Program-made: the position numbers and the translations under genes | Shown here: piece after piece, positions 1 to 64,000 of the stretch | Layout of the letters: every line of letters begins with the position of its first letter | How positions within the stretch are numbered: position 1 is the stretch's first letter | Notes under the pieces: generated by a model | What the model saw: the letters and a program-made list of their open reading frames with translations, nothing else | Told to the model about the DNA's origin: nothing | Databases searched by the model: none | Origin: Parafilimonas terrae | GTDB lineage: Bacteria; Bacteroidota; Bacteroidia; Chitinophagales; Chitinophagaceae | Direction: 5' to 3' | Assembly (NCBI RefSeq): GCF_900115755.1 | Contig: NZ_FOXQ01000010.1 | Location: 124,001-188,000, forward strand | DNA: 64,000 nt

Positions 1-1797
1 AGAATATCCTTTTACAGTGGCTTTATTATAGATAGTTTTAAATCTTTCCGTAATATTATTTGTATTAAAATCGTGATCGGCGCTGCCTTCTATCATCAGC
101 TTGCCACCTTTGTTTTCATACGTTTCAAGAAAATTTAACTGCGCTTCTTTTGCGTACTGTGGATTAAGATAAAGTATAGCATCGAAAGTATGCCCGTTCA
201 ATACCGGCTTGCCGTCTTCATTAATTTTCAGTTGGCCGGTTGTAATTAAATCTGAAGGTACGAGTGCATTCAAATAACCGGCATTCCATAGCTCAATAGC
301 TTTCTCATCAATGCCCAATTTATCATTTATATCATAGGTGCCCCTTTTACTGAAATCAGGATACCAGTTTTGCAATGCTTCCATACCAAATACAACCAGC
401 AATTTTATATCGGGCAGCGAAGGGTTGAATTTGTTGAGAAGACGGCTGCAACGTTCCACTTTATTAATGCCATCAATTGCAACGGGCATTTGCAGGTCGA
501 AGCGGTTAGGCCGCTTATCGTGCAGTGCATGGTAATGTGTTCGCACACCATACCGCAGGTCGAACAATGCCTTTTCCTGCACCGGCGGAAACACTTTATC
601 ATAATACTGGTTATACATTACATTTTTATAATGCGCCATGGCTACGCCCATGCGCACGGGCAACGATGTTTTTTCATCTGTTTGGCCATATACCAGTGGC
701 TGCCTCCACCACGCAATACCGTTAGCCCATATTTCATCGTTTACAAGGCTGTTATGATAAGTATCGTGAATACCGATAAAAATATCCTTACCAATAATTT
801 CCCTTGCTTTTTGATAGGTTGCAGCCTGCACGCGCAAAGGGCCCTGGCGCATAAAATCCATATAATAATTTATGGCCTTCATCCGCACTTCCAGCTTGCC
901 CTGGGGCGCATAACGGGTATTGAAAAGCACCATATCCAATGGCTGGCCATTTTGTTTTTTGTAGGCATCTGCCATAGCATTGGAATACCACTGGCCGCGA
1001 AAAATAAAATCAGGGCCACGTTCTACCGAACGCTCTACAAACTTGTTGCCGTATTCATCCATAGCAAAGCCGTCAAAAGGCACATCGCTGTAGGTTTTCA
1101 TAGCTTCTGCAAAACCGTTTATTTCAACATCATCCCACATACTGCTCTGGCTGCAATATTCCTGCACCATTACATAAGCGGTAAGCCCTTTTGAAGCAGT
1201 GCCCGCATTTATTTTTATAACGGCGCTGTCTTTGGCAGGCAGCATAGCCGTGCAGTATTGTGTAATATCTTTTAATGTTGAAGGGTCATAAAAACCATCT
1301 GCTGTTTTTTTAAAAGCATACACTTTAAACAAATCTGTTTTAAGCAACCTGTCGGGAAAACGGATATATTTTGCACTGGCCGCATAGCTTGCGTTGCCGG
1401 CATCATCAAGCTGAATTTCTTCACCAACAATCATTCTTTGCGAGCCTTCTATTTGCTTATCCTTATAATTGCCCCAAAGCTGCAGCCCTACCTTTAAACC
1501 ATATTCATGCGCTTTTGCCACCAGCTTTTTAAAAACCGGGTGCATTACATCATAATCATAAAAACTGGCGCCTGCCCTTTCTGTCAGGAACAATAATGTG
1601 TAAGGGCATTCCCTGGCTATGGTATCGAGGTTTTTAAGGTATTCATCATTTTGCAGCAGGTCGGGCGAAATAAACCAGTATCCGATTTCGGGATGGTTTT
1701 CATTGTCAAACCTTTCTACATAACTGAGCTGTTGTGCATAAGCAAACTGAGCACTTAAACAAAACAGCACTATTACAAAAAATACAGCTTTCTTCAT
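1..1797 (-). CDS. Secreted glycoside-hydrolase-like protein, 3' end outside the window
   Basis: The frame runs open from an ATG at 1797 to the window edge, giving at least 599 residues with no stop, so the gene is cut by the window. Residues 1-22 are a signal peptide (Lys-Lys, hydrophobic stretch, then AYAQ). Residues 25-400 look like a TIM-barrel hydrolase (for example GLKVGLQLWGNY near 105, and FDGFAMDEYGNK). From about 480 the protein resembles the glutamine-amidotransferase-like domain that follows the barrel in GH42-type enzymes, with a phrase GGKLMIEGSADHDF near the edge. It lies 138 bp downstream of susD on the same strand, the usual place for the enzyme of a polysaccharide locus. The exact GH family and substrate are not recognised. 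Confidence 0.7.
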   Translation of the reverse strand, partial: MKKAVFFVIVLFCLSAQFAYAQQLSYVERFDNENHPEIGYWFISPDLLQNDEYLKNLDTIARECPYTLLFLTERAGASFYDYDVMHPVFKKLVAKAHEYGLKVGLQLWGNYKDKQIEGSQRMIVGEEIQLDDAGNASYAASAKYIRFPDRLLKTDLFKVYAFKKTADGFYDPSTLKDITQYCTAMLPAKDSAVIKINAGTASKGLTAYVMVQEYCSQSSMWDDVEINGFAEAMKTYSDVPFDGFAMDEYGNKFVERSVERGPDFIFRGQWYSNAMADAYKKQNGQPLDMVLFNTRYAPQGKLEVRMKAINYYMDFMRQGPLRVQAATYQKAREIIGKDIFIGIHDTYHNSLVNDEIWANGIAWWRQPLVYGQTDEKTSLPVRMGVAMAHYKNVMYNQYYDKVFPPVQEKALFDLRYGVRTHYHALHDKRPNRFDLQMPVAIDGINKVERCSRLLNKFNPSLPDIKLLVVFGMEALQNWYPDFSKRGTYDINDKLGIDEKAIELWNAGYLNALVPSDLITTGQLKINEDGKPVLNGHTFDAILYLNPQYAKEAQLNFLETYENKGGKLMIEGSADHDFNTNNITERFKTIYNKATVKGYS

Positions 1798-1891
1798 ACA
1801 ATTATAGATGGGATTACTTTGTTGCAGCACCTGCAACCGCATTGCCTGTTTCAGCTTAAATAATATTTTTTGGTATTAATTGAATGTGGGC

Positions 1892-1927
1892 AAAGCGTTG
1901 TGTATTCAAAAGAACACACAACGCTTT
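1892..1927 (-). terminator. Hairpin between susD and the downstream hydrolase gene
   Basis: A perfect 12-bp inverted repeat (1892-1903 with 1916-1927, loop 12 nt) starts 7 bases after the susD stop. Read on the minus strand it is preceded by an A-run and followed only by TTT, so it would be a weak or partial terminator. It could lower transcription of the hydrolase relative to susCD or protect the 3' end of the susCD message. Confidence 0.6.
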
Positions 1928-1934
1928 TTAAATT

Positions 1935-3842
1935 TTAGTATCCCGGGTTTTGCTCAACCGACGGGTTGGAGTTATCCAGTTCGCCCTGCGGAATTGGCCG
2001 CAGGTAAACATGCTCGTCAATTACCGGGCTGCCATTTAAACCAAACGCAGTCCAGGGGTTATATTTTGTAGCCCTTGAAACAAGCGAGTTTGTGCGTTTA
2101 AGATCATACCATCTCTGGTCGCCTTCGCCAAGCAGTTCCCTTGCCCTTTCATCCAAAATCATATCTATGGTAATATTGCCGGGCGTAGCGCGGTAAGAAA
2201 CCGCAGCAAGATCATCTACATTTCCGGGGTTAACCGCACATTCCGGCGATTGTCCTGCATTGGCGCCAAGCGCACGGTCTAATACTTTATTATAATACAC
2301 ATCAGCCGTTCCCAGCTTTGCGCCGGTGGCGCCTTTTACAATGGCTTCGGCAGCCATCAGGTACACTTCTGCAGAACGGAATAAAGGATCGTTGAAGGTA
2401 GAATAACCGTCGCCATAATCAATACCCGGCTGCCAGAATTTCCAGAACATGGGCGCACCCCAGGCCAGTGTGTTGATTACAGGGTTGCCGCCAACATAGC
2501 CAAGCCCCATATATTCATTCGCATTAATTACCGAATAATGTTTTGTACCGCCGGGAATATCCACGCCTCTTTCTGCAACATTGGTTACGGGATCGTTCCA
2601 TGGCCTGGCCACAGCCGTTGTATCGCCTGCATTATAAGTAAGCGTTATATTTTGGGGATTGGGATTATTGGTAGCAAGTGAAACGCTGCCATTTGTGGTA
2701 GCATAACAAACACTGTTGAATGTGCCATTATAGCGTGCATCCAGTTTTGGATCGAAGAGCCGGTAAGCTGCCCAGGTGCACCTGACCATGGGATTAAACC
2801 TGTTGTAAGCGCTTGTTCTGGTTAATTGGGCTACTATGCTGGGACCGTCTGAAATTTCAGAATGCATATTATTGCCCACCAAGGTTGTTCCGGCGCTTGG
2901 ATCGCCGTAATAAGCCGAAGCGTTTGCATATTGTACGGCAAAAATCACTTCTTTGCTCTGGTTGGCGGCGCTTACGGAAGAAGATGCTGAAGCTGTTTCC
3001 TGGTTGGGATTGATATTATGCAAAGGCCATAAATTATTCCAGTCTGACTCCAGCGGATATAAACCTGATGCAATAATATCGTCGCAAAGTTTTAATGCAC
3101 TTGTAAAATCGGCATCGGAACCGCCTAATGAATTATTATAGTTCCAGCCACGGGTAAGGTACACCCTTGCCAGCAGGAACTGTGCAGCGCCTTTTGTGGC
3201 CCGGCCCGTTTCAGATTGTGTGGCAGGCAGTGTGCTGATGCATTCAGTAAGATCTGATATAATCTGGCTGTACACATCTTTTGCCGGCACTTTTACTACT
3301 TCAACATTGGCTGTTGTTGTTTCGTCTAACGGCATTGGAATATCGCCCCATTGCTGAACCGCCCAGAAGTAGCTTAAAGCCCTTAGAAATTTGGCTTCCG
3401 CTACTCTTTTATTGCGCAAAGAATCCGAAATGCCTGTAATATTCGGAGCCCTTGTTACAGCCGTGTTACACCTGTTTATTTCCCTGTACAATAAATCCCA
3501 AAGCGTTTGCACTTCAGCGAGGGAAGCATTTAACCGTATATCATATTGATCGTAAGGGCTGCCTGATGGGTTTGGCTGCTTATAATAAACCGCGCCCCAG
3601 TTATTAACGGCAAAAACATCTGTGCCGGCGAGCGCAAGCATTCTTTGCTGGGTAATATCTCTTAATAAAGGATAACAGGAAGTAACCAGGCTTTCAAACC
3701 CCGGTCCATCAACATAGTAATTATCAGCAGTTTGATTAGATGGGTTGTATTCGTCGAGGAAACTTTTTTTACAACCTGCTATAAGCAATAGAAGCAAAAT
3801 GCTTACGGGATAAGCGGCTTTTATATTTTTAAATACGTTCAT
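1935..3842 (-). CDS. susD: SusD/RagB-family outer-membrane glycan-binding lipoprotein
   Basis: 635 residues. It starts with a lipoprotein signal (hydrophobic run, then LIAGC with the acylated Cys near 24) followed by KKSFLDEYNPS, the typical SusD opening. The rest has the RagB/SusD layout: N-terminal TPR-like helices (YREINRCNTAV, AEAKFLRALSYFW), a central insertion, and a C-terminal part with SAEVYLMAAEA and DERARELLGEGDQRWYDLKR, which are SusD family signatures. SusD proteins sit on the cell surface as a lid over the SusC channel and bind the glycan. The gene is 34 bp downstream of susC and surely co-transcribed with it. Confidence 0.96.
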   Translation of the reverse strand: MNVFKNIKAAYPVSILLLLLIAGCKKSFLDEYNPSNQTADNYYVDGPGFESLVTSCYPLLRDITQQRMLALAGTDVFAVNNWGAVYYKQPNPSGSPYDQYDIRLNASLAEVQTLWDLLYREINRCNTAVTRAPNITGISDSLRNKRVAEAKFLRALSYFWAVQQWGDIPMPLDETTTANVEVVKVPAKDVYSQIISDLTECISTLPATQSETGRATKGAAQFLLARVYLTRGWNYNNSLGGSDADFTSALKLCDDIIASGLYPLESDWNNLWPLHNINPNQETASASSSVSAANQSKEVIFAVQYANASAYYGDPSAGTTLVGNNMHSEISDGPSIVAQLTRTSAYNRFNPMVRCTWAAYRLFDPKLDARYNGTFNSVCYATTNGSVSLATNNPNPQNITLTYNAGDTTAVARPWNDPVTNVAERGVDIPGGTKHYSVINANEYMGLGYVGGNPVINTLAWGAPMFWKFWQPGIDYGDGYSTFNDPLFRSAEVYLMAAEAIVKGATGAKLGTADVYYNKVLDRALGANAGQSPECAVNPGNVDDLAAVSYRATPGNITIDMILDERARELLGEGDQRWYDLKRTNSLVSRATKYNPWTAFGLNGSPVIDEHVYLRPIPQGELDNSNPSVEQNPGY

Positions 3843-3876
3843 AATTATTTGTTTTAAAATGATGTTTGGTATTCGA

Positions 3877-6800
3877 TTAAAAACCTATGCTGAGGCCTAA
3901 TGTGTAAACCATATTCGGCACATCGTCCACATAAGTATTACTGTTATATTCCGGATCCATCCCTTTATATTTTGTGAATATAAACGGGTTGGTAACCTGC
4001 AAATAAACCCTGAACTTATCCATGCTATACTTTTTAAGCTTTACGCCGGGCATGGTATATCCAACAGTAATATCGGAAACCCGCAGGAAGTTTGCTATTT
4101 GATAGGCTATGGCATTTTTATAGGGTTGTGATACGCCAACGCCATACATATCGTTTGTAGGGTTATTTCTTGTCCAGTAATTTAGCACTATGTGGTTATA
4201 CCTGTTGTTAGTATAATCAGCCATTGTGCCGCCGCCAAACAAACCATTCATAAACATGGTTCCGTTCCTGTAATACATAAAGAATGACAGGTCGAAATTT
4301 TTATACGTGAAATAGTTCGTCATACCAATGGTGTAATTAGGCAATTGCGAGCCCAGTACCATGCGGTCGTCTTTATCTGTTGAAGAGGAAATAACGCCAT
4401 CGCCGTTTTTATCAATCACCTTTACCTGGCCGGGCAACTGGCTGTAAGATGCGGCTTTACTGCTATCAGCAATTTGCCAGATGCCTGTAAACTTATAATC
4501 GTAATAAGACTTAACAGACTCTCCAACAAACAGGCTGTTGCCGATTATAGCATCTACACCATTGGCAAGCGCTTCAATCCTGTTGATATTTTTTGAGAAA
4601 TTAATTGTAGTTCTCCAGGAGAAATCTTTGCTCCTGATGTTGGTTGAGTTCAACAATACTTCTATGCCTTTATTGGATATTTTACCCACATTGGCCGTTA
4701 CAACTTCAAAGCCTGTAGAAGTGGGGAGGTTTTGTTCTAAAATCAGGTCTTTTGTATTCTTTTTATAAAGCTCAACAGTAGCAGTTAAACGGTTATTAAA
4801 GAAGCCCATATCAAGGCCGAGGTTTACTTCTTCACTTCTTTCCCATTTAAGGTCTTTGTTGCCTAAAGTGCCTGGTGCAAAAGCATTTCCGGCCAGCTGG
4901 TCGTAACTGTAAACCGTATTTAAAATTTGCGCCTGTGTGCTGTAAGGCGAAACATTGGAATTGCCTACCTGGCCATACGTTAACCGCAATTTCAGATCAG
5001 AAAACACTTTCGAATTTGCCATGAAGTTTTCATCAATAACGCGCCATGCAAAAGCGCCGGATGGGAAGAAAGCCCATTTGTTGCCATTAGCCAATTGAGA
5101 AGCACCATCACCACGGCCGGTTAAGGTTACTATATACTTATCATCATACGTATAATTGATTCTTCCCATATACGACTGCAATGTGTTTTGAACATAATCA
5201 CTGCTTAATGCAGTTATATTGGAAAGGCCTGCGCTGCCGAGATTGTGCCACAGCGATGCAAAAGGAAGGTTTTGAACAGATATAGCATAATTCTCTGTTT
5301 TTGTTTTAAATGCGCTTTGCAAAGCAGTTGCATTAATCTTGCTTTTGCCGCTTGAATAATTATAAGTAAGCTGATTATCGAAAGTCCAGCTGGTTATGCC
5401 GGCATCGGAATAATTGGCCCTTGGCAATTTAGAACCGGCCCTGTCTTTTGTATAAGTACCCCTGTAATCGCCGGTACGCGTATCAATATTTGAAGCAGAT
5501 ATAGAAGACTTAAAGCTTAAACCTTTTAATAAAGTAATCTCAGCATAAGCATTGCCCATCTGGTTGGCGGCCTTAACCAAATACCTGGCATTTCCCGGAT
5601 CTACCTCAACAACCGGGCTCATAACCTGGTTATCTTTTATTCCCATCCATACAGCATAGCCATTCCATGGCCCCTGTGCTTCATCGTATCCATCGCTTGG
5701 ATTTACAAGATCATCGTAATAAACCACCCCTGTGGGCCTTGCACGATAAGCAGAACGCAAAGCTTCCAGTGAACTTCTTGGGTTTTCGCTGTAATTAATA
5801 AAAGCAGTAAATCCTACACGTATAAAGCTGTTTATTCTACTGTCAACAGAACCGTTTAAACTATAGCGTTTGTAAGAGGTATGTTTAATCGTGCCATCTT
5901 CCTGCAGAAAGCCGCCTGAAAACCGGTAGGTTGTTCCGCCAAAACCTCCTGATACCGCTGCGGTTGTACCTGTTTGAATGCCGGTGCGGGTAATTTCATC
6001 AACCCAGTCAGTGGTTTTATCACTGTTTATCATTTCCAGTTCATTTGATGAAAAAGTAGCGGGCGTTCCATTGTTTAATATAACATCTGTGTACTGGCTT
6101 TGATAGAATTGCTGGGCTGTTTGGAAATCCGGCAAATGTGCAGGTGTTTTTTGTCCGAAATAAGCATCAACCGTAAACTTAGCTTTGCCGCTGGAGCCTT
6201 TTTTGGATGTTATGATAACAACACCATTAGCTCCCCTCGACCCATAGATAGCAGTGGAAGAAGCATCTTTAAGGATATCGATAGATTGGATATCGGCGGG
6301 GTTGATATCTTCAATTCTGCCGCCCATTACCCCGTCTATTACAACCAATGGTTCTGTTACACCTGTAATAGTGTTTTCTCCCCTTATATCCATTGAAAAT
6401 GCCTGGCCGGGCAAATTGCTGGCTTTTGTAATGTTAACACCTGCAAACTGGCCCTGCATGGCTTTTTCAGCATTGGTAGGATTTGACCGTACAATATCTT
6501 CTGATTTAATAGAAGCAACCGCACCCGTGAGGTCTTTTTTCTTTACGGCTCCATAGCCAATCACAACAACATCACTTAACTGTTTTAAATCGGGTGTCAT
6601 AACTATTGTAAGAACATTTTGTGCCCCTACTTCTATCTCCTGCTGGTTATATCCTGCATTGCTTACCACCAGTATAACGTTCTCATTATTTGCAGGCACT
6701 GCAATGGCAAACTTTCCGCTGGCATCGGTTGCCACCCCTTTTTTACTGTTTTTTATCATTATTGATGCCCCGGCAAGCCCTTTATTTGTTGCACTGTCGA

Positions 6801-6894
6801 GCACCGTTCCTGTTATCTGGCGCTGTTGTGCCAGGGCTGTTATCACAAAGCCAAACGACAGGATTAGAAGCACTAGTTTTTGTTTCATAATCAT
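3877..6894 (-). CDS. susC: SusC/RagA-family TonB-linked outer-membrane transporter
   Basis: 1005 residues. A signal peptide (cleavage after ALAQ) is followed by a carboxypeptidase-regulatory-like domain (about 25-105, QITGTVLDSATNKGLAGA), then the TonB plug (about 115-235) with VVVIGYGAVKKKDLTGAV, the usual SusC TonB-box region, and TAIYGSRGANGVVIITSKKG. The remainder is the 22-strand beta-barrel ending in an aromatic-rich strand with final Phe. It imports oligosaccharides into the periplasm using TonB energy, in partnership with the SusD encoded next. Two ATG codons (6894 and 6888) could start it. It follows the SDR gene by 104 bp, so it may be in the same operon or have its own promoter in that gap. 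Confidence 0.97.
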   Translation of the reverse strand: MIMKQKLVLLILSFGFVITALAQQRQITGTVLDSATNKGLAGASIMIKNSKKGVATDASGKFAIAVPANNENVILVVSNAGYNQQEIEVGAQNVLTIVMTPDLKQLSDVVVIGYGAVKKKDLTGAVASIKSEDIVRSNPTNAEKAMQGQFAGVNITKASNLPGQAFSMDIRGENTITGVTEPLVVIDGVMGGRIEDINPADIQSIDILKDASSTAIYGSRGANGVVIITSKKGSSGKAKFTVDAYFGQKTPAHLPDFQTAQQFYQSQYTDVILNNGTPATFSSNELEMINSDKTTDWVDEITRTGIQTGTTAAVSGGFGGTTYRFSGGFLQEDGTIKHTSYKRYSLNGSVDSRINSFIRVGFTAFINYSENPRSSLEALRSAYRARPTGVVYYDDLVNPSDGYDEAQGPWNGYAVWMGIKDNQVMSPVVEVDPGNARYLVKAANQMGNAYAEITLLKGLSFKSSISASNIDTRTGDYRGTYTKDRAGSKLPRANYSDAGITSWTFDNQLTYNYSSGKSKINATALQSAFKTKTENYAISVQNLPFASLWHNLGSAGLSNITALSSDYVQNTLQSYMGRINYTYDDKYIVTLTGRGDGASQLANGNKWAFFPSGAFAWRVIDENFMANSKVFSDLKLRLTYGQVGNSNVSPYSTQAQILNTVYSYDQLAGNAFAPGTLGNKDLKWERSEEVNLGLDMGFFNNRLTATVELYKKNTKDLILEQNLPTSTGFEVVTANVGKISNKGIEVLLNSTNIRSKDFSWRTTINFSKNINRIEALANGVDAIIGNSLFVGESVKSYYDYKFTGIWQIADSSKAASYSQLPGQVKVIDKNGDGVISSSTDKDDRMVLGSQLPNYTIGMTNYFTYKNFDLSFFMYYRNGTMFMNGLFGGGTMADYTNNRYNHIVLNYWTRNNPTNDMYGVGVSQPYKNAIAYQIANFLRVSDITVGYTMPGVKLKKYSMDKFRVYLQVTNPFIFTKYKGMDPEYNSNTYVDDVPNMVYTLGLSIGF

Positions 6895-6998
6895 CAGTTT
6901 TAGTGATAGTTAGTTGTAAAATCGTTGTTTAGTTAGAAGATATATTTATAGAATTAAGCATACATATGGCTAAATCTGCAAGACCGCTATTTATTTTC

Positions 6999-7820
6999 TT
7001 AAACACCGCTATTCACCACAAATCCTCCGTCAACATTAACTGTAGTACCTGTAATAAATTTTGAGGAATCGCTTAACAGCCAAATAAGTGTTCCCTTAAG
7101 TTCATCAGGATCGCCAAATCTTCCAAAGGGTGTTTGTTTAAGAATTGAATGCCCCCTGTCTGTAAGGGAGCCATCCGTATTGGTGAGTAATGTTTTGTTT
7201 TGTTCAGTTAAGAAAAATCCGGGTACAATTGCATTAATTCTAATCAAATCTTTATACCGCCTGCTCAATTCCAGTGCAAACCATTGGGTAAAACATTCTA
7301 CCGAAGCCTTGGCAAGGCTATAGCCAAGTATTTTACTGATTACTTTTTTAGCTGACATCGAAGAGATATTTACAATACTTCCGCTGCCATTTCTTGCAAT
7401 GGCATCTCCAAATACCTGTGTAGGCAATATTGTTCCCCACAGGTTTGTATCCATTACTTTTTTTAACCCTTCTACATTAAGATTGAAAATATCATCGCCA
7501 TATTCAGTAACAGCTTCAGGAATGTTTCCGCCTGCCGCATTTACCAGGCCATCTATTTTTCCATACATATTAAGCATTTGCTTTCTGGCATTAATAAGCT
7601 CATTTTTGTTGGTTACATCTGCACACAACGCCAGCGCCCTGCCGCCGTTTAAATTTATTTCGCTGGACCGTTGTTCGGCAACCTTCCTGTTTCTTCCCAG
7701 TATGCCAACAGTTCCGCCGGCGTCTGAGATAGCTGTGATAAAAGATTTACCTATAATGCCGGTGCCCCCGGTTACTACTATAACTTTTCCCTCCAATGAA
7801 AATTCATTTTTTACAGTCAT
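6999..7820 (-). CDS. uxuB: SDR-family oxidoreductase, probable D-fructuronate reductase (mannonate oxidoreductase)
   Basis: 273 residues, classical short-chain dehydrogenase. The NAD(P)-binding motif TGGTGIIG is at 17-24, the NAAG motif near 94-97, and the catalytic Ser153/154, Tyr167 and Lys171 (YSLAK). The end VDGG fits the family. SDR-type mannonate oxidoreductases replace the classical UxuB in Bacillus and many Bacteroidota. Here the neighbour is a clear mannonate dehydratase (9449-10612), so interconversion of fructuronate and mannonate is the best reading. The activity is inferred from family and context; a KduD-like role is the main alternative. It is first in the minus-strand unit that continues into susC and susD, with an operator-like palindrome upstream. 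Confidence 0.75.
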   Translation of the reverse strand: MTVKNEFSLEGKVIVVTGGTGIIGKSFITAISDAGGTVGILGRNRKVAEQRSSEINLNGGRALALCADVTNKNELINARKQMLNMYGKIDGLVNAAGGNIPEAVTEYGDDIFNLNVEGLKKVMDTNLWGTILPTQVFGDAIARNGSGSIVNISSMSAKKVISKILGYSLAKASVECFTQWFALELSRRYKDLIRINAIVPGFFLTEQNKTLLTNTDGSLTDRGHSILKQTPFGRFGDPDELKGTLIWLLSDSSKFITGTTVNVDGGFVVNSGV

Positions 7821-8225
7821 AAAATTCTGGTCTTAATAAAGTGTATAAGTATGCTTATCTAAGTGAAATAATTTCTGGTAAACTATATATACCGTATCCG
7901 GAATAAACAATCTGTTATTACTAATAGCAATCAATACTTTCCCGAAAGAAATCTTTGAAATGAGCAATCTTGTTTTCAGGGTTGAAATTGGCAGAAAAAA
8001 ATAATATGCAGCAAGGTTGAACGCTTTTTATTTACGAAAACGTTTTCATAAGTAATTAAAAAAATATTGATTCATGCGGAGAAGCAATGCTTTATTAAAA
8101 TTTGATTATTAATAAGTTATAAGCTTATTTTTTTCGAGTATTGTTTAATCGCTCGCTGGGCACAATGCACAACAGCCAGTTAGGTTTTCTGTATATGCCT
8201 ATATATTTTTTGAACCTTTAAAAAC
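7821..8225. other. 405-bp intergenic region in front of the SDR-susC-susD unit
   Basis: No credible gene is seen. It holds the palindrome at 8032-8051 and a smaller imperfect palindrome ATAAG-tatg-CTTAT at about 7845-7858, close to the SDR start. The promoter of the SDR-susCD unit must lie here. I could not fix a convincing TTTG / TAnnTTTG pair. Confidence 0.5.
8032..8051. promoter_or_regulatory. LacI-type operator A
   Basis: The centre GAAAACGTTTTC (8036-8047) is a perfect 12-bp palindrome with a central CG, the form recognised by LacI/CcpA-type regulators. Two sister sites (9311 and 13082) align on the same central CG. It lies upstream of the SDR-susC-susD unit and just downstream of the LacI gene stop. 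Confidence 0.7.
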
Positions 8226-9242
8226 CTATGCACTATGCGTTTTTTTTGTGCTCTGCCTGGGAATAAGCGAAGACTTCAATACAATTTTCTCATGCCTGTT
8301 CATGTACAGTTTTTTTTCTAAATAGCGAAACAGCTGCATAGCTGCCTGCTTCCCAATTTCATAAGCGGGCTGTGTAATAGTTGTAAGGCTTGGGTTTAAT
8401 AAAGTAGATATTTCAAGGTTGGAAAAGCTTATTAGTTTGAGCTGCGACGGAATATCAATATCAAGCCTTTTACAAACGTTGTAGCTGGCAATCGCCATTT
8501 TTTCAATTGATGCGAAGGCACCATCTGGTTTGTTTGCAGAAGTAAGCACTTTAGTAATGGCGGCTTCGTTTGCAGCTATATCGTTACCAGATCGCACTAT
8601 CAAATCATCATCCTTATTTATCCCATATTTTTTAAGGGCAGCTAAATAACCTTCATATCTTTTGCGCGAAATAGATAAATGTTCAAAAAGGCCAAAAAAA
8701 CCAATGCGCCTGCAGCCACACTGGAACAAATGCTCCGTAGCCGCAAAGCCACTCTCAAAATCATCGGTAATAATACTGCTCGTTTCAATTGATTCACAAA
8801 TCCTGTCAAAAAAAACGATAGGAACACCACTTTCCATTAATTCGTTCAGGTGATCATAATTGTTTGTTTCAGCCGAAACAGACATCAGTACCCCATCTAC
8901 CCTTCCATTATGCAAGTGATGCGCAAATTCAATTTCTTTGCGCACATCTTCGTGTGTGATATAAATTAAAATATGATAGTTTTTTTCCTGGGCTATATAT
9001 TCAATACCATTAATTACCTGTGAAAAAAAATTATTCGTGATTTCAGGAATTAAAACGGCGATTGTTTTGCTGCGATGCCGGCGCAAACTGCTGGCATAAG
9101 GATTAATGCGATAGTTTAGCTGTTTCGCCATTGCCCTTACCCGGGCTTTTGTGGGTTCACTTATTTCATAGCTGTCACGCAAAGCCCTCGATACGGTACT
9201 AATGGATAAATTTAATTGTTCAGCTAGAATTTTGATATTCAT
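8226..9242 (-). CDS. LacI-family transcriptional regulator
   Basis: 338 residues from the ATG at 9242. The N-terminal helix-turn-helix reads ILAEQLNLSISTVSRAL followed by a hinge helix (NPYASSLRRHRS), and from about 55 a periplasmic-binding-protein-like sugar-sensing domain (IAVLIPEITNNFFSQVINGIE). A longer frame begins with a GTG at 9263, but LacI proteins start right at the helix-turn-helix, and a candidate -7 element (9265-9271) would put the transcript start downstream of that GTG. It lies between the uxuA-GH92 and SDR-susCD units. Three matching palindromes in front of these units suggest it represses them and itself until an inducer sugar is present. Confidence 0.93.
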   Translation of the reverse strand: MNIKILAEQLNLSISTVSRALRDSYEISEPTKARVRAMAKQLNYRINPYASSLRRHRSKTIAVLIPEITNNFFSQVINGIEYIAQEKNYHILIYITHEDVRKEIEFAHHLHNGRVDGVLMSVSAETNNYDHLNELMESGVPIVFFDRICESIETSSIITDDFESGFAATEHLFQCGCRRIGFFGLFEHLSISRKRYEGYLAALKKYGINKDDDLIVRSGNDIAANEAAITKVLTSANKPDGAFASIEKMAIASYNVCKRLDIDIPSQLKLISFSNLEISTLLNPSLTTITQPAYEIGKQAAMQLFRYLEKKLYMNRHEKIVLKSSLIPRQSTKKTHSA

Positions 9243-9310
9243 ATAACAAGCAAAAAGACCCACGCAATATATGTAAAATACATAGTTATGACTTGCTATA
9301 TGTTATAAAA

Positions 9311-9330
9311 GTTCGCAAACGTTTTCGCAA
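9311..9330. promoter_or_regulatory. LacI-type operator B, upstream of the regulator gene
   Basis: GTTCGCAAAC|GTTTTCGCAA is a near-perfect palindrome around a central CG, about 70 bp upstream of the LacI gene start. It matches sites A and C at most positions. It suggests autoregulation. Confidence 0.7.
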
Positions 9331-9448
9331 ATAAAAACCTGGGTATACAAAAGCGCCAGGCACTCAAAGCAGGGCAGGTGAATTAAATTCTATAAATAGA
9401 AGATAAAACGCCAAAGCGACCGAATGGTATTTAGATATTTCAGCGTTG

Positions 9449-10612
9449 CTATGAATATAAAATTCCTGTTTCCAGCCCCCGCAATTCGGCCAATCCTCTT
9501 AACCTGCCTATTGCAGAATAGCCAGGGTTGGTTGTTTTGTTAAGATCGTCCAGCATCTGATGCCCATGATCGGGCCGCATGGGGATCGCAGCTTTTCTTT
9601 TATTCATTATAGCCTTTAAAGTTTTTATAATGCTGCACATGTCCGTATCTCCTTCCAAATGGTTTGCTTCATAAAAATCGCCGTTGCTATTCCGCATCGT
9701 GTTGCGCAGGTGAATAAAGTATACACGATCAGCAAATTGTTGTAACATGGCAGGAAGATCATTGTCAGCCCTAACGCCGAAAGAACCCGTACAAAAACAC
9801 AATCCATTGCTTAAAGAAGGAACTGCATCAAACAATGCCTGCACATCTGCAGCAGTGCTTACAATTCTTGGTAATCCTAATATTGAGAATGGAGGATCAT
9901 CCGGGTGAATTACCATTTTTACATTACAATCGTCTGCAACCGGAATTATCTCTTTTAAAAAGTAAACCAGGTTATCGCGAAGTTTATCTGCATTGATATG
10001 TGCGTAAGCATTTAATGCTTTCTGAAACTGCTGCAGCGTAAAACTTTCTTCGCTTCCCGGCAGGCCTGCAATTATATTTCGTTGCAGCAGTTGCTTTTCT
10101 TCATTTGTCATTACAGCAAACCGCTTATAAGCGGTTTCCAACTCCCGCTTTGTGTATTCTTTTTCTGCATTTTTCCGCTTCAGCATAAAAACATCAAAAG
10201 CTATAAAAGCTGCTTTTTCAAAGCGCAAAGCCTTAGAACCATCTTCCATTTTATAGGCAAGATCTGTTCTCGTCCAGTCTAAAACCGGCATAAAATTGTA
10301 TGTAACTATCCTGATACCGCAAGCACTAAGATGCTTTAAGGTTTGTTTATAATTATCAATATAACCCTTAAAATTTCCCTGTTGTGTTTTGATAGCTTCG
10401 TGCACCGGCACACTTTCAACCACAGGCCAATTAAGGCCGGCCTGTTCTATCATTTTCTTTCTTGTCTTAATAGCTTCCATACCCCAGGTTTCACCATTGG
10501 GTATATTATGAAGTGCGGTAACAATACCGGAACACCCTGCCTGTTTTATATCAGATAAAGATACCGGGTCGGCAGGCCCAAACCACCGCATGGTTTGTTG
10601 CATTTTGTACAT
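9449..10612 (-). CDS. uxuA: Mannonate dehydratase
   Basis: 387 residues, the usual UxuA length. It converts D-mannonate to 2-keto-3-deoxygluconate, a cytoplasmic step in hexuronate breakdown. Recognisable UxuA segments are MRWFGP at 8-13, [14 protein letters not shown] near 62-75, the metal-site region [10 protein letters not shown] near 240, and VYFIHLRN near 295, followed by RPDHGH near 345. An ATG three codons in (10603) is an equally good start. It follows the GH92 mannosidase gene by 70 bp and the two are probably co-transcribed. With the SDR enzyme at 6999 it makes up glucuronate catabolism after isomerisation; no uxaC isomerase is seen in the window. Confidence 0.95.
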
Positions 10613-10682
10613 AAATTTTCTCTTTAAATTAAAGCTATTGATGGCGCTATTCCACTGAGTTAATGTTTTAGCAGAGATTAAT

Positions 10683-12968
10683 TTATCTTGTTACAGATGG
10701 TGGCTGGCTTTGCATATCTGCGCCCCAGGAAGCGGGTTCAGCCTGCAACCAGATTTCGAACTTCCCTCCTTTGATAAGATCACTATAGCGAATATAATTT
10801 TCCGCATATTTTTTTCCATTAAAAGTTATGCGGTGAATGTATTGATCTGTGCTGTTTTTTTTGTGACAAATAATTTCAAATGTTTTTTGTTCAGGCATGT
10901 TTATGCGAATTGTATCAAATAAAGGTGAGCACAACACATAATTTCCGGATACCGGATCAACTGGATAAAAACCTATAGCTGCAAATATGTACCATGCGCT
11001 AATCTGTCCTGCATCATCATTACCGCTTAAACCGCCGGGGCCGTCATTATATTCCCTGTTCAGAATTTCCCTTACTATTTGTTGTGTTTTCCAGGGTGAT
11101 GATGTGTAATTATACATGAATGGAATCTGATGCCCGGGTTCATTGCCGTGCCAATATTCGTCTTTTATAAAAAGGCTATCCAGCGCATTTTCCAGTGCCT
11201 TGCGCCCGCCCATTAATTGAGCCAGGCCATGCACATCATGCGGCACATAAAAAGTATATTGCCTGGGGGTGCCTTCTGTTATATATTTTTCCCTCACATC
11301 AGGGTTAAAACTCTCTGCCCACGCACCGCCTGCATAACGTCCACGCACAATGCCAGCCTCTTTGTAAAACACATTTTTATAGTTAAAAGACCGCTTATGT
11401 AAATCATTATAGTCAGCAGTTTTATCCAATGCCTTTGCCATAATGCTTAATGCATAATCATCATACGCGTACTCCAATGTCCGACTCACCTGTTCTTTTT
11501 TATGAAATGCATCTGGCACGCTGTCTTCCATAGGTATATAGCCATATTTTAAATAGGAAGGTAAAGCCCGCCTTCCTTTACCATCTATATATGCTTCCCT
11601 GTCCGGAACTTCAAAAGCATTTTGACGTAGCAGGCGATAAGCCTCGCTAACATCGTACCCGCGGATATTTTTATTAAAGGCAGACGCTATAAAGGCGCTG
11701 GTGTGATCGCCTACCATTTCAGAAGTATAATTATTCCAGCAGGGAAAGATGGGCATCCATCCACCTTCCTGCCCTTTTAAAATAATACTTTGAACCAGGT
11801 TGTTGATAAGGCCAGGCTTAAGTATTTCAAATAGTGGCAACTGTGCACGGTAAATATCCCACATTGAAAAATCGTCATAATAATCACCTTTCTTCAACTT
11901 ATTGAACTGATAGCTGTGTGCAAAAACGGGATACATTCCGTCCACATCATTATACAACCTGGGAATCTGCATTGCATGATACATTGCCGTATAAAAAATC
12001 CGCTTTGATCTTTCATCTGCGGTTTTTACTTCAATGGCAGAAAGTGCTTTTTGCCATTCTTGCCTGGCTTCCTCTTTAATATCATTAAAATGCTTTTTCC
12101 CTATCTCCGTTTGCAGGTTTAAACGGGCCCCTTCCGCACTGCTAAAGGAAGTTCCCATGTATATATCCAGGTGCTCGCCTTTCTTTAGATAAAAACCTGC
12201 GTATCCACCTATATTTTTCTTTTTACTGATAATATTTGAAGTGTAAATTTCTGTGCCGTTAAAAGTTCCGCTGCTGCTGATTTCTTTCTCAACTTTAAGA
12301 TAACACCAGCCACTGAACCCGGCAGGCTGGCCCCAACCCTGGTAAATGCGATGCGCAGGATTACCGGCTTCTATTTCTCCGCTCAGCGGATTAACCTGCA
12401 GTGAGCCTTCACCATAATCGCTATTTGGTATAACCAATACATACAAACTATCATCTTGTAACATAGTGAACCGTATAATGGCGCACCGTAATGTGGAAGT
12501 AATTTCAGTAGTAACAGGTTTGGTGTTCAGCTTATAATAATATGGCGTTGACAACTCATTCTCATGCGAAAAAGGAATGGCATATTGTTTTATATCAGTC
12601 TTTAGTTTTCCAACGACAGGCGTAATGGTAAAACTTCCAAAATCCTGCATGCAGGAACCGCTGATCCAGTGTGTGGCGCGAAACCCGCTGATGGCTGTAT
12701 CATTATAGTAATAAGGTGGAAGGCATTTTGTTTCTGTGGGGTTTGTTTGTGCCACCCATTGTGTCATGCCAAAGGGCCTGCCTACAGCCGGTATGGTATT
12801 GGCTTTTTGCTCTGAACCTGCGGCAGAATGTTTTTTTGCCGCGACTGTAGTAGAAGGCGCTGTTCCAGATAAAGGCTGCACATATTGCAATACATCCTGA
12901 GCTTTCAACGATGTTAAACAGAGTGCAAGGAAAGTCAGGTGCAGTAAACAGAGGGCAATTCGTTTCAT
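10683..12968 (-). CDS. GH92-family alpha-mannosidase, secreted
   Basis: 761 residues with a signal peptide (cleavage after SLKAQ). The GH92 layout is clear: an N-terminal beta-sandwich domain ([19 protein letters not shown] near 100), then an alpha/alpha-barrel with [13 protein letters not shown], the [15 protein letters not shown] segment, and the catalytic GNDDAGQ at 649-655 near the C-terminus. GH92 enzymes are calcium-dependent exo-acting alpha-mannosidases, mostly cutting alpha-1,2, 1,3 or 1,4 links of mannan or N-glycans; linkage specificity cannot be read here. It is first in a unit with uxuA, behind operator C. Its export signal suggests action in the periplasm or at the surface on glycan delivered by SusCD. 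Confidence 0.95.
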
Positions 12969-13081
12969 TAAGCAAGTAGGTTTATTATTATACTTTTAAA
13001 AAGTTGCCATTCATCAATAACAAATCAGGGAAGCAATATCTTTCTTTTATCATTATTTAAAACATTGCACCCTTTGTTTAT

Positions 13082-13101
13082 TTACGGAACCGTTTCCGCA
13101 T
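13082..13101. promoter_or_regulatory. LacI-type operator C, upstream of GH92-uxuA
   Basis: CGGAA-ccgt-TTCCG (13085-13098) is a palindrome around a central CG. It aligns with sites A and B (shared pattern TTACGnAAnCGTTTnCG). It lies 117 bp upstream of the GH92 start. Confidence 0.68.
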
Positions 13102-13237
13102 TAAATTTTAACCAGCTAATAGATTTATTTAAGTAGCCTGCAGTACTAAAGTTTTAAAATTGCCTAATGATGCCTCATTCATCTGCCTGAAAATAAGTTT
13201 GTTTATGTTGCTTTTATCGTAGTTAGTTCTTCATAAA

Positions 13238-13266
13238 AATACTCAGTGAGTAATTCGCTGAGTATT
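13238..13266. promoter_or_regulatory. Palindromic operator-like element upstream of the oxidoreductase
   Basis: TACTCA-G-TGAGTA (13240-13252) is a perfect 13-bp palindrome. It overlaps a 9-bp inverted repeat, AATACTCAG (13238-13246) with CTGAGTATT (13258-13266). The shape resembles TetR- or AraC-type operators. No such regulator gene is adjacent. It lies about 365 bp before the oxidoreductase start. Confidence 0.4.
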
Positions 13267-13615
13267 GCTGATAGATACTTATAAGAGATTGAAAAATGAT
13301 TGAGTACAGAGGGTTTTCGAATCCTGTCCTCGCTTTAAAATGCTATGCAGATCAGCCGGGTAATCTCAGGTTCTAATTTCAGGTATAGGTTCTGTGCTTC
13401 TCTCCTTTTTTAAGCGAAATTCAAGAAGCTTTTCGATCATAACCGGCCCCCCTGATAAAATCGCCCCATTATGGTAAACAAATTAAAATTTAATTTTATA
13501 ACCCGGTTTGGGAAATCATTATTACTACTTTAAATATTGAAATCATGCTGAAAAACAAATGCAACATCGTTTTATTAAGTAAATATCCGCTGTTGAACGA
13601 AAAAGGGGGTGTATT

Positions 13616-14533
13616 ATGAAAGCGATCGTTGTAACCGACCAGTCTACAGGAAAAGCAGGAATGAAACTGACAGAGCTACCCCGGCCACAGGCTGCCATAA
13701 ACGATGTCGTTGTCCAGGTTTATGCGTCGGGCATCACAGGAGATGAGTTGTCGTGGCCCTCAACCTGGGTTGATCGGGCTGGTCACGACAGGACGCCGTC
13801 AATTCCCGGTCACGAACTGGCCGGAGTAGTCACCGACCTCGGTTATGGCACAACAGGGCTGTCTGTAGGACAGCGGGTGTTTGGCCTTACGGACTGGTAT
13901 CGCAACGGCACACTTGCGGAGTATGTAGCTGTTGAGGCACGCAACCTCGCCCCGCTCCCGGACGACGTTGACTTCACGGCCGGCGCCGCACTCGTGATGC
14001 CGGGCCTGACCGCATGGCAGGGGCTGTTTGATCACGGTCATCTCCAGGAGGGACAGACCGTCCTCGTACATGGTGCCGCGGGCATAGTTGGGTCCATGGC
14101 AGTCCAGCTTGCACGTGAAGCCGGCGCCCGTGTTATCGGAACCGGGCGAGCTGCCCACCGCCAAACGGCGCTCGGTTTTGGCGCACATGAGTTTGTTGAT
14201 CTCGACAATGATAACCTGGAAAATATAGAAAAAGTTGACCTGGTTTTCGATGTCCTCGGCGGTGACATCGCGAAGCGCTCTGCAAGCCTGATCCGTTCCG
14301 GGGGAAGATTGGTAACCGTTACAGGCCCAACTGATGCCCGGCCTGCCAACGGATCAACAATTGACTTTGTTGTAGAAGCGAATCCTGCTCAATTAAATGA
14401 AGTCGTACAGCGGTTGCAAGAGGGGCGCCTGAGAACGAATATCGGCGCTACATCTACACTGGACGATGCCGTTGCCACTTTCAATTCTACCAATCGGGTC
14501 ACCGGGAAGACAATCATCCTTGTTCGCCCTTAA
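13616..14533 (+). CDS. NADP-dependent quinone-oxidoreductase-like protein (MDR superfamily), probably acquired
   Basis: 305 residues. The N-terminal GroES-like domain (1-125, IPGHELAGVVTDLG near 62-75) is followed by a Rossmann domain with HGAAGIVGSMAVQLAREAGA near 143-162 and a C-terminal LDDAVATFNSTNRVTGKTIILV. The structural-zinc Cys cluster of alcohol dehydrogenases is absent, so it belongs to the quinone reductase / zeta-crystallin branch; the substrate is unknown. A run of G (13604-13609) sits 6 bases before the ATG, a strong Shine-Dalgarno-like site that neighbouring genes lack. Base composition stands out: one counted line (13921-13980) has 38 G/C of 60, against 22 of 60 at 14881-14940 in the next gene. 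GC-rich codons for Leu, Val, Ala and Arg dominate, a sign of recent transfer from a GC-rich donor. Confidence 0.9.
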   Translation: MKAIVVTDQSTGKAGMKLTELPRPQAAINDVVVQVYASGITGDELSWPSTWVDRAGHDRTPSIPGHELAGVVTDLGYGTTGLSVGQRVFGLTDWYRNGTLAEYVAVEARNLAPLPDDVDFTAGAALVMPGLTAWQGLFDHGHLQEGQTVLVHGAAGIVGSMAVQLAREAGARVIGTGRAAHRQTALGFGAHEFVDLDNDNLENIEKVDLVFDVLGGDIAKRSASLIRSGGRLVTVTGPTDARPANGSTIDFVVEANPAQLNEVVQRLQEGRLRTNIGATSTLDDAVATFNSTNRVTGKTIILVRP

Positions 14534-14598
14534 AAGTAGCTGCAGAAAGAAATATTCCCGGTTGATAATCAGTGCAGTTTCTCTGGACGGATAAGAAT

Positions 14599-14640
14599 AA
14601 TGGAGTATGTATTTTCATGTTTGATAATACATACTCCATT
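14599..14640 (+). terminator. Terminator-like hairpin after the oxidoreductase
   Basis: A perfect 15-bp inverted repeat (14599-14613 with 14626-14640) with a 12-nt loop lies 65 bp after the oxidoreductase stop. The run after it is CCTTTCTCT, so the U-tract is weak. It separates this gene from the rlmD operon. Confidence 0.65.
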
Positions 14641-14822
14641 CCTTTCTCTACCGGCGGCATAAAAATTTTTAAGATTTTAATGAGCAGAATTTCTCTCAAT
14701 TGATAATAATTGTTATAGCGCATCTATATTTTTTAACCGCATTAGCAATTATAAATATCCAATCTTTATTATAACATGTTAATTTATGCTATTCCAAAAC
14801 TGAATGAATTTATTTTGCAGCC

Positions 14823-16253
14823 GTGAGAAAACGAAGACAAAAAGTAATACTTGAAGATATTTTAATTGAAAATTATGCAGCAGAAGGAAAATCTATTGCA
14901 AGGATTGATGGCAAAGTTGTTTTTGTTGAAAACGTAGTGCCCGGTGATATTGTTGATGTGCAATTATACAAAAGCAAAAAAGATTGGGCTGAAGGTTTTC
15001 CGCTCCGGATAAAAAAACTCTCCGACAACAGGGTTACACCTTTTTGTGAACATTTTGGTGTGTGTGGTGGTTGCCAGTGGCAAATGCTGCCTTATGAAAA
15101 ACAGCTTGAATATAAACAACAACAGGTATTTGATGTATTAAAGCGAATAGGTAAAGTTGAGTTGCCTGAAACGCAGAATATAGTTGGCGCAACAGAAACT
15201 AAATTCTACAGGAATAAACTTGAATATTCTTTTTCGGCAAAAAAATTTATTCCAGAAAACGAATTCAGGCAAATGCTGCATGAAGGAAAAGATACTGAAA
15301 GCGTTACCAATACCAACGTTGCAGGCTTTTATGCCAAAGGTGTGTTTGATAAAGTAGTTGATATACATAAATGCTGGCTGCAGGCAGAGCCCACCAATGC
15401 TTTAAGAAACGGCATTGCCGCTTTTGCCCGTGAACATAATTTTTCGTTTTACGATTTTAAGCAACATGCAGGCTGGCTCAGGAATATGATGGTGCGCATT
15501 GCTACCACCGGTGAAATAATGCTGAATATTGTGCTGGCTTATGAACATGAAACCAATATGCAGTTGCTGTTTGATTTTATACAGCAGCAATTTCCGCAGG
15601 TTACTACGTTGCTGTACACTATCAATGGTAAGCGTAACGACAGCATCTACGATCTTACACCACAGGTGGTTTATGGTAAAGGTTATATCGTGGAAAAGCT
15701 GGAAGATTATCAATTTAAAATAAGCCCGAAATCTTTTTTTCAAACCAACACAAAGCAGGGAGAAAAGCTGTACACAATCGCCCGCAATTTTGCAGAATTA
15801 TCGGGTAAAGAAGTGGTGTATGATTTATATTGCGGCACCGGCAGCATTGGTATCTTTGTGAGCGGGCTGGCGAAAAAAATTATTGGTGTAGAGGTTATCA
15901 GCGAAGCTATTAATGATGCAAAAGAAAATGCTGCTTTAAACAACATTGCAAACACATCTTTTTATACAGGAGATGTTATTGATATATGCACAGATGATTT
16001 TTTTGAAAAAGAAGGCAAGCCTGATGTTATTATTGTTGACCCGCCCCGGGCAGGGTTGCACAATAAGCTTTCGGAAAAGCTGTTACAGATTGAAGCGCCG
16101 CTCATTGTATATGTGAGTTGCAATCCTGCAACGCAGGCAAGGGATTTGCAAATGCTCGGGGAAAAATATGCTGTTGAAAAAATACAGCCGGTTGATATGT
16201 TTCCGCATACGCATCACATAGAAAACGTTATACAATTAAAATTAAAGAACTAA
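14823..16253 (+). CDS. rlmD: 23S rRNA (uracil-5)-methyltransferase, RlmD/RumA type
   Basis: 476 residues. An N-terminal TRAM domain (about 5-65, IENYAAEGKSIARIDGKVVFV) is followed by an iron-sulfur-type Cys cluster (CEHFGVCGGCQW near 77-88) and a SAM-binding methyltransferase domain with YDLYCGTGSIGIF, VDPPRAGLH and the nucleophile motif YVSCNPATQARDL. It methylates a uridine of 23S rRNA at C5; U1939 by analogy with E. coli RlmD, though the exact position is inferred. The start is a GTG; an in-frame stop (14805-14807) precedes it with no ATG between. It is first of five closely spaced plus-strand genes; the next begins 13 bp after its stop. Confidence 0.92.
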   Translation: MRKRRQKVILEDILIENYAAEGKSIARIDGKVVFVENVVPGDIVDVQLYKSKKDWAEGFPLRIKKLSDNRVTPFCEHFGVCGGCQWQMLPYEKQLEYKQQQVFDVLKRIGKVELPETQNIVGATETKFYRNKLEYSFSAKKFIPENEFRQMLHEGKDTESVTNTNVAGFYAKGVFDKVVDIHKCWLQAEPTNALRNGIAAFAREHNFSFYDFKQHAGWLRNMMVRIATTGEIMLNIVLAYEHETNMQLLFDFIQQQFPQVTTLLYTINGKRNDSIYDLTPQVVYGKGYIVEKLEDYQFKISPKSFFQTNTKQGEKLYTIARNFAELSGKEVVYDLYCGTGSIGIFVSGLAKKIIGVEVISEAINDAKENAALNNIANTSFYTGDVIDICTDDFFEKEGKPDVIIVDPPRAGLHNKLSEKLLQIEAPLIVYVSCNPATQARDLQMLGEKYAVEKIQPVDMFPHTHHIENVIQLKLKN

Positions 16254-16266
16254 TTAAACTGATCGA

Positions 16267-17103
16267 ATGAGAGAGTTCAGGCCAGGTGGTTTCCAGATAT
16301 TACCGTTAATAATTAAAAACCTCATTATTATAAATGTGCTGGTATTTCTTATACAGAAAACGGTGGAAAGTGGCAGCAATCCGGATTTAATGAACGACCT
16401 GTTTGCCCTTCATACCTGGCAAAGCCCGCTGTTTAAGCCCTGGCAGTTTGTAACGCATCTTTTCATGCATGGCAGCTTTACCCATATTCTTTCCAATATG
16501 TTTGCCCTGTGGATGTTTGGTTCTGTGCTGGAAAATCTTTGGGGGCCAAAAAGGTTTCTTACATTTTATATTGTTTGCGGGCTTGGCGCCGCTTTGCTGC
16601 ACATGATTGTATTGTATGTTGAAACCAGCTCTGTGGTGAATGATTTTAATGCTTTGAAAAGCAATTTCACTTTTGGCAATTTTGAAAACTTTGTAGCCGA
16701 GCACCATGTAGCTGATGTTTTTAGAAATAACGTGGTTCCCAGCATTATAAACGAATGGCGGAATAATACTTCTGACGGGTCAATTGCTCAAAATGCATAT
16801 ATCGTTGCCAATAGTTTTGTAACGGCCCGTTTGAACGAACCCACTTTAGGCGCTTCCGGGGCCGTTTTTGGCTGCCTGGCTGCTTTTGGTTATTTATTTC
16901 CCAATACCTATATATATATTTATTTTTTCCTGCCACTAAAAGCAAAATGGTTCGTAATTATATATGCAGGGTTTGAATTAATGATGGCTTTACAAAACAG
17001 CGCCGGCGATAATGTGGCCCACTTTGCACATTTAGGTGGCGCAATTTTTGGTTTAGCTTTAGTGTATTTCTGGAACAAGACAAACCGGCGAACATTTTAT
17101 TGA
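16267..17103 (+). CDS. Rhomboid-family intramembrane serine protease
   Basis: 278 residues, six or more membrane segments. The active-site motif GASG places the nucleophile at Ser197 in one membrane helix, and the general base is His255 in AHFAHLGG of a later helix. The conserved HxxxxHxxxN motif (HGSFTHILSNM, about 68-78) is also present. An unusually long loop (about 120-185) separates two helices. The protein cleaves substrates within the membrane; the targets are unknown. It is in an operon with rlmD upstream and a degenerate rhomboid 28 bp downstream, a pairing common in Bacteroidota. Confidence 0.93.
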   Translation: MREFRPGGFQILPLIIKNLIIINVLVFLIQKTVESGSNPDLMNDLFALHTWQSPLFKPWQFVTHLFMHGSFTHILSNMFALWMFGSVLENLWGPKRFLTFYIVCGLGAALLHMIVLYVETSSVVNDFNALKSNFTFGNFENFVAEHHVADVFRNNVVPSIINEWRNNTSDGSIAQNAYIVANSFVTARLNEPTLGASGAVFGCLAAFGYLFPNTYIYIYFFLPLKAKWFVIIYAGFELMMALQNSAGDNVAHFAHLGGAIFGLALVYFWNKTNRRTFY

Positions 17104-17131
17104 TATTTTCTAATTCAATTTTGCAAAAGAT

Positions 17132-18052
17132 ATGTCTGTAAGAGAACAAAACAGAAAGAAAAAGATTTTAATAGGCGATGATACCAATGCCCTTACCTGG
17201 CTCATCATTCTTAACTCTTTATTTTTTGCAGGCATACTTGCAGTGAAAGTTATTTTTTATTTAACCGCAGGCATAGAAAATACCAATACTGCAGGTATTG
17301 ATAGCTGGGTTGCCCTGCCTGTAGATGGTTACCAGTTGCTCACCCGCCCGTGGACGCTGGTTACTTACATGTTTGCGCATAACAGCATCTGGTATCTTAT
17401 AAGCAGCTTATTATGGCTTTGGTGTTTCGGGTATATTTTGCAGGACCTGGCAGGCAATAATAAACTCTTTCCAATTTATTTATATGGCGGTTTTTTTGGT
17501 GGCCTGAGTTTTATTATCACAGCTAATCTCATACCTTCCATACATGCAAATGCCGCTTCTATTTATATAATGGGCGCCGGTACATCGGTAATGGCTATAG
17601 CTGTTGCTACAACTACGCTTTCTCCCAAATTCAGGATTCTGCCTATGCTTAACGGAGGCATTCCTCTATGGGCACTCACATTGGTTTTTGCGGCAATAGA
17701 CCTGGGCACGATTGGATTAAGCCACAGCGGAACAGTTGCCATAAGCCATATTGTTGCCGGGGCTACAGGTTTCTTTTTTGTTTACCAGTTGAAACGCGGC
17801 AGAAACATAGGCAAATGGATAACAGACCTGGCTAATTGGGTCAATGACCTTTTCAACCCCGAAAAGAAATATGCTGAAACCACTCACCGGCAGCTTTACT
17901 ATAAAGCAACGCGAAAGCCTTTTGAAAAAACCCCTCATTTCAGCCAGCAAAAACTTGATGAAATTCTTGACAAAATAAACGAAGAGGGCTATCATCTTCT
18001 TACCGAAGAAGAAAAGGAATTTTTAAAAAAAGCAAGCAAAGAAAATTTTTAG
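17132..18052 (+). CDS. Rhomboid-like protein without a standard catalytic serine, with C-terminal soluble domain
   Basis: 306 residues. The membrane part (20-240) aligns with rhomboids (RPWTLVTYMFAHNSIWYLISSLLWLW), but where the protease has Gly-Ala-Ser-Gly this one has Gly148-Ala-Gly150-Thr. Ser152 lies two residues further on; the His is kept at 206 (SHIVAG). It is therefore probably not a normal protease, though a shifted serine cannot be ruled out. The last 40 residues form a charged helical tail (LDEILDKINEEGYHLLTEEE) seen at the end of many Bacteroidota rhomboids. It lies between the active rhomboid and the EEP genes and may assist or modulate its neighbour. Confidence 0.85.
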   Translation: MSVREQNRKKKILIGDDTNALTWLIILNSLFFAGILAVKVIFYLTAGIENTNTAGIDSWVALPVDGYQLLTRPWTLVTYMFAHNSIWYLISSLLWLWCFGYILQDLAGNNKLFPIYLYGGFFGGLSFIITANLIPSIHANAASIYIMGAGTSVMAIAVATTTLSPKFRILPMLNGGIPLWALTLVFAAIDLGTIGLSHSGTVAISHIVAGATGFFFVYQLKRGRNIGKWITDLANWVNDLFNPEKKYAETTHRQLYYKATRKPFEKTPHFSQQKLDEILDKINEEGYHLLTEEEKEFLKKASKENF

Positions 18053-18067
18053 TCCCGGTATTAATTC

Positions 18068-19171
18068 ATGAAAAAACTTATAAGGTTTGCATGGATCTGC
18101 GGCTGTATTATATTAACTGCGGTTTTCCTTATTTCCTGTTTCAGCGCTTATATTTCACCGTTCTCTTTTTCGTTTATACCATTGTTTGCACTCTGGTTTC
18201 CTTACTGCTTTTTAGCGGTGATAATATTAGCTGTTACAAATTTCTTTGTACGAAGAAAGAAGTTAGGAAGCTTTATGCTTCTAACCTTATTTTTTGGTTT
18301 GCCCAATCTTCTCAAAACAGTTGCATTTAATGCACCTGCATCATTTAATATTCAAAAGAAAGATTCATCATTGAGAATACTTACCTGGAATGTGCAGGGC
18401 TTCGTTTCATCTAATCCAAAATCGGTTAAATGGTCCGGCATTTTGCAGGTGGTAAAAAATAATAACCCTGATATTGTTTGCATGCAGGAGTTCCTGAACA
18501 TCATTACAGATTATGACAGCAATACTTTCATACAGGATGAAATGCAGGCCATGGGATATAACTATCATTTTTTTTCAAACGATGGCTTTTTCAGATTATA
18601 CAATGGTGTAAAGGTGGTGGATGGCTGCGCCATATTTTCAAAAAAACCTTTTATTGATAGCGGCAGGGTTACTATTACCACCGATCCTGAAAAGCAAAAC
18701 ATGATTTATACGGATATTCAGCTCAATAATAAACCTCTCAGGATTTTTACAGCACGCCTTGAATCTTTCAGGTTATACAACGATACTTCGCGGTTAAAAC
18801 AGGATATTTACGAAATAACTTATCACCGTAAAAGGGCTATTCAATATAAGCTTCGCGATATAGAAAAGCTGCATGCAAAAGAAGTGAACATCATCCGCAA
18901 TAAAATTGATAATACACAGATACCTGCCATTTATTGCGGCGATGTAAATTCAGTGCCCACTTCTTACACATATCATCATTTAAGAGGAAATTTCCAGGAT
19001 GCTTTTCTTGAAAAAGGCTCAGGCATTGGCCGCACTTTTTATAAAATTGTGCCTACGTTGCGTATAGATTATATTTTTACTGATAAACAGTTTAAGATTG
19101 AGCAATGTACAGTTTCCGGCAAAAAGATTTCCGATCATTATCCTGTTATAACCGACCTGCAATGGAAATAA
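18068..19171 (+). CDS. Membrane-anchored endonuclease/exonuclease/phosphatase-family protein (copy 1)
   Basis: 367 residues. Three hydrophobic segments occupy residues 1-90, then an EEP domain begins at LRILTWNVQGF (about 100-110), with DIVCMQEF carrying the metal-binding Glu, GDVNSVPTS near 293, and the final SDHYPVITDL with the catalytic Asp-His. EEP enzymes cut phosphodiester bonds in nucleic acids, phosphoinositides or sphingolipids; which one applies is unknown. The catalytic domain should face the periplasm if the three segments span the membrane. The gene is 15 bp from the rhomboid-like gene and is followed by a paralogue. Confidence 0.9.
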   Translation: MKKLIRFAWICGCIILTAVFLISCFSAYISPFSFSFIPLFALWFPYCFLAVIILAVTNFFVRRKKLGSFMLLTLFFGLPNLLKTVAFNAPASFNIQKKDSSLRILTWNVQGFVSSNPKSVKWSGILQVVKNNNPDIVCMQEFLNIITDYDSNTFIQDEMQAMGYNYHFFSNDGFFRLYNGVKVVDGCAIFSKKPFIDSGRVTITTDPEKQNMIYTDIQLNNKPLRIFTARLESFRLYNDTSRLKQDIYEITYHRKRAIQYKLRDIEKLHAKEVNIIRNKIDNTQIPAIYCGDVNSVPTSYTYHHLRGNFQDAFLEKGSGIGRTFYKIVPTLRIDYIFTDKQFKIEQCTVSGKKISDHYPVITDLQWK

Positions 19172-19200
19172 AATTTATGCCAATTCGTTAATTTTAATTA

Positions 19201-20316
19201 ATGGCAAATATTGTACGGCATATCATCAGAAACATTTTCCTTGTTATAACTATAATAATTTGCCTGGTGTATGTGCTAACGCTGCTGGTTCCGTTTTTAA
19301 ATCCGCAACACTGGTGGCTGGTTGGCTTTCTCGGGCTTACATTTCCCTATCTGTTTTTTTTATTATTGTTTGCCTTCTTTTTCTGGCTTATTGCAAAGCC
19401 CAAAATATCATTATTGCCACTGCTTATTTTACTGCTTGGCTATAAACAAATAAGCGTAACATTCGCGGCCAATTTTACACCGTCCAATCTGAGCATTAAA
19501 CCCGACAGCACTGTGCGCCTCATAAGCTGGAATGTGGCTAATATGTATGGCTTAAGTAAAAACCAGGAAACCAAGCAACATAACCGCACAGAACTGGCCC
19601 AGTCAGTGCTCGATCTTCAGCCCGATATTATTTGTTTGCAGGAATTTAATCATTCCTTTACACGTGGTGAAAATGCCGATAACATTGGGCTCTTCAGCAA
19701 AAAGTATCCTTATTATTTTTATTCAAAAGACTATGATAAGGAAAACGGTTTTTATACTTCGGGCTCAATCATTTTTTCAAAATACCCGCTTATCGATTCA
19801 GGAAAAACAGGTTTTCCCGGCGAGTTTGCCGGCAGCCTCATTTATGTGGATGCCAAAATAAACAACGATACGCTGCGCATTTTCACAACCCATCTCCAAT
19901 CGTTTGGATTTAATACTGCTGATTATGCCGAGATGAATAAAATAAAAGAACGCGATGATGAAGCTATACACGCTTCCAAAAATATTTTTATTAAGATGAA
20001 AGCCGCCTTTACTAATCGCGGCCTGCAGGCTGATATTGTGCGGCGGCAAACAGATTCCGTTACGTATTCCTCGGTTATTTGCGGCGATTTTAATGATGTG
20101 CCTACTTCTTACACTTATTTCCGGGTAAAGAACCGCCGGAGCGATGCCTTTCTAAAAACAGGCACGGGCGTTGGCAAAACTTACAGCACATTAGCGCCCA
20201 TGCTTCGCATTGATTATATTTTGCCCGATACCAGCATTATGGTAAAACAATTTGATATGGTTGATGAAAACCTCAGCGATCATGTAATGCTGGTAAGCGA
20301 TTTAAAACTGAAATAA
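19201..20316 (+). CDS. Membrane-anchored endonuclease/exonuclease/phosphatase-family protein (copy 2)
   Basis: 371 residues with the same plan as copy 1: N-terminal membrane segments (about 10-95), then VRLISWNVANMYG, DIICLQEFNHSF, CGDFNDVPTSYTYF and SDHVMLVSDLKLK. Copies 1 and 2 share the odd SYTY(H/F) and (G)(I/V)GKTY/GRTFY stretches after the GD(V/F)N motif, so they come from a local duplication. All EEP catalytic residues appear present in both. It ends the five-gene unit; a terminator hairpin follows at once. Confidence 0.9.
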   Translation: MANIVRHIIRNIFLVITIIICLVYVLTLLVPFLNPQHWWLVGFLGLTFPYLFFLLLFAFFFWLIAKPKISLLPLLILLLGYKQISVTFAANFTPSNLSIKPDSTVRLISWNVANMYGLSKNQETKQHNRTELAQSVLDLQPDIICLQEFNHSFTRGENADNIGLFSKKYPYYFYSKDYDKENGFYTSGSIIFSKYPLIDSGKTGFPGEFAGSLIYVDAKINNDTLRIFTTHLQSFGFNTADYAEMNKIKERDDEAIHASKNIFIKMKAAFTNRGLQADIVRRQTDSVTYSSVICGDFNDVPTSYTYFRVKNRRSDAFLKTGTGVGKTYSTLAPMLRIDYILPDTSIMVKQFDMVDENLSDHVMLVSDLKLK

Positions 20317-20318
20317 AT

Positions 20319-20340
20319 AAAAACCTAAAACCCGGTTTTT
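20319..20340 (+). terminator. Terminator of the rlmD-rhomboid-EEP unit
   Basis: AAAAACC (20319-20325) pairs with GGTTTTT (20334-20340) around an 8-nt loop, 3 bases after the EEP stop. The arms give a T-run on both strands, so it may also serve the convergent DinB gene. Confidence 0.7.
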
Positions 20341-20403
20341 ATGTCTCAGCTTAATAGCCAGAACTACGTGCTTTTAGCCAACATGTTTATGTCAAACACT
20401 TTA

Positions 20404-20925
20404 TCAGGAAAGGTTTTTAATTGTGCCAAGTATGTTTTTTAACTGGCGGATATGCCTTTGTGTATGATATAATACAAAGTGCAGTAATTCAAGCTTGGTT
20501 ATTTCACCAAATACAGGCAGGTCAATAATTTCAGAAAGATCGGTTTCATTGCGCCCGGTTTGCAAATTCGTGATTGATAGTTTTAACGCACTCATTATTT
20601 GTTCCTTGTTATGATAGCCATCTTCAGGAATAGTAAAATCGGGCGAATTATATTTTGCCGTAAAATCAAGAAATATTTTTTTAAGATTACCTGCATTTTG
20701 TTCAGGGTCTCTTTCAGCAGGCAAGCCGTGCATTTGCAAGCCTTGCACTATAGCCCGGTTCGACTTCGTTATATGAATTAATACCTGCGCTGCCGTCCAG
20801 CTATTAGCGAAAGGAACTGCGTTGAGCGTTTCTTCCTTTTCATTCTGCACCAATTGCATTAATTCGTTGCTTGTTGCATCAAGACTGCTGAATAATGCTT
20901 CAGTATTTATTTTTTCTTTTGTCAT
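20404..20925 (-). CDS. DinB-family protein
   Basis: 173 residues from the ATG at 20925; a longer frame to 20991 adds 22 residues without family character. The four-helix DinB fold is recognisable: NSWTAAQVLIHITKSNRAIVQGL near 45-67 with a metal-binding His, and LLHFVLYHTQRHIRQLKNIL near the end with two further His. DinB-like proteins are metal-dependent enzymes, often thiol transferases; no substrate can be named. It is 78 bp downstream of the VOC gene on the same strand. Confidence 0.85.
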   Translation of the reverse strand: MTKEKINTEALFSSLDATSNELMQLVQNEKEETLNAVPFANSWTAAQVLIHITKSNRAIVQGLQMHGLPAERDPEQNAGNLKKIFLDFTAKYNSPDFTIPEDGYHNKEQIMSALKLSITNLQTGRNETDLSEIIDLPVFGEITKLELLHFVLYHTQRHIRQLKNILGTIKNLS

Positions 20926-21003
20926 AATATAATGTTTTTGGGGCTGCAAAGCAGCAGCCCCGGTTTGTTGAAAGCTTTTACTAAACCACATTATTTTAAA
21001 AAA

Positions 21004-21384
21004 TCATTTCACTTCAACCACAGAAAGTATATTACCCGCCGGGTCTTTAAACCAGGCAATATTTGGCCCTCCATTATTCCTGCTTATACCTTTTTCATCT
21101 GTTTTAATATCGCCGCCATATTGTTCGAATACAATACCTTTTTCAATGAGGGCATCCACGGCTTTATCAATATCATCAACCGGGAAATTTAAAATGGTAA
21201 AGGTGGCCGGCTCATGGTTAGGCTTTGGATAAATAATAATTGGATTGTTGTCTTTAATATGCAGCTCTAATATGCCCATTTTGCCATCCGTTACTTCAAG
21301 CCCAAGTACATTGCCATAAAATTCCTTTGCTTTCTGTATATCATTTGCAGAAAATCCGCTGAATGCCTTTGTGTGTTTAAACAT
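21004..21384 (-). CDS. VOC-family (glyoxalase / bleomycin-resistance fold) protein
   Basis: 126 residues. The paired beta-alpha-beta-beta-beta units are clear: [20 protein letters not shown] at the start, [15 protein letters not shown] in the middle, and [15 protein letters not shown] at the end. Family members are metal-dependent lyases, dioxygenases or binding proteins. The function here is not known. It is transcribed away from the GlxA-type regulator at 21729 and towards DinB. Confidence 0.9.
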
Positions 21385-21728
21385 AAATCAGTTTTTAATT
21401 GTTATTGAATTTTTCAGTATCATCATCAACACCAAGCTTTTTACAGAATTCCAATTTTTCTATTATGCTGATTTTACAATACAAACTTAAAATGTGCCAA
21501 TAATTTTTGAGCGGTGCATATACGGCTTTGTGAGGGGTTGATTACGACAAAAACATTTTTTATGTTTGCTGTGCGCATTGCGGCCATAACCTGGCGTCAT
21601 AACCAGGTGCAGTTGAAGGGAGTGACGCAAACCTGCCTACGTGGACGCAGTTCAGGCAAGGAAGCTTAATAGTATTACAATAGCCTGTAACATAGAAAAA
21701 TTGCGCAGCAATTGAAAAACACAACAAT
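21385..21728. other. 344-bp divergent intergenic region (VOC / GlxA regulator)
   Basis: No gene is supported. A short inverted repeat ACCTGG (21589-21594) / CCAGGT (21603-21608) lies about 120 bp before the regulator start. Nothing else is recognised. Confidence 0.4.
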
Positions 21729-22709
21729 ATGAAACATGTATCAATTCTTATTCCACACGGGCATACAAGCGTAGTGAATATTGAAGGCACACACCAGATT
21801 ATGAACGAAGTGAACACGTTGCGTGCACGTGAAGGCAAACCGCCTTTATTTAAAGTGCAGCTCGTGGGCATTTCGAAAGAGGCAAGCCAGCGTGGTTTAT
21901 TTACAATTATGCCCGATGTATTGATTGACGATATAAAGAAGACTGACCTGATAATGATACCGGCCATACATGGCAAGCCTGATTCTGTCATGCAAAACAA
22001 TGATGCCTTTGTGTCCTGGATAAAAGATCAATATGAGCGCGGTGCAGAAATAGCCACATTTTGCATTGCATCATTTTTCCTGGCAAGCACAGGATTGCTT
22101 GATGGCAAGCAATGCGCTACACACTGGACAGCGGCCAATGATTTTAAAAAACTGTTCCCGGAGGTAAACCTGGTGGATGATAAAATTATGACAGAAGACA
22201 GTGGCATTTATACAAGCGGCGGCGCTTACTCTTTTTTAAACCTGCTGGTATATATTATTGAGAAATATGCAGGCCGCCAAATTGCCGTAATTATCGCCAA
22301 AGAATTTATGATTGATATTGACAGGATAAGCCAGTCTCCTTTCATAATTTTTGAAGGCCAGAAAACGCATGATGATGAGCCCATAAAAAAAGCGCAGGAG
22401 TTTATTGAAAACAATTTTGAAGAAAGAATAACTGTTGACCAGCTTGCTTCCATGTTTGCTTTGGGCAGGAGGAATATGGAACGCAGGTTTAAGAAAGCTA
22501 CGTCAAACACTGTTATTGAATATATTCAGCGTGTAAAAATTGAAGCCGCTAAAAAGAACCTTGAAAGCAGCAGAAAAAACGTGAATGAAGTAATGTATAA
22601 TGTGGGTTATAATGACCCGAAAGCTTTCAGAACAATCTTTAAAAAGATAACAGGCTTATCGCCACTTGAATACAGGAATAAATATAATAAAGAAGCGATT
22701 GCTGTGTAA
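21729..22709 (+). CDS. GlxA-type transcriptional regulator: DJ-1/PfpI domain plus AraC helix-turn-helix
   Basis: 326 residues. Residues 1-190 are a DJ-1/PfpI-like sensing domain (VSILIPHGHTSVVNIEG at the start, the nucleophile-elbow region ATFCIASFFLASTGLLDG near 114-131, then ATHWTA). Residues 220-320 are an AraC-type DNA-binding domain (ITVDQLASMFALGRRNMERRF and NEVMYNVGYNDPKAFRTIFKK, ending GLSPLEYR). Such proteins are usually activators responding to small amines or stress; the ligand is unknown. It is divergent from the VOC-DinB pair, which may be its target. Confidence 0.93.
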   Translation: MKHVSILIPHGHTSVVNIEGTHQIMNEVNTLRAREGKPPLFKVQLVGISKEASQRGLFTIMPDVLIDDIKKTDLIMIPAIHGKPDSVMQNNDAFVSWIKDQYERGAEIATFCIASFFLASTGLLDGKQCATHWTAANDFKKLFPEVNLVDDKIMTEDSGIYTSGGAYSFLNLLVYIIEKYAGRQIAVIIAKEFMIDIDRISQSPFIIFEGQKTHDDEPIKKAQEFIENNFEERITVDQLASMFALGRRNMERRFKKATSNTVIEYIQRVKIEAAKKNLESSRKNVNEVMYNVGYNDPKAFRTIFKKITGLSPLEYRNKYNKEAIAV

Positions 22710-22714
22710 GAAGG

Positions 22715-23131
22715 TTACCTGCAGTTTTTGCAAATACCATTTACCAAAACATTGGTTTGATGCACGGAAAATCCTTTTGGAATAGTTACCTGGGGAATAG
22801 TTACATTATCCAGGCAATAAGTGGTGCCGCATTCCTCGCATAAAAAATGTACGTGATCATCATGGTGATGGCCTTCGCTGCAGGTATCCTTGCACAAAGC
22901 ATACATGATGGAATTATCTGCAGTAGGTATGGTATGAATAATTCCTTTATCAACAAAAGTTTGAAGTGTGCGGTAAATAGTTACACGGTCAAAATGTTTG
23001 CCGCTCATTTTTTCAATATCGCCATGGGAAAGCGCTTTACCGTTTTTCTGAAAAAGCTCCAATATTTTAAGCCTGTTTTCTGTAACGCTAAGCTGGTTAT
23101 TTTTTAATATTTCTGATATTACATCTTTCAT
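22715..23131 (-). CDS. Fur-family metalloregulator (Zur- or PerR-like)
   Basis: 138 residues, typical Fur length. The winged helix is at 10-80 (SVTENRLKILELFQKNGKAL, FDRVTIYRTLQTFVDKGII), then a His-rich metal site (EGHHHDDHVHF, about 87-96), and two structural-zinc Cys pairs (C98/C101 and C134/C137). It starts 5 bp after the SCO stop, so the two form one transcript. A perfect palindrome upstream of the divergent merC-like gene is the likely binding site. Whether it senses zinc, copper stress or peroxide cannot be read from the sequence; a Zur-like role fits the GCAAC/GTTGC site best. Confidence 0.9.
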   Translation of the reverse strand: MKDVISEILKNNQLSVTENRLKILELFQKNGKALSHGDIEKMSGKHFDRVTIYRTLQTFVDKGIIHTIPTADNSIMYALCKDTCSEGHHHDDHVHFLCEECGTTYCLDNVTIPQVTIPKGFSVHQTNVLVNGICKNCR

Positions 23132-23136
23132 CTCTG

Positions 23137-23790
23137 TTAATTTGCGAATGATGTGCCGTTAGTTGTTATTTCAGGCGGTTTTGTTTCTTTCAATAATGCG
23201 CGGATGTTAGTTTCCATCAGCTTTAATTCATCAGGCTTTAAGGCATCATATACCTGGCCGCGTACATTACCAAATTTATCAACCAATGCCACAAATTGTG
23301 AATGCAAAAACTGGTCGTTAATGTTGCCTACATTATTATTGGGATCATCAATTAAATAACTGTTGCGGGCGGCAAAGTAAAGGCTGTCTTTTCTGCCGGT
23401 GAGAAAAACCCATTTGCGCGTGTCAACCTTCATTGAATCGGCATAATGCTTTAACTGCGCAGCGGAATCTGTTTCAGGATCGCAGGTATTGGAAACAATC
23501 ATGAAATCTTTTTCGTTCTTAAAATCGCTATATACTTTATCAAGGTTATTATTCATTACAGGGCAAATTCCTTTGCAGGTGGTAAAAAAGAAATTAACGG
23601 CGCAAACTTTTCCGGCCATATCTTTTTCGGTAAAGGGCTGGTTATCCTGGTTGGTAAAAGCGAATGGCTTTACAAAGCTGATGATAGGAGCTTTTGCTTT
23701 CCATTTATCTGTGCCTGCAAAAACAGCTACTAAAAACCCGGCAGCGAGCACTAAAAAGAAACTTATATATCCAACAACTTTTTTACTCAT
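23137..23790 (-). CDS. SCO1/SenC-family copper-binding thioredoxin-like protein
   Basis: 217 residues with an N-terminal membrane anchor (about 6-26). The copper-site cysteines are C72 and C76 (TCKGICP) and the third ligand is His163 (FLHSQFVALVD). SCO proteins deliver copper to cytochrome oxidase or act in thiol redox in the periplasm. It is first in an operon with the Fur-family gene. On the minus strand a TAACTTTG element (23796-23803) is a good -7 box almost touching its ATG, giving a nearly leaderless message. Confidence 0.92.
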   Translation of the reverse strand: MSKKVVGYISFFLVLAAGFLVAVFAGTDKWKAKAPIISFVKPFAFTNQDNQPFTEKDMAGKVCAVNFFFTTCKGICPVMNNNLDKVYSDFKNEKDFMIVSNTCDPETDSAAQLKHYADSMKVDTRKWVFLTGRKDSLYFAARNSYLIDDPNNNVGNINDQFLHSQFVALVDKFGNVRGQVYDALKPDELKLMETNIRALLKETKPPEITTNGTSFAN

Positions 23791-23839
23791 ACATGCAAAG
23801 TTATAAAAGCCAGAAACAAGTAATTGTTAACGAAATTAA

Positions 23840-23871
23840 TTTTGCAACACTGTTGCAAAACTTTACTTTTG
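23840..23871 (+). promoter_or_regulatory. Promoter of the merC-like gene overlapped by a 21-bp palindromic operator
   Basis: TTTTGCAACA (23840-23849), a central C, and TGTTGCAAAA (23851-23860) make a perfect 21-bp palindrome. The first arm contains a -33 TTTG (23841-23844), and 19 bases on lies TACTTTTG (23864-23871), an exact Bacteroidota -7 element. A protein bound here would block the promoter. The Fur-family product of 22715-23131 is the obvious candidate. Confidence 0.8.
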
Positions 23872-23878
23872 CATTTCG

Positions 23879-24295
23879 ATGATAAAAACACTTAGAAAAA
23901 TCAATCTTGATACATTAGGAATTTCCGCTTCGCTGATATGCGCTATTCACTGCGCCGTTTTGCCCTTGTTTTTTACAAGCCTGCCTTTATTCGGGTTAGA
24001 AGTATTGCATAACAATATATTCGAATACAGCATGATTGGTTTGGCCGGTTTAATCGGCTCTTATTCCTTATACCATGGCTGGAAAAAACACCATCATAAA
24101 AAATTACCCCTTATTATTTTCTTTATTGGTCTTTTGCTTTTGATACTGAAAGAAGTGATTACGGGCGCTGAAATATTGTTACTGATCCCCGCTGCTATGC
24201 TTATCATAGGCGCACATATTTTAAATTATAAAGATTGCAGGAAAGCTAATCATTGCCATAAAAATGATTGCAATCACGAGCATTTGGTTGGATAA
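23879..24295 (+). CDS. MerC-domain membrane protein
   Basis: 138 residues, four membrane helices. The first helix carries the MerC metal pair C21-A-I-H-C25 (ASLICAIHCAVLPLF). The tail is rich in His and Cys (DCRKANHCHKND, then CNHEH) and probably binds metal. Classical MerC moves mercuric ion, but chromosomal MerC-domain proteins next to Fur-family genes more likely handle zinc or another transition metal. No other mer gene is present. The start codon follows the -7 element by only 7 bases, so the message has almost no leader. Confidence 0.88.
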   Translation: MIKTLRKINLDTLGISASLICAIHCAVLPLFFTSLPLFGLEVLHNNIFEYSMIGLAGLIGSYSLYHGWKKHHHKKLPLIIFFIGLLLLILKEVITGAEILLLIPAAMLIIGAHILNYKDCRKANHCHKNDCNHEHLVG

Positions 24296-24362
24296 AGGCT
24301 GCCTAAGGCCCAACGTTTTTGAAACGCCGGGTAGCATCATTACCTGCTGTTTTTAAATTGCC

Positions 24363-24839
24363 TCACAATTCGTTTTCTGCTACCAGCACATTTCTCGAAA
24401 AACTTTCTTCAAGCGAAATAATAGTGTCTGTTCGTTCAATGCCTTTTATTTTCTGAAGCTCGTCGTGCAGCACAAATTTTAACTGGCTGATGTCTTTGCA
24501 CACCACTTCTGCAAACATGCTGTAATTGCCCGTGGTATAATTAAGGCGCACAATCTGCGGTATCTTTTTTAATTGTGCCGCCACGCTATCGTACAGCGAA
24601 CTTTTTTCAAGATAAATGCCAATGAATGCAATAACATCGTAGCCGAGGATTTTAAAATCGATATTGAATTTTGTTCCCCGCACAACGCCAAGCTCCTGCA
24701 TTTTTTTAATGCGCACATGAATGGTACCGCCGGAGACGAACAGTTTCTTCCCAAGGTCGGCATAAGAAATATTGGCATTGTCCACCATAGCCTGGATTAT
24801 CTGAAAATCCAGTTTGTCAAGATTTAATTTACCGGTCAT
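24363..24839 (-). CDS. Lrp/AsnC-family transcriptional regulator
   Basis: 158 residues from the ATG at 24839. It has an N-terminal helix-turn-helix (LDKLDFQIIQAMVDNANISYADLGKKLFVSGGTIHVRIKKM) and a C-terminal RAM effector-binding domain (from about 65). An exact -7 box TATATTTG (24870-24877, minus strand) overlaps the longer frame's TTG start, so the ATG at 24839 is the right one. Such proteins sense amino acids. It is divergent from the tRNA-like RNA at 24988. Confidence 0.92.
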   Translation of the reverse strand: MTGKLNLDKLDFQIIQAMVDNANISYADLGKKLFVSGGTIHVRIKKMQELGVVRGTKFNIDFKILGYDVIAFIGIYLEKSSLYDSVAAQLKKIPQIVRLNYTTGNYSMFAEVVCKDISQLKFVLHDELQKIKGIERTDTIISLEESFSRNVLVAENEL

Positions 24840-24929
24840 ATCAGCAGGTGATTTTAGAAAATATTTACTCAAATATATAATCTATTAGACGTTTTCTATA
24901 ATTAAAAAATTTGGCTTGAAAAATTTCTA

Positions 24930-24956
24930 TTGAATTGGTTTTTAGTTTTAATATTG
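24930..24956 (+). promoter_or_regulatory. Candidate promoter of the tRNA-like RNA
   Basis: TTG (24930-24932), a 16-base spacer and TAATATTG (24949-24956, one mismatch to TAnnTTTG) would start transcription near 24963, about 25 bases before the tRNA-like fold. The match is moderate. Confidence 0.45.
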
Positions 24957-24987
24957 CACTGCAAACGCAATTAGTTCTTATACATAC

Positions 24988-25158
24988 TGTGGGGTGATGA
25001 AATTTTTGGCAGACATGCCCTCTCGTCTCGGGGGTGAGGATTACGGGATAAACAAAATGTAGAGCCGACGTTACTTTTGGTAAGGCCGACCAGGGTTGAC
25101 CACTAAACTTTGCATTTTAGCTAACCGCCTCGTGGAGGTTCGACCCCTCCCCCTACAG
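24988..25158 (+). ncRNA. tRNA-like RNA, class II leucine-type body with a giant insertion in the variable arm
   Basis: All tRNA arms can be traced. The acceptor stem 24988-24994 pairs with 25151-25157 (7 of 7, one G-U). T8 and G9 follow, then a D-stem ATG/CAT (24997-24999 with 25014-25016) and a D-loop matching the leucine pattern GATGAAATT..GGCAGACATGC. The anticodon stem is 25018-25022 with 25030-25034. A variable-arm stem GAGG/CCTC (25036-25039 with 25128-25131) is followed by a T-stem GGAGG/CCTCC with loop TTCGACC (25134-25150), and G at the discriminator; CCA is not encoded. Oddities: the anticodon loop is TCGTCTC, with C instead of U at position 33 and a nominal GTC anticodon. 88 nt (25040-25127) are inserted in the variable arm, and these fold into at least two hairpins (GCC..TTAC/GTAA..GGC at 25064-25086; GGTT..CTAAA/TTTAG..AACC at 25094-25126). 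It is unlikely to decode normally; its role is unknown. Confidence 0.8.
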
Positions 25159-25166
25159 CTTAAAAG

Positions 25167-25213
25167 AGCCTTAGCTTGTGTGATTATGAATGAGTTAAGG
25201 CTTTTTTGTTTTT
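25167..25213 (+). terminator. Intrinsic terminator of the tRNA-like RNA
   Basis: AGCCTTA (25167-25173) pairs with TAAGGCT (25196-25202), followed by a T-run (25202-25207). It begins 8 bases after the tRNA-like 3' end, so the RNA is a free-standing transcript. Confidence 0.8.
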
Positions 25214-25330
25214 AGCCACGAACACCTAAGCGCAATATTATCTACTCATCTCTTCAATTTTCTATGCTTTTTCCTTTTGATAAAAGACTATTTAAAAAAA
25301 TAATACCAATCATTGCCGTTACATACAAAT

Positions 25331-25352
25331 AAAAAAGCCGGCATAAGCCGGC
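25331..25352 (-). terminator. Terminator of the lipoprotein gene at 25379
   Basis: On the minus strand GCCGGC-TTAT-GCCGGC (25337-25352) is followed by six T (25331-25336), a textbook intrinsic terminator 27 bases after the stop of the lipoprotein gene. Confidence 0.85.
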
Positions 25353-25378
25353 CTGCTTTCAAAGGTTAACAATTGTGT

Positions 25379-26152
25379 TTATTGATATTCGAATTTTAGT
25401 TGTGTTTCACCATCGTTGCTGGTAAGCACATAACCCTTATCATCAAATGTATAAGCGGAGTTTATGCTATAATCTTCTTCGGTGCCGGGAAAATCCCATG
25501 CAACAGAAAGCAGCTCATTATCCACGCCATATTGTACGGCAAACCCGGCCTGGTCTAATACCCAGTTGGTTATTTTAGGAAATACAGGTTTGTGATTGCC
25601 AAATGTGAAAGTGGCTGAATATTTATAAGCACCTGTGCTGGTAATAGATTTGGGATTACCATTGGCATAGGTTACTGCAAAGTTCATTGAAGTTTCGCCC
25701 ATCAGTAAATCCACTTTAATGTTCGTTACCTGGTTATTGCTTACAATATAGGTGAGCTTGTCATCTTCAATTAAAGCATCCGGCTCGCCTGCTGTAAGCT
25801 GCCAGCTTTTGAATGTACCTGAAACCGGTATGTTATTCTGGTACGTGTAAGTATAAACGTTTTTAAATTCATTGTCTTCCCTTTGTTCAATACCGGTAAG
25901 GTTACCTGCGTTATCATACGTAAATATTGTTGACTTTGAATCATCGGTGCTTTTAACTGATGTAAGGCGGTTATCGTTATTGTACGTTAAGTTGTACGTA
26001 GTTACCTGCCCATCTTCAGTCTCAATTACCTTTACCAATTTCTTTCCGGAATTGCCCGGCCCGCCCGGCGCAGGATCTGATGAGTCTTTTTTGCACGATG
26101 CAAATGATAGCAAAGCAACAGCAATGGTTGCAATAAGTGATAAGTGTTTCAT
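25379..26152 (-). CDS. Lipoprotein of unknown function with YD-repeat-like strands
   Basis: 257 residues. The lipoprotein signal ends in SFASC with Cys20, followed by KKDSSDPAPGGPG, a flexible linker. The mature part is built of short strands such as YNNDNRLTSVKST and YDNAGNLTGIEQ, resembling YD/RHS-like or DUF4595 proteins of Bacteroidota. It is probably anchored to the outer membrane facing out. No function can be assigned. It is a single-gene unit with its own terminator. Confidence 0.85.
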   Translation of the reverse strand: MKHLSLIATIAVALLSFASCKKDSSDPAPGGPGNSGKKLVKVIETEDGQVTTYNLTYNNDNRLTSVKSTDDSKSTIFTYDNAGNLTGIEQREDNEFKNVYTYTYQNNIPVSGTFKSWQLTAGEPDALIEDDKLTYIVSNNQVTNIKVDLLMGETSMNFAVTYANGNPKSITSTGAYKYSATFTFGNHKPVFPKITNWVLDQAGFAVQYGVDNELLSVAWDFPGTEEDYSINSAYTFDDKGYVLTSNDGETQLKFEYQ

Positions 26153-26355
26153 GTGTTATGTTTTGTGTTTTAGTGTTTACAGGCTTAGCTGCTTTTTTTA
26201 TTTATGATGCAATACTAAACCGCACACACTACGCGGTACAGGGCGCCTGTAATGAGTTGCATTTTGATAAGGATGAATTGAAGATATAGCGATTATAAAT
26301 TGTTCATCAAGCCGGCCCGGCCATGTGTTTATAATGAAATGAATAATAAGCAAAA

Positions 26356-26373
26356 CAGCTCCTGGCGGAGCTG
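26356..26373 (-). terminator. Terminator of the DUF4197 gene
   Basis: CAGCTCC (26356-26362) pairs with GGAGCTG (26367-26373) around a 4-nt loop. On the minus strand TTTTG follows. It lies about 80 bases after the stop of the gene at 26453. The rest of the 300-bp gap (26153-26452) shows nothing. Confidence 0.65.
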
Positions 26374-26452
26374 CATTATATAACTGAAAGAGGTAATTAA
26401 TTAAAGAAGGCTTTACTCAAAATATTCAAAGCATCAACCATGAACAACATCA

Positions 26453-27220
26453 TTAATTGCTGCTGCCAAATACTTTCTTTAAAAGCTCGGTTGTGCGTGC
26501 TGCGGGGTTATCCCTTATGTCTTTTTCCTGCTGGCCTATCTCATAAAAAATGCCGTTCAAAGCCCTGCCTGTTACATAGCTTGAAAGGTCTGTATCGAGT
26601 TTATTGTTGCCAAAAAGATTGATCTTATTATAGGCAGTAGCTAAATCGCTCCAGTATTTTGTAGCATTTACTTTCTGCAGCGACTTTTCTATTACAGGTT
26701 TAAATGCCGCCGTTAAAGGATCAGTTGTTTTTGTTTTAAGATAATGCGTTGCAGAAGTATCGTTACCTTTTAAAATACCCCAGGCATCCTGGATGGTCAT
26801 TTGTTTTATGGCATTCACAAATATGGGCGCTGCACTTTTACTGGCATCTTCAGCCGCGTGGTTCATAGAAGCAATGGCATCATCTGCAAGTTTACCAAGG
26901 CCTGCACTGCGCAATACCTGTTCAGCTTTCTGCGCTTCGGGCGGTAATAAAATTTTTATGGCTGCATTTTTTAAAAATCCATTAACGGCAGAGAGTTTCG
27001 ACGTGCCGTTTTGTGTTCCTTTTTCCAAAGCTTGTTTTAAACCGGCTACCACATCTTCTGTGCTAAGCGAAGAGTTGCCCTGCGACAATCCGTCCAACAC
27101 ATTGCTTACAGAAGAATCTTTGGAAACAGATTTTATTACTTTATCCAGCAACTGTGCATGGAGTGCAGAACAAATAAACAGGGTTGCTAAAAACAGGCTT
27201 AACAATTTTTTTATATGCAT
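26453..27220 (-). CDS. DUF4197-family secreted protein
   Basis: 255 residues with a signal peptide (about 1-22, SALHAQ). The rest is helical and matches DUF4197 proteins: VVAGLKQALEKGTQNG near 60-75, KILLPPEAQKAEQVLR near 95-110, DAWGILKGNDTSATHYLKTKT near 148-168, and KYWSDLATAYNKI. The family is periplasmic and its function is unknown. It stands alone, divergent from the membrane protein at 27378. Confidence 0.88.
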   Translation of the reverse strand: MHIKKLLSLFLATLFICSALHAQLLDKVIKSVSKDSSVSNVLDGLSQGNSSLSTEDVVAGLKQALEKGTQNGTSKLSAVNGFLKNAAIKILLPPEAQKAEQVLRSAGLGKLADDAIASMNHAAEDASKSAAPIFVNAIKQMTIQDAWGILKGNDTSATHYLKTKTTDPLTAAFKPVIEKSLQKVNATKYWSDLATAYNKINLFGNNKLDTDLSSYVTGRALNGIFYEIGQQEKDIRDNPAARTTELLKKVFGSSN

Positions 27221-27328
27221 GGTTCAAAGATAACAGCGCCGGTTTTAAGGTAGCGTTAAATGCGGCTGATGCGGGCAGTTATTTAATACAGAAAAGAAAG
27301 AATATATCCGGCTCTTATTACATCACAA

Positions 27329-27359
27329 TTTGTTTAAATAAACCCTGGTTTTTATATTG
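27329..27359 (+). promoter_or_regulatory. Promoter of the DoxX-like membrane protein gene
   Basis: TTTG (27329-27332), a 20-base spacer and TATATTG (27353-27359) give a close Bacteroidota promoter. The start would be near 27366, which rules out a TTG start at 27357 and supports the ATG at 27378. Confidence 0.6.
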
Positions 27360-27377
27360 CCACAAAACATGCTGCTC

Positions 27378-28634
27378 ATGGAAAATATACTTACTCCAGA
27401 AGAACAAATAAAAATACACGATAGCTTATTAAAAAAATTCTTCGGCCTTTGGGCGGTGGTGTATGTGTATGCTTTTATGGCTACTTCGCAATTCAGCATT
27501 CCCATACCTTTTCTTGAACAATTCGTGGTTTGGTTTGGCAAAACATTCCTGCACCTGGAAGACCTGCATAAAATAACCAACACCGGCAGTGGCGATACCA
27601 CGTACGATTTTGTTTTGATATTGGTTATCACCATTCTTTCTTTACTCATCACCATTATCATTTTATTTATTGACCGCAAACGCGCCAGCTATCGTTCTTT
27701 ATATTTATTCACGATTGTTATTGCACGGTACTATGTAGCGTTTACCATGATCACGTATGGCTTTGCAAAACTCTTCGACGGGCAGTTTCCCGCCAATGGT
27801 TATTCAAGGCTGGAAGAAAAAGTAGGCGATATGTCGCCCATGGGTATGGTGTGGGCATTTATGGGCGCATCCCGTGCTTATACTTTTGTTTCAGGCCTGC
27901 TTGAATTTACCGGCGGCGTGTTATTGTTATTCAGGAAAACAAAAACCATCGGCGCATTATTTTCCATGGCAGTAATGCTGAATGTTGCTTTACTGAATTA
28001 TATGTATGATGTGCCGGTTAAAATATTCTCCACGCATATTGTATTGCTCTGCATTTTTATATTAACGTTCGACTGGAAACTGTTGTATAATTTCTTTATC
28101 CGTCACCGCACAGAGAAACTTTATTACAATAAACTGAGGGCGCCCAAAAAATGGATGCAAATTTCATTAAGGGTAATAAAAATTCTATTCATAGTGGTTA
28201 TGCTGAACAATAACTATTATTATTTACAACGTGCATTCAATAAACAACCGCTTCCTATGGAAGGATATTATGCCGTGAATACTTTTATACTTAACCATGA
28301 TACATTGCCCGTAATTGCCAATAAAAAAGATACCGTTGGCTGGAGCAAAATGTTTATACAATATCCGGGCAGCGTATCTGTTAAACTAAATTCCGATACT
28401 ACTATATGGAAAAAAGTAAAGGTTGATACGGTTAAAAAAACTTTCAACATCAGCAACTACGACTCCACGCAATATGCTTTGCTTAATTATACCATGCGTA
28501 ATGATACGGTGGCCTTCAACGGAACTATCAAAAACGATACAGCCACTATTATATTCATCCGCAAACAAAAGAAAGATTATTCGCTCAGCGGAAGAGGTTT
28601 TCACTGGATAAATGAATACCCGCCGAATTGGTAA
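27378..28634 (+). CDS. DoxX-like multi-pass membrane protein with C-terminal extracytoplasmic domain
   Basis: 418 residues from the ATG at 27378. About seven membrane segments fill residues 20-290, including a DoxX-like core (FTMITYGFAKLFDGQFP, then SRAYTFVSGLLEFTGGVLLLF). The last 125 residues are soluble and strand-rich (for example DTLPVIANKKDTVGWSKMF). Family members are linked to redox or small-molecule handling at the membrane, but no role is shown here. It is followed by a 730-bp repeat region and then rmuC. Confidence 0.8.
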   Translation: MENILTPEEQIKIHDSLLKKFFGLWAVVYVYAFMATSQFSIPIPFLEQFVVWFGKTFLHLEDLHKITNTGSGDTTYDFVLILVITILSLLITIIILFIDRKRASYRSLYLFTIVIARYYVAFTMITYGFAKLFDGQFPANGYSRLEEKVGDMSPMGMVWAFMGASRAYTFVSGLLEFTGGVLLLFRKTKTIGALFSMAVMLNVALLNYMYDVPVKIFSTHIVLLCIFILTFDWKLLYNFFIRHRTEKLYYNKLRAPKKWMQISLRVIKILFIVVMLNNNYYYLQRAFNKQPLPMEGYYAVNTFILNHDTLPVIANKKDTVGWSKMFIQYPGSVSVKLNSDTTIWKKVKVDTVKKTFNISNYDSTQYALLNYTMRNDTVAFNGTIKNDTATIIFIRKQKKDYSLSGRGFHWINEYPPNW

Positions 28635-28639
28635 ATCGT

Positions 28640-28860
28640 CTGAACCAGGATTTATAGGATTTTTCTGATTAAAAGATTATACAATCTCAAACAAGAGCAA
28701 GCGTTATATAAAAAGAAAACACTTGCAAAATGACACTAAATTCAATAACAAGCAACACAATAAAGCAAGCCGCACAGAGGGAGGCGATGGCCCGGCAAAA
28801 CGTGCGGAGCAATCGGGTTTGTCTTGATTTTTTGGTTCTTTTGCATCAAGGCAAAAGAAC
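28640..28860 (+). repeat. Intergenic repeat element, copy 1
   Basis: It opens with CTGAACCAGGATTTATAGGA, then a stretch AAAAGATTATACAATCTCAA, a variable A-rich part, and a 68-nt conserved core (28761-28828). It ends in a perfect 10-bp hairpin (28835-28844 with 28851-28860) with loop ATCAAG. Copy 2 at 29020-29255 has the same order. The cores differ at 2 of 68 positions. Confidence 0.85.
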
Positions 28861-28895
28861 ATACTAAAACTTTAATTCATTTATATTATTCCTCT

Positions 28896-28961
28896 GTACT
28901 TTTCTCTTGAAAGAAAAGTACCAAAAGTTCAAGCACGGATGATATTTCGACACATCCGTGC
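28896..28961 (+). repeat. Two further hairpins between the repeat copies
   Basis: GTACTTTTCT (28896-28905) pairs with AGAAAAGTAC (28912-28921); its loop read on the other strand is TTCAAG, close to the ATCAAG loops of copies 1 and 2, so it looks like the same hairpin type in inverse orientation. A second hairpin follows: GCACGGATG (28933-28941) with CATCCGTGC (28953-28961). Confidence 0.65.
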
Positions 28962-29019
28962 ACGTCCCTGATTAAGCTTTTGTACTGATGATTCTTCAGC
29001 AGTTGAACCCTGATACTTG

Positions 29020-29255
29020 CCTGAACCTGGATTATAAGATTCTTCGGCTTAAAAGATTATACAATCTCAAACAATCAAAAACGTTATATAAAAACCGGAC
29101 ACAAATAATATGATTAATAATGATCAAACATTCAGCAAGTAACATAATTAATAAAGCAAGCCACACAGAGGGAGGCGATGGCCCGGCAAAACGTGCGGAG
29201 CAATCGGGTTTGCCTTGATCTTTTTGTTACTTTTTCCATCAAGGGAAAAAGTAAA
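29020..29255 (+). repeat. Intergenic repeat element, copy 2
   Basis: It has the same layout as copy 1: CTGAACCTGG, AAAAGATTATACAATCTCAA, a 68-nt core (29152-29219), and an end hairpin of 11 bp (29227-29237 with 29244-29254) with the identical loop ATCAAG. The stem bases differ from copy 1 but remain fully paired. Confidence 0.85.
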
Positions 29256-29366
29256 GAAGAAACTTTTTCATTCAAAAAATAATCACTACTAAAATCAATT
29301 CATCAAACAAAAAAATCATTTATAAAACACAAACCCATCAATTTCGCCAATCAAAAAAAATAAATA

Positions 29367-30935
29367 ATGGCAGTACTCTATATATTACTCGGCATAATCA
29401 TTTTACTCTTAATTATTGTATTAATAAAATCATTCACCGGCAACAATAATGCACAGCAGCAATCTATAGAAAACATAGAAACAAAACTGAATGAAACTGC
29501 CATTCAGCAAAACGCTAAACATGAAGCTTTGCAAAGCAACCTGCAACGCATAGAAGCCGCCCTGCTTGCCGCCGGCCAGCACACAGAACAATCCCTGCGC
29601 AACGATTTGCAGCAGGGCCAGGAAACCATCCGCAAAGAAATTTCTTTCAACCGCATTGAAACCAATAACCAATCCTTACGCGCCAGGCAGGAACAAACAA
29701 AAGCCCTGCAATCCTTCGAAGAAAAACTCAATCACCTCACCAATACCATCGATCATAAATTATCTGCTTTCAGCGAAAGCAATAATAGCAATGCACTTGC
29801 TTCACGCACAGAAATAAAAGAAGCGCTCAACAGTTTCAAAAAAGATTTAGCGCAAAGCATCGGCGATTTCAATACACAGCAAAAAGATAATTTCTATCAA
29901 TTGCTGCGCAAACAAAGCGACCAAAACACAGACACCAGCACGAAGCTCGACACCATGCGCAACACCATCGAACAAAAAGTTACCGCCATGCAAACCAGCA
30001 ACGAGCAGAAGCTGGAACAAATGCGCATTACCGTGGATGAGAAACTGCAGAAAACATTGGAAGCAAGGCTCGGCGAAAGTTTTAAACTCGTAAGTGAAAG
30101 ACTCGAAGCCGTACACAAAGGCCTTGGCGATATGCAAACTTTGGCCACCGGTGTTGGCGATCTTAAGCGTGTGCTCAGCAATGTAAAAACACGCGGCGTG
30201 CTTGGCGAGTATCAACTGGAAAGTTTGCTGGAACAAATCCTCACGCCTGATCAATATGCAAAAAATGTAAAGACCAAACGTGGCAGCAATGCACTGGTGG
30301 AGTTTGCCGTAAAGCTGCCCAACAAACAAAACAGCAACGAACCTTTATGGCTGCCCATCGATAGTAAGTTTCCCAAAGAAGCTTTTGAATTGCTCACCGA
30401 TGCGTATGAACACGGCAACCCCGAACAGGTGGAAGAACACCGCCGCACCTTCAGCAAAGGCATACGCAACTGCGCACAGGATATTTGCAGCAAATACATT
30501 GATGCGCCCAACACCACTGATTTTGCCATACTCTTTTTACCATTCGAAAGCCTGTATGCCGAAGTGCTGCGCACGCCCGGGCTCTTCGAAAGCATGCAGC
30601 GCGAATGCCGCGTTATCATTACCGGCCCCACCACGCTCAGCGCGCTGCTCAACAGTTTACAAATGGGTTTCCGCACCCTCGCCATAGAAAAGCGCAGCGG
30701 CGAAGTATGGCAGTTGCTCAGCGCCGTAAAAACAGAGTTCGGCAACTTTAATACATTGCTCACCAAAGCGCAAAGCAACATACAAACCGGGCTTAACCAA
30801 CTGGAAGATGTGGTGGGCAAACGCACCAAAGCCATAGAAAGAAAATTAAAAGACGTGCAGGTGTTGAATGTGGATGATGCGAATAAAATAATACCAATGA
30901 TTGGAGATGAACAATTGAATGATGAAGAAGAATAA
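29367..30935 (+). CDS. rmuC: DNA recombination protein RmuC homologue
   Basis: 522 residues. A single N-terminal membrane helix (about 3-24) is followed by a long coiled coil (30-280, rich in Gln, Glu and Lys) and the RmuC nuclease-like domain (about 285-470) with RGVLGEYQLESLLEQIL, PIDSKFPKEAF, and TTLSALLNSLQMGFRTLAIEKRS. RmuC proteins limit inversions at short repeats in E. coli; the biochemistry is not firmly known. The gene follows the repeat region directly, with no clear operon partner. Confidence 0.95.
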   Translation: MAVLYILLGIIILLLIIVLIKSFTGNNNAQQQSIENIETKLNETAIQQNAKHEALQSNLQRIEAALLAAGQHTEQSLRNDLQQGQETIRKEISFNRIETNNQSLRARQEQTKALQSFEEKLNHLTNTIDHKLSAFSESNNSNALASRTEIKEALNSFKKDLAQSIGDFNTQQKDNFYQLLRKQSDQNTDTSTKLDTMRNTIEQKVTAMQTSNEQKLEQMRITVDEKLQKTLEARLGESFKLVSERLEAVHKGLGDMQTLATGVGDLKRVLSNVKTRGVLGEYQLESLLEQILTPDQYAKNVKTKRGSNALVEFAVKLPNKQNSNEPLWLPIDSKFPKEAFELLTDAYEHGNPEQVEEHRRTFSKGIRNCAQDICSKYIDAPNTTDFAILFLPFESLYAEVLRTPGLFESMQRECRVIITGPTTLSALLNSLQMGFRTLAIEKRSGEVWQLLSAVKTEFGNFNTLLTKAQSNIQTGLNQLEDVVGKRTKAIERKLKDVQVLNVDDANKIIPMIGDEQLNDEEE

Positions 30936-31412
30936 TTTTTATTTGGGGCTGTCAGCGGTTGTATATCTATCAACTGCATTTCGGGCTTTACAGCAAATCC
31001 GGCACAAGGCAAACGCACAAAACCTTCACCGTGTTTTCCATTTCAATCCCGCAGCCGTTTATCTGTTAAATAATTATCAGCATAATTTACAGAAATACGG
31101 CAAAGAATAGGCAAGTTAAATTACCACTATTAGGATTTTCAAAAAAATTGCTCACTGTATTTAATTGTTGTTCTGGCAATGATTTTAAAACTGCTATTAT
31201 TAATTTTTTTAACAACTTAGTTTCCGCTCTTAATTCCTAACTTGTTTTTCTAAACTTTCACCGGTGTTAAATTCTTGATTAGAATTAGCATTTAATAAGG
31301 GTAAATAATCAGTTATTTGCATTTTTATAAATTTTTAATATTGCCAATATTTGTTTCTTAAAATTATTCTGTTACTGTCAAGATAAAAGGATAGTAATGA
31401 GAAGAAGAATGG
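30936..31412. other. 477-bp region without a supported gene
   Basis: A frame of 63 codons (30919-31110) overlaps the end of rmuC but has no family character or start signal. The remainder is AT-rich with no strong hairpins or repeats seen. Confidence 0.4.
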
Positions 31413-31853
31413 TCAATAAGAATCAGGATCATTAGGATTATAATAATTACCTCCATAATCTTCGTCATCATAATTTTTCTCTCTCAAATCTCTCCATGGA
31501 TCTTCAATGTCTGACCACATACCGTCTTCCTTGCCACCATATTGCTCATCTAATTCGGCATCTTTCTCTGCCTTTTCTATCATTTTAAAAAAAGGTTCAT
31601 TTTTTTTAAAAAACCATTCTGACAATTTTATTACAAGAAGCTTATGATTTCTATCAACTCCATCGTAATCTTTGCACTTGCGAAATTCATTGAAAATAAT
31701 TTGACTTTTAGGAATCCATAGACTTTTATAACGTTCCTGCCCTATTTGATACTCAAGCATTATAGCTAAATGCGTAATTTTTCCTATTTGAAAATATCCA
31801 ACATCTTCAATGACAACTCCTCTTCCGAGTGTAAATACTTCATCTTCATTCAT
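31413..31853 (-). CDS. Hypothetical acidic protein
   Basis: 146 residues, no signal peptide, no recognised family. The first 95 residues look like a compact alpha/beta domain; the last 45 are very acidic and rich in Tyr, Asn and Pro (DDEDYGGNYYNPNDPDSY). It lies 43 bp downstream of the small frame at 31897 on the same strand. Together with the REP transposase region this looks like an accessory island; the role is unknown. Confidence 0.6.
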   Translation of the reverse strand: MNEDEVFTLGRGVVIEDVGYFQIGKITHLAIMLEYQIGQERYKSLWIPKSQIIFNEFRKCKDYDGVDRNHKLLVIKLSEWFFKKNEPFFKMIEKAEKDAELDEQYGGKEDGMWSDIEDPWRDLREKNYDDEDYGGNYYNPNDPDSY

Positions 31854-31896
31854 AATAAAAATTTTTAATTGAAAAACAATTATTAAAAGAAAATAA

Positions 31897-32160
31897 CTAT
31901 ACGTCCGTTGGTATAAAATTGTTTAAACCAATTGATTGCTCTGCAATTTTTATTGCATCGTTATAACTTTGTGCTTCAATTATGCATTCATAAAATCTTC
32001 CAGTTTCAGGACTAAAATCACCGCTATAATAGTTGTGAGTTTCTTCTTTTTTCACAACAATTTCTTCTGCTATCAACTTGTCATTCTTGCGTATTATCCT
32101 ATATCCCCAACTCGGCGAAGTGTTCGGGGAGTCTCGGCGAAGTTTGCAACTTCGCCGCAT
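31897..32160 (-). pseudogene. Small hypothetical protein whose 5' end is replaced by a REP hairpin
   Basis: The frame gives 87 residues, but the ATG and residues 2-8 are encoded by the repeat hairpin at 32136-32156 and its conserved flank. The part from about residue 18 looks natural (IEAQSYNDAIKIAEQSIG), with no internal ATG; a TTG near residue 27 could start it. Either the original start was lost through repeat insertion or the gene now uses the repeat's ATG. No family is recognised. Confidence 0.5.
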
Positions 32161-32255
32161 CTATTTTAAAGTTTGTAACTTTGATTCAGCATTCAACAAC
32201 AAAAGAAGAAGTTTAAAACTTCAATATAACATAAGCGAAGTTGCAAACTTCGCTT
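32136..32255. repeat. Cluster of four REP-like hairpins downstream of the transposase
   Basis: Four hairpins share a tip of the form (A)AGTT-NNN-AACT(T): 32136-32156 (9 bp, loop TGC), 32168-32182 (6 bp, loop TGT), 32208-32222 (6 bp, loop TAA) and 32233-32255 (10 bp, loop GCA). A fifth lies on the other side of the transposase at 32843. Outer stem bases differ while pairing is kept, the hallmark of REP sequences mobilised by RAYT enzymes. Confidence 0.8.
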
Positions 32256-32267
32256 AGCGTCCAAACA

Positions 32268-32810
32268 TTATTTCGGCGCTAATTCAATCAGGCATTTTTT
32301 GTTATAATAAAATCTTGCACTGCTGTATAAATAATCTTCCGCATGCTCTACAATGCCTGCACGAACAGGATTATTATGAATATAATCTGTTCGTTGCCGC
32401 CACATCTTTTCATAACTTAATTCAACAGCATGATAATCCTGTTGCCAAAACTGGTAAGTTTTATTATTGCTGTTTCTTGCGCCTGCAAAAGCAAACTTTT
32501 TCAGTAACCATTCTTTTCTGCTTTCATTTGTATTTATAATAGCATCAATTATTTGTTTGGCAGTAAATTTTTTAAAATCCCTGATAATGTCACTTAACAG
32601 AAGTTTGTCACTTGAAACAATTGCATGCAGATGATTGCTCATTATTACAAATTCATAAACATATAACCCTTTATTTGTAATACAATATTTCAGGCTTTCG
32701 ATTAAAATATCTTTATATTCTTTTCTTGTAAAAACATCCACCCAATCAATAACAGTTAATGTAATAAAGTAAGCACTATGCTGGTCTTTTATTCTGTATG
32801 CATCAGCCAT
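32268..32810 (-). CDS. REP-associated tyrosine transposase (RAYT, IS200/TnpA-like HUH family)
   Basis: 180 residues, full family length. The HUH metal motif is H60-L-H62 (MSNHLHAIV), the catalytic tyrosine is probably Y126 (QDYHAVEL), and the C-terminal signature HNNPVRAGIVEHAEDYLYSSA is typical. RAYTs cut and rejoin single-stranded DNA at REP hairpins and are usually single-copy domesticated genes. All key residues are present, so it should be active. Hairpins of one design flank it on both sides (32136-32255 and 32843-32863), making a REP-RAYT unit. Confidence 0.92.
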   Translation of the reverse strand: MADAYRIKDQHSAYFITLTVIDWVDVFTRKEYKDILIESLKYCITNKGLYVYEFVIMSNHLHAIVSSDKLLLSDIIRDFKKFTAKQIIDAIINTNESRKEWLLKKFAFAGARNSNNKTYQFWQQDYHAVELSYEKMWRQRTDYIHNNPVRAGIVEHAEDYLYSSARFYYNKKCLIELAPK

Positions 32811-32842
32811 TCGATGAAATTATAAACTTTGAAATACAAAAA

Positions 32843-32863
32843 AGCCAGGTTGCCAACTTGGCT
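32843..32863. repeat. REP-like hairpin upstream of the transposase
   Basis: AGCCAGGTT (32843-32851), loop GCC, AACTTGGCT (32855-32863); 9 pairs with one G-U. The GTT-NNN-AAC tip matches the four downstream hairpins. Confidence 0.75.
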
Positions 32864-33046
32864 CTGTCGCAGCAGGGTCTTCATTGCAAAGCCATGTGTA
32901 CAGCATGAGACCTTGTGTTGTAAGACCTGCAATAAAAATGCTTTATTTGTTTGGCCAGTTATATTTATTAACCGCTAAAAACCTTCACATATTTCATTAT
33001 CCCGGTTTTTGTTGCCGCTATTGCAGTTAAGCAAATCTGTTTATTA

Positions 33047-34309
33047 TTACTTAAAAAACCTGTCTGCAAAATCCAGGTATTGCTGCCAGTCGTAAAGCTG
33101 TATATCATGCCCGCCTTCGCGTATATGATAACCTATTGACCCGCTGCCCACAGGCGTATTTACCGTCGGCGGCACAGCGCCCGGCAACCCGGTGAGGTTA
33201 TACAGCTTATATACTTCTCCTGCATGCCATGCAGAAAGATATTCCCCGGTGGGGTCTGACCACAGGTCCTGCGATGCACTGGCAACATATACCGGGCGTG
33301 GCGCTATTAAAGCAACGAGCTCATGAAAATCTACTGGCAATTCATCTTCACGGTCATTATACGCTTTGTAGTTATCACAAAACCAGTGCGGGAATGCTGT
33401 ATTGATCTTTGTAATCGTTTCTCCATATTTTCTTCTTGTAATTGCCGCACCGCCTTCACCCGAATTATTGGATATCACCAATGCAAAACGCTTGTCCTGC
33501 GCACCGGCCCACAATGCGGTTTTGCCCAGGCGGGAATGTCCTATTACGGCAACCCTCTTAGCGTCAACCGCCGGGTCGGTTTCCAGGTAATCCATAGCCC
33601 GGCCCAGGCCCCATGCCCACACACCGATGGCGCCCCATTCACCGGGGGCAGGTTTTGTTTGGCCATCTTTATAAAACAAAGGCGCGATGCCTGCATTAAT
33701 ACTGTTGCTGCTGTCGGGCTGAAGATCGCCATAATATATTGTTGCCAATCCATAGCCACGGTTAATGATTTCTTCCACCGGCCACCGGCCTGCCTGTACG
33801 CCGCGGGAAGCTTCCGTGGCATGATGATCTTTATATGCCGCCCCTTCCTCATACCTTACCCACCGTTTTGAAATCAATATTCCTGTATCCGCATTTATCG
33901 TTTGGTTGCCGCCAAAATTCAAACCTAAAAACAGCGGTGCTGGCTTGCCCGTATTATTGGGCAGGTACAATAACATATCCATAAAATATTTTTCATCTTT
34001 TGAAAAATAGGCCCGCACCTGTTTGCGTGTAGCTGCTCCATTCAGTGCAGTAGTGTTAACCGACAATGTAACAAACCGCACAGGGATTTTCTTCGCCGGC
34101 GTTTTACCATATACATATTTTTCAAACAGGGCAAGCACTTCGGGCCTGTGTTTTTCCCAGCCTGCTGCAGTATGAATGGCTTTGCCCGATTGCGTTATTA
34201 ATAAAGGCGGCAATTGATAGGAAGTGTCGGGAATTTCTGTTGTTTGAGCAGTGGCAGCCATGGTAAGAACAACAGCCAATGCCGTACCTGTAATAAATTT
34301 ACGCATCAT
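33047..34309 (-). CDS. CE15-type glucuronoyl esterase, secreted
   Basis: 420 residues with a signal peptide (about 1-22). The alpha/beta-hydrolase core has the CE15 nucleophile elbow GHSRLGK with Ser259, followed by ALVISNNSGEGGAAI, and the catalytic His401 in REGGHDIQ. CE15 enzymes cut the ester between 4-O-methylglucuronic acid of xylan and lignin alcohols; some bacterial members act on other uronate esters. The start MMRKF leaves two ATG options three bases apart. It stands alone beside the REP-RAYT region. Together with uxuA and the SDR enzyme it supports use of uronate-bearing plant glycans. Confidence 0.88.
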   Translation of the reverse strand: MMRKFITGTALAVVLTMAATAQTTEIPDTSYQLPPLLITQSGKAIHTAAGWEKHRPEVLALFEKYVYGKTPAKKIPVRFVTLSVNTTALNGAATRKQVRAYFSKDEKYFMDMLLYLPNNTGKPAPLFLGLNFGGNQTINADTGILISKRWVRYEEGAAYKDHHATEASRGVQAGRWPVEEIINRGYGLATIYYGDLQPDSSNSINAGIAPLFYKDGQTKPAPGEWGAIGVWAWGLGRAMDYLETDPAVDAKRVAVIGHSRLGKTALWAGAQDKRFALVISNNSGEGGAAITRRKYGETITKINTAFPHWFCDNYKAYNDREDELPVDFHELVALIAPRPVYVASASQDLWSDPTGEYLSAWHAGEVYKLYNLTGLPGAVPPTVNTPVGSGSIGYHIREGGHDIQLYDWQQYLDFADRFFK

Positions 34310-34425
34310 GCAAGCATTTGATTTAATTGTACCGGAATAATATTAAAGACCGGCGTGAAAGATACTATATCCCGTTGGTTTAGGGCAACCGGTTTTCATG
34401 CAATTGTTTAACGAATGGCAAAGTG

Positions 34426-34460
34426 TTCGCCGCATCTGTTTTAAAGTTTGTACTTTTATT
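34426..34460 (+). repeat. Degenerate copy of the REP flank and second hairpin
   Basis: The stretch TTCGCCGCATCTGTTTTAAA and the following GTTTGTACTTT match 32151-32182 closely. The small hairpin is damaged (AAAGT-TTGT-ACTTT). It lies in front of the peroxiredoxin gene, 66 bp before its ATG. Confidence 0.7.
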
Positions 34461-34525
34461 ATACAATACATGAATTTAAACCTCCTGTCTGCACTGAATC
34501 ATAATCGTATTTAAAACAATTGGTC

Positions 34526-35128
34526 ATGTCAAAGAAAAATTATCTTTCATCACTTTTAATTACAGGGTTTTTACTTTCCATCAGCCTGCATAGCTTTGCA
34601 CAAATGAAAGTATTATCAAAAGGTTCCAAAGCACCCATGTTTACCAGCAAGGCCAGCATGGCGGGCAATGAGTTCGAGTTTTCTTTAAAGAAAGCCCTTG
34701 AAAAAGGCCCGGTAGTTGTGTATTTCTATCCTTCTGCTTACACAGGCGGCTGCGATTTGGAAGCACATACCTTCGCTGAAATGAAGGATAAATTTACGGC
34801 AGCAGGCGCCACCATTATCGGTGTATCAGCAGATGATATTGAGCGGTTGAAATCGTTTTCTTCTAATCCTGATTATTGTGCAGGAAAGTTTCCCGTAGCT
34901 TCAGATGACGGAGGAAAAATAGCAGCAACTTATGGCCTGGAACTGATACCTCCAAAACCGGGCGCCAAAGATATAAACGGGCAGGAGATCACCCACGGCT
35001 TCATTCCGCGAACAACATTTGTTATTAATAAAAGCGATGAAATCGTGGCTGTCTTTTCATCAGACACAGATCATATATCGCCCGATGAACACGTGAAAAA
35101 ATCGCTGGAAATTGTTACACAGCTATAG
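34526..35128 (+). CDS. Secreted peroxiredoxin (AhpC/TSA, Bcp-like)
   Basis: 200 residues from the ATG at 34526; a TTG two codons upstream is less likely. A signal peptide (1-26, HSFAQ) sends it to the periplasm. The peroxidatic Cys76 lies in YPSAYTGGC, and a second Cys (NPDYC, about 117) could resolve the disulfide. It reduces hydrogen peroxide and organic peroxides. It has no operon partner. The degenerate REP copy lies just upstream of it. Confidence 0.93.
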   Translation: MSKKNYLSSLLITGFLLSISLHSFAQMKVLSKGSKAPMFTSKASMAGNEFEFSLKKALEKGPVVVYFYPSAYTGGCDLEAHTFAEMKDKFTAAGATIIGVSADDIERLKSFSSNPDYCAGKFPVASDDGGKIAATYGLELIPPKPGAKDINGQEITHGFIPRTTFVINKSDEIVAVFSSDTDHISPDEHVKKSLEIVTQL

Positions 35129-35273
35129 CTTAAAATAGTATAGCATTAATTAATGCACCACCTCTTCAAACCCTTGCACAATGCAAGGGAAATGTTTGAT
35201 GTGTTGTAATATATGCCCACTCTTACATCTTCATTATTACCAGTAATAATTTTACTGTTTACTACATTGCATA

Positions 35274-35699
35274 ATGAAAAATGCACATTATTATTTAGAA
35301 TGCTGTTTGACATTGGCCAAACAGGCTGCGGAAAAAGGGAATAGCCCTGTAGGCGCCGTTATAGTAAAAGATGATGAAATTATAAGTGAAGGAGAAGAGG
35401 CAGTGAAAACAAAAAACGATATTTCCTGCCATGCGGAAATGGAAGCCATCAGGCAGGCTGTAAAAAACTTAAACACAAATGATTTGTCGGCCTGCATTTT
35501 ATATACCACGCATGAGCCTTGTGTTATGTGTTCGTATGCTATAAGGTTCTATAAAATCAGCGAAGTTATTTACCTGCATCAGTCAAAATATTTAGGTGGC
35601 GTATCATCATCCATGCCATTACTTATTACAACTGAAGTTCCACCTGCGTGGAGCAAAGCGCCTGTTATTAAGCATGCAAGGGAAGAATACAGCATCTAA
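35274..35699 (+). CDS. Nucleoside/tRNA-adenosine deaminase-family protein
   Basis: 141 residues, zinc-dependent cytidine-deaminase fold. The metal ligands and catalytic acid are H53-A-E55 (CHAEMEA) and P82-C83-x-x-C86 (EPCVMC). The C-terminal part (YLGGVSSSMPLL) is closer to guanine-deaminase-like nucleoside deaminases than to TadA. The substrate is unproven. Its stop codon overlaps the stop of the convergent DUF92 gene by 4 bases (CTAA). Confidence 0.9.
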   Translation: MKNAHYYLECCLTLAKQAAEKGNSPVGAVIVKDDEIISEGEEAVKTKNDISCHAEMEAIRQAVKNLNTNDLSACILYTTHEPCVMCSYAIRFYKISEVIYLHQSKYLGGVSSSMPLLITTEVPPAWSKAPVIKHAREEYSI

Positions 35700-36412
35700 A
35701 AATAATGCAACACCAAACCCGCCACAGCGCCGGTGAGTGTATTTAAAAAATTCACTGCATTATTATTCAAAATATCCTTTCGCTCTGCTGTGGCGCCCAA
35801 AACAGAGTCGGTTAAATTGCCAATAGTGCCTGCAATAACTATCCATAAAAAATCAATCGTAAATCCTTCCTGCACTGAATATATCGAAGCTATTAAAATG
35901 CTGCCGGCTATACCAATCAGGGTTCCTTCAAAACTTATTACACCATTCAAACCACGCAGGTCTTTTTTAAAGTTGACGATGTTATAAAACTTCTTTCCAT
36001 ATACATTACCTAATTCAGAAGATAGTGTATCTGCAATGGCTGATGAAAGACCGGATGCAATCATTAATAAGAACAATGATTGTTGTTCCATAAACATAAA
36101 AGCCAGTAATGATAAAAGTGCTGTAACGCCACCATTTGCCATAACCTGTGCCGCTGTTCTTTGCCCGTGGTGTTGTTCGGCCAAACCGGCTTGTTGCTTT
36201 GTACGCATTTTCCACGATGTGGCAAGCGTACCGGTTATAAAAAAAGCTGCCAGCAAAGTAATGCCAGTATAGCCTGTGCCAAGCCAAACAATAAAACCTG
36301 TTATAACTGCAACAACAGCGGCTTTTGTATCCAGTTTTTTTAATAAAACTATTGCCACTGCTGCAATAGATAATAAAATAAAGGCAATAGCATTTTGAAA
36401 CATGTATAACAA
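35696..36412 (-). CDS. DUF92 (TMEM19/VTE6-like) membrane protein
   Basis: 238 residues with about six membrane helices. Family signatures are SSAIADTLSSELGNVYGKK near 125-143 and GLNGVISFEGTLIG near 153-166, plus GNLTDSVLGATAERK near the end. The plant relative VTE6 is a phytyl-phosphate kinase, so a prenyl-phosphate kinase role is possible; bacterial functions are not established. It converges with the deaminase gene. Confidence 0.9.
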   Translation of the reverse strand: MLYMFQNAIAFILLSIAAVAIVLLKKLDTKAAVVAVITGFIVWLGTGYTGITLLAAFFITGTLATSWKMRTKQQAGLAEQHHGQRTAAQVMANGGVTALLSLLAFMFMEQQSLFLLMIASGLSSAIADTLSSELGNVYGKKFYNIVNFKKDLRGLNGVISFEGTLIGIAGSILIASIYSVQEGFTIDFLWIVIAGTIGNLTDSVLGATAERKDILNNNAVNFLNTLTGAVAGLVLHYF

Positions 36413-36493
36413 GATTAAGATTTTTTATTCTTTGCCCCGCCGGAGAAAGATGATTTTTGGATGAGAGAAACGAATAGACTGGACGTGTTCTCT

Positions 36494-37846
36494 TCAGGCT
36501 TCTTTTCTGTTCAATATTTTCATTAAACCTGCATAAACTGTTTTATAAAACTCAGCGATATATTTTACAATAGCGGAGGCTTCAAATCCTATATGATAGC
36601 GCATAACAAAATACCAGAAAATGGTGCCTAACACAGAAGTGATCAATGTTCCAATGGCTGCTCCATAAAAACCAAAATAATAAAAACAGGCATAATTAAT
36701 TAATAAGCCTTCCACCAGGCCGAGCGTATTTATCCAAAAACACAATGCAGGTTTATCAATTGAATTTAAAAGATTGGCTGCCTGGTTTTGCATTGGCCTG
36801 AAAAGACTGGATAGCATGTATAACTGTAATATGGGAACCGCATCTAAATAAGAAGATCCCGCAATAATAGTGATAACCAGCTTTGGAAACAGGATAACAA
36901 AAATGGCAAGCGGAATAGTAAAAGAAAGTAAAATGGATACCATTTTTTCATAAAGATATTTTACCCGCTCTTTGCCCTCGTGCGCAGATGCCTGTGCAGT
37001 TTTTGGGAAAAGAATTTCTGCGGCGGCATACGATGGAATATCAACCATTCCGTTTATGCGCGAAGCAGTATTATAAAACGATACAGAGCTGCTTGAAATA
37101 AATTTTGCAGCCATTACCTTGTCTATGTTGGAATAAATATTTCCCATAATGCCCGATCCGAAAATATAACCGCCATATCCTAAAATCTTTTTTATCCATG
37201 CGGCTTTAGGCGCATATTTATGCACTAAATATTTCTTCGTAAACATATACAAGGTTATTGTGCCAATGAGTATGCTTATAAATTGATATAATGCTAACAG
37301 GTTTAGAGAAAGTTTTGCTTTAAAAAGCAAATTTGCTGCTATTAAAATAAAAAAACTCACCTGCCGAACAAGATAACTTACAGATACGCCTTTGAAGTCG
37401 AGATAGGATTGTTGAACAGCCTCCAGGTGCGAAAAAAATATCATGCATATAATGCCCGGAATAAACCACTGCAGCATAGACGACAGTGCTAAGTCTGCAT
37501 TTAATTCAGCGCTAAGCCACTCCGAACCTAACATTATAAACGCTATAAAAATGATGCTTACAATAAGGTTAATAATAAACGATGAAGAAGCAATTGCAAC
37601 CTTCTCTGATTCTATATCACTGCTGCTCACATAACGCACGTGCGCATTTTTTAATAAACCGCTTTTGGAAGCCTCAAAAACAGAGGTAACGGTTAAGAAC
37701 AATGCCCATATTCCCATTTCGGTGTGCGATAATACACGTACAAGTACCATGAAATTGATCAACCCGAAAAGCGTAAGGGAAAAACGTTGGAGTATGGTAT
37801 AAAAAGCAGATCGGATCCAGTAAGACGAAAAATATTTTTTTAAAAT
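36494..37846 (-). CDS. MOP-superfamily polysaccharide flippase (Wzx-like) with no standard start codon
   Basis: About 450 residues and 12-14 membrane helices; GGYIFGSGIMGNIYSNIDKVMAAKF near the middle is typical of Wzx/RfbX flippases, which move lipid-linked sugars across the inner membrane. A standard-codon start exists only at TTG 37762, but the frame stays open to the stop at 37864, and the extra residues (KYFSSYWIRSAFYTILQRFS, then LTLFGL) are the normal first helix of this family. No ATG, GTG or TTG lies there, so an ATT (37846), ATA or ATC start is implied; the coordinate given is a guess. Alternatively a start was lost by mutation. It is not next to other polysaccharide genes. Confidence 0.82.
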   Translation of the reverse strand: MLKKYFSSYWIRSAFYTILQRFSLTLFGLINFMVLVRVLSHTEMGIWALFLTVTSVFEASKSGLLKNAHVRYVSSSDIESEKVAIASSSFIINLIVSIIFIAFIMLGSEWLSAELNADLALSSMLQWFIPGIICMIFFSHLEAVQQSYLDFKGVSVSYLVRQVSFFILIAANLLFKAKLSLNLLALYQFISILIGTITLYMFTKKYLVHKYAPKAAWIKKILGYGGYIFGSGIMGNIYSNIDKVMAAKFISSSSVSFYNTASRINGMVDIPSYAAAEILFPKTAQASAHEGKERVKYLYEKMVSILLSFTIPLAIFVILFPKLVITIIAGSSYLDAVPILQLYMLSSLFRPMQNQAANLLNSIDKPALCFWINTLGLVEGLLINYACFYYFGFYGAAIGTLITSVLGTIFWYFVMRYHIGFEASAIVKYIAEFYKTVYAGLMKILNRKEA

Positions 37847-37966
37847 TTTTATAGCGATGATTTAAGGTTTATAGTGATAAATAATATGAACTATATTAAA
37901 TGATCCAGCCGGTAATAAAATATGGATGAATTAATGAGTGATTCAATTTGAATACACGAAAACTTA

Positions 37967-39136
37967 TCAAATCAATACGTGGCTTGTAACATCGCTCTCG
38001 GTAATGGTTTTGCCGGATAATATAACCAGCCTCTCCACCACGTTACGCAATTCGCGTATATTACCTGTCCAGCTATGGCGCTGCAAAGCTGCAACAGCAT
38101 TGGCATCAATTTCTTTTCTTGCCTGGCCATAATCTGTAGCAATGTCTTCAAGAAATTTATCAATCAATAAGGGTATATCGTCTTTGCGTTCATTAAGAGA
38201 AGGTACATTAATCAATATCACATTCAAACGATGATATAAATCTATACGGAAGTTCTTATCTTCCACTTCCTGCAAAAGGTCTTTATTGGTAGCGGCTATT
38301 ACACGCACATCCACATTAATTTCTTTATCGCCGCCCACACGTGTAATTTTTCCTTCCTGCAATGCCCGTAAAACTTTAGCCTGTGCAGGCAAACTCATAT
38401 CGCCCACTTCGTCCAAAAATAAAGTGCCGCCATTGGCCAGTTCAAACTTGCCGATGCGTTGTTTTATAGCCGATGTAAAGGAACCCTTTTCGTGGCCAAA
38501 CAATTCGCTTTCTATTAGCTCGGAAGGAATAGCCGCGCAGTTTACTTCAATAAGGTTTTGATCGGCACGTTTACTTTTTGCATGCAGCCATCTTGCTACC
38601 AGTTCTTTGCCCACGCCGTTTTCACCGGTTATTAAAACCCTGGCATCTGTTGGGGCCACTTTTTCAACCGTATCTTTTATCTTTTTTATGCCATCGCTAT
38701 CTCCTATCATTTCCTGCACGCCGCTTACTTTTTTGCGCAGCACTTTAGCTTCCCTGCTCAGTGAATTTTTATCGAGCGCATTGCGTATGGTTATCAGCAG
38801 TCGGTTAAGATCCGGCGGTTTGGCAACATAATCATAAGCGCCTTTTTTTACAGCATCAACTGCTGTTTCAATTGTGCCGTGGCCGCTGATCATAATAACG
38901 GGAACATCAGGGTTTATCTCTGCGGCTTTTACCAAAAATTCAAGCCCGTCAATTTTAGGCATCTTAATATCGCACAGCACCACATCATACGCTTTATCAG
39001 TAAACATCTTTAAGCCTTCTTCGCCATCAACAGCTTCATCAATTTTAAAACCTTCATAAGAAAGAATTTCATTTAATGTTTTTCTTATAGAACGTTCATC
39101 ATCAATAATCAAGATATTGCCGGAAATTTTTGCCAT
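37967..39136 (-). CDS. NtrC-like response regulator: receiver plus AAA+ sigma-54 domain, no DNA-binding domain
   Basis: 389 residues. The receiver domain (1-120) has the phosphorylation site Asp56 in DIKMPKIDG, and ISGHGTIETAV and KPPDLNR follow. The AAA+ domain (about 140-370) has Walker A GENGVGKE, Walker B GGTLFLDEVGDM, and the arginine-rich end RELRNVVERL. The sigma-54 contact loop, normally GAFTGA, reads GSFTSA. The protein stops right after the AAA+ domain, where relatives carry a Fis-type helix-turn-helix. It may act from solution on sigma-54 or regulate through protein contacts. No partner histidine kinase is next to it. Confidence 0.92.
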   Translation of the reverse strand: MAKISGNILIIDDERSIRKTLNEILSYEGFKIDEAVDGEEGLKMFTDKAYDVVLCDIKMPKIDGLEFLVKAAEINPDVPVIMISGHGTIETAVDAVKKGAYDYVAKPPDLNRLLITIRNALDKNSLSREAKVLRKKVSGVQEMIGDSDGIKKIKDTVEKVAPTDARVLITGENGVGKELVARWLHAKSKRADQNLIEVNCAAIPSELIESELFGHEKGSFTSAIKQRIGKFELANGGTLFLDEVGDMSLPAQAKVLRALQEGKITRVGGDKEINVDVRVIAATNKDLLQEVEDKNFRIDLYHRLNVILINVPSLNERKDDIPLLIDKFLEDIATDYGQARKEIDANAVAALQRHSWTGNIRELRNVVERLVILSGKTITESDVTSHVLI

Positions 39137-39216
39137 ATTATCTTTTATATTTAGAGCGTAGCAAGGTAATAAACAGGTTTCAAAAAGAAGTTACTAATTT
39201 CAAAACTTTAATTTTT

Positions 39217-40107
39217 ATGATGAAAAGCATATTCTTTCTTTTATTGCCGGTTGCTTTTGCTTTCCCTGCAAAAGCACAGGTAACAATGCCGGGCGCTGAA
39301 CTAATTTTAATTGACAGTAATTTCTCCTTTACCGAAGGGCCGGCAACCGATAAAAACGGCGATATATATTTTACCGATCAGCCAAAAGACAACATATGGA
39401 AGTATGATATTAACGGCAAACTTTCATTGTTTATGCATGGTGCAAAACGTTCTAACGGGATGTATTTTGATGCCAAAGGAAATTTAATAAGCTGCGCTGA
39501 TGAAAACAATGAACTCGTTGCAATTAATAAGCATAAAAAAATTACTGTCCTGGCGAGCAATTATAATGGCCATATTTTAAATGGCCCGAATGATGTTTGG
39601 GTGAACAGGAAAACTGGCGGCATGTACATTACAGATCCTTATTACCGGCGCAATTACTGGAGCCGCACAAAACCTGATACCGCTTTAGGTGGTGAAAAAT
39701 TATATCTTCTTCCGCCCGGTAAAAAAGAGCTGGTGCTGGTTGACAGCACTGTTGTAAAACCCAATGGCATTACAGGCACTGCCGATGGAAAATACTTATA
39801 TGTGGCCGATATGGGCGTGGGCAAAACTTTTCGTTATGAAATTCAGGCTGATGGTTCGTTAAGCAATAAAACACTATTTGCAAACGAGGCATCAGACGGA
39901 ATGACAATTGATGAGAAAGGCAATATTTATTTAACGGGCAAAGGCGTGATCGTTTATAACAGCGCCGGTGAAAAAATTGAACATATTGATGTGCCGGAAA
40001 ACTGGACGGCCAATGTATGTTTTGGAGGAAAGGATAAAAACATTTTGTTTATCACTGCCTCCAAATCCGTTTATGTAATTGACATGCAGGTAAAAGGGAT
40101 TGAATAA
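39217..40107 (+). CDS. SMP-30/gluconolactonase-family secreted protein
   Basis: 296 residues from the ATG at 39217 (a second ATG follows at 39220); the longer frame from 39130 would overlap the response-regulator gene. A signal peptide ends near PAKAQ. The six-bladed beta-propeller signatures are present: FTEGPATDKNGDIYFTDQP near 27-45, NGPNDVWVNRKTGGMYITDP near 124-143, and KPNGITGTADGKYLYVADMG. Family members are calcium-dependent lactonases. Periplasmic sugar-lactone hydrolysis is plausible. Confidence 0.9.
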   Translation: MMKSIFFLLLPVAFAFPAKAQVTMPGAELILIDSNFSFTEGPATDKNGDIYFTDQPKDNIWKYDINGKLSLFMHGAKRSNGMYFDAKGNLISCADENNELVAINKHKKITVLASNYNGHILNGPNDVWVNRKTGGMYITDPYYRRNYWSRTKPDTALGGEKLYLLPPGKKELVLVDSTVVKPNGITGTADGKYLYVADMGVGKTFRYEIQADGSLSNKTLFANEASDGMTIDEKGNIYLTGKGVIVYNSAGEKIEHIDVPENWTANVCFGGKDKNILFITASKSVYVIDMQVKGIE

Positions 40108-40112
40108 TAAGT

Positions 40113-40135
40113 TGTGAGCCCGTTAAAGGCTCACA
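40113..40135. terminator. Bidirectional hairpin between convergent genes
   Basis: TGTGAGCC (40113-40120) pairs with GGCTCACA (40128-40135) around a 7-nt loop, in the 37-bp gap between the lactonase and OmpA genes. T-runs are short on both sides. Confidence 0.65.
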
Positions 40136-40144
40136 GCTTATGTA

Positions 40145-40825
40145 TTAATTTGATGAATCAAGCGATCCGTCTTTTGCATCTTTCTTCATTTCTTCATTTG
40201 CCACAATAGCAAGTTCAACACGGCGGTTTAATACGCGGTTGGCTTCGCTGGTATTAGGATATTTAGGCTGTGCTTCACCATACCATTTAACTGTAAACCT
40301 GTTGGCAGCAACGCCTTTTGATTTAAGATAATCTGTTACGGATTCTGCTCTTTTTTCTGAAAGCTGCATATTATAAGCATCAGTACCAGTGTCATCGGTA
40401 TGGCCTTCCACCAGGATATTTGTTTCAGGATATTTTACAAACACTTCAGCTACTTTATCAAGGCCTGCCATTGCAGAATCACTTAGTGTGCTTGAATTGA
40501 TCTTAAACAATAAAGCTGAATTAAAGGTCACATTAATGCCTTCGCCAACACGCTCTACCTGTGCATCAGGAATTTTTTGTTTTATTTCCTTTGCCTGTTT
40601 ATCCATGTTGCGGCCAATTAAATAACCACCTGTGCCGCCAACAGCAGCACCAATTATAGCGCCAATGGCCGTACCGTTTTTACCACCAATTACAGAGCCT
40701 GCTGCTGCACCCACCCCAGCACCGGCACCGGCGCCGATAGCTGTGCCCTTTTGTGTGTTATTCATGCTTTTGCATCCGGAAATTATGAGTGCAGCCATCC
40801 AGGCGTAAACAAATATCTTTTTCAT
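40145..40825 (-). CDS. OmpA-family lipoprotein (YiaD-like)
   Basis: 226 residues. The lipoprotein signal ends in LIISGC (Cys18). Residues 27-72 are a Gly/Ala-rich glycine-zipper membrane region (GAGAGAGVGAAAGSVIGG). The C-terminal OmpA domain (about 95-210) has the peptidoglycan-binding motif NILVEGHTDDTGTDAYNMQLSEKRA written across two stretches, with NRRVELAI at the end. It links outer membrane and cell wall. It is 22 bp downstream of the TPR lipoprotein gene and shares its operon. Confidence 0.94.
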   Translation of the reverse strand: MKKIFVYAWMAALIISGCKSMNNTQKGTAIGAGAGAGVGAAAGSVIGGKNGTAIGAIIGAAVGGTGGYLIGRNMDKQAKEIKQKIPDAQVERVGEGINVTFNSALLFKINSSTLSDSAMAGLDKVAEVFVKYPETNILVEGHTDDTGTDAYNMQLSEKRAESVTDYLKSKGVAANRFTVKWYGEAQPKYPNTSEANRVLNRRVELAIVANEEMKKDAKDGSLDSSN

Positions 40826-40847
40826 GATTTGATTATTATTGTTAGAG

Positions 40848-41681
40848 TTATTTACAAATTGCTAATTGCAGCAGGTCTATGCTTTGCACATTCACGCCAT
40901 AATTTTTGGCTTGTGTAATATCAGTGCAAAGCATTTGCTTGTCTGAAGCAGATATTTTTGCAGCAAGATCAGAAGTATTGCTACCTGCATTATATTTTTT
41001 CTGCATCATTTTCACTTCGGCTTCCACTTTTGCCTGCCAAACCTTGGCGCTGTTGCCACCATAAGATACGGCCTGGTTATAAGCGGTTATAGCATCACTG
41101 TACATGCTTTGTTCGGCATACACATCGCCTTTGAGTATATAAAAATCTGCATTGGTATTATCAGTTTGTATAGCAGCATCCACATTGTTCATGGCATCGC
41201 TGTACATATTTTGTTTAAGGTCAAGCTCTGCTATTTTTGCATAAATGGTAGCGCGGTCTTTTACATTCCTGTTTTTCGTTGTCATATCAATCACCTTTAC
41301 AAAATCTGCTTTTGCTTCAGCCTGCATATTCAAACCCAGTTCAGCCGCTGCTTTTTGAAACATATTTTCAACACTTGTACTGCTTATTTTTAAACCGGCA
41401 TTAGCAGCGTTCAATGCTTCACTGTATTGCTGCATTCCATTATATGCGGTTGCAAGGCCTGCATAACCTTTTTCCTTGGCATCATAAGCATCACATTTTT
41501 TCAGCACTATATTAAACTTGTCAGCAGCGTCGCTGTAGTTGCCTGCATCATTGTAAGCGCTGCCTTCCTTAATAGCATTGTAGCAGGCGTTGGTCATTGT
41601 AACAAGACCGCTGCGACAATTGGTAAAAAGCAGGGAGCAAAAAGCCAGGCAAATAAAAAGGTAAATTTTTTTGGTACTCAT
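40848..41681 (-). CDS. TPR-repeat lipoprotein
   Basis: 277 residues. A lipoprotein signal ends in LFTNC (Cys22). Several tetratricopeptide units follow (AYNDAGNYSDAADKFNIVLKK, YNGMQQYSEALNAANAGLK, LKQNMYSDAMNNVDAAI, YAEQSMYSDAITAYNQAV). TPR proteins are scaffolds; with the OmpA partner downstream this is likely an envelope complex. Confidence 0.9.
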   Translation of the reverse strand: MSTKKIYLFICLAFCSLLFTNCRSGLVTMTNACYNAIKEGSAYNDAGNYSDAADKFNIVLKKCDAYDAKEKGYAGLATAYNGMQQYSEALNAANAGLKISSTSVENMFQKAAAELGLNMQAEAKADFVKVIDMTTKNRNVKDRATIYAKIAELDLKQNMYSDAMNNVDAAIQTDNTNADFYILKGDVYAEQSMYSDAITAYNQAVSYGGNSAKVWQAKVEAEVKMMQKKYNAGSNTSDLAAKISASDKQMLCTDITQAKNYGVNVQSIDLLQLAICK

Positions 41682-41869
41682 ATATAAAGCTTTTCAGAAT
41701 TTAGTTAATCAATTTAAAAAGCACAATTGATTAAATCAAAATCATGCCAAATTAAAAATAAAATTCATGTTTGTGGCAAAAATCAAGAGGCGCATTCAGC
41801 ATGATGCCTTGAAAACTTTCAGTATTTTTTACCGGCGGCTTTTAACATTAATCCCGAAATTTGGCCGTT

Positions 41870-42538
41870 ATGCGTGTATTTATTACGGCGGCCACAGTTG
41901 GCGAATGGATGCCATGCTTTACCAGGCTTGATAAATTATATACTGAAAAAAGCAGGCGGTTTAAAGTTTACTTTCACCAGTCGGGTGTGGGTATGCTGGC
42001 ATCAACATTTTCATTGGCAAAATTGGTGCTGGAAGAAAAGCCCGATTTATTACTGCAGGCAGGCCTGGCAGGGTGTTTTGATACCTCCATCGATTTGGGC
42101 AAAATTGTAGCAGTTGAAAAAGACCTTGCAGGAGATATTGGCGTTGAAGAAAATGGCAAATGGCGCGACTTATTTAACATGAAGCTGGAAAGGTCAAACT
42201 ATCATCCTTATGAAAAGGCAGCGTTGCCTAATCAGCATATAGAAAAATTCAATTTGCTGAAATTAAAAACGGTAAAAGGTATTACAGTAAATGAAATCAC
42301 TACACGCAAAGAGCGTATAAAACAGCTTGTCAAAAAATTTGATCCTATAACTGAATCGATGGAAGGTGCTGCACTCCATTATGTGTGCCGCAGCACCGGC
42401 ACGCCGTTTATGCAGATACGTGCATTAAGCAATTATGTTGGAGAAAGAGATAAAAGCAAATGGCTGATGCGGGAAGCGCTGGACAATCTTAATACGGCGC
42501 TGATAAAATATATTCACAAACTTTATAAAATGGCTTAG
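41870..42538 (+). CDS. mqnB: Futalosine hydrolase
   Basis: 222 residues from the ATG at 41870; a TTG at 41861 is a weaker start. It has the nucleoside-phosphorylase-like fold: TAATVGEW at the start, HQSGVGMLASTFSLAK near 35, LLQAGLAGCFD near 63, SMEGAALHYVCR near 165, and QIRALSNYVGERDKSKW near 180. It splits futalosine into hypoxanthine and dehypoxanthine futalosine, a step of the alternative menaquinone route. mqnD follows 94 bp later, which makes the assignment firm. Confidence 0.93.
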   Translation: MRVFITAATVGEWMPCFTRLDKLYTEKSRRFKVYFHQSGVGMLASTFSLAKLVLEEKPDLLLQAGLAGCFDTSIDLGKIVAVEKDLAGDIGVEENGKWRDLFNMKLERSNYHPYEKAALPNQHIEKFNLLKLKTVKGITVNEITTRKERIKQLVKKFDPITESMEGAALHYVCRSTGTPFMQIRALSNYVGERDKSKWLMREALDNLNTALIKYIHKLYKMA

Positions 42539-42632
42539 TTGTGTATGTGAAACATCTGCACCAAATCTTTCTCACAAAACAAAAGCATATTACCGTGTTC
42601 CATAAAACCATTGAAAAAACGAACTTATACAA

Positions 42633-43460
42633 ATGAAATTAACACTTGGGTTTTCACCTTGTCCCAATGACACTTTCATTTTTGATGCATTGGTAAATAA
42701 AAAAATAGATACAGGCAATCTTGATTTTGAGGTAGTGCTTGAAGATGTGCAAACGCTTAATAATTGGGCATTGCAGCAAAAGCTGGATATAAGTAAAATA
42801 AGTTATGGCGTATTGCCGCTGGTTTTAAATAATTATGTTTTATTGGAGAGTGGCGGCGCATTGGGAAAAGGCGTTGGACCTTTGTTAATTGCAAAATCAC
42901 CCATTGATACAAATAATTTAAATGATAAGCGCATTGCTATTCCCGGTGAAAATACAACAGCGCACATGCTTTTTTCACTGGCATTTCCTGGCGCAAAAAA
43001 CAAAGTATTTAAAGTATTCAATCAAATTGAAGATGCCGTTTTAAACGGGGAGGTTGATGCGGGTGTGATTATTCATGAGAACAGGTTTACTTACCAGGAC
43101 AAAGGCCTGCATAAACTGATTGACCTTGGCGATTACTGGGAAACAACAACACAATTGCCTATTCCCTTAGGTGGTATCGTTGCAAAAAAACATATAGATA
43201 AAGATGTTTTAAAACTCGTGGATAGTTTAATAAAACAAAGTGTTGAATATTCATTTAAACACAACTATAAAACATTAAGTGATTATGTGAGGCTGCATGC
43301 ACAGGAAATGAGCGAACATGTAATGCGCAAGCATATTGATTTATATGTAAATGATTTTTCCATTGCTTTAGGTGGCAAAGGAAAAGAAGCTGTAAAGAAA
43401 TTGACAGATGTATATGCCCGGCTTCATCCTGGCGCCACTGCGGCATTACAACATACCTAA
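42633..43460 (+). CDS. mqnD: 1,4-dihydroxy-6-naphthoate synthase
   Basis: 275 residues. The opening LTLGFSPCPNDTFIFDAL is a family signature, followed by KISYGVLPLVLNNYVLLESGGALGKGVGP near 55-83, IAIPGENTTAHML, and DAGVIIHENRFTY. It turns cyclic dehypoxanthine futalosine into dihydroxynaphthoate in menaquinone synthesis. It is clustered with mqnB; mqnA, mqnC and mqnE are not in the window. Its stop overlaps that of the convergent permease by 4 bases. Confidence 0.95.
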   Translation: MKLTLGFSPCPNDTFIFDALVNKKIDTGNLDFEVVLEDVQTLNNWALQQKLDISKISYGVLPLVLNNYVLLESGGALGKGVGPLLIAKSPIDTNNLNDKRIAIPGENTTAHMLFSLAFPGAKNKVFKVFNQIEDAVLNGEVDAGVIIHENRFTYQDKGLHKLIDLGDYWETTTQLPIPLGGIVAKKHIDKDVLKLVDSLIKQSVEYSFKHNYKTLSDYVRLHAQEMSEHVMRKHIDLYVNDFSIALGGKGKEAVKKLTDVYARLHPGATAALQHT

Positions 43461-44857
43461 TCTTTGCCTGTAACTGTACTATTGTTGCGCTTAAACCAGT
43501 AATAAAACGGCACGCCGGTAAGCATTAAAGCAGCACCGATGGCTGCTTCCCTCGGGCGGCTGAATACCGTGTTTACAATTAGCACGGCGCAAAAGATTAC
43601 CACAATAGCAGGCACTATGGGATAGCCCCATACTTTATAAGGCCGCGGTGCATCAGGCATTTTTTTACGCAGGATAAATACGCCTAATGTTGTAGCTCCA
43701 TAAAAAATAAAAACGGCAAAAATGATCATGTCAGTCAATTGATCAAAAGTGCCGGATAATACCAATATGCAAGCCCAAACACCCTGCACCCATAATGAAT
43801 TTACAGGCGCCTGTTTATTATTTAATTTCGCAACCCCTTTAAAAAACAACCCTTCATTTGCCATAGCAAAATAAGTTCGGCAACTTGACAGTATAGTTGC
43901 ATTGCAACAACCTAATGTTGTAATAACGATGAGCACAGAAATAAATAAAACTCCGTTATCGCCCCAAAAATTTCTTACTGCTTCAATAGCCGCAATTTTA
44001 TTACCGGCTTTATAAATATCATCCAGTTCAGGAATAGATAATAAAGAAAGATAAGTTGCATTTACCAACTGGTATAGAATAATAATTGTTATTATGCCGA
44101 TAACAATGCCCCGCGGCAAATTGCGTTTGGCATCTTTTATTTCACCGCCAACATAACCCGCAGAAGCCCAGCCCTGGTAACCCCAGAATGCAGCCAGCAT
44201 TGCAGTAAACACAGCACTCACAGTAACAGGTGTATTATTATCAACCGCCATAGATATACGGCCTGTATCAGCAACATCGCTGGCAAGGCCAAAAACAATT
44301 ATCGTGAAGATGCTGCCAAACACTAAGATTAATATACCCATGCTTACTTCAGCACCTGCTTTAATGCCAAGACTGTTTAGCCATGTGAGCAATATAATCA
44401 GCAGGATAGCAACCAGCTTAACACTTAAATCTGCAAAGGGATAAAATACACCGCCAATGCTTACATCAGCCATCGAAGGCAGCAGCTCCGGGAAATGCAC
44501 AACGCTGTTAAGCGATTCTGCAAATACATACGCCAGTGCAGAAATAGCAGCGGTTTGTATCACGGCAAACAAACTCCATCCAAATAAAAAGGCAAAAAAC
44601 TTGTTGTATATTTTCTGATAATAAGAATATTCACCACCCGTATCAGCAAGCAGGCCGGCAACTTCAGCATTGCATAGTGCGCCAAACAAACTAATAATAC
44701 CTGCAAGCACCCAGCAAATAAGCACCCAGCCTGAAGAATGCAATTCTGCTGTCATGGGCGCTACCTTTTTATATACACCGGAGCCAATAATATTTCCTAT
44801 TACAAGCACAATTACCAGTTGCAAACCAAGTGAACGGTTAAGTTTTGGTGAACTCAT
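43457..44857 (-). CDS. APC-superfamily amino-acid permease
   Basis: 466 residues with 12 membrane helices. The opening GLQLVIVLVIGNIIGSGVYKK carries the substrate-binding GSG motif, and AFFGYQGW-like AFWGYQGWASAGYVGGEIKDAKRNLPRGI is the LAT-type signature (near 225-250). It imports or exchanges amino acids; specificity is unknown. It is convergent with mqnD and divergent from the AIM24 gene. Confidence 0.92.
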   Translation of the reverse strand: MSSPKLNRSLGLQLVIVLVIGNIIGSGVYKKVAPMTAELHSSGWVLICWVLAGIISLFGALCNAEVAGLLADTGGEYSYYQKIYNKFFAFLFGWSLFAVIQTAAISALAYVFAESLNSVVHFPELLPSMADVSIGGVFYPFADLSVKLVAILLIILLTWLNSLGIKAGAEVSMGILILVFGSIFTIIVFGLASDVADTGRISMAVDNNTPVTVSAVFTAMLAAFWGYQGWASAGYVGGEIKDAKRNLPRGIVIGIITIIILYQLVNATYLSLLSIPELDDIYKAGNKIAAIEAVRNFWGDNGVLFISVLIVITTLGCCNATILSSCRTYFAMANEGLFFKGVAKLNNKQAPVNSLWVQGVWACILVLSGTFDQLTDMIIFAVFIFYGATTLGVFILRKKMPDAPRPYKVWGYPIVPAIVVIFCAVLIVNTVFSRPREAAIGAALMLTGVPFYYWFKRNNSTVTGKD

Positions 44858-45075
44858 TATTTATTTTTTGTTTGATTACAATATTAACTGATTAATGCCT
44901 TACATAAAAACGCTGATTCGTGAATTAAATTTTGGAAGATGCTTGATACAGGCGTGAGGTGTGAGGTAAGAGGTGTAAGCACTGATAAACTGTTAAACAT
45001 AAAAACTACCGTTTGCATAAGAGTTTGCAGGCATGCGAAAAATGTTTTTTTACATTCGCTGAAAAATTATTTGAT

Positions 45076-45870
45076 ATGATACGCAATCATGAAATTGATT
45101 ATAAAATTTTTGGTGAAGAACTGCAGTATGTGGAAGTAGAGCTTGATCCCGGAGAAACAGCAGTGGCAGAGCCCGGCGCTTTTATGATGATGGATGACGG
45201 CATCAGCATGCAAACCATTTTTGGCGATGGCAGCCAGCAACAAGATACCAGTTTAATGGGCAAATTATTTAGTGCGGGCAAGCGCATGCTGGTGGGTGAA
45301 AATTTATTCATGACAGCTTTTACGAACACATCGCAGGGTAAAAAACATGTAAGCTTTGCCTCACCTTATACAGGCAAAATTGTACCGCTTGATCTTTATA
45401 ATCTGGGTGGAAAAATAATTGCACAGAAAGATGCTTTTTTATGCGCTGCCAAAGGCGTAAGTATTGGCATTGAATTTCAGCGCAGGCTTGGCACCGGCTT
45501 GTTTGGCGGCGAAGGTTTTATTATGGAAAAGATAGAAGGCGATGGCATGGCTTTTTTACATGCAGGTGGCTTCGTGCAGGAGAAAGAATTAATGCCCGGA
45601 GAAACTTTGAAAATTGATACAGGCTGCATCGTTGGTTTTAGTGGCAGCGTTGATTACGACATTCAGTTTATCGGTGGTATCAAGAATTCTATATTCGGTG
45701 GTGAAGGTTTGTTCTTTGCGGTTTTACGCGGCCCTGGTAAAGTGTGGATACAATCATTGCCCATTAGCAGGCTGGCCTCCCGCATACTGGCTTACGGCAC
45801 TTATAAACGCAAAGAAGAAGGCAGTATTTTAGGAAGGTTTGGCAATATGCTTGATGGAGACGGATATTAA
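45076..45870 (+). CDS. AIM24 / TIGR00266-family protein
   Basis: 264 residues from the ATG at 45076; the frame from 45013 adds 21 unconvincing residues. The family pattern is clear: a double beta-barrel with YVEVELDPGETAVAEPGAFMMMDDGI, FTNTSQGKKHVSFASPYTGKIVPLDL, AKGVSIGIEFQRRLGTGLFGGEGF and GGIKNSIFGGEGLFFAVLRGPG written in successive strands. Its role in bacteria is unknown. It stands alone and ends at a strong hairpin. Confidence 0.92.
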   Translation: MIRNHEIDYKIFGEELQYVEVELDPGETAVAEPGAFMMMDDGISMQTIFGDGSQQQDTSLMGKLFSAGKRMLVGENLFMTAFTNTSQGKKHVSFASPYTGKIVPLDLYNLGGKIIAQKDAFLCAAKGVSIGIEFQRRLGTGLFGGEGFIMEKIEGDGMAFLHAGGFVQEKELMPGETLKIDTGCIVGFSGSVDYDIQFIGGIKNSIFGGEGLFFAVLRGPGKVWIQSLPISRLASRILAYGTYKRKEEGSILGRFGNMLDGDGY

Positions 45871-45893
45871 TTTAAAACAGAAAGCTAAGTAGT

Positions 45894-45931
45894 CCGGAGG
45901 CCCGAAAAATTAATTTCATCCAGGCTTCCGG
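45894..45931. terminator. Hairpin between convergent genes
   Basis: CCGGAGGCC (45894-45902) pairs with GGCTTCCGG (45923-45931), 9 pairs with one G-U, loop 20 nt, between the AIM24 gene and the lipoprotein gene. It may serve both. Confidence 0.6.
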
Positions 45932-45968
45932 GCTTTACCTGCAAGCACGCAATTATATTAAATGCTTA

Positions 45969-46442
45969 TCATTCTTCTTTGCAATTAACCATTCGCAATG
46001 GCTTTCCGCTAAAGCTTAAGTTGCTCCTGTTTTTAAAAACCATTTTGTCACCCTCTTCCTGCATATCGCCATAGCCTTCAATAAAAGCAGACTGCCGTTT
46101 TAAAAAGGCCACTTCCCTCGTTGATGTTATGCCCTCGCTGTTGAAAATATAATCGGCAATTAAAGTGTCGCCATACATGTTGCCTTTGATAGTTCCGCTG
46201 TTTTTATCCTTTTCATAATAATTATATACAAGCGAACCTGTAATAACTTTCGATTGGCTGAAGATGCTTAAAAACACCGTGTCTTTGCCATTTATATTTT
46301 CATAACATTCTGATATAGTTTCTGCAGGCGATGAAGTGCCCGTATTATAATCCTTTATTGTATCTGCATTGTCATAGGTTTCAACATTACTGTTATTGCA
46401 GGCAACACACATCATCAACAGGAAAAGCAGGCTGTATTTCAT
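45969..46442 (-). CDS. Hypothetical lipoprotein
   Basis: 157 residues from the ATG at 46442; the 15 residues before it have no signal character. The signal ends in CVAC (acylated Cys15) followed by NNSNVETYDN. The mature part is a small beta-sheet domain (ECYENINGKDTVFLSI, SGTIKGNMYGDTLIADYIF) of the kind seen in many uncharacterised Bacteroidota lipoproteins. No function can be given. Confidence 0.85.
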   Translation of the reverse strand: MKYSLLFLLMMCVACNNSNVETYDNADTIKDYNTGTSSPAETISECYENINGKDTVFLSIFSQSKVITGSLVYNYYEKDKNSGTIKGNMYGDTLIADYIFNSEGITSTREVAFLKRQSAFIEGYGDMQEEGDKMVFKNRSNLSFSGKPLRMVNCKEE

Positions 46443-46547
46443 TTTAGTGCTTTTAGTTTCACAAGATATAAAAAAGAGATACTGCATAAACCGGCAGCAC
46501 AGCAGTTAATATTTTTTAAAGCCGTAATATCGAAATTAATCTTTCAT

Positions 46548-46555
46548 TAGGTTTG
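46548..46555 (+). promoter_or_regulatory. -7 element upstream of the threonine dehydrogenase gene
   Basis: TAGGTTTG is an exact TAnnTTTG match, 28 bases before the GTG start. A clear -33 TTTG is not visible. Confidence 0.5.
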
Positions 46556-46583
46556 CTGCTTTCAAAACAATAAATACTTCTTT

Positions 46584-47528
46584 GTGGTAAAGGAAAAAAT
46601 TTTGGTGATAGGCGCCAGCGGCCAGATTGGTGTGGAGCTAACTATGGCATTGCGAAAAATTTATGGAAACGCCAATGTTATTGCCAGCGATTTGCGTGAA
46701 GAAAACCCGTTGCTGCACGGCACCGGCCCTTATGTTTCACTCGATGTAATGAACAAAGAAATGCTGCACGTGCAGGTAATCCGCCAGAATGTAACACAGA
46801 TATATCTGCTTGCCGCCATCCTTTCTGCAACAGGTGAAAAAAATCCAAACCTTGCCTGGAACCTCAATATGCAGGGCTTGTTAAATGTGCTGGATATTGC
46901 CAGTGAAGAAAACCTGCAAAAGGTTTACTGGCCAAGCAGCATTGCTGTTTTTGGCCCGACATCACCCAAAAAAAATTGCCCGCAGCAAACTATAATTGAG
47001 CCCATAACCGTTTATGGCATTAGTAAATATGCAGGTGAGTTTTGGTGCAATTATTATAACAAACGTTTTGGTGTGGATGTAAGAAGCCTGCGTTATCCGG
47101 GCCTTATAAGTTATAAATCAGACCCCGGCGGCGGCACCACGGATTATGCAGTTGAAATATATCATGATGCCATAGAAGATAAAAAATATACAAGTTTTTT
47201 AAAAGAAGATACGTATCTGCCCATGATGTATATGCCCGATGCCATTCGCGCCACGATGGAATTGATGGAAGCGCCGGCAGATAAAATTTCAATTCGCACA
47301 TCGTATAATATTTCAGGCATAAGCTTCTCTCCTGCTGAAATTGCGGATTCTATAAAAAAGCATATTCCTGAATTTGAAATAATTTATCAGCCGGATTACA
47401 GGCAGGCCATTGCAGACAGCTGGCCCCAAAGCATTGACGATGCTGTTGCCCACACAGACTGGGGTTGGAAACATGAATATGATCTTGAAAAAATAACTGC
47501 AGACATGCTAAAAAACCTGCAACAATAA
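46584..47528 (+). CDS. tdh: L-threonine 3-dehydrogenase, SDR/epimerase type
   Basis: 314 residues with a GTG start. The NAD-binding motif is G10-ASG-QIG16, and the catalytic pair is Y144 and K148 (VYGISKYAGE). Segments such as YWPSSIAVFGPTSPKKNCPQ, SLRYPGLISYKSDPGGGTTDYA and ADSWPQSIDDA are diagnostic of the short-chain threonine dehydrogenases of Bacteroidota. It oxidises threonine to 2-amino-3-ketobutyrate; the partner ligase kbl is not in the window. A small secreted-protein gene follows 7 bp later. Confidence 0.92.
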   Translation: MVKEKILVIGASGQIGVELTMALRKIYGNANVIASDLREENPLLHGTGPYVSLDVMNKEMLHVQVIRQNVTQIYLLAAILSATGEKNPNLAWNLNMQGLLNVLDIASEENLQKVYWPSSIAVFGPTSPKKNCPQQTIIEPITVYGISKYAGEFWCNYYNKRFGVDVRSLRYPGLISYKSDPGGGTTDYAVEIYHDAIEDKKYTSFLKEDTYLPMMYMPDAIRATMELMEAPADKISIRTSYNISGISFSPAEIADSIKKHIPEFEIIYQPDYRQAIADSWPQSIDDAVAHTDWGWKHEYDLEKITADMLKNLQQ

Positions 47529-47535
47529 TAAGCTT

Positions 47536-48165
47536 ATGCGCACTGTTTTATCCATACTGTTTTGCTGCATTGTATATAATGTTTTTGCGCAGGATGACAT
47601 TCCTGATTATCGCACAAAACGGGATAACTTTTTAAAGATGCAGGAGAAAGATATTCGTGCCGACCTGTCGCAATTTACTTTTGGCGGTATAAGTGAAAGC
47701 CTTACCAAACACAGGCTTGACGCTGTTCCGCTTGAAAGCGTAAGCAACGATACTATTGTATTTTCAAACGATACGGCAATTATACAAATTACGACAGGCA
47801 GCTTTGATGCAACCAAACATAAAGTAAGCTGGTACGACGATAAGTATGCAGTTAAGTTAGACAATAAACCTTTCTGGGGCACCGAACACAAAGTGCCAAA
47901 ACGCACTATAACTTCAGTTATTGCCATCATTGAAAGCGATACTGTTATTGTACCGCAAACGGCTTTCTTCGATCTCTATGAGCCCAAACTTTTTTATACC
48001 GATGCAAAAGGAAAACAAAAAACTTTTTGTAACGTTTATCGTTCACCGGATAAGCGTAAATATTACATCTATATGGTGAACGGCGAAGGTTCAGGCCGTT
48101 ATGAAGTAACCTGGGTTATACAGGATAAAAAATACCTGCGCCGCGTGGTTGACTGGAACTTTTAG
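47536..48165 (+). CDS. Hypothetical secreted protein
   Basis: 209 residues. A signal peptide (1-18, NVFAQ) is followed by a strand-rich domain with no recognised family. It is in tight succession after tdh (7-bp gap), so it is co-transcribed, but the link may be accidental. Confidence 0.8.
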   Translation: MRTVLSILFCCIVYNVFAQDDIPDYRTKRDNFLKMQEKDIRADLSQFTFGGISESLTKHRLDAVPLESVSNDTIVFSNDTAIIQITTGSFDATKHKVSWYDDKYAVKLDNKPFWGTEHKVPKRTITSVIAIIESDTVIVPQTAFFDLYEPKLFYTDAKGKQKTFCNVYRSPDKRKYYIYMVNGEGSGRYEVTWVIQDKKYLRRVVDWNF

Positions 48166-48278
48166 GATTGCTTATAAAGATATTTAGCAGCAATCCATCT
48201 TTATTTCTTCTCTATTTATTGCAACACTAATATTTAAGTATTTCCTTTTATTTTAATCAGCCGCCAATATTTTTTTCT

Positions 48279-48286
48279 TAGGTTTG
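48279..48286 (+). promoter_or_regulatory. -7 element of the gamma-glutamyltransferase gene
   Basis: TAGGTTTG matches TAnnTTTG exactly and ends 5 bases before the ATG, implying a nearly leaderless message. Confidence 0.55.
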
Positions 48287-48291
48287 AACAC

Positions 48292-50010
48292 ATGAAAAAA
48301 TGGCTGTTCATTATTCTTGGTGCAAGTATTATTTTTTACTCCTGCACATCTTCAAATATTACAGTTGGCCCGGGCAAAGAAATTGATCCCTATCATTTTA
48401 CCATTACTAAAAATGTTTCTGTAAACAATGGCTGCGTGGCCAGTGCACATCCTTTGGCCAGCGAAGTAGGGCTTGCTATATTAAAAAAAGGCGGTAATGC
48501 TTTTGATGCCATGATTGCAACCCAGCTTGCACTGGCTGTTGTTCATCCTGCAGCGGGTAATCTCGGCGGTGGTGGTTTTACTGTTGCAAGGTTGGCAAAC
48601 GACTCTTTGCTTTCATTGGATTATCGTGAAATGGCCCCGCTAAAAGGCGGCAGGAATATGTATATCGATTCTGCCGGCAATGCAAGAACAGACTGGTCGC
48701 AGAACGGGCATTTATCTGCAGGCGTGCCCGGAACTGTTGCGGGATTATTTGCAGAACATCAATATGCAAAACTTCCTTTTAAAACATTGATCCAGCCTGC
48801 TATAGAACTTGCAGAAAAAGGTATTGTGCTTACCAAACGTGAAGCTGATGGTTTAAACAGCAACAAAGACGATTTTATAAAATACAGTACGAAGCCCACG
48901 GCTTTTGTAAAGAATACAGCATGGAAAGAAGGCGATACTTTATACCAGCCTGAACTTGCGGAAACTTTAAAACGTATTCGTGATAATGGCGCCAAAGGTT
49001 TTTATGAGGGTGAAACGGCCAAACTGATTGTGGAAGAAATGCAGCGTGGCAAAGGCATTATGAGTTTGGAAGATTTAAAAAATTATGTGTGCAAGCCACG
49101 CAAGCCGGTTGAATTTGATTATCGCGGTTATCATGTGGTAAGCATGCCGCCATCGAGCAGTGGTGGTATTATTTTGGGTGAGATGCTCAAAATGATTGAA
49201 CCCTATCCTGTGAGCAGCTATGGTTTTCAAACCGTAAAAAGCGTGCAGCTAATGATTGAAGCAGAACGCCGCGCTTATGCCGACCGCGCCGAACATTTGG
49301 GTGATCCTGATTTCTGGAATGTGCCGCAGAATATTTTATTGAGCGATGCTTATCTTAAAAAAAGAATGAGTGATTATGATTCCACAAAATCAGGTGTGAG
49401 CGCAAACATTAAAGCCGGTAATGTGCATGAAAGCGATCAGACAACGCATATAAGTATTATTGATAAAGATGGCAACATGGTGGCCGTTACCACAACGCTG
49501 AACAACAGTTACGGCAGCAGGACAGTTGTGGGCGGTGCAGGTTTTCTATTAAATGATGAGATGGATGATTTCAGCATTAAACCCGGCGTACCAAATATGT
49601 TTGGCGCCATTGGAGGCGATGCCAACGCTATTCAGCCGGGCAAGCGCATGTTAAGTTCCATGACGCCAACATTAGTTTTAAAGGATAATAAACCCTTCAT
49701 AGTTGTGGGCACGCCGGGCGGCACTACCATTACCACTTCAGTATTTCAATCCATTGTAAATATTGTTGATTTTAATATGGACGCAAATGATGCAGTGAAC
49801 AAGCCTAAATTCCATCATCAATGGCTGCCTGATACGGTATCTGTTGAAAGGGATTTTAATGAAGAAACAGTGAAGCAGCTAAAAGATATGGGTTATAAAC
49901 TGATAACGTTAAGGGCAATCGGCAGAACTGAATTAATAAAAATCTTGCCTGATGGAACACGTGAAGCCGCTGCCGATAAGCGTGGTGATGACAGTGTAAG
50001 CGGGTATTAA
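48292..50010 (+). CDS. ggt: Gamma-glutamyltransferase (glutathione hydrolase), lipoprotein
   Basis: 572 residues. A lipoprotein-type signal ends in FYSC (Cys18). The precursor layout is standard: large-subunit part with ASAHPLASEVGLAILKKGGNAFDA and AGNLGGGGF, then the self-cleavage site at Thr384 (SDQ|TTHISIID), and the small subunit with MVAVTTTLNNSYGS and SSMTPTLVL, ending near GTPGGTTI. It cleaves or transfers the gamma-glutamyl group of glutathione and related peptides in the periplasm. A repeat hairpin follows the stop directly. Confidence 0.95.
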   Translation: MKKWLFIILGASIIFYSCTSSNITVGPGKEIDPYHFTITKNVSVNNGCVASAHPLASEVGLAILKKGGNAFDAMIATQLALAVVHPAAGNLGGGGFTVARLANDSLLSLDYREMAPLKGGRNMYIDSAGNARTDWSQNGHLSAGVPGTVAGLFAEHQYAKLPFKTLIQPAIELAEKGIVLTKREADGLNSNKDDFIKYSTKPTAFVKNTAWKEGDTLYQPELAETLKRIRDNGAKGFYEGETAKLIVEEMQRGKGIMSLEDLKNYVCKPRKPVEFDYRGYHVVSMPPSSSGGIILGEMLKMIEPYPVSSYGFQTVKSVQLMIEAERRAYADRAEHLGDPDFWNVPQNILLSDAYLKKRMSDYDSTKSGVSANIKAGNVHESDQTTHISIIDKDGNMVAVTTTLNNSYGSRTVVGGAGFLLNDEMDDFSIKPGVPNMFGAIGGDANAIQPGKRMLSSMTPTLVLKDNKPFIVVGTPGGTTITTSVFQSIVNIVDFNMDANDAVNKPKFHHQWLPDTVSVERDFNEETVKQLKDMGYKLITLRAIGRTELIKILPDGTREAAADKRGDDSVSGY

Positions 50011-50017
50011 TTCTTTA

Positions 50018-50050
50018 AACTTTTTGAAAGTTTAGAACCTTTCAAAAGTT
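50018..50050 (+). repeat. Intergenic hairpin repeat, copy a
   Basis: AACTTTTTGAAAG (50018-50030) pairs with CTTTCAAAAGTT (50039-50050) with one bulged T. A sister copy lies after the next gene (50607-50639). It could end the ggt transcript. Confidence 0.7.
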
Positions 50051-50069
50051 ATCCAAAACATGAAAGACC

Positions 50070-50600
50070 ATGAATACTGAAGAAGCTTTTTTACAATCAT
50101 CCATAAAAAAATTCAAAGCACAAAAATCACTTGGCGATAAAACATTTGCTCAGCTTGATGAAAAAGATTTGTTTTTTAAGCCTTCGGCAGAAAGCAATTC
50201 CATTGCTGTAATTGTGCAGCATGTAAGTGGCAATATGCTTAGCCGCTGGACAAACTTTTTAACGGAAGACGGAGAAAAACCCTGGCGTGAAAGAGATGCT
50301 GAATTTGAAAATAATTTATCAACGAAGGAAGATGTTTTAAATGCCTGGAATAAAGGCTGGGCCTGCGTTTTAGCAACGCTTGAAAACCTGAAGCCGGAAG
50401 ATGTAATAAAAACAATTACCATACGCAATGAACCGCACCTGGTTGTTGATGCTATCATAAGACAGATAGATCATTATGGCAGTCATGTAGGCCAGATTGT
50501 TTATATAGGCAAACTGATAAAAAATGAAAACTGGCAATCGCTGAGTATTGCAAAAAATAAAAGCAAGGCATTTAACGATGCCATGAACCATAAAATATAA
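50070..50600 (+). CDS. DUF1572-family (DinB-like) protein
   Basis: 176 residues, mostly helical. The DUF1572 features are SNSIAVIVQHVSGNMLSRWTNFL near 46-68, KPWRERDAEF, and the C-terminal QIDHYGSHVGQIVYIGKLI with metal-binding His residues. The function is unknown; the fold is that of DinB-type metalloproteins. It is framed by two copies of the hairpin repeat. Confidence 0.88.
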   Translation: MNTEEAFLQSSIKKFKAQKSLGDKTFAQLDEKDLFFKPSAESNSIAVIVQHVSGNMLSRWTNFLTEDGEKPWRERDAEFENNLSTKEDVLNAWNKGWACVLATLENLKPEDVIKTITIRNEPHLVVDAIIRQIDHYGSHVGQIVYIGKLIKNENWQSLSIAKNKSKAFNDAMNHKI

Positions 50601-50606
50601 AAACCA

Positions 50607-50639
50607 AACTTTTGGAAAGTTTCAAGCATTCCAAAAGTT
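50607..50639 (+). repeat. Intergenic hairpin repeat, copy b
   Basis: AACTTTTGGAA (50607-50617) pairs perfectly with TTCCAAAAGTT (50629-50639). Compared with copy a, the stem differs at matching positions on both arms. Confidence 0.75.
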
Positions 50640-50655
50640 ATTTAGAATAAAAACT

Positions 50656-51309
50656 ATGTTTCCACAGGCAGTAATATTTGATTTAGACGGTACGTTGGTA
50701 GATAACAACCCATATCACATTGAAGCGTTCAAGGAATTTTATCAGAAGACAGGCAAAGCCTTTTCACTCGAAGAATATAAACAGCATATCAACGGAAGGA
50801 TGAACCGTGAAATTTTTAATTATGTTTTTAATACAACGCTAAGCCCGGAAGAAATTGAAAAATACACCAATGAAAAAGAAGGGTTATACCGAGAGTTATA
50901 TGCGCCGCATATAAAACCTGTTAATGGTTTGATTGATTTTTTAAACGAACTCGAAAAAGCAAAAATTCCAAAAGCGGTTGCCACATCGGGCATAATTCCC
51001 AACATTAATTTTATGTTTGAGCATATCCCGATAAGAGATTATTTTCTCAGCGTTATTGATTCAACACAAATAAAAACAGGCAAGCCTCATCCTGAAATAT
51101 TTTTAAAAGCAGCAATATCTGTAAATGCTGTTCCTTCGGAATGTGTTGCGTTTGAAGATTCGCTGGCAGGTATTCAATCTGCAAAAGCAGCCGGTATGAA
51201 GGTGGTGGCGTTAACGACAACGCACACGGCTGAAGATTTGCATGACGCGGACTTAATTATTAAAGATTATACAGAAATATCATTGGTAAAATTGCAGCAG
51301 TTAAAATAA
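50656..51309 (+). CDS. HAD-superfamily hydrolase, beta-phosphoglucomutase-like
   Basis: 217 residues. The HAD motifs are present: nucleophile Asp9 and acid Asp11 in IFDLDGTLVDNN, motif II ATSG, and motif III/IV with GKPHPEIF and CVAFEDSLAGIQSAKAAGMKVVAL. The helical cap lies between residues 15 and 80. It is a sugar-phosphate phosphatase or mutase; the substrate is not determined. Confidence 0.93.
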   Translation: MFPQAVIFDLDGTLVDNNPYHIEAFKEFYQKTGKAFSLEEYKQHINGRMNREIFNYVFNTTLSPEEIEKYTNEKEGLYRELYAPHIKPVNGLIDFLNELEKAKIPKAVATSGIIPNINFMFEHIPIRDYFLSVIDSTQIKTGKPHPEIFLKAAISVNAVPSECVAFEDSLAGIQSAKAAGMKVVALTTTHTAEDLHDADLIIKDYTEISLVKLQQLK

Positions 51310-51530
51310 TCCGGTATAATAAATATCTGCAAGGAATAAAACTCAACCGTTCTGTGCGATGGCATCAAACAGTTACAACGCTTCATTTAAATAAAGCTAT
51401 CAAACACAAATGCAGCGGCAAAATGTTATACCCGTACCAGGCCGGTAAAAGTTATCATACCGGTGGGGGTTAGCCCGACATATAAAACACAGGGTACGGA
51501 TATTGTTTATGATTGTTATATTGATATCTT

Positions 51531-51908
51531 CTAACTTTTTGGCTTCACATCATCCACTATCAAAGTTTTAACACCACCTCTGTCAGAATACGCGCCGGTT
51601 GCTGTTATTTGTTCGCCAGCATGTTTTTTAGCTTCTGCATAAGCATCTTTCTTATTATGATCTTCAACAATAAGATACACTTTGCCATCGCTTGTGAGAA
51701 TGCCCATAGGCGAGCCGGCTTTAATGCAATCCGCGGCACAGGATTTATGCGCTTCGCCGCTGGCGCCGGAAGAAGAATAACAGGCCATATCCAATACTTC
51801 GCCACTAATAGTCATACTCTTTTTTTCCTGGCCGAATGACGTGAGTGATACGGCGCTGAACACGATTGCAAGCAGGGAAATTTTTGCTGTAAGAGAAGTT
51901 TTTTTCAT
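51531..51908 (-). CDS. Small secreted protein with conserved Cys/His motif
   Basis: 125 residues from the ATG at 51908; the 21 residues before it are not signal-like. A signal peptide ends near TSFGQ. The mature part is a small beta-domain with MACYSSSG, then HKSCAADCIKAGSPMGIL and GKVYLIVEDH. This Cys/His spacing (Cys, then His-x-x-Cys-x-x-x-Cys) recurs in uncharacterised bacterial secreted proteins and suggests metal or heme-related binding, which is an inference. The 221-bp gap before it (51310-51530) holds no gene. Confidence 0.82.
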   Translation of the reverse strand: MKKTSLTAKISLLAIVFSAVSLTSFGQEKKSMTISGEVLDMACYSSSGASGEAHKSCAADCIKAGSPMGILTSDGKVYLIVEDHNKKDAYAEAKKHAGEQITATGAYSDRGGVKTLIVDDVKPKS

Positions 51909-52075
51909 ATTATACAATTTATGTGTGAAGAATTGAGAGAGGATTGAGAACATAAATGTAATACTTTTCAAATAACCTTTTTATAATACACTTGTTTGTC
52001 AGGATTGTTGGTAAAATATTCCTGAACTGTTTAAAGCCATGCAACCAACGATTATGTATAAATATATTGCTACCG

Positions 52076-53422
52076 TTAAGGCTTCTCAATTAAATTTTCA
52101 TCAATATTATACGCTGCAATTTCATTTAACAATGGTGTTGCTTTAGCATCATCAATCTTAACAATAAAGCTGTCAGCCTCCATAGCAGGAAAAGTATAAA
52201 TTCTTTTTTTACCTACTGTATTGCCGTGCAATTCTTCTACGGTTCCATTATTTAAACGAAGCTGAATAGTGAACGATTTTATTTTCTGGCCTGTGGCAAT
52301 ATCTTCATTCAACACAATACAATTGAGCTTTTGTTTACCATTCAATTGTATGGCATAAGTTGATGAAGCCGCTGCAAACTTTTTATCGGCTAATGCATTA
52401 TCAAAACTTTCATCCCTTAATTTTTTAAACCCGATCAATGCAGCAGAATCATGGACATTAAAATGCCCGTTCCTGTCTGGTGGAACATTCAACAAAAGGT
52501 TTGCTCCTCTCCCAACAGATTTTAAATATAACTGGAACAATTCTTCCGGCGACTTTACTTTTTCATCTTCTTCCGCATGATAAAACCAGCCTGGTCTTAT
52601 GCTCACATCACACTCAGCAGGAATCCACACTTTTCCATTTACATTGCCATGATTTAAAGTATCCTGTTTCGGAGCACCCAAGCCCGGTGTAAAACCAATC
52701 GTATCCAAAGTATTCCAGTTGGGATCGCCTGCAAAACCTTTTTCATTTCCAACCCAGCGTGCATCAGGGCCAATATCGCTGAACACAACTGTATTCGGTG
52801 CAATGCTGCGCATGGTTTGCTTAAAACGTTGCCAGTCATACACCTGCTTTTTTCCATTCGGGCCTTCACCATTGGCACCATCCCACCAAAACTCGAAGAA
52901 AGGGCCGTAATTGCTTACCACTTCTTTCATCATATTTACAAACACATCGTTATAAGCCGGCGTTCCATACTTTGGATGGTTTCTGTCCCACGGCGATAAA
53001 TACACACCCATCTTCAAACCATATTTTTTGCAGCTATCGCTTAGTTCACGTAATACATCGCCCTTGCCGTTTTTCCATTTGCTTTGCGCCACCGTGTGTG
53101 TTGAATATTTACTTGGCCAGAGGCAGAAACCATCATGATGTTTTGCCGTGATGATAATGCCTTTTGCACCGGCTGCTTTTGCAATGCGGCACCATTGCCC
53201 GCAGTCAAGGTCTGTTGGGTTGAACACATCTTCCGGCTCTGTGCCTTTACCCCATTCAAGATCAGTAAATGTATTTGGCCCGAAGTGAACGAAGAGATAG
53301 TAGTCAAGCTTTTGCCATGCCAGTTGCCGTGACGAAGGAATAGGTTGATTAACGACAGGCTGCTGCGCCTGGAGGCCTGCGCAAAAAAAATATGCTGCAG
53401 CGAATAACAGTAGTTTCTTCAT
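52076..53422 (-). CDS. GH29-family alpha-L-fucosidase, secreted
   Basis: 448 residues. A signal peptide ends in LQAQ. The GH29 barrel (25-350) has YYLFVHFGPNTFTD, the substrate-binding HHDGF at 95-99, MGVYLSPWD near 138-146, and the nucleophile Asp181 in FEFWWDGANG. A short C-terminal beta-sandwich follows. It releases alpha-linked fucose. No SusCD pair lies beside it, so it may act with the locus at 1-13100 or on its own. Confidence 0.94.
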   Translation of the reverse strand: MKKLLLFAAAYFFCAGLQAQQPVVNQPIPSSRQLAWQKLDYYLFVHFGPNTFTDLEWGKGTEPEDVFNPTDLDCGQWCRIAKAAGAKGIIITAKHHDGFCLWPSKYSTHTVAQSKWKNGKGDVLRELSDSCKKYGLKMGVYLSPWDRNHPKYGTPAYNDVFVNMMKEVVSNYGPFFEFWWDGANGEGPNGKKQVYDWQRFKQTMRSIAPNTVVFSDIGPDARWVGNEKGFAGDPNWNTLDTIGFTPGLGAPKQDTLNHGNVNGKVWIPAECDVSIRPGWFYHAEEDEKVKSPEELFQLYLKSVGRGANLLLNVPPDRNGHFNVHDSAALIGFKKLRDESFDNALADKKFAAASSTYAIQLNGKQKLNCIVLNEDIATGQKIKSFTIQLRLNNGTVEELHGNTVGKKRIYTFPAMEADSFIVKIDDAKATPLLNEIAAYNIDENLIEKP

Positions 53423-53665
53423 TGCAGCAATTTAACGACTGTTATTTAAAAATTGTCTGAATTATTTTAAAGACAAACGAACTGCGATTAAACATGGTTA
53501 CGTCGCATTACTGTCATCAATATATTTCCATGACAGCCAGAGTTATCTGTTCTATTCTTTGCCTATTATTTTGAATAGTTTTTTTGGGAAATACATTAGA
53601 ATTTAAATCTTTGTCAAGCAATAACTATAAAATACTCTAAACTTAAATTATTTAAAAATTAAGAA

Positions 53666-54304
53666 ATGATGAAAAAATTAGTAGCCCTATCGTGGCCCTT
53701 TTTAATCAGCACAGTATCATACACACAGGCAAATCATTTTCCTAAAGGAGCTTATATGAGTTTTGAGGAAATCAGTAATAAAAATCCATCAAAACAACTG
53801 GAACTTGAAATTATTAAAAGAACCGACTTTGATATTAAAATGAATGGCGGCAACGATTATAAGTTTGAATCTAATAATGGCTCTGTGTCAAAAAAAACTA
53901 TAAAAAAAGAGATATGGGCCTATTCAACCGGTGATACACTTTACATAAATTGCCTGAAATTTTCAATACAGACATGGTATGCCCCAATAATTTCAGATGG
54001 AAAATATTTAATAGTTAAAGCCGGATTGTCTAACTATGCTGCAGAGCAAAAGAAACAATTAAAGACGACTGGCAATGGTTGGAATGCAACTGGTGGTGCA
54101 ATTAATGGGGCAAGATTAGCCACACTCAGATTTTTATATGCAATAGACAAGAATACGCAAAAAGCAATTACAGTAACTTCTGGAGCTATGCAAGACATTC
54201 TGAAAGACAGAAATGATTTGTTGGTGCAGTTTAATGCTGAAACTAAAAAAAACGACGAATTTATCTGCCTCAAATATTTAAAACTTCTTAACAATGATTT
54301 ATAG
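53666..54304 (+). CDS. Hypothetical secreted protein
   Basis: 212 residues. A signal peptide (1-20, VSYTQ) is followed by GAYMSFEEISNKNPS, a phrase common in a group of uncharacterised Bacteroidota proteins (DUF6563-like). A Gly/Ala stretch near 138-150 (WNATGGAINGARLA) may contact the membrane. Base composition is AT-richer than its neighbours. Function unknown. Confidence 0.8.
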   Translation: MMKKLVALSWPFLISTVSYTQANHFPKGAYMSFEEISNKNPSKQLELEIIKRTDFDIKMNGGNDYKFESNNGSVSKKTIKKEIWAYSTGDTLYINCLKFSIQTWYAPIISDGKYLIVKAGLSNYAAEQKKQLKTTGNGWNATGGAINGARLATLRFLYAIDKNTQKAITVTSGAMQDILKDRNDLLVQFNAETKKNDEFICLKYLKLLNNDL

Positions 54305-54432
54305 GTGATTTATTAATGAAGGGGTATTTCAAACTTCAATCAGTTTACCTGACCTACTGGGAATGACGTACAGTGTTGTTGATTGAATGCAACTCTAAAC
54401 AGGCAAGAGCGAAATGGAATAACAACTTCACA

Positions 54433-57400
54433 TTAATTCAAACTCCTGAAATCCACCGGTACTAATTTACTTACACCTGGCTCCTGCATGGTAACGCCAT
54501 AAATAACATCCACCGTGCTCATTGTTGTTTTATTGTGCGTTACAATAATGAACTGTGAGTTATCGCTGAACTGTTGTATCATATTGGTGAACTTGCCCAC
54601 ATTGGCATCATCCAGCGGCGCATCCACTTCATCAAGAATACAGAAAGGCGCAGGTTTAATAAGATAGATGGCAAACAGCAATGCCGTTGCCGTTAAGGTT
54701 TTTTCACCACCGCTTAACTGCGTAATGCTCGATGGCCTTTTACCTTTAGGCTTTGCGACCACATCAACGCCTGTTTCAGCAAGGTTATCGGGATTTTCAA
54801 GTATTAAATCAGCTGTATCTTCTTCAGTAAATAAAGCTTTAAATACGCGCTGGAAATTCTCACGCACTTTATCAAACGTATCACGGAACTGTTGGTTTGC
54901 TGTAGCTTCCACTTCTTCAATAGTTTGCAACAAACTTTCTTTGGCACTTACCAGATCCTGCTTTTGTTCGAGGATAAATTCATAACGTTTTTTCATTTCA
55001 ACAAAAGCTTCAATAGCCGTAGGGTTTACTTCGCCAATATTTTCAAGGCGTTTGCGCATGCGGTCAGATGAAGCCTGTAATTCTTCGGTTGATGAATCCG
55101 ATGTACGTGGTTCGTCAAGAATATCATCGAGGTCAATCTTAAATTCAACATGCAGTCGCTCACGCATGCCTGCAAGGTTTAGTTTCAGCTCGCTCAGCTT
55201 ATCTTTTATTTCCGTTAAAAGCTGGTCTATTATTTCACGGCTTTTTGTTATGTGACGCAATGAACTTTCCTTTTCCTGCAAGGCATTGCGCTGATGATAA
55301 TAAGCTGCATCCGCCTCATTCAGCTTCTTCTCTTCCACTTCTTTTGTGCGCAATAAAGTATGCACAGTTTCTTCTGTTGAAGCAAGCGTTTCTGCGCTTT
55401 CTGTTATCTGGCCGCTCACTTCTTCCAATTGCGTTTTATTCTGTTCTATTTGCGTATGCAGTTCTTTCAACTGGTTTTGTTTATAATTTACTTCCTGCTG
55501 CAATGCACCCAGTTTGCTTTGCAAACGTGTAAATGCAAGGTTCGTTTCGTTAAACACGCCAGATACAGCGCGGTATTCCTGTTCGGCAATTTTATAAGCT
55601 TCCTCCGCTTCTTTAATTGCAGTTGTAGTGGCATTTAATTCTTCATTCAGTAAAATAAATTCTTCACGCAATTTTTCTACAATGTCCTGCTCACCTTCCA
55701 GGCGGCCCTGCATATCATCTAATTGATTAGCTGCATTCTGCTGTGTATTTTGCAGGTTTTCCATTTTGTTGCGCGCAGCAAAAAGATTATTGGTGAGTTG
55801 GTTTATTTCATTCTCTGTTTGTTTGATGAGATTTTCCTTCAACTGCTCGTTATAACCAATTACTTCGTTGTGTTTTTGCTGAATAGCAGTCTTTAATTCA
55901 TTCACTATTTTTTCCTGCGCCGCAATTTCTTCCCGCATCTTTTCAAGGTTTTTTGCACGGCCTATTCTTTTACCTTCAAATAAACCAACACTGCCGCCGC
56001 TTAACGTGTACTCTCCTTTCACATATTTACCAGAACGTTCCAGCACCACCACATCATCGCCGGCATTGTTTACCGCGTCTTCATTCTCTGCAATAAATAC
56101 ATTGCCCAATAAATATTCTGCAAGCTTTTTATATTGTTCATCCACTTCAATCACATCCATTGCTTTAATGGTATGTTCCGGCTGCTGCGCATTTATATTG
56201 ATATTGGCAATTTTATCAAGCAATAAAAAATTCGCTTTTCCTTTTTTGTTTTTATCGAGGAGTTCTACAGCCTGCAAACCTTCCTGCAGGTTGTTTACAA
56301 TATAATAATTAAGATAAGGCGTTAACACATTTTCCAGTGCAGTCCTGTATTCCTGCTGCACATAAATTATATCTGAAAGAATCGGCGCTTTTGAATTCCA
56401 TTGACCATTATTGTGCAGAAATTTCACGCTTTCAGGATAGCCTTCCATTGAATCCACAAGGCTCTTCAGCAAATCGTGTTCATTACGTTTTGCATCATAC
56501 TTACGGTTTTCTTCAGTAAGCTTTGCCCGCAACGATTCCAGCTCGCTTTGAGATTGTAATATCTGTTGTCTTGTTAATTCATGCTGCTCTTTTAACTGCT
56601 GTAAAGTTTGCTGCCTTTCCTCAAGGTCCTGCGCTTTGGCAGCCACTTCTGTTTCCAGTTGCTGTACCTGGTAAGAGCGGTTTTGTTGTTCCTGTTCAAC
56701 CTGTGCTATACTTCTCTGTAAATTATGAATAGATGTTTCCGCTACAGCCAGTTTTTTTTCTGCATCAAATTGCCTGCGTTGTGTTTGCAGGTGAGCGCTG
56801 CGCACTTTATCTGTTGATGAACGTTTCTCATCAAGTAAAGTGCGTTTGGCATCTGTTTCCGTGCGTGTTACATCAAGCTTTTCTTTCAGTTGCTGCAATG
56901 CTTCTTCTTCTTGCTGATACTGCAATTGCGTATATTGAATGGAATCTTCAATATTCTTCAACTGACCTGTAGCGCGTTCCAAAAATTCTTTTAAAGAAGC
57001 ATCTTTTTCTTTTAAATAATGCAGGCTTTGCGATGCAAGGTTTTTTTCATTTTCTTTCGTACGCAATTGCTGCACCAGCTCATTAAAATTATGTTGTTGT
57101 TCCTGTAAAGCTTTTTCCTGTTCAAGAAAATCAACGCGGTCTTTTTCCAGTGCAGCTTCACCGGTTGCTATTTCAGCATCCAGGGCATGCTTTTTATCTG
57201 TTTCATCTTCCTGCTGTTTGTTGAGATCTTTATAAGTAAGATTAAAACCTTCCAATGCAGCCTTAGCCAGTTCAATGGAAACCAGCTTATATTCTTTCTT
57301 TATTTCATGATATTTCTCTGCTTTTTTAGCCTGGCTTTCTACAACTTTTAACTGGTTTTGAATTTCGAATAACAAGTCTTCAATCCTGTTTAAATCGCCT

Positions 57401-57954
57401 TCTGTTGCATCCAGTTTTTGTTTGGCTTCTTTCTTTCTCGTTTTATAGATAGTGATGCCCGCAGCCTGCTCCAGCATACGGCGGCGGCTGTTATCTTTAT
57501 CACGGATGATATCATCCACCATGCCCAGTTCAATAATAGCATAGCTATCATTACTTACACCGGTATCGAGAAAGAGGTTATGAATATCTTTTAAACGGCA
57601 GGCAACATCATTTAAACGATATTCGCTTTCGCCGTTTTTAAAGAAGCGGCGGGTAACGGTTACTTCATTAAATTCTGTAGGAAGCAGATTTTTTGTATTC
57701 TCAAAAGTGAGGCTTACTTCTGCAAGGCCGCTGGCCGAACGGGTTTTGGAACCATTAAAAACCAGGGCTTCCAGGTTTTCACTTCTTAGCTGCGAAATTT
57801 TTTGTTCGCCAATTACCCAGCGAATGGAATCGATGATATTGCTTTTGCCACAACCATTCGGCCCAATAATGCCCGTAATACCTTCATCAAAATTCAGGAT
57901 GGTTTTATCGGCAAAGCTTTTAAAACCTTTTATTTCAAGCTGCTTAAGTTTCAT
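54433..57954 (-). CDS. smc: Chromosome segregation SMC ATPase
   Basis: 1173 residues from the ATG at 57954; the longer frame starts with TTG at 57996 and adds 14 residues unlike SMC. The N-terminal head has LKQLEIKGFKSFADKT and Walker A GPNGCGKS (31-38). Two long coiled coils flank a hinge (about 510-660). The C-terminal head has the signature LSGGEKTLTATALLFAIY and Walker B FCILDEVDAPLDD. SMC forms a DNA-entrapping ring that organises chromosomes with ScpA/ScpB, which are not in the window. Confidence 0.97.
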   Translation of the reverse strand: MKLKQLEIKGFKSFADKTILNFDEGITGIIGPNGCGKSNIIDSIRWVIGEQKISQLRSENLEALVFNGSKTRSASGLAEVSLTFENTKNLLPTEFNEVTVTRRFFKNGESEYRLNDVACRLKDIHNLFLDTGVSNDSYAIIELGMVDDIIRDKDNSRRRMLEQAAGITIYKTRKKEAKQKLDATEGDLNRIEDLLFEIQNQLKVVESQAKKAEKYHEIKKEYKLVSIELAKAALEGFNLTYKDLNKQQEDETDKKHALDAEIATGEAALEKDRVDFLEQEKALQEQQHNFNELVQQLRTKENEKNLASQSLHYLKEKDASLKEFLERATGQLKNIEDSIQYTQLQYQQEEEALQQLKEKLDVTRTETDAKRTLLDEKRSSTDKVRSAHLQTQRRQFDAEKKLAVAETSIHNLQRSIAQVEQEQQNRSYQVQQLETEVAAKAQDLEERQQTLQQLKEQHELTRQQILQSQSELESLRAKLTEENRKYDAKRNEHDLLKSLVDSMEGYPESVKFLHNNGQWNSKAPILSDIIYVQQEYRTALENVLTPYLNYYIVNNLQEGLQAVELLDKNKKGKANFLLLDKIANININAQQPEHTIKAMDVIEVDEQYKKLAEYLLGNVFIAENEDAVNNAGDDVVVLERSGKYVKGEYTLSGGSVGLFEGKRIGRAKNLEKMREEIAAQEKIVNELKTAIQQKHNEVIGYNEQLKENLIKQTENEINQLTNNLFAARNKMENLQNTQQNAANQLDDMQGRLEGEQDIVEKLREEFILLNEELNATTTAIKEAEEAYKIAEQEYRAVSGVFNETNLAFTRLQSKLGALQQEVNYKQNQLKELHTQIEQNKTQLEEVSGQITESAETLASTEETVHTLLRTKEVEEKKLNEADAAYYHQRNALQEKESSLRHITKSREIIDQLLTEIKDKLSELKLNLAGMRERLHVEFKIDLDDILDEPRTSDSSTEELQASSDRMRKRLENIGEVNPTAIEAFVEMKKRYEFILEQKQDLVSAKESLLQTIEEVEATANQQFRDTFDKVRENFQRVFKALFTEEDTADLILENPDNLAETGVDVVAKPKGKRPSSITQLSGGEKTLTATALLFAIYLIKPAPFCILDEVDAPLDDANVGKFTNMIQQFSDNSQFIIVTHNKTTMSTVDVIYGVTMQEPGVSKLVPVDFRSLN

Positions 57955-58344
57955 CTGTTCATTTTTTATTTTTAACCAGGCAAGTTGCCCGCCCAATAAA
58001 CATCCCCTCGTGTGTCAAAATTTTATATGGGCGTTTCATACCTTAAAAATTTACTTACTAATAACGAATCGAAATAGAATATCCGTATATATACAAAATG
58101 TGCCTGCGAACATAAGTATAATTACAGAGGCCTAAATTCACACAATTTGCACTGTGGAGAAATGGTGGAAAGAAGAAAATAATAATTGCCTGATTTAATA
58201 CTGTTGATTTGGAGGAAAATTGTAAATAATCAATATTCAATAAACAACAATCAATACCCGATTATAAAATGTACGCAAAATGATTATTGAATATTTCTTT
58301 TCAAAACGTTCAATAAATCAATGCACAATAATCACCGCCTGATT
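57955..58344. other. 390-bp intergenic region upstream of smc
   Basis: No gene is supported. It holds the smc promoter and an AT-rich 12-bp perfect inverted repeat (58232-58243 with 58284-58295, 40-base loop) that could mark the end of the polysaccharide operon. No U-tract terminator is seen. Confidence 0.4.
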
Positions 58345-59859
58345 TTATAAACGCCCCACCCTTACCTGCGAGGCCATTTGTTCGAATGAAAGCTTTGTAT
58401 TAATGCGCCGTTTATCTGACCATTGCGGGTAAACAAACCGTATGGCAAGTGCAAAAATTATGCTTACGGTGTACCAGATACTGGTATCCCAGAGGTTGCT
58501 TACAAACAATGCCGCTATCATCATAATTAAATAGCTTAACCCCGGCGCTGCCAGCACCATATCCTGCCGGTCGAGGGAAAATTTGTATAAACGATATGAC
58601 CATTTTATAACAAACAACACAAATGCTATATAAAGCAAAGCAGCAATTAAACCGTATTCAACAGCGGCTTCAAGATAAGTGTTGTGCATAATCCTGTCTT
58701 CCACCATAGCAGGTGCATACCGCGCCACCGCCGCAATAGAGGCCGTTTCATCGCCGCCCATGCCAAAAATAGGAGACGTACTAAGCGCCTGTGCGCCGGC
58801 AGACCAGTAATAAGTACGGTCGCCGCCACCTTCTGTATCGGTCATGTAAATAGCACGCTGCAACGTGGGGGAGTTAAGCGACAGCAACAAGGCTATGACA
58901 GCGCCGATAAAACATACAGAAACAATAACAAACTGGAAATCGATTTTCCGCCTTACCAGGTGAATATAAACGCCAACAGCGCAAAGTATCATGAATGAAA
59001 GCAGGCCGTTTCTTGAACCCATCATCATAATCATAATGCCAACCAAAACAATTGTTCCAAACGCGAAGAAACGCGTAAAGAAGCCAATATTGGGTTTGCG
59101 GCTGAACAGCGTTATAAACATATAAATGGACAAGGCGCATAAAGTTGAAGTAAATGTGCCGTGATGCACATCGCCCAACTGTAAAGTGCCCGAATAGCCT
59201 GCACCGTTCTGCACCCTTCCGTTCAGCAATAAATTGAGGCCTAAAGGAATGATGATAAAAGGCATACAGCGCCGCGTGTATTCGGGAATCTTATAAAGTG
59301 TTTCTTTTGGATAATTAATGAGCACCCTCAGGAAAAACAGGTAAAAAACCAGTTTTATCATCTTGACAATACTATGAAAAGCAGCCGCATTTTTTCCGGT
59401 TCCTGCGGGAAGGCCCTCAAAATTTTGGGGATGCTGGTAATAAACAAAAATGCCCATGAAAACAAAAACCAGGAAGAACAGGTAAATGATTGAAAACCGG
59501 AACGGGACCATTTTACTCTTTTGAGAAAGCAAGTCCCAGGCAAGTATGGGCGCTATGGTGGCAATGGTTAAACTTTCTGCGTAAGAAGCATCAGCAGTTC
59601 CCACACCCGATGTAGCGGTATCGGTAAATGCACCCTGAGATAATGAAATAGTCATAAACATCGGGTACATAAAAGCACGGTCGTATAAAACCAAAGGAAT
59701 GGTAAGCAAAACCAGCGGCGCTGAAGTTAAATTAATCAGCGAGATATAAAGTGTAAGGCCTATCGCACACAGTATCCCAAGAAATAATAATTCTTTTCCG
59801 CCAACATAAATACCGCTGCCATGCGATTGTTGTAAATTATTTGAATATCCTCCGTACAT
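58345..59859 (-). CDS. O-antigen ligase / polysaccharide polymerase-like membrane protein
   Basis: 504 residues with about 11-12 membrane helices. The large periplasmic loop between late helices has GGGDRTYYWSAGAQALSTSPIFGMGGDE, then HNTYLEAAVEYGLIAALLYIAF, the Wzy_C/ligase pattern with the key His. It joins or polymerises undecaprenyl-linked glycans at the outer face of the inner membrane. It is third in a minus-strand cluster after the kinase and the flippase, 46 bp from the latter. Confidence 0.9.
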   Translation of the reverse strand: MYGGYSNNLQQSHGSGIYVGGKELLFLGILCAIGLTLYISLINLTSAPLVLLTIPLVLYDRAFMYPMFMTISLSQGAFTDTATSGVGTADASYAESLTIATIAPILAWDLLSQKSKMVPFRFSIIYLFFLVFVFMGIFVYYQHPQNFEGLPAGTGKNAAAFHSIVKMIKLVFYLFFLRVLINYPKETLYKIPEYTRRCMPFIIIPLGLNLLLNGRVQNGAGYSGTLQLGDVHHGTFTSTLCALSIYMFITLFSRKPNIGFFTRFFAFGTIVLVGIMIMMMGSRNGLLSFMILCAVGVYIHLVRRKIDFQFVIVSVCFIGAVIALLLSLNSPTLQRAIYMTDTEGGGDRTYYWSAGAQALSTSPIFGMGGDETASIAAVARYAPAMVEDRIMHNTYLEAAVEYGLIAALLYIAFVLFVIKWSYRLYKFSLDRQDMVLAAPGLSYLIMMIAALFVSNLWDTSIWYTVSIIFALAIRFVYPQWSDKRRINTKLSFEQMASQVRVGRL

Positions 59860-59905
59860 GCGGCAATAAAATTATTTAATTGTAAATAATACTATCTGCT
59901 AATTT

Positions 59906-61420
59906 TTATTGTTCCTGGCCTGTAATTATTGACTGGTCTTTTTGCTTCTTTTTCTTCTTCTTAAACATCTGCAAAAAATCTTTTTGTATATACACTATAT
60001 CACTGCCAAGCAATTTAGGCTTCCTGATAAATGCAGCCAGCGCAGCTACGCCTGTTACAGAACATAACACTGAAAATGCAATAATTTCATCAGCAATAAA
60101 TATATGTAATAAGCGGTAAAGCAAATAAGCCGGAATTACCCAGCATATACTCAGTAAAACGCCATTATAATAAGGCCTGAATACCAGCGATTGCCAGTCG
60201 TTTTGAAAAATTCTTTTTCTAACAATGGCAATCATTATTACGTAAGAAATTAAAGTGGAAACAAAAATGCTCCAGCTAATGCCCGTTAAACCTGCTGATA
60301 CATAACCTATATAAATAAGCACACAAATGATAACAGAATTTTGAACCTTTCTGATGAGATTAAGCCTTATTAAACCATGCACCCGCATCAAGGTATCACC
60401 AAGGCTTGCCGTTGTGCGCAAGGGTAAGTTGAGAAAAAATACCTGCAGCAACGGAACAGCATCCAGCCATTTTCTTCCCAATAATATAAGCACAACCTGT
60501 TTACTGAAAATGACAAGAAAAACTGTTAGCGGAACAAGCGCAGAATTAATTAATGAAAGCGATTTCGAAAATACTTTATATGTTCCTTTTTCATTGTCGT
60601 TTTTCTTTACCATGGCCGGCATCATTACCCGCTGCACCATGTCGTAAAAAAAGCGCTGGGGAATATTCATGATGCGGAAACTCCGGTCGAAAACGCCTAA
60701 TACGGCGGCGCTTACGAGCTTGCCCACTTCCAGTATAATCCCAAAATTTACGATGTAATTATTCACGCGGATAAGCGTTAAGCCGGAACCATAACCAATT
60801 AAATCTTTCCAGTGCTTTTTTGTAAAACCAAGCTTAAGCGGCAAGGGATAATAAAATAAAAGTGTGAGCAACTCTGCGCCGAAATAAAATATCTGCGACC
60901 AAACGAGCGACATTACACCAAAACCTTTGTAAGCCAGGATAATTCCCAGCACGTTTGATAAAAGCAGCATTACACCATCTGCAACAAAAATTTTTTTGAA
61001 CCTGAAATTCTTTTGCAGCATGGCGAAAGATGGCGAATACATAGCGGCAAACCAAAAGATAACGCTGAATATGCGCAGTGATGATGTAAGCTGCGGTTCA
61101 TTATAAAATTCTGCAGCAAATGGCGCAAGAATAAAAATAGCTATGTAGATAATGGCTGCCAGCAACATGCTTGAAAAAAATGCCGCATTTACGTGCTGCT
61201 TTTCTGTTTCTTTTCGCTGAAGCAAAGCATCGCCCATACCGCCATCGCCAATCATGTTGCCGAAATTCATGAAAGAATTAAGCAGTGCGAAAATACCAAG
61301 CTCAGATTTTTGCAGCAGCCTTGCCATAACTGCATAATAGCCAAACTGGGAAAATACCTTAACACACACATTAAGCATTTGCCAGGCACCGGATTGTATA
61401 ACCTGCTTTTTTTTAACCAT
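59906..61420 (-). CDS. Polysaccharide flippase, WzxC/MOP type
   Basis: 504 residues with about 14 membrane helices. Typical segments are GAWQMLNVCVKVFSQFGYYAVMARLL, DGGMGDALLQRK and MLQKNFRFKKIFVADG. It moves lipid-linked polysaccharide units across the inner membrane. It lies between the autokinase and ligase genes. The tail is a run of lysines (MFKKKKKKQKDQS). Confidence 0.93.
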   Translation of the reverse strand: MVKKKQVIQSGAWQMLNVCVKVFSQFGYYAVMARLLQKSELGIFALLNSFMNFGNMIGDGGMGDALLQRKETEKQHVNAAFFSSMLLAAIIYIAIFILAPFAAEFYNEPQLTSSLRIFSVIFWFAAMYSPSFAMLQKNFRFKKIFVADGVMLLLSNVLGIILAYKGFGVMSLVWSQIFYFGAELLTLLFYYPLPLKLGFTKKHWKDLIGYGSGLTLIRVNNYIVNFGIILEVGKLVSAAVLGVFDRSFRIMNIPQRFFYDMVQRVMMPAMVKKNDNEKGTYKVFSKSLSLINSALVPLTVFLVIFSKQVVLILLGRKWLDAVPLLQVFFLNLPLRTTASLGDTLMRVHGLIRLNLIRKVQNSVIICVLIYIGYVSAGLTGISWSIFVSTLISYVIMIAIVRKRIFQNDWQSLVFRPYYNGVLLSICWVIPAYLLYRLLHIFIADEIIAFSVLCSVTGVAALAAFIRKPKLLGSDIVYIQKDFLQMFKKKKKKQKDQSIITGQEQ

Positions 61421-61448
61421 GGGCTTTATACGGCCTTAAGAACGAATA

Positions 61449-61480
61449 TGCCACAAGCTTGTATAAGCAAGCTTATGGCA
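61449..61480 (-). terminator. Hairpin between the autokinase and flippase genes
   Basis: TGCCACAAGCTTG (61449-61461) pairs with CAAGCTTATGGCA (61468-61480), 12 of 13 pairs, loop of 6. No U-run follows, so it more likely tunes expression or message stability inside the operon. Confidence 0.5.
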
Positions 61481-61505
61481 ATATGTAAGTTGAATTAATT
61501 TTATA

Positions 61506-63896
61506 TTATGCAGTATGCGTTCTGCGTTTTCTTCTGCCAAAGAATGATTTGCGTTCACCATAATAATCCTGGCTGCCATTATATCCATAAGTATAACCAT
61601 AGCCCGGCACCCGTTTTATATCGTTAAACACAATATTAATATTCTTGAACTTTTTATCGTTTGCCAAACCCTGCACAAGATTTACCTGTTTTTTATAAGT
61701 AAACCGCTGGCGCACTACATACAATACCGTATCCACATATTTCCTTAACAATAATGCGTCTGTTACGAGGCCCACCGGCGCACAGTCAACAACGATATAA
61801 TCAAATTCAGATTTCACCTCATCAAATAACTGCTTAACCCTGTCGTGCGCCAATAATTCTGCAGGATTTGGAGGCAACATACCGGGGCCTATATAGTAAC
61901 AATCGGGATGAAGGCTGGTTGGCTTTATAATATCTCTTGCATTTATATCAGAAATAATGTAATTGGAAAAACCTTCATTGTTATCAACACCCACTATTGA
62001 ATAAATGTATGGCTTGCGTAAATCCAGCTCCATTATCAAAACCTTTTTGCCTGAAAGAGCTACTGCTGCCGCAAGGTTTACCGCAACAAAAGATTTGCCT
62101 TCCCCACCCATGCTCGACGTAACCAATACGGTTTTATCTGAAGCATCGGGCAGAAGAAAATGCAGGTTGGTTCTTAATGTTCTGAACTGTTCCGAAACCT
62201 GGCTCCTGTCATCTTTAGAAACCACGATTGCTTTTCCTTCTTTATTGTGATTAATGTCTGCAACCACAGGAACATACGTTGCATTGGTTATATCATTCGT
62301 GGTAATAACTTTTGTGTTAAGCAGTTCTTTCAGGAATATTACAACGGAAGGAACCAATAAACCAAGAAATAAAGCACAGGGAACTAAGATAACCCATGTA
62401 GGGAAAAATGGCATGGGGCCGCGTTTTACTTCATCAATAACGCGGATAGGGCCAATATTATACGATTTTGAAACTTCGGTTTGTTCACGTGTTTGTAAAA
62501 GGTACAGGTACAACTCCTGCACCACGTTTTGTTTTCTTGTATAATCAATATAAATACGCTCTTTTGTGGGCACTTTCTTTATGTTACCCGTAACCTGGTT
62601 ATTCCTGTTCTGCAGTTCATTCTGCTCTGTGGTTATGCCTCTTTTAAAGGTGCGCATCATGCTTAATAAATCGCCGCGTAACTGGGAAAGCTGTATGTCT
62701 ATGCTTTTTACGTTGGGATTTTGCTCCGTTGAATTCTGCAAATAGCCCTGGCGCTGCAACTGCAGTGTGTTATATTTTTCCAGTGTTTGCACAAATGCCG
62801 CATCCTGAATAGGCGCTGTTGTAGGCATTACCCTTGTGTTGTTATGCTCATCCATCAAATATTTCTCAAGGTCATCCACCACCTTCAACTGAACCTGTTT
62901 ATCAGCAAGATCATTACTTACAGTGCTGGAAAGCTGGAGCAATTGTTTGGAATCGTCGCTAATATCAGTGATGCCGTTTTCTTTTTTGAAGGTCTCAATA
63001 TTCTTATCGATATTATTGAGGTCTTCCGACACTTTTATAAGCCGGCTGTTAATAAAGGCTATGGTGCTGTCGGCTATCCTGTTTTGATTATCCACATCAG
63101 ATTTTACGTACAGGTTAACCATGTGCCGCAGCATATCTTCATTTTTGGCAGGGCACTGCGCTGTTATGCTGAGATCAATAATGTTTACAAATTCAGTGGT
63201 GGTAATGGCTTCTATATCATCCATCAGCATTTTTAAGGTAGCATGATAGCTGTTGATAATAAGCCCAAGGTGGCGGTCAGGATTTTTAATTGTTACGGCC
63301 GGGTTTCGCTCTAAAACCCAACTGCCATACCAGAAGGTAAGCGTATCGCCATAAGAAGCCGTAAAACTGCTGTCAGTATCTTCATCTTCAAACCACACCT
63401 TTTTATCATCGGCCTTTACATCGTATTCAACAGGTTCAATAATCTTATCGTCATTCAAATACAATACATGTATGAAATAAGGAGACTCTTTATATATTTC
63501 CTCATAACGTATTGCATTCTTACCAAAATACTGAAGATTAAGTTCAAGGTCGTGTATGGTTTTTTCTATAATGGTTCTTGAATGGATAATTTCAATTTCA
63601 TTGGAAACTGAGTTGGGATAGGAATTTTTGCCCAGGTCGCCCAGCATGGTGGCCTGGTCTGTGCCCACAAGCTGGCGGCCCTGTGAATTATAGCCATTTA
63701 CAAGCACCCTGCCCATTACAGTATAATAAGGCGATGTATAGAAAAATATAAAAGTGGCCAAAACAATAAATAAGAAAACTGATAATACATACCAATACCA
63801 GTTGCCAAAAATTTTGCCTACAAGAAACTTAACATCAATATCGTGATGCGGAGAAACGTTTCTGCTTACATTTAAATCATTATATGAATCCTGCAT
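61506..63896 (-). CDS. Polysaccharide co-polymerase / tyrosine autokinase (Wzc/ExoP type)
   Basis: 796 residues. Two membrane helices (about 33-53 and 500-522) bracket a Wzz-like periplasmic domain with coiled coil. The cytoplasmic kinase (560-750) has Walker A MGGEGKSF, Walker A' VLIMELDLRKP and Walker B FDYIVVDCAPVG. The C-terminus carries a tyrosine cluster (GYGYTYGYNGSQDYYGE) for autophosphorylation. It sets chain length and export of exopolysaccharide, usually with an outer-membrane Wza channel and a phosphatase, probably encoded upstream beyond the window. It is first of the visible cluster. Confidence 0.95.
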   Translation of the reverse strand: MQDSYNDLNVSRNVSPHHDIDVKFLVGKIFGNWYWYVLSVFLFIVLATFIFFYTSPYYTVMGRVLVNGYNSQGRQLVGTDQATMLGDLGKNSYPNSVSNEIEIIHSRTIIEKTIHDLELNLQYFGKNAIRYEEIYKESPYFIHVLYLNDDKIIEPVEYDVKADDKKVWFEDEDTDSSFTASYGDTLTFWYGSWVLERNPAVTIKNPDRHLGLIINSYHATLKMLMDDIEAITTTEFVNIIDLSITAQCPAKNEDMLRHMVNLYVKSDVDNQNRIADSTIAFINSRLIKVSEDLNNIDKNIETFKKENGITDISDDSKQLLQLSSTVSNDLADKQVQLKVVDDLEKYLMDEHNNTRVMPTTAPIQDAAFVQTLEKYNTLQLQRQGYLQNSTEQNPNVKSIDIQLSQLRGDLLSMMRTFKRGITTEQNELQNRNNQVTGNIKKVPTKERIYIDYTRKQNVVQELYLYLLQTREQTEVSKSYNIGPIRVIDEVKRGPMPFFPTWVILVPCALFLGLLVPSVVIFLKELLNTKVITTNDITNATYVPVVADINHNKEGKAIVVSKDDRSQVSEQFRTLRTNLHFLLPDASDKTVLVTSSMGGEGKSFVAVNLAAAVALSGKKVLIMELDLRKPYIYSIVGVDNNEGFSNYIISDINARDIIKPTSLHPDCYYIGPGMLPPNPAELLAHDRVKQLFDEVKSEFDYIVVDCAPVGLVTDALLLRKYVDTVLYVVRQRFTYKKQVNLVQGLANDKKFKNINIVFNDIKRVPGYGYTYGYNGSQDYYGERKSFFGRRKRRTHTA

Positions 63897-64000
63897 AGTA
63901 GTAGCTTCTTGAACTTTACCGAATTAATAATACCGGGGATATTTCATTACAGGGTTAACCGTGCAATAATAACTATCATTAAAGATATGGCGCTGGATAT

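Follow-up and report, generated by a model that had tools for sequence, protein, structure and literature searches.

A widespread tRNA-like RNA of Bacteroidota and their phages, a probable platform for tRNA-dependent asparagine synthesis

What could be the function of an RNA that folds like a complete tRNA, carries an aspartate anticodon and has lost features of its anticodon loop needed for codon reading? This question is raised by a locus of Parafilimonas terrae (Bacteroidota; Chitinophagaceae), located in the 64,000-nucleotide stretch of DNA analysed here (contig NZ_FOXQ01000010.1, positions 124,001 to 188,000; hereafter the window, whose numbering is used throughout). The tRNA-like RNA occupies positions 24988..25159 of the + strand, as do all of its parts described below, and runs from position 1 to C74, with G73 at 25158 and an encoded C74 at 25159. 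Our covariance model R1 matched 24987-25159 in the window with 179 bits (E 6e-49). The acceptor, D, anticodon, variable and T stems, which a sequence-only reading had placed at 24988-25158, were all found to be present. The acceptor stem TGTGGGG/CCCTACA consists of a 5′ strand at 24988..24994, where U1 and G2 pair with A72 (25157) and C71 (25156), and a 3′ strand that, together with G73 and C74, covers 25151..25159. It is followed by a leucine-type D arm (24997..25016; 3-bp stem ATG/CAT, GGCAGA loop) and the anticodon arm CCCTC-TCGTCTC-GGGGG (25018..25034), in which G34, U35 and C36 lie at 25025-25027, U37 at 25028 and C38 at 25029, and position 33 is C. The extended variable arm (25036..25131), with inserted hairpins at its tip, is composed in order of stem V1 (GAGG/CCTC, 25036-25039 / 25128-25131), a 4-nt bulge, stem V2 (CGG/CCG, 25044-25046 / 25125-25127), the internal loop GATAAA/CTAA (25047-25052 / 25121-25124) and a variable tip, and it bears a conserved hairpin of the long type, AGGGTTGACCACT, at 25092..25104. 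The T arm is GGAGG-TTCGACC-CCTCC (25134..25150). C74 is also gene-encoded in the ordinary tRNA genes of the same genome, and the CCA end of the RNA would presumably be completed post-transcriptionally as for those genes.

The RNA was then compared with known families, including the intron-bearing tRNAs, tmRNA and Rfam families by which its novelty might have been refuted, and it was recognised as a member of none. At this locus, ARAGORN reported neither a tRNA nor a tmRNA, and Rfam searches at gathering and permissive thresholds gave chance matches only; the Rfam tRNA model detected 41 ordinary tRNAs in the genome, with the tRNA-like locus not among them. The cloverleaf helices, the T loop and the D-loop GG of the tRNA family (RF00005) are present, while the U33 and purine 37 of a decoding tRNA are missing. 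tmRNA resembles this RNA in joining a tRNA-like domain to inserted RNA, and certain phage tRNA arrays contain both, but the RNA described here has a complete anticodon arm and was not matched by the ARAGORN tmRNA search or the Rfam tmRNA models. On the phage contigs L230, L237 and L251, tmRNA genes stand beside tRNA arrays and the tRNA-like RNA. An intron-bearing tRNA was rejected, as the unusual loop is also found in minimal members that have no large insert, and no Rfam intron match was obtained. A pyrimidine at 24987 is able to pair with G73, which together with the invariant C74 raised the possibility of an 8-bp acceptor stem with a C discriminator; this was discarded since ordinary tRNAs encode C74 too and some members have A at position -1.

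The folding energy of the window RNA as a single sequence is ordinary (z -0.88), so that proof of the RNA rests on comparison. By blastn, the RNA was present in 37 of 61 relatives. In an alignment of 33 homologues, the six tRNA-type helices (acceptor, D, anticodon, two variable-arm and T) were 99.7% paired, ranging from 98 to 100% per helix (acceptor, V1 and T 100%, V2 98%), and two-sided changes occurred in 71 cells over 13 pairs, which are the compensatory changes that the sequence-only reading had proposed to look for in relatives. Five of these pairs are in the acceptor helix and five in V1 and V2 together. None of 500 shuffles matched the observed pairing, and slid registers were just ~50-60% paired. 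The anticodon stem covaries as CCCTC/GAGGG, CCCCC/GGGGG, CCCAC/GTGGG and CCCGC/GCGGG, V1 varies across members as GAGG/CCTC, GGAG/CTCC and GAAG/CTTC, and V2 as CAG/CTG, AAG/CTT and ACG/CGT. A decaying or chance tRNA relic, or the remnant of an integration site, would agree with the ordinary folding energy; it is refuted by this pairing and strong covariation and by deep conservation in hosts and phages, and we regard it as practically excluded. A separate observation concerns the locus L079 (G000:C20:60953 onwards), where a normal tRNA-Arg is followed downstream by two almost identical, aberrant copies resembling tRNA-Arg(tct), which are perhaps integration-site duplicates; one of them has a tRNA score of 35 bits, which is weak.

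The covariance model identified 54 positives among 296 Bacteroidia genomes at E below 1e-15, weaker matches of 80-95 nt resembling ordinary tRNA-Leu. Matches to a DNA pattern were obtained in Chitinophaga, Dyadobacter, Cyclobacterium, Algoriphagus, Marivirga, Fulvivirga, Saprospiraceae and others. In IMG/VR, the anticodon-arm pattern occurred in 86 contigs, most with the full RNA, many with tRNA arrays and a few of them also close to a tmRNA; the window sequence had no match in the named phage and plasmid collections, though the IMG/VR contigs have many. These results confirmed a genuine, widespread RNA of Bacteroidota and their phages.

To describe the invariant positions, 253 distinct members were tallied. 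G73, U1-A72 and G2-C71 were each found in 252 of the 253, and the GUC anticodon with C38 in all of them, GUC and C38 being filter criteria for this set, part of which was found with a pattern fixing GTCTC and leaving position 33 free; in the 68 members found by homology with the loop left open, the aspartate determinants were equally invariant. Aspartate identity depends strongly on G73, G34, U35, C36 and C38 and to a minor degree on G2-C71 (PMC9976931), and the RNA has all five strong determinants. As for the first pair, U1-A72 takes the place of G1-C72. U1-A72 lets GatCAB amidate Asp-tRNAAsn (PMC9976931), and G1-C72 and U20a of tRNAAsp are antideterminants for this enzyme (PMC9976931, PMC4206432). 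Both marks of a GatCAB substrate are found in the RNA, namely U1-A72 and the lack of U20a, position 20a being A throughout the family and never U. Among the ordinary tRNAs of the same genome, only tRNA-Asn and tRNA-Gln have U1-A72, and tRNA-Asp has G1-C72. The invariant bases suggest charging with aspartate and its subsequent amidation to asparagine. Of the three amino acids proposed for charging by the sequence-only reading, aspartate is thus retained, and the other two are disfavoured: charging by LeuRS is argued against by G73 and charging by SerRS by the leucine-type geometry of the variable arm. The RNA shares with bacterial tRNA-Leu the D arm with its 3-bp stem, A20a, two unpaired bases past the variable stem and the T arm, but differs in having G73 rather than A73, GUC, U1-A72, a variable arm longer by ~10 to >100 nt and a loop unfit for decoding. 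With tRNA-Asp it shares G34, U35, C36, C38, G73 and G2-C71, and it departs from it in its class II (leucine-type) body, U1-A72 instead of G1-C72, U37 and the lack of U20a.

Position 33 was U in 194, C in 42 and G in 17 of the 253 members, and position 37 was U in 251, C in one and G in one; the variable position 33 and U37 imply that codon-reading features have been lost. The missing U33 noted at first therefore holds for the window copy, with C33, and for some lineages, not for the family as a whole. The GUC anticodon and the U33 of those 194 members would be explained if the RNA were a missense tRNA, placing Ser, Leu or Asn at Asp codons. We consider this role very improbable, since 59 members including the window copy have C or G at 33, position 37 is a pyrimidine nearly throughout, an ordinary tRNA-Asp is present in the genome, and G73 and the variable-arm geometry oppose LeuRS and SerRS, respectively. 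A set of AspRS determinants and a GatCAB mark joined in one RNA would instead make sense for an Asp/Asn carrier that never reads Asp codons.

The genomic distribution of GatCAB, judged by a GatB search, gave a second line of evidence. GatB was present in 37/37 RNA-positive relatives and in 54/54 RNA-positive Bacteroidia genomes; within the family of P. terrae, it was found in 30/30 RNA-positive and 0/7 RNA-negative genomes. All 61 relatives have AsnRS, and almost every RNA-positive one also has GlnRS, so that GatCAB is not needed there for Asn-tRNAAsn or Gln-tRNAGln. Among the 116 GlnRS-positive genomes of the class, 35 had both the RNA and GatB, none the RNA only, eight GatB only and 73 neither (p 2.6e-22, kinship ignored). 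The eight with GatB only all belong to family f33 (G071, G112, G147, G175, G201, G225, G247 and G269), whose GatB is divergent and scores more weakly (about 1e-105 vs 1e-160). As expected, nearly all GlnRS-lacking genomes had GatB whether or not they carried the RNA (19 with and 158 without the RNA; 3 lacked GatB). Both states occur within each of the families f1, f23 and f59, which indicates that the RNA and GatB came to be present or absent together on more than one occasion. One RNA-positive genome, G044 (locus L036), has no GlnRS; there, tRNA-Gln and the RNA would both depend on GatCAB.

The usual account of GatCAB beside AsnRS and GlnRS is a relaxed AspRS that aspartylates ordinary tRNA-Asn. 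Organisms that combine AsnRS, GlnRS and GatCAB are known to include some with amidation on ordinary tRNA-Asn, and this gene set has been reported in Bacteroidetes genera (PMC4206432). A non-discriminating AspRS could accordingly supply GatCAB with ordinary Asp-tRNAAsn, as in Bdellovibrio, leaving the RNA with another aminoacyl job such as that of a donor in envelope or peptide chemistry. That precedent and the U1-A72 of the genome's own tRNA-Asn speak for this explanation. However, it leaves unexplained both the joint loss of the RNA and GatB (the 30/30 versus 0/7 split) and the combination of U1-A72 with GUC, C38 and G73 in the RNA itself; moreover, the examined AspRS of the genome is of the bacterial type with a GAD domain. 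We therefore judge it improbable.

Upstream of the RNA, a divergent gene on the - strand (24363..24839) encodes an AsnC-type transcriptional regulator with the Pfam domains AsnC_trans_reg and HTH_AsnC. Its best NCBIfam model is AsnC (155 bits vs 47 for Lrp), a score short of the curated cut-off for AsnC (227). This divergent neighbour recurs at 109 bacterial loci. Among the relatives, the regulator was found in 36/37 with the RNA, in most cases next to it and in divergent orientation, and in 4/24 without it. The region between the two genes (24870..24987, +) contains AT-rich repeats and a candidate Bacteroidota -7 box, TAATATTG, at about 24949-24956 with a TTG upstream. A TAnn(T/A)TTG box was found in 98 of 108 intergenic regions, and TTCAA-N4-16-TTGAA in 28 of the 108, compared with 2.7 in shuffles; the AT-rich TTCAA/TTGAA-type repeats could be an Lrp/AsnC operator. 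Downstream of the RNA, a candidate intrinsic terminator read from the sequence (GCCTTA...TAAGGC and a T run, 25165..25207, +) has a weak hairpin with a long loop (GCCTTA...TAAGGC-TTTTTT) that was not called in the terminator scan. A terminator of its own, as first proposed for this locus, is thus weak in the window copy, and stronger hairpins with T runs occupy the corresponding place in relatives (e.g., L008 and L009). At 20 bacterial loci, a TrmB-like protein is encoded downstream on the same strand at a median distance of 237 nt (e.g., L167:4561-5394), a putative tRNA m7G46 methyltransferase by its sequence resemblance.

Taken together, the tRNA-like RNA is probably a dedicated, non-decoding platform for tRNA-dependent asparagine synthesis; of the roles considered at the outset, that of an aminoacylated RNA with a use other than decoding is favoured by the invariant bases, the lost decoding features and the genomic links. 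The RNA would be transcribed from the promoter region common with the AsnC-type regulator, probably under its control, with the regulator sensing asparagine, and would be processed and CCA-tailed in the manner of a tRNA. AspRS would read G34-U35-C36, C38 and G73 and load aspartate, and GatCAB would read U1-A72 and convert the RNA-bound aspartate into asparagine. A loop with U37 and without a constant U33 would make the Asn-RNA inefficient on Asp codons and thereby keep asparagine out of Asp positions, and the asparagine would then be released or handed on. Several observations weigh against this function: the pair at 1-72 is U-A and not the G1-C72 that helps seat tRNAAsp in E. coli AspRS; the near-invariant U37 (251/253) goes beyond identity needs; and AspRS and GatCAB would have to tolerate the long leucine-type variable arm. 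In addition, GatB and GlnRS occur without the RNA in G048, G058 and family f33, an AsnC homologue is present in the RNA-less G035, G038, G043 and G048, and phage copies of the RNA have no AsnC nearby.

The search for asparagine synthetases bears on the same question. Neither AsnA nor an AsnB above the cut-off was found in ten relatives, three of them incomplete genomes, and all ten carry the RNA (10/37 RNA-positive vs 0/24 RNA-negative, p 0.004, kinship ignored). The lone weak AsnB match of G029 is nearer to a lasso-peptide cyclase. The genome of P. terrae has a strong AsnB match, which also counts against the platform function, and the RNA is hence not its sole possible source of asparagine; AsnB is also kept in many RNA-positive genomes.

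This retention of AsnB fits the main rival explanation, namely that the RNA is a regulatory mimic. In charged or uncharged form, it would bind AspRS, GatCAB or both and would either modulate these enzymes or signal the Asp/Asn status, but asparagine would not be made on it stoichiometrically. The identity set and the co-occurrence with GatB and AsnC fit such a mimic equally, and the large variable-arm domain and the near-invariant U37 exceed the needs of a substrate; U37 is not accounted for by the identity argument, so that the loop could also pair with a target. On the other hand, GatCAB is kept in all RNA-positive genomes despite AsnRS and GlnRS in nearly all such relatives, a retention that a mimic does not explain, and the genomes lacking asparagine synthetases are all RNA-positive. 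On this balance the mimic appears unlikely, and a platform for asparagine synthesis is preferred.

Two-step synthesis of asparagine on tRNA-Asn and tRNAs diverted from decoding are already known. In staphylococci, a non-proteinogenic tRNA-Gly serves cell-wall bridges outside decoding; it is alike in being a tRNA withheld from decoding for amino-acid chemistry, and unlike in its amino acid, its pathway and its normal size. The tRNA-Asn route of Deinococcus, Thermus and Bdellovibrio, with a non-discriminating AspRS and GatCAB, would share aspartylation followed by U1-A72-directed amidation. There, asparagine is made on the tRNA-Asn (GUU) that also decodes, and a relaxed AspRS is required, whereas the RNA described here would be a separate non-decoding molecule with an Asp anticodon, open to charging by a discriminating AspRS and linked to a regulator of its own. 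A search of open-access texts on Bacteroidetes tRNA-like RNA, GatCAB, AsnC and tRNA-dependent asparagine yielded no prior description, and neither Rfam nor this literature contained a non-decoding RNA set apart for converting Asp to Asn. As far as these searches reach, the RNA represents a new RNA family that occurs in many genera, is overlooked by tRNA finders and is borne by phages. We lean towards the broader view that Bacteroidota and their phages possess a whole class of non-decoding tRNAs solely for Asp-to-Asn conversion, of which phages bring their own copy and which would explain GatCAB beside AsnRS and GlnRS. For Bacteroidota, the RNA offers an alternative to the relaxed AspRS: a purpose-built molecule in which the marks for AspRS and GatCAB are joined and those for decoding are gone. 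If so, tRNA-dependent amino-acid synthesis would be physically apart from translation, aminoacyl-RNA chemistry could be used for metabolism without the risk of mistranslation, and genomes without asparagine synthetase would have a source of asparagine.

The variable arm differs most among members. The 88-nt insertion noted at first is present in the window copy; across the family it is lineage-specific and ranges from ~10 nt to >100 nt, and this variability marks it as an outgrowth of the variable arm. At its base, GATAAA and CTAA motifs are conserved in 238/253 and 236/253 members. Two size types were distinguished, a short one (median 123 nt in total) and a long one (median 160 nt) bearing the conserved hairpin GGGTTGACCAC, and a motif like this hairpin was found in 182/253 members. 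At a guess, AspRS, GatCAB or some other factor might dock on the extension. Both types occur at 10 bacterial loci, and tandem short- and long-type pairs (L059, L060, L064, L017/L039 and L022/L040) suggest two sub-functions. In phage copies (L221-L305, e.g., L237, L251, L261 and L274), GGTTGACCAC is often followed by a perfect palindrome, which was not seen after GGTTGACCAC in bacterial copies. The palindromes vary in sequence (GCTAGCTAGC, GCCGGCCGGC, GTTGCAAC and GCGCGC), and those of at least 8 nt were found in 18 of 37 phage copies versus ~4 in shuffles; they could form a tiny hairpin or a kissing or dimerisation site.
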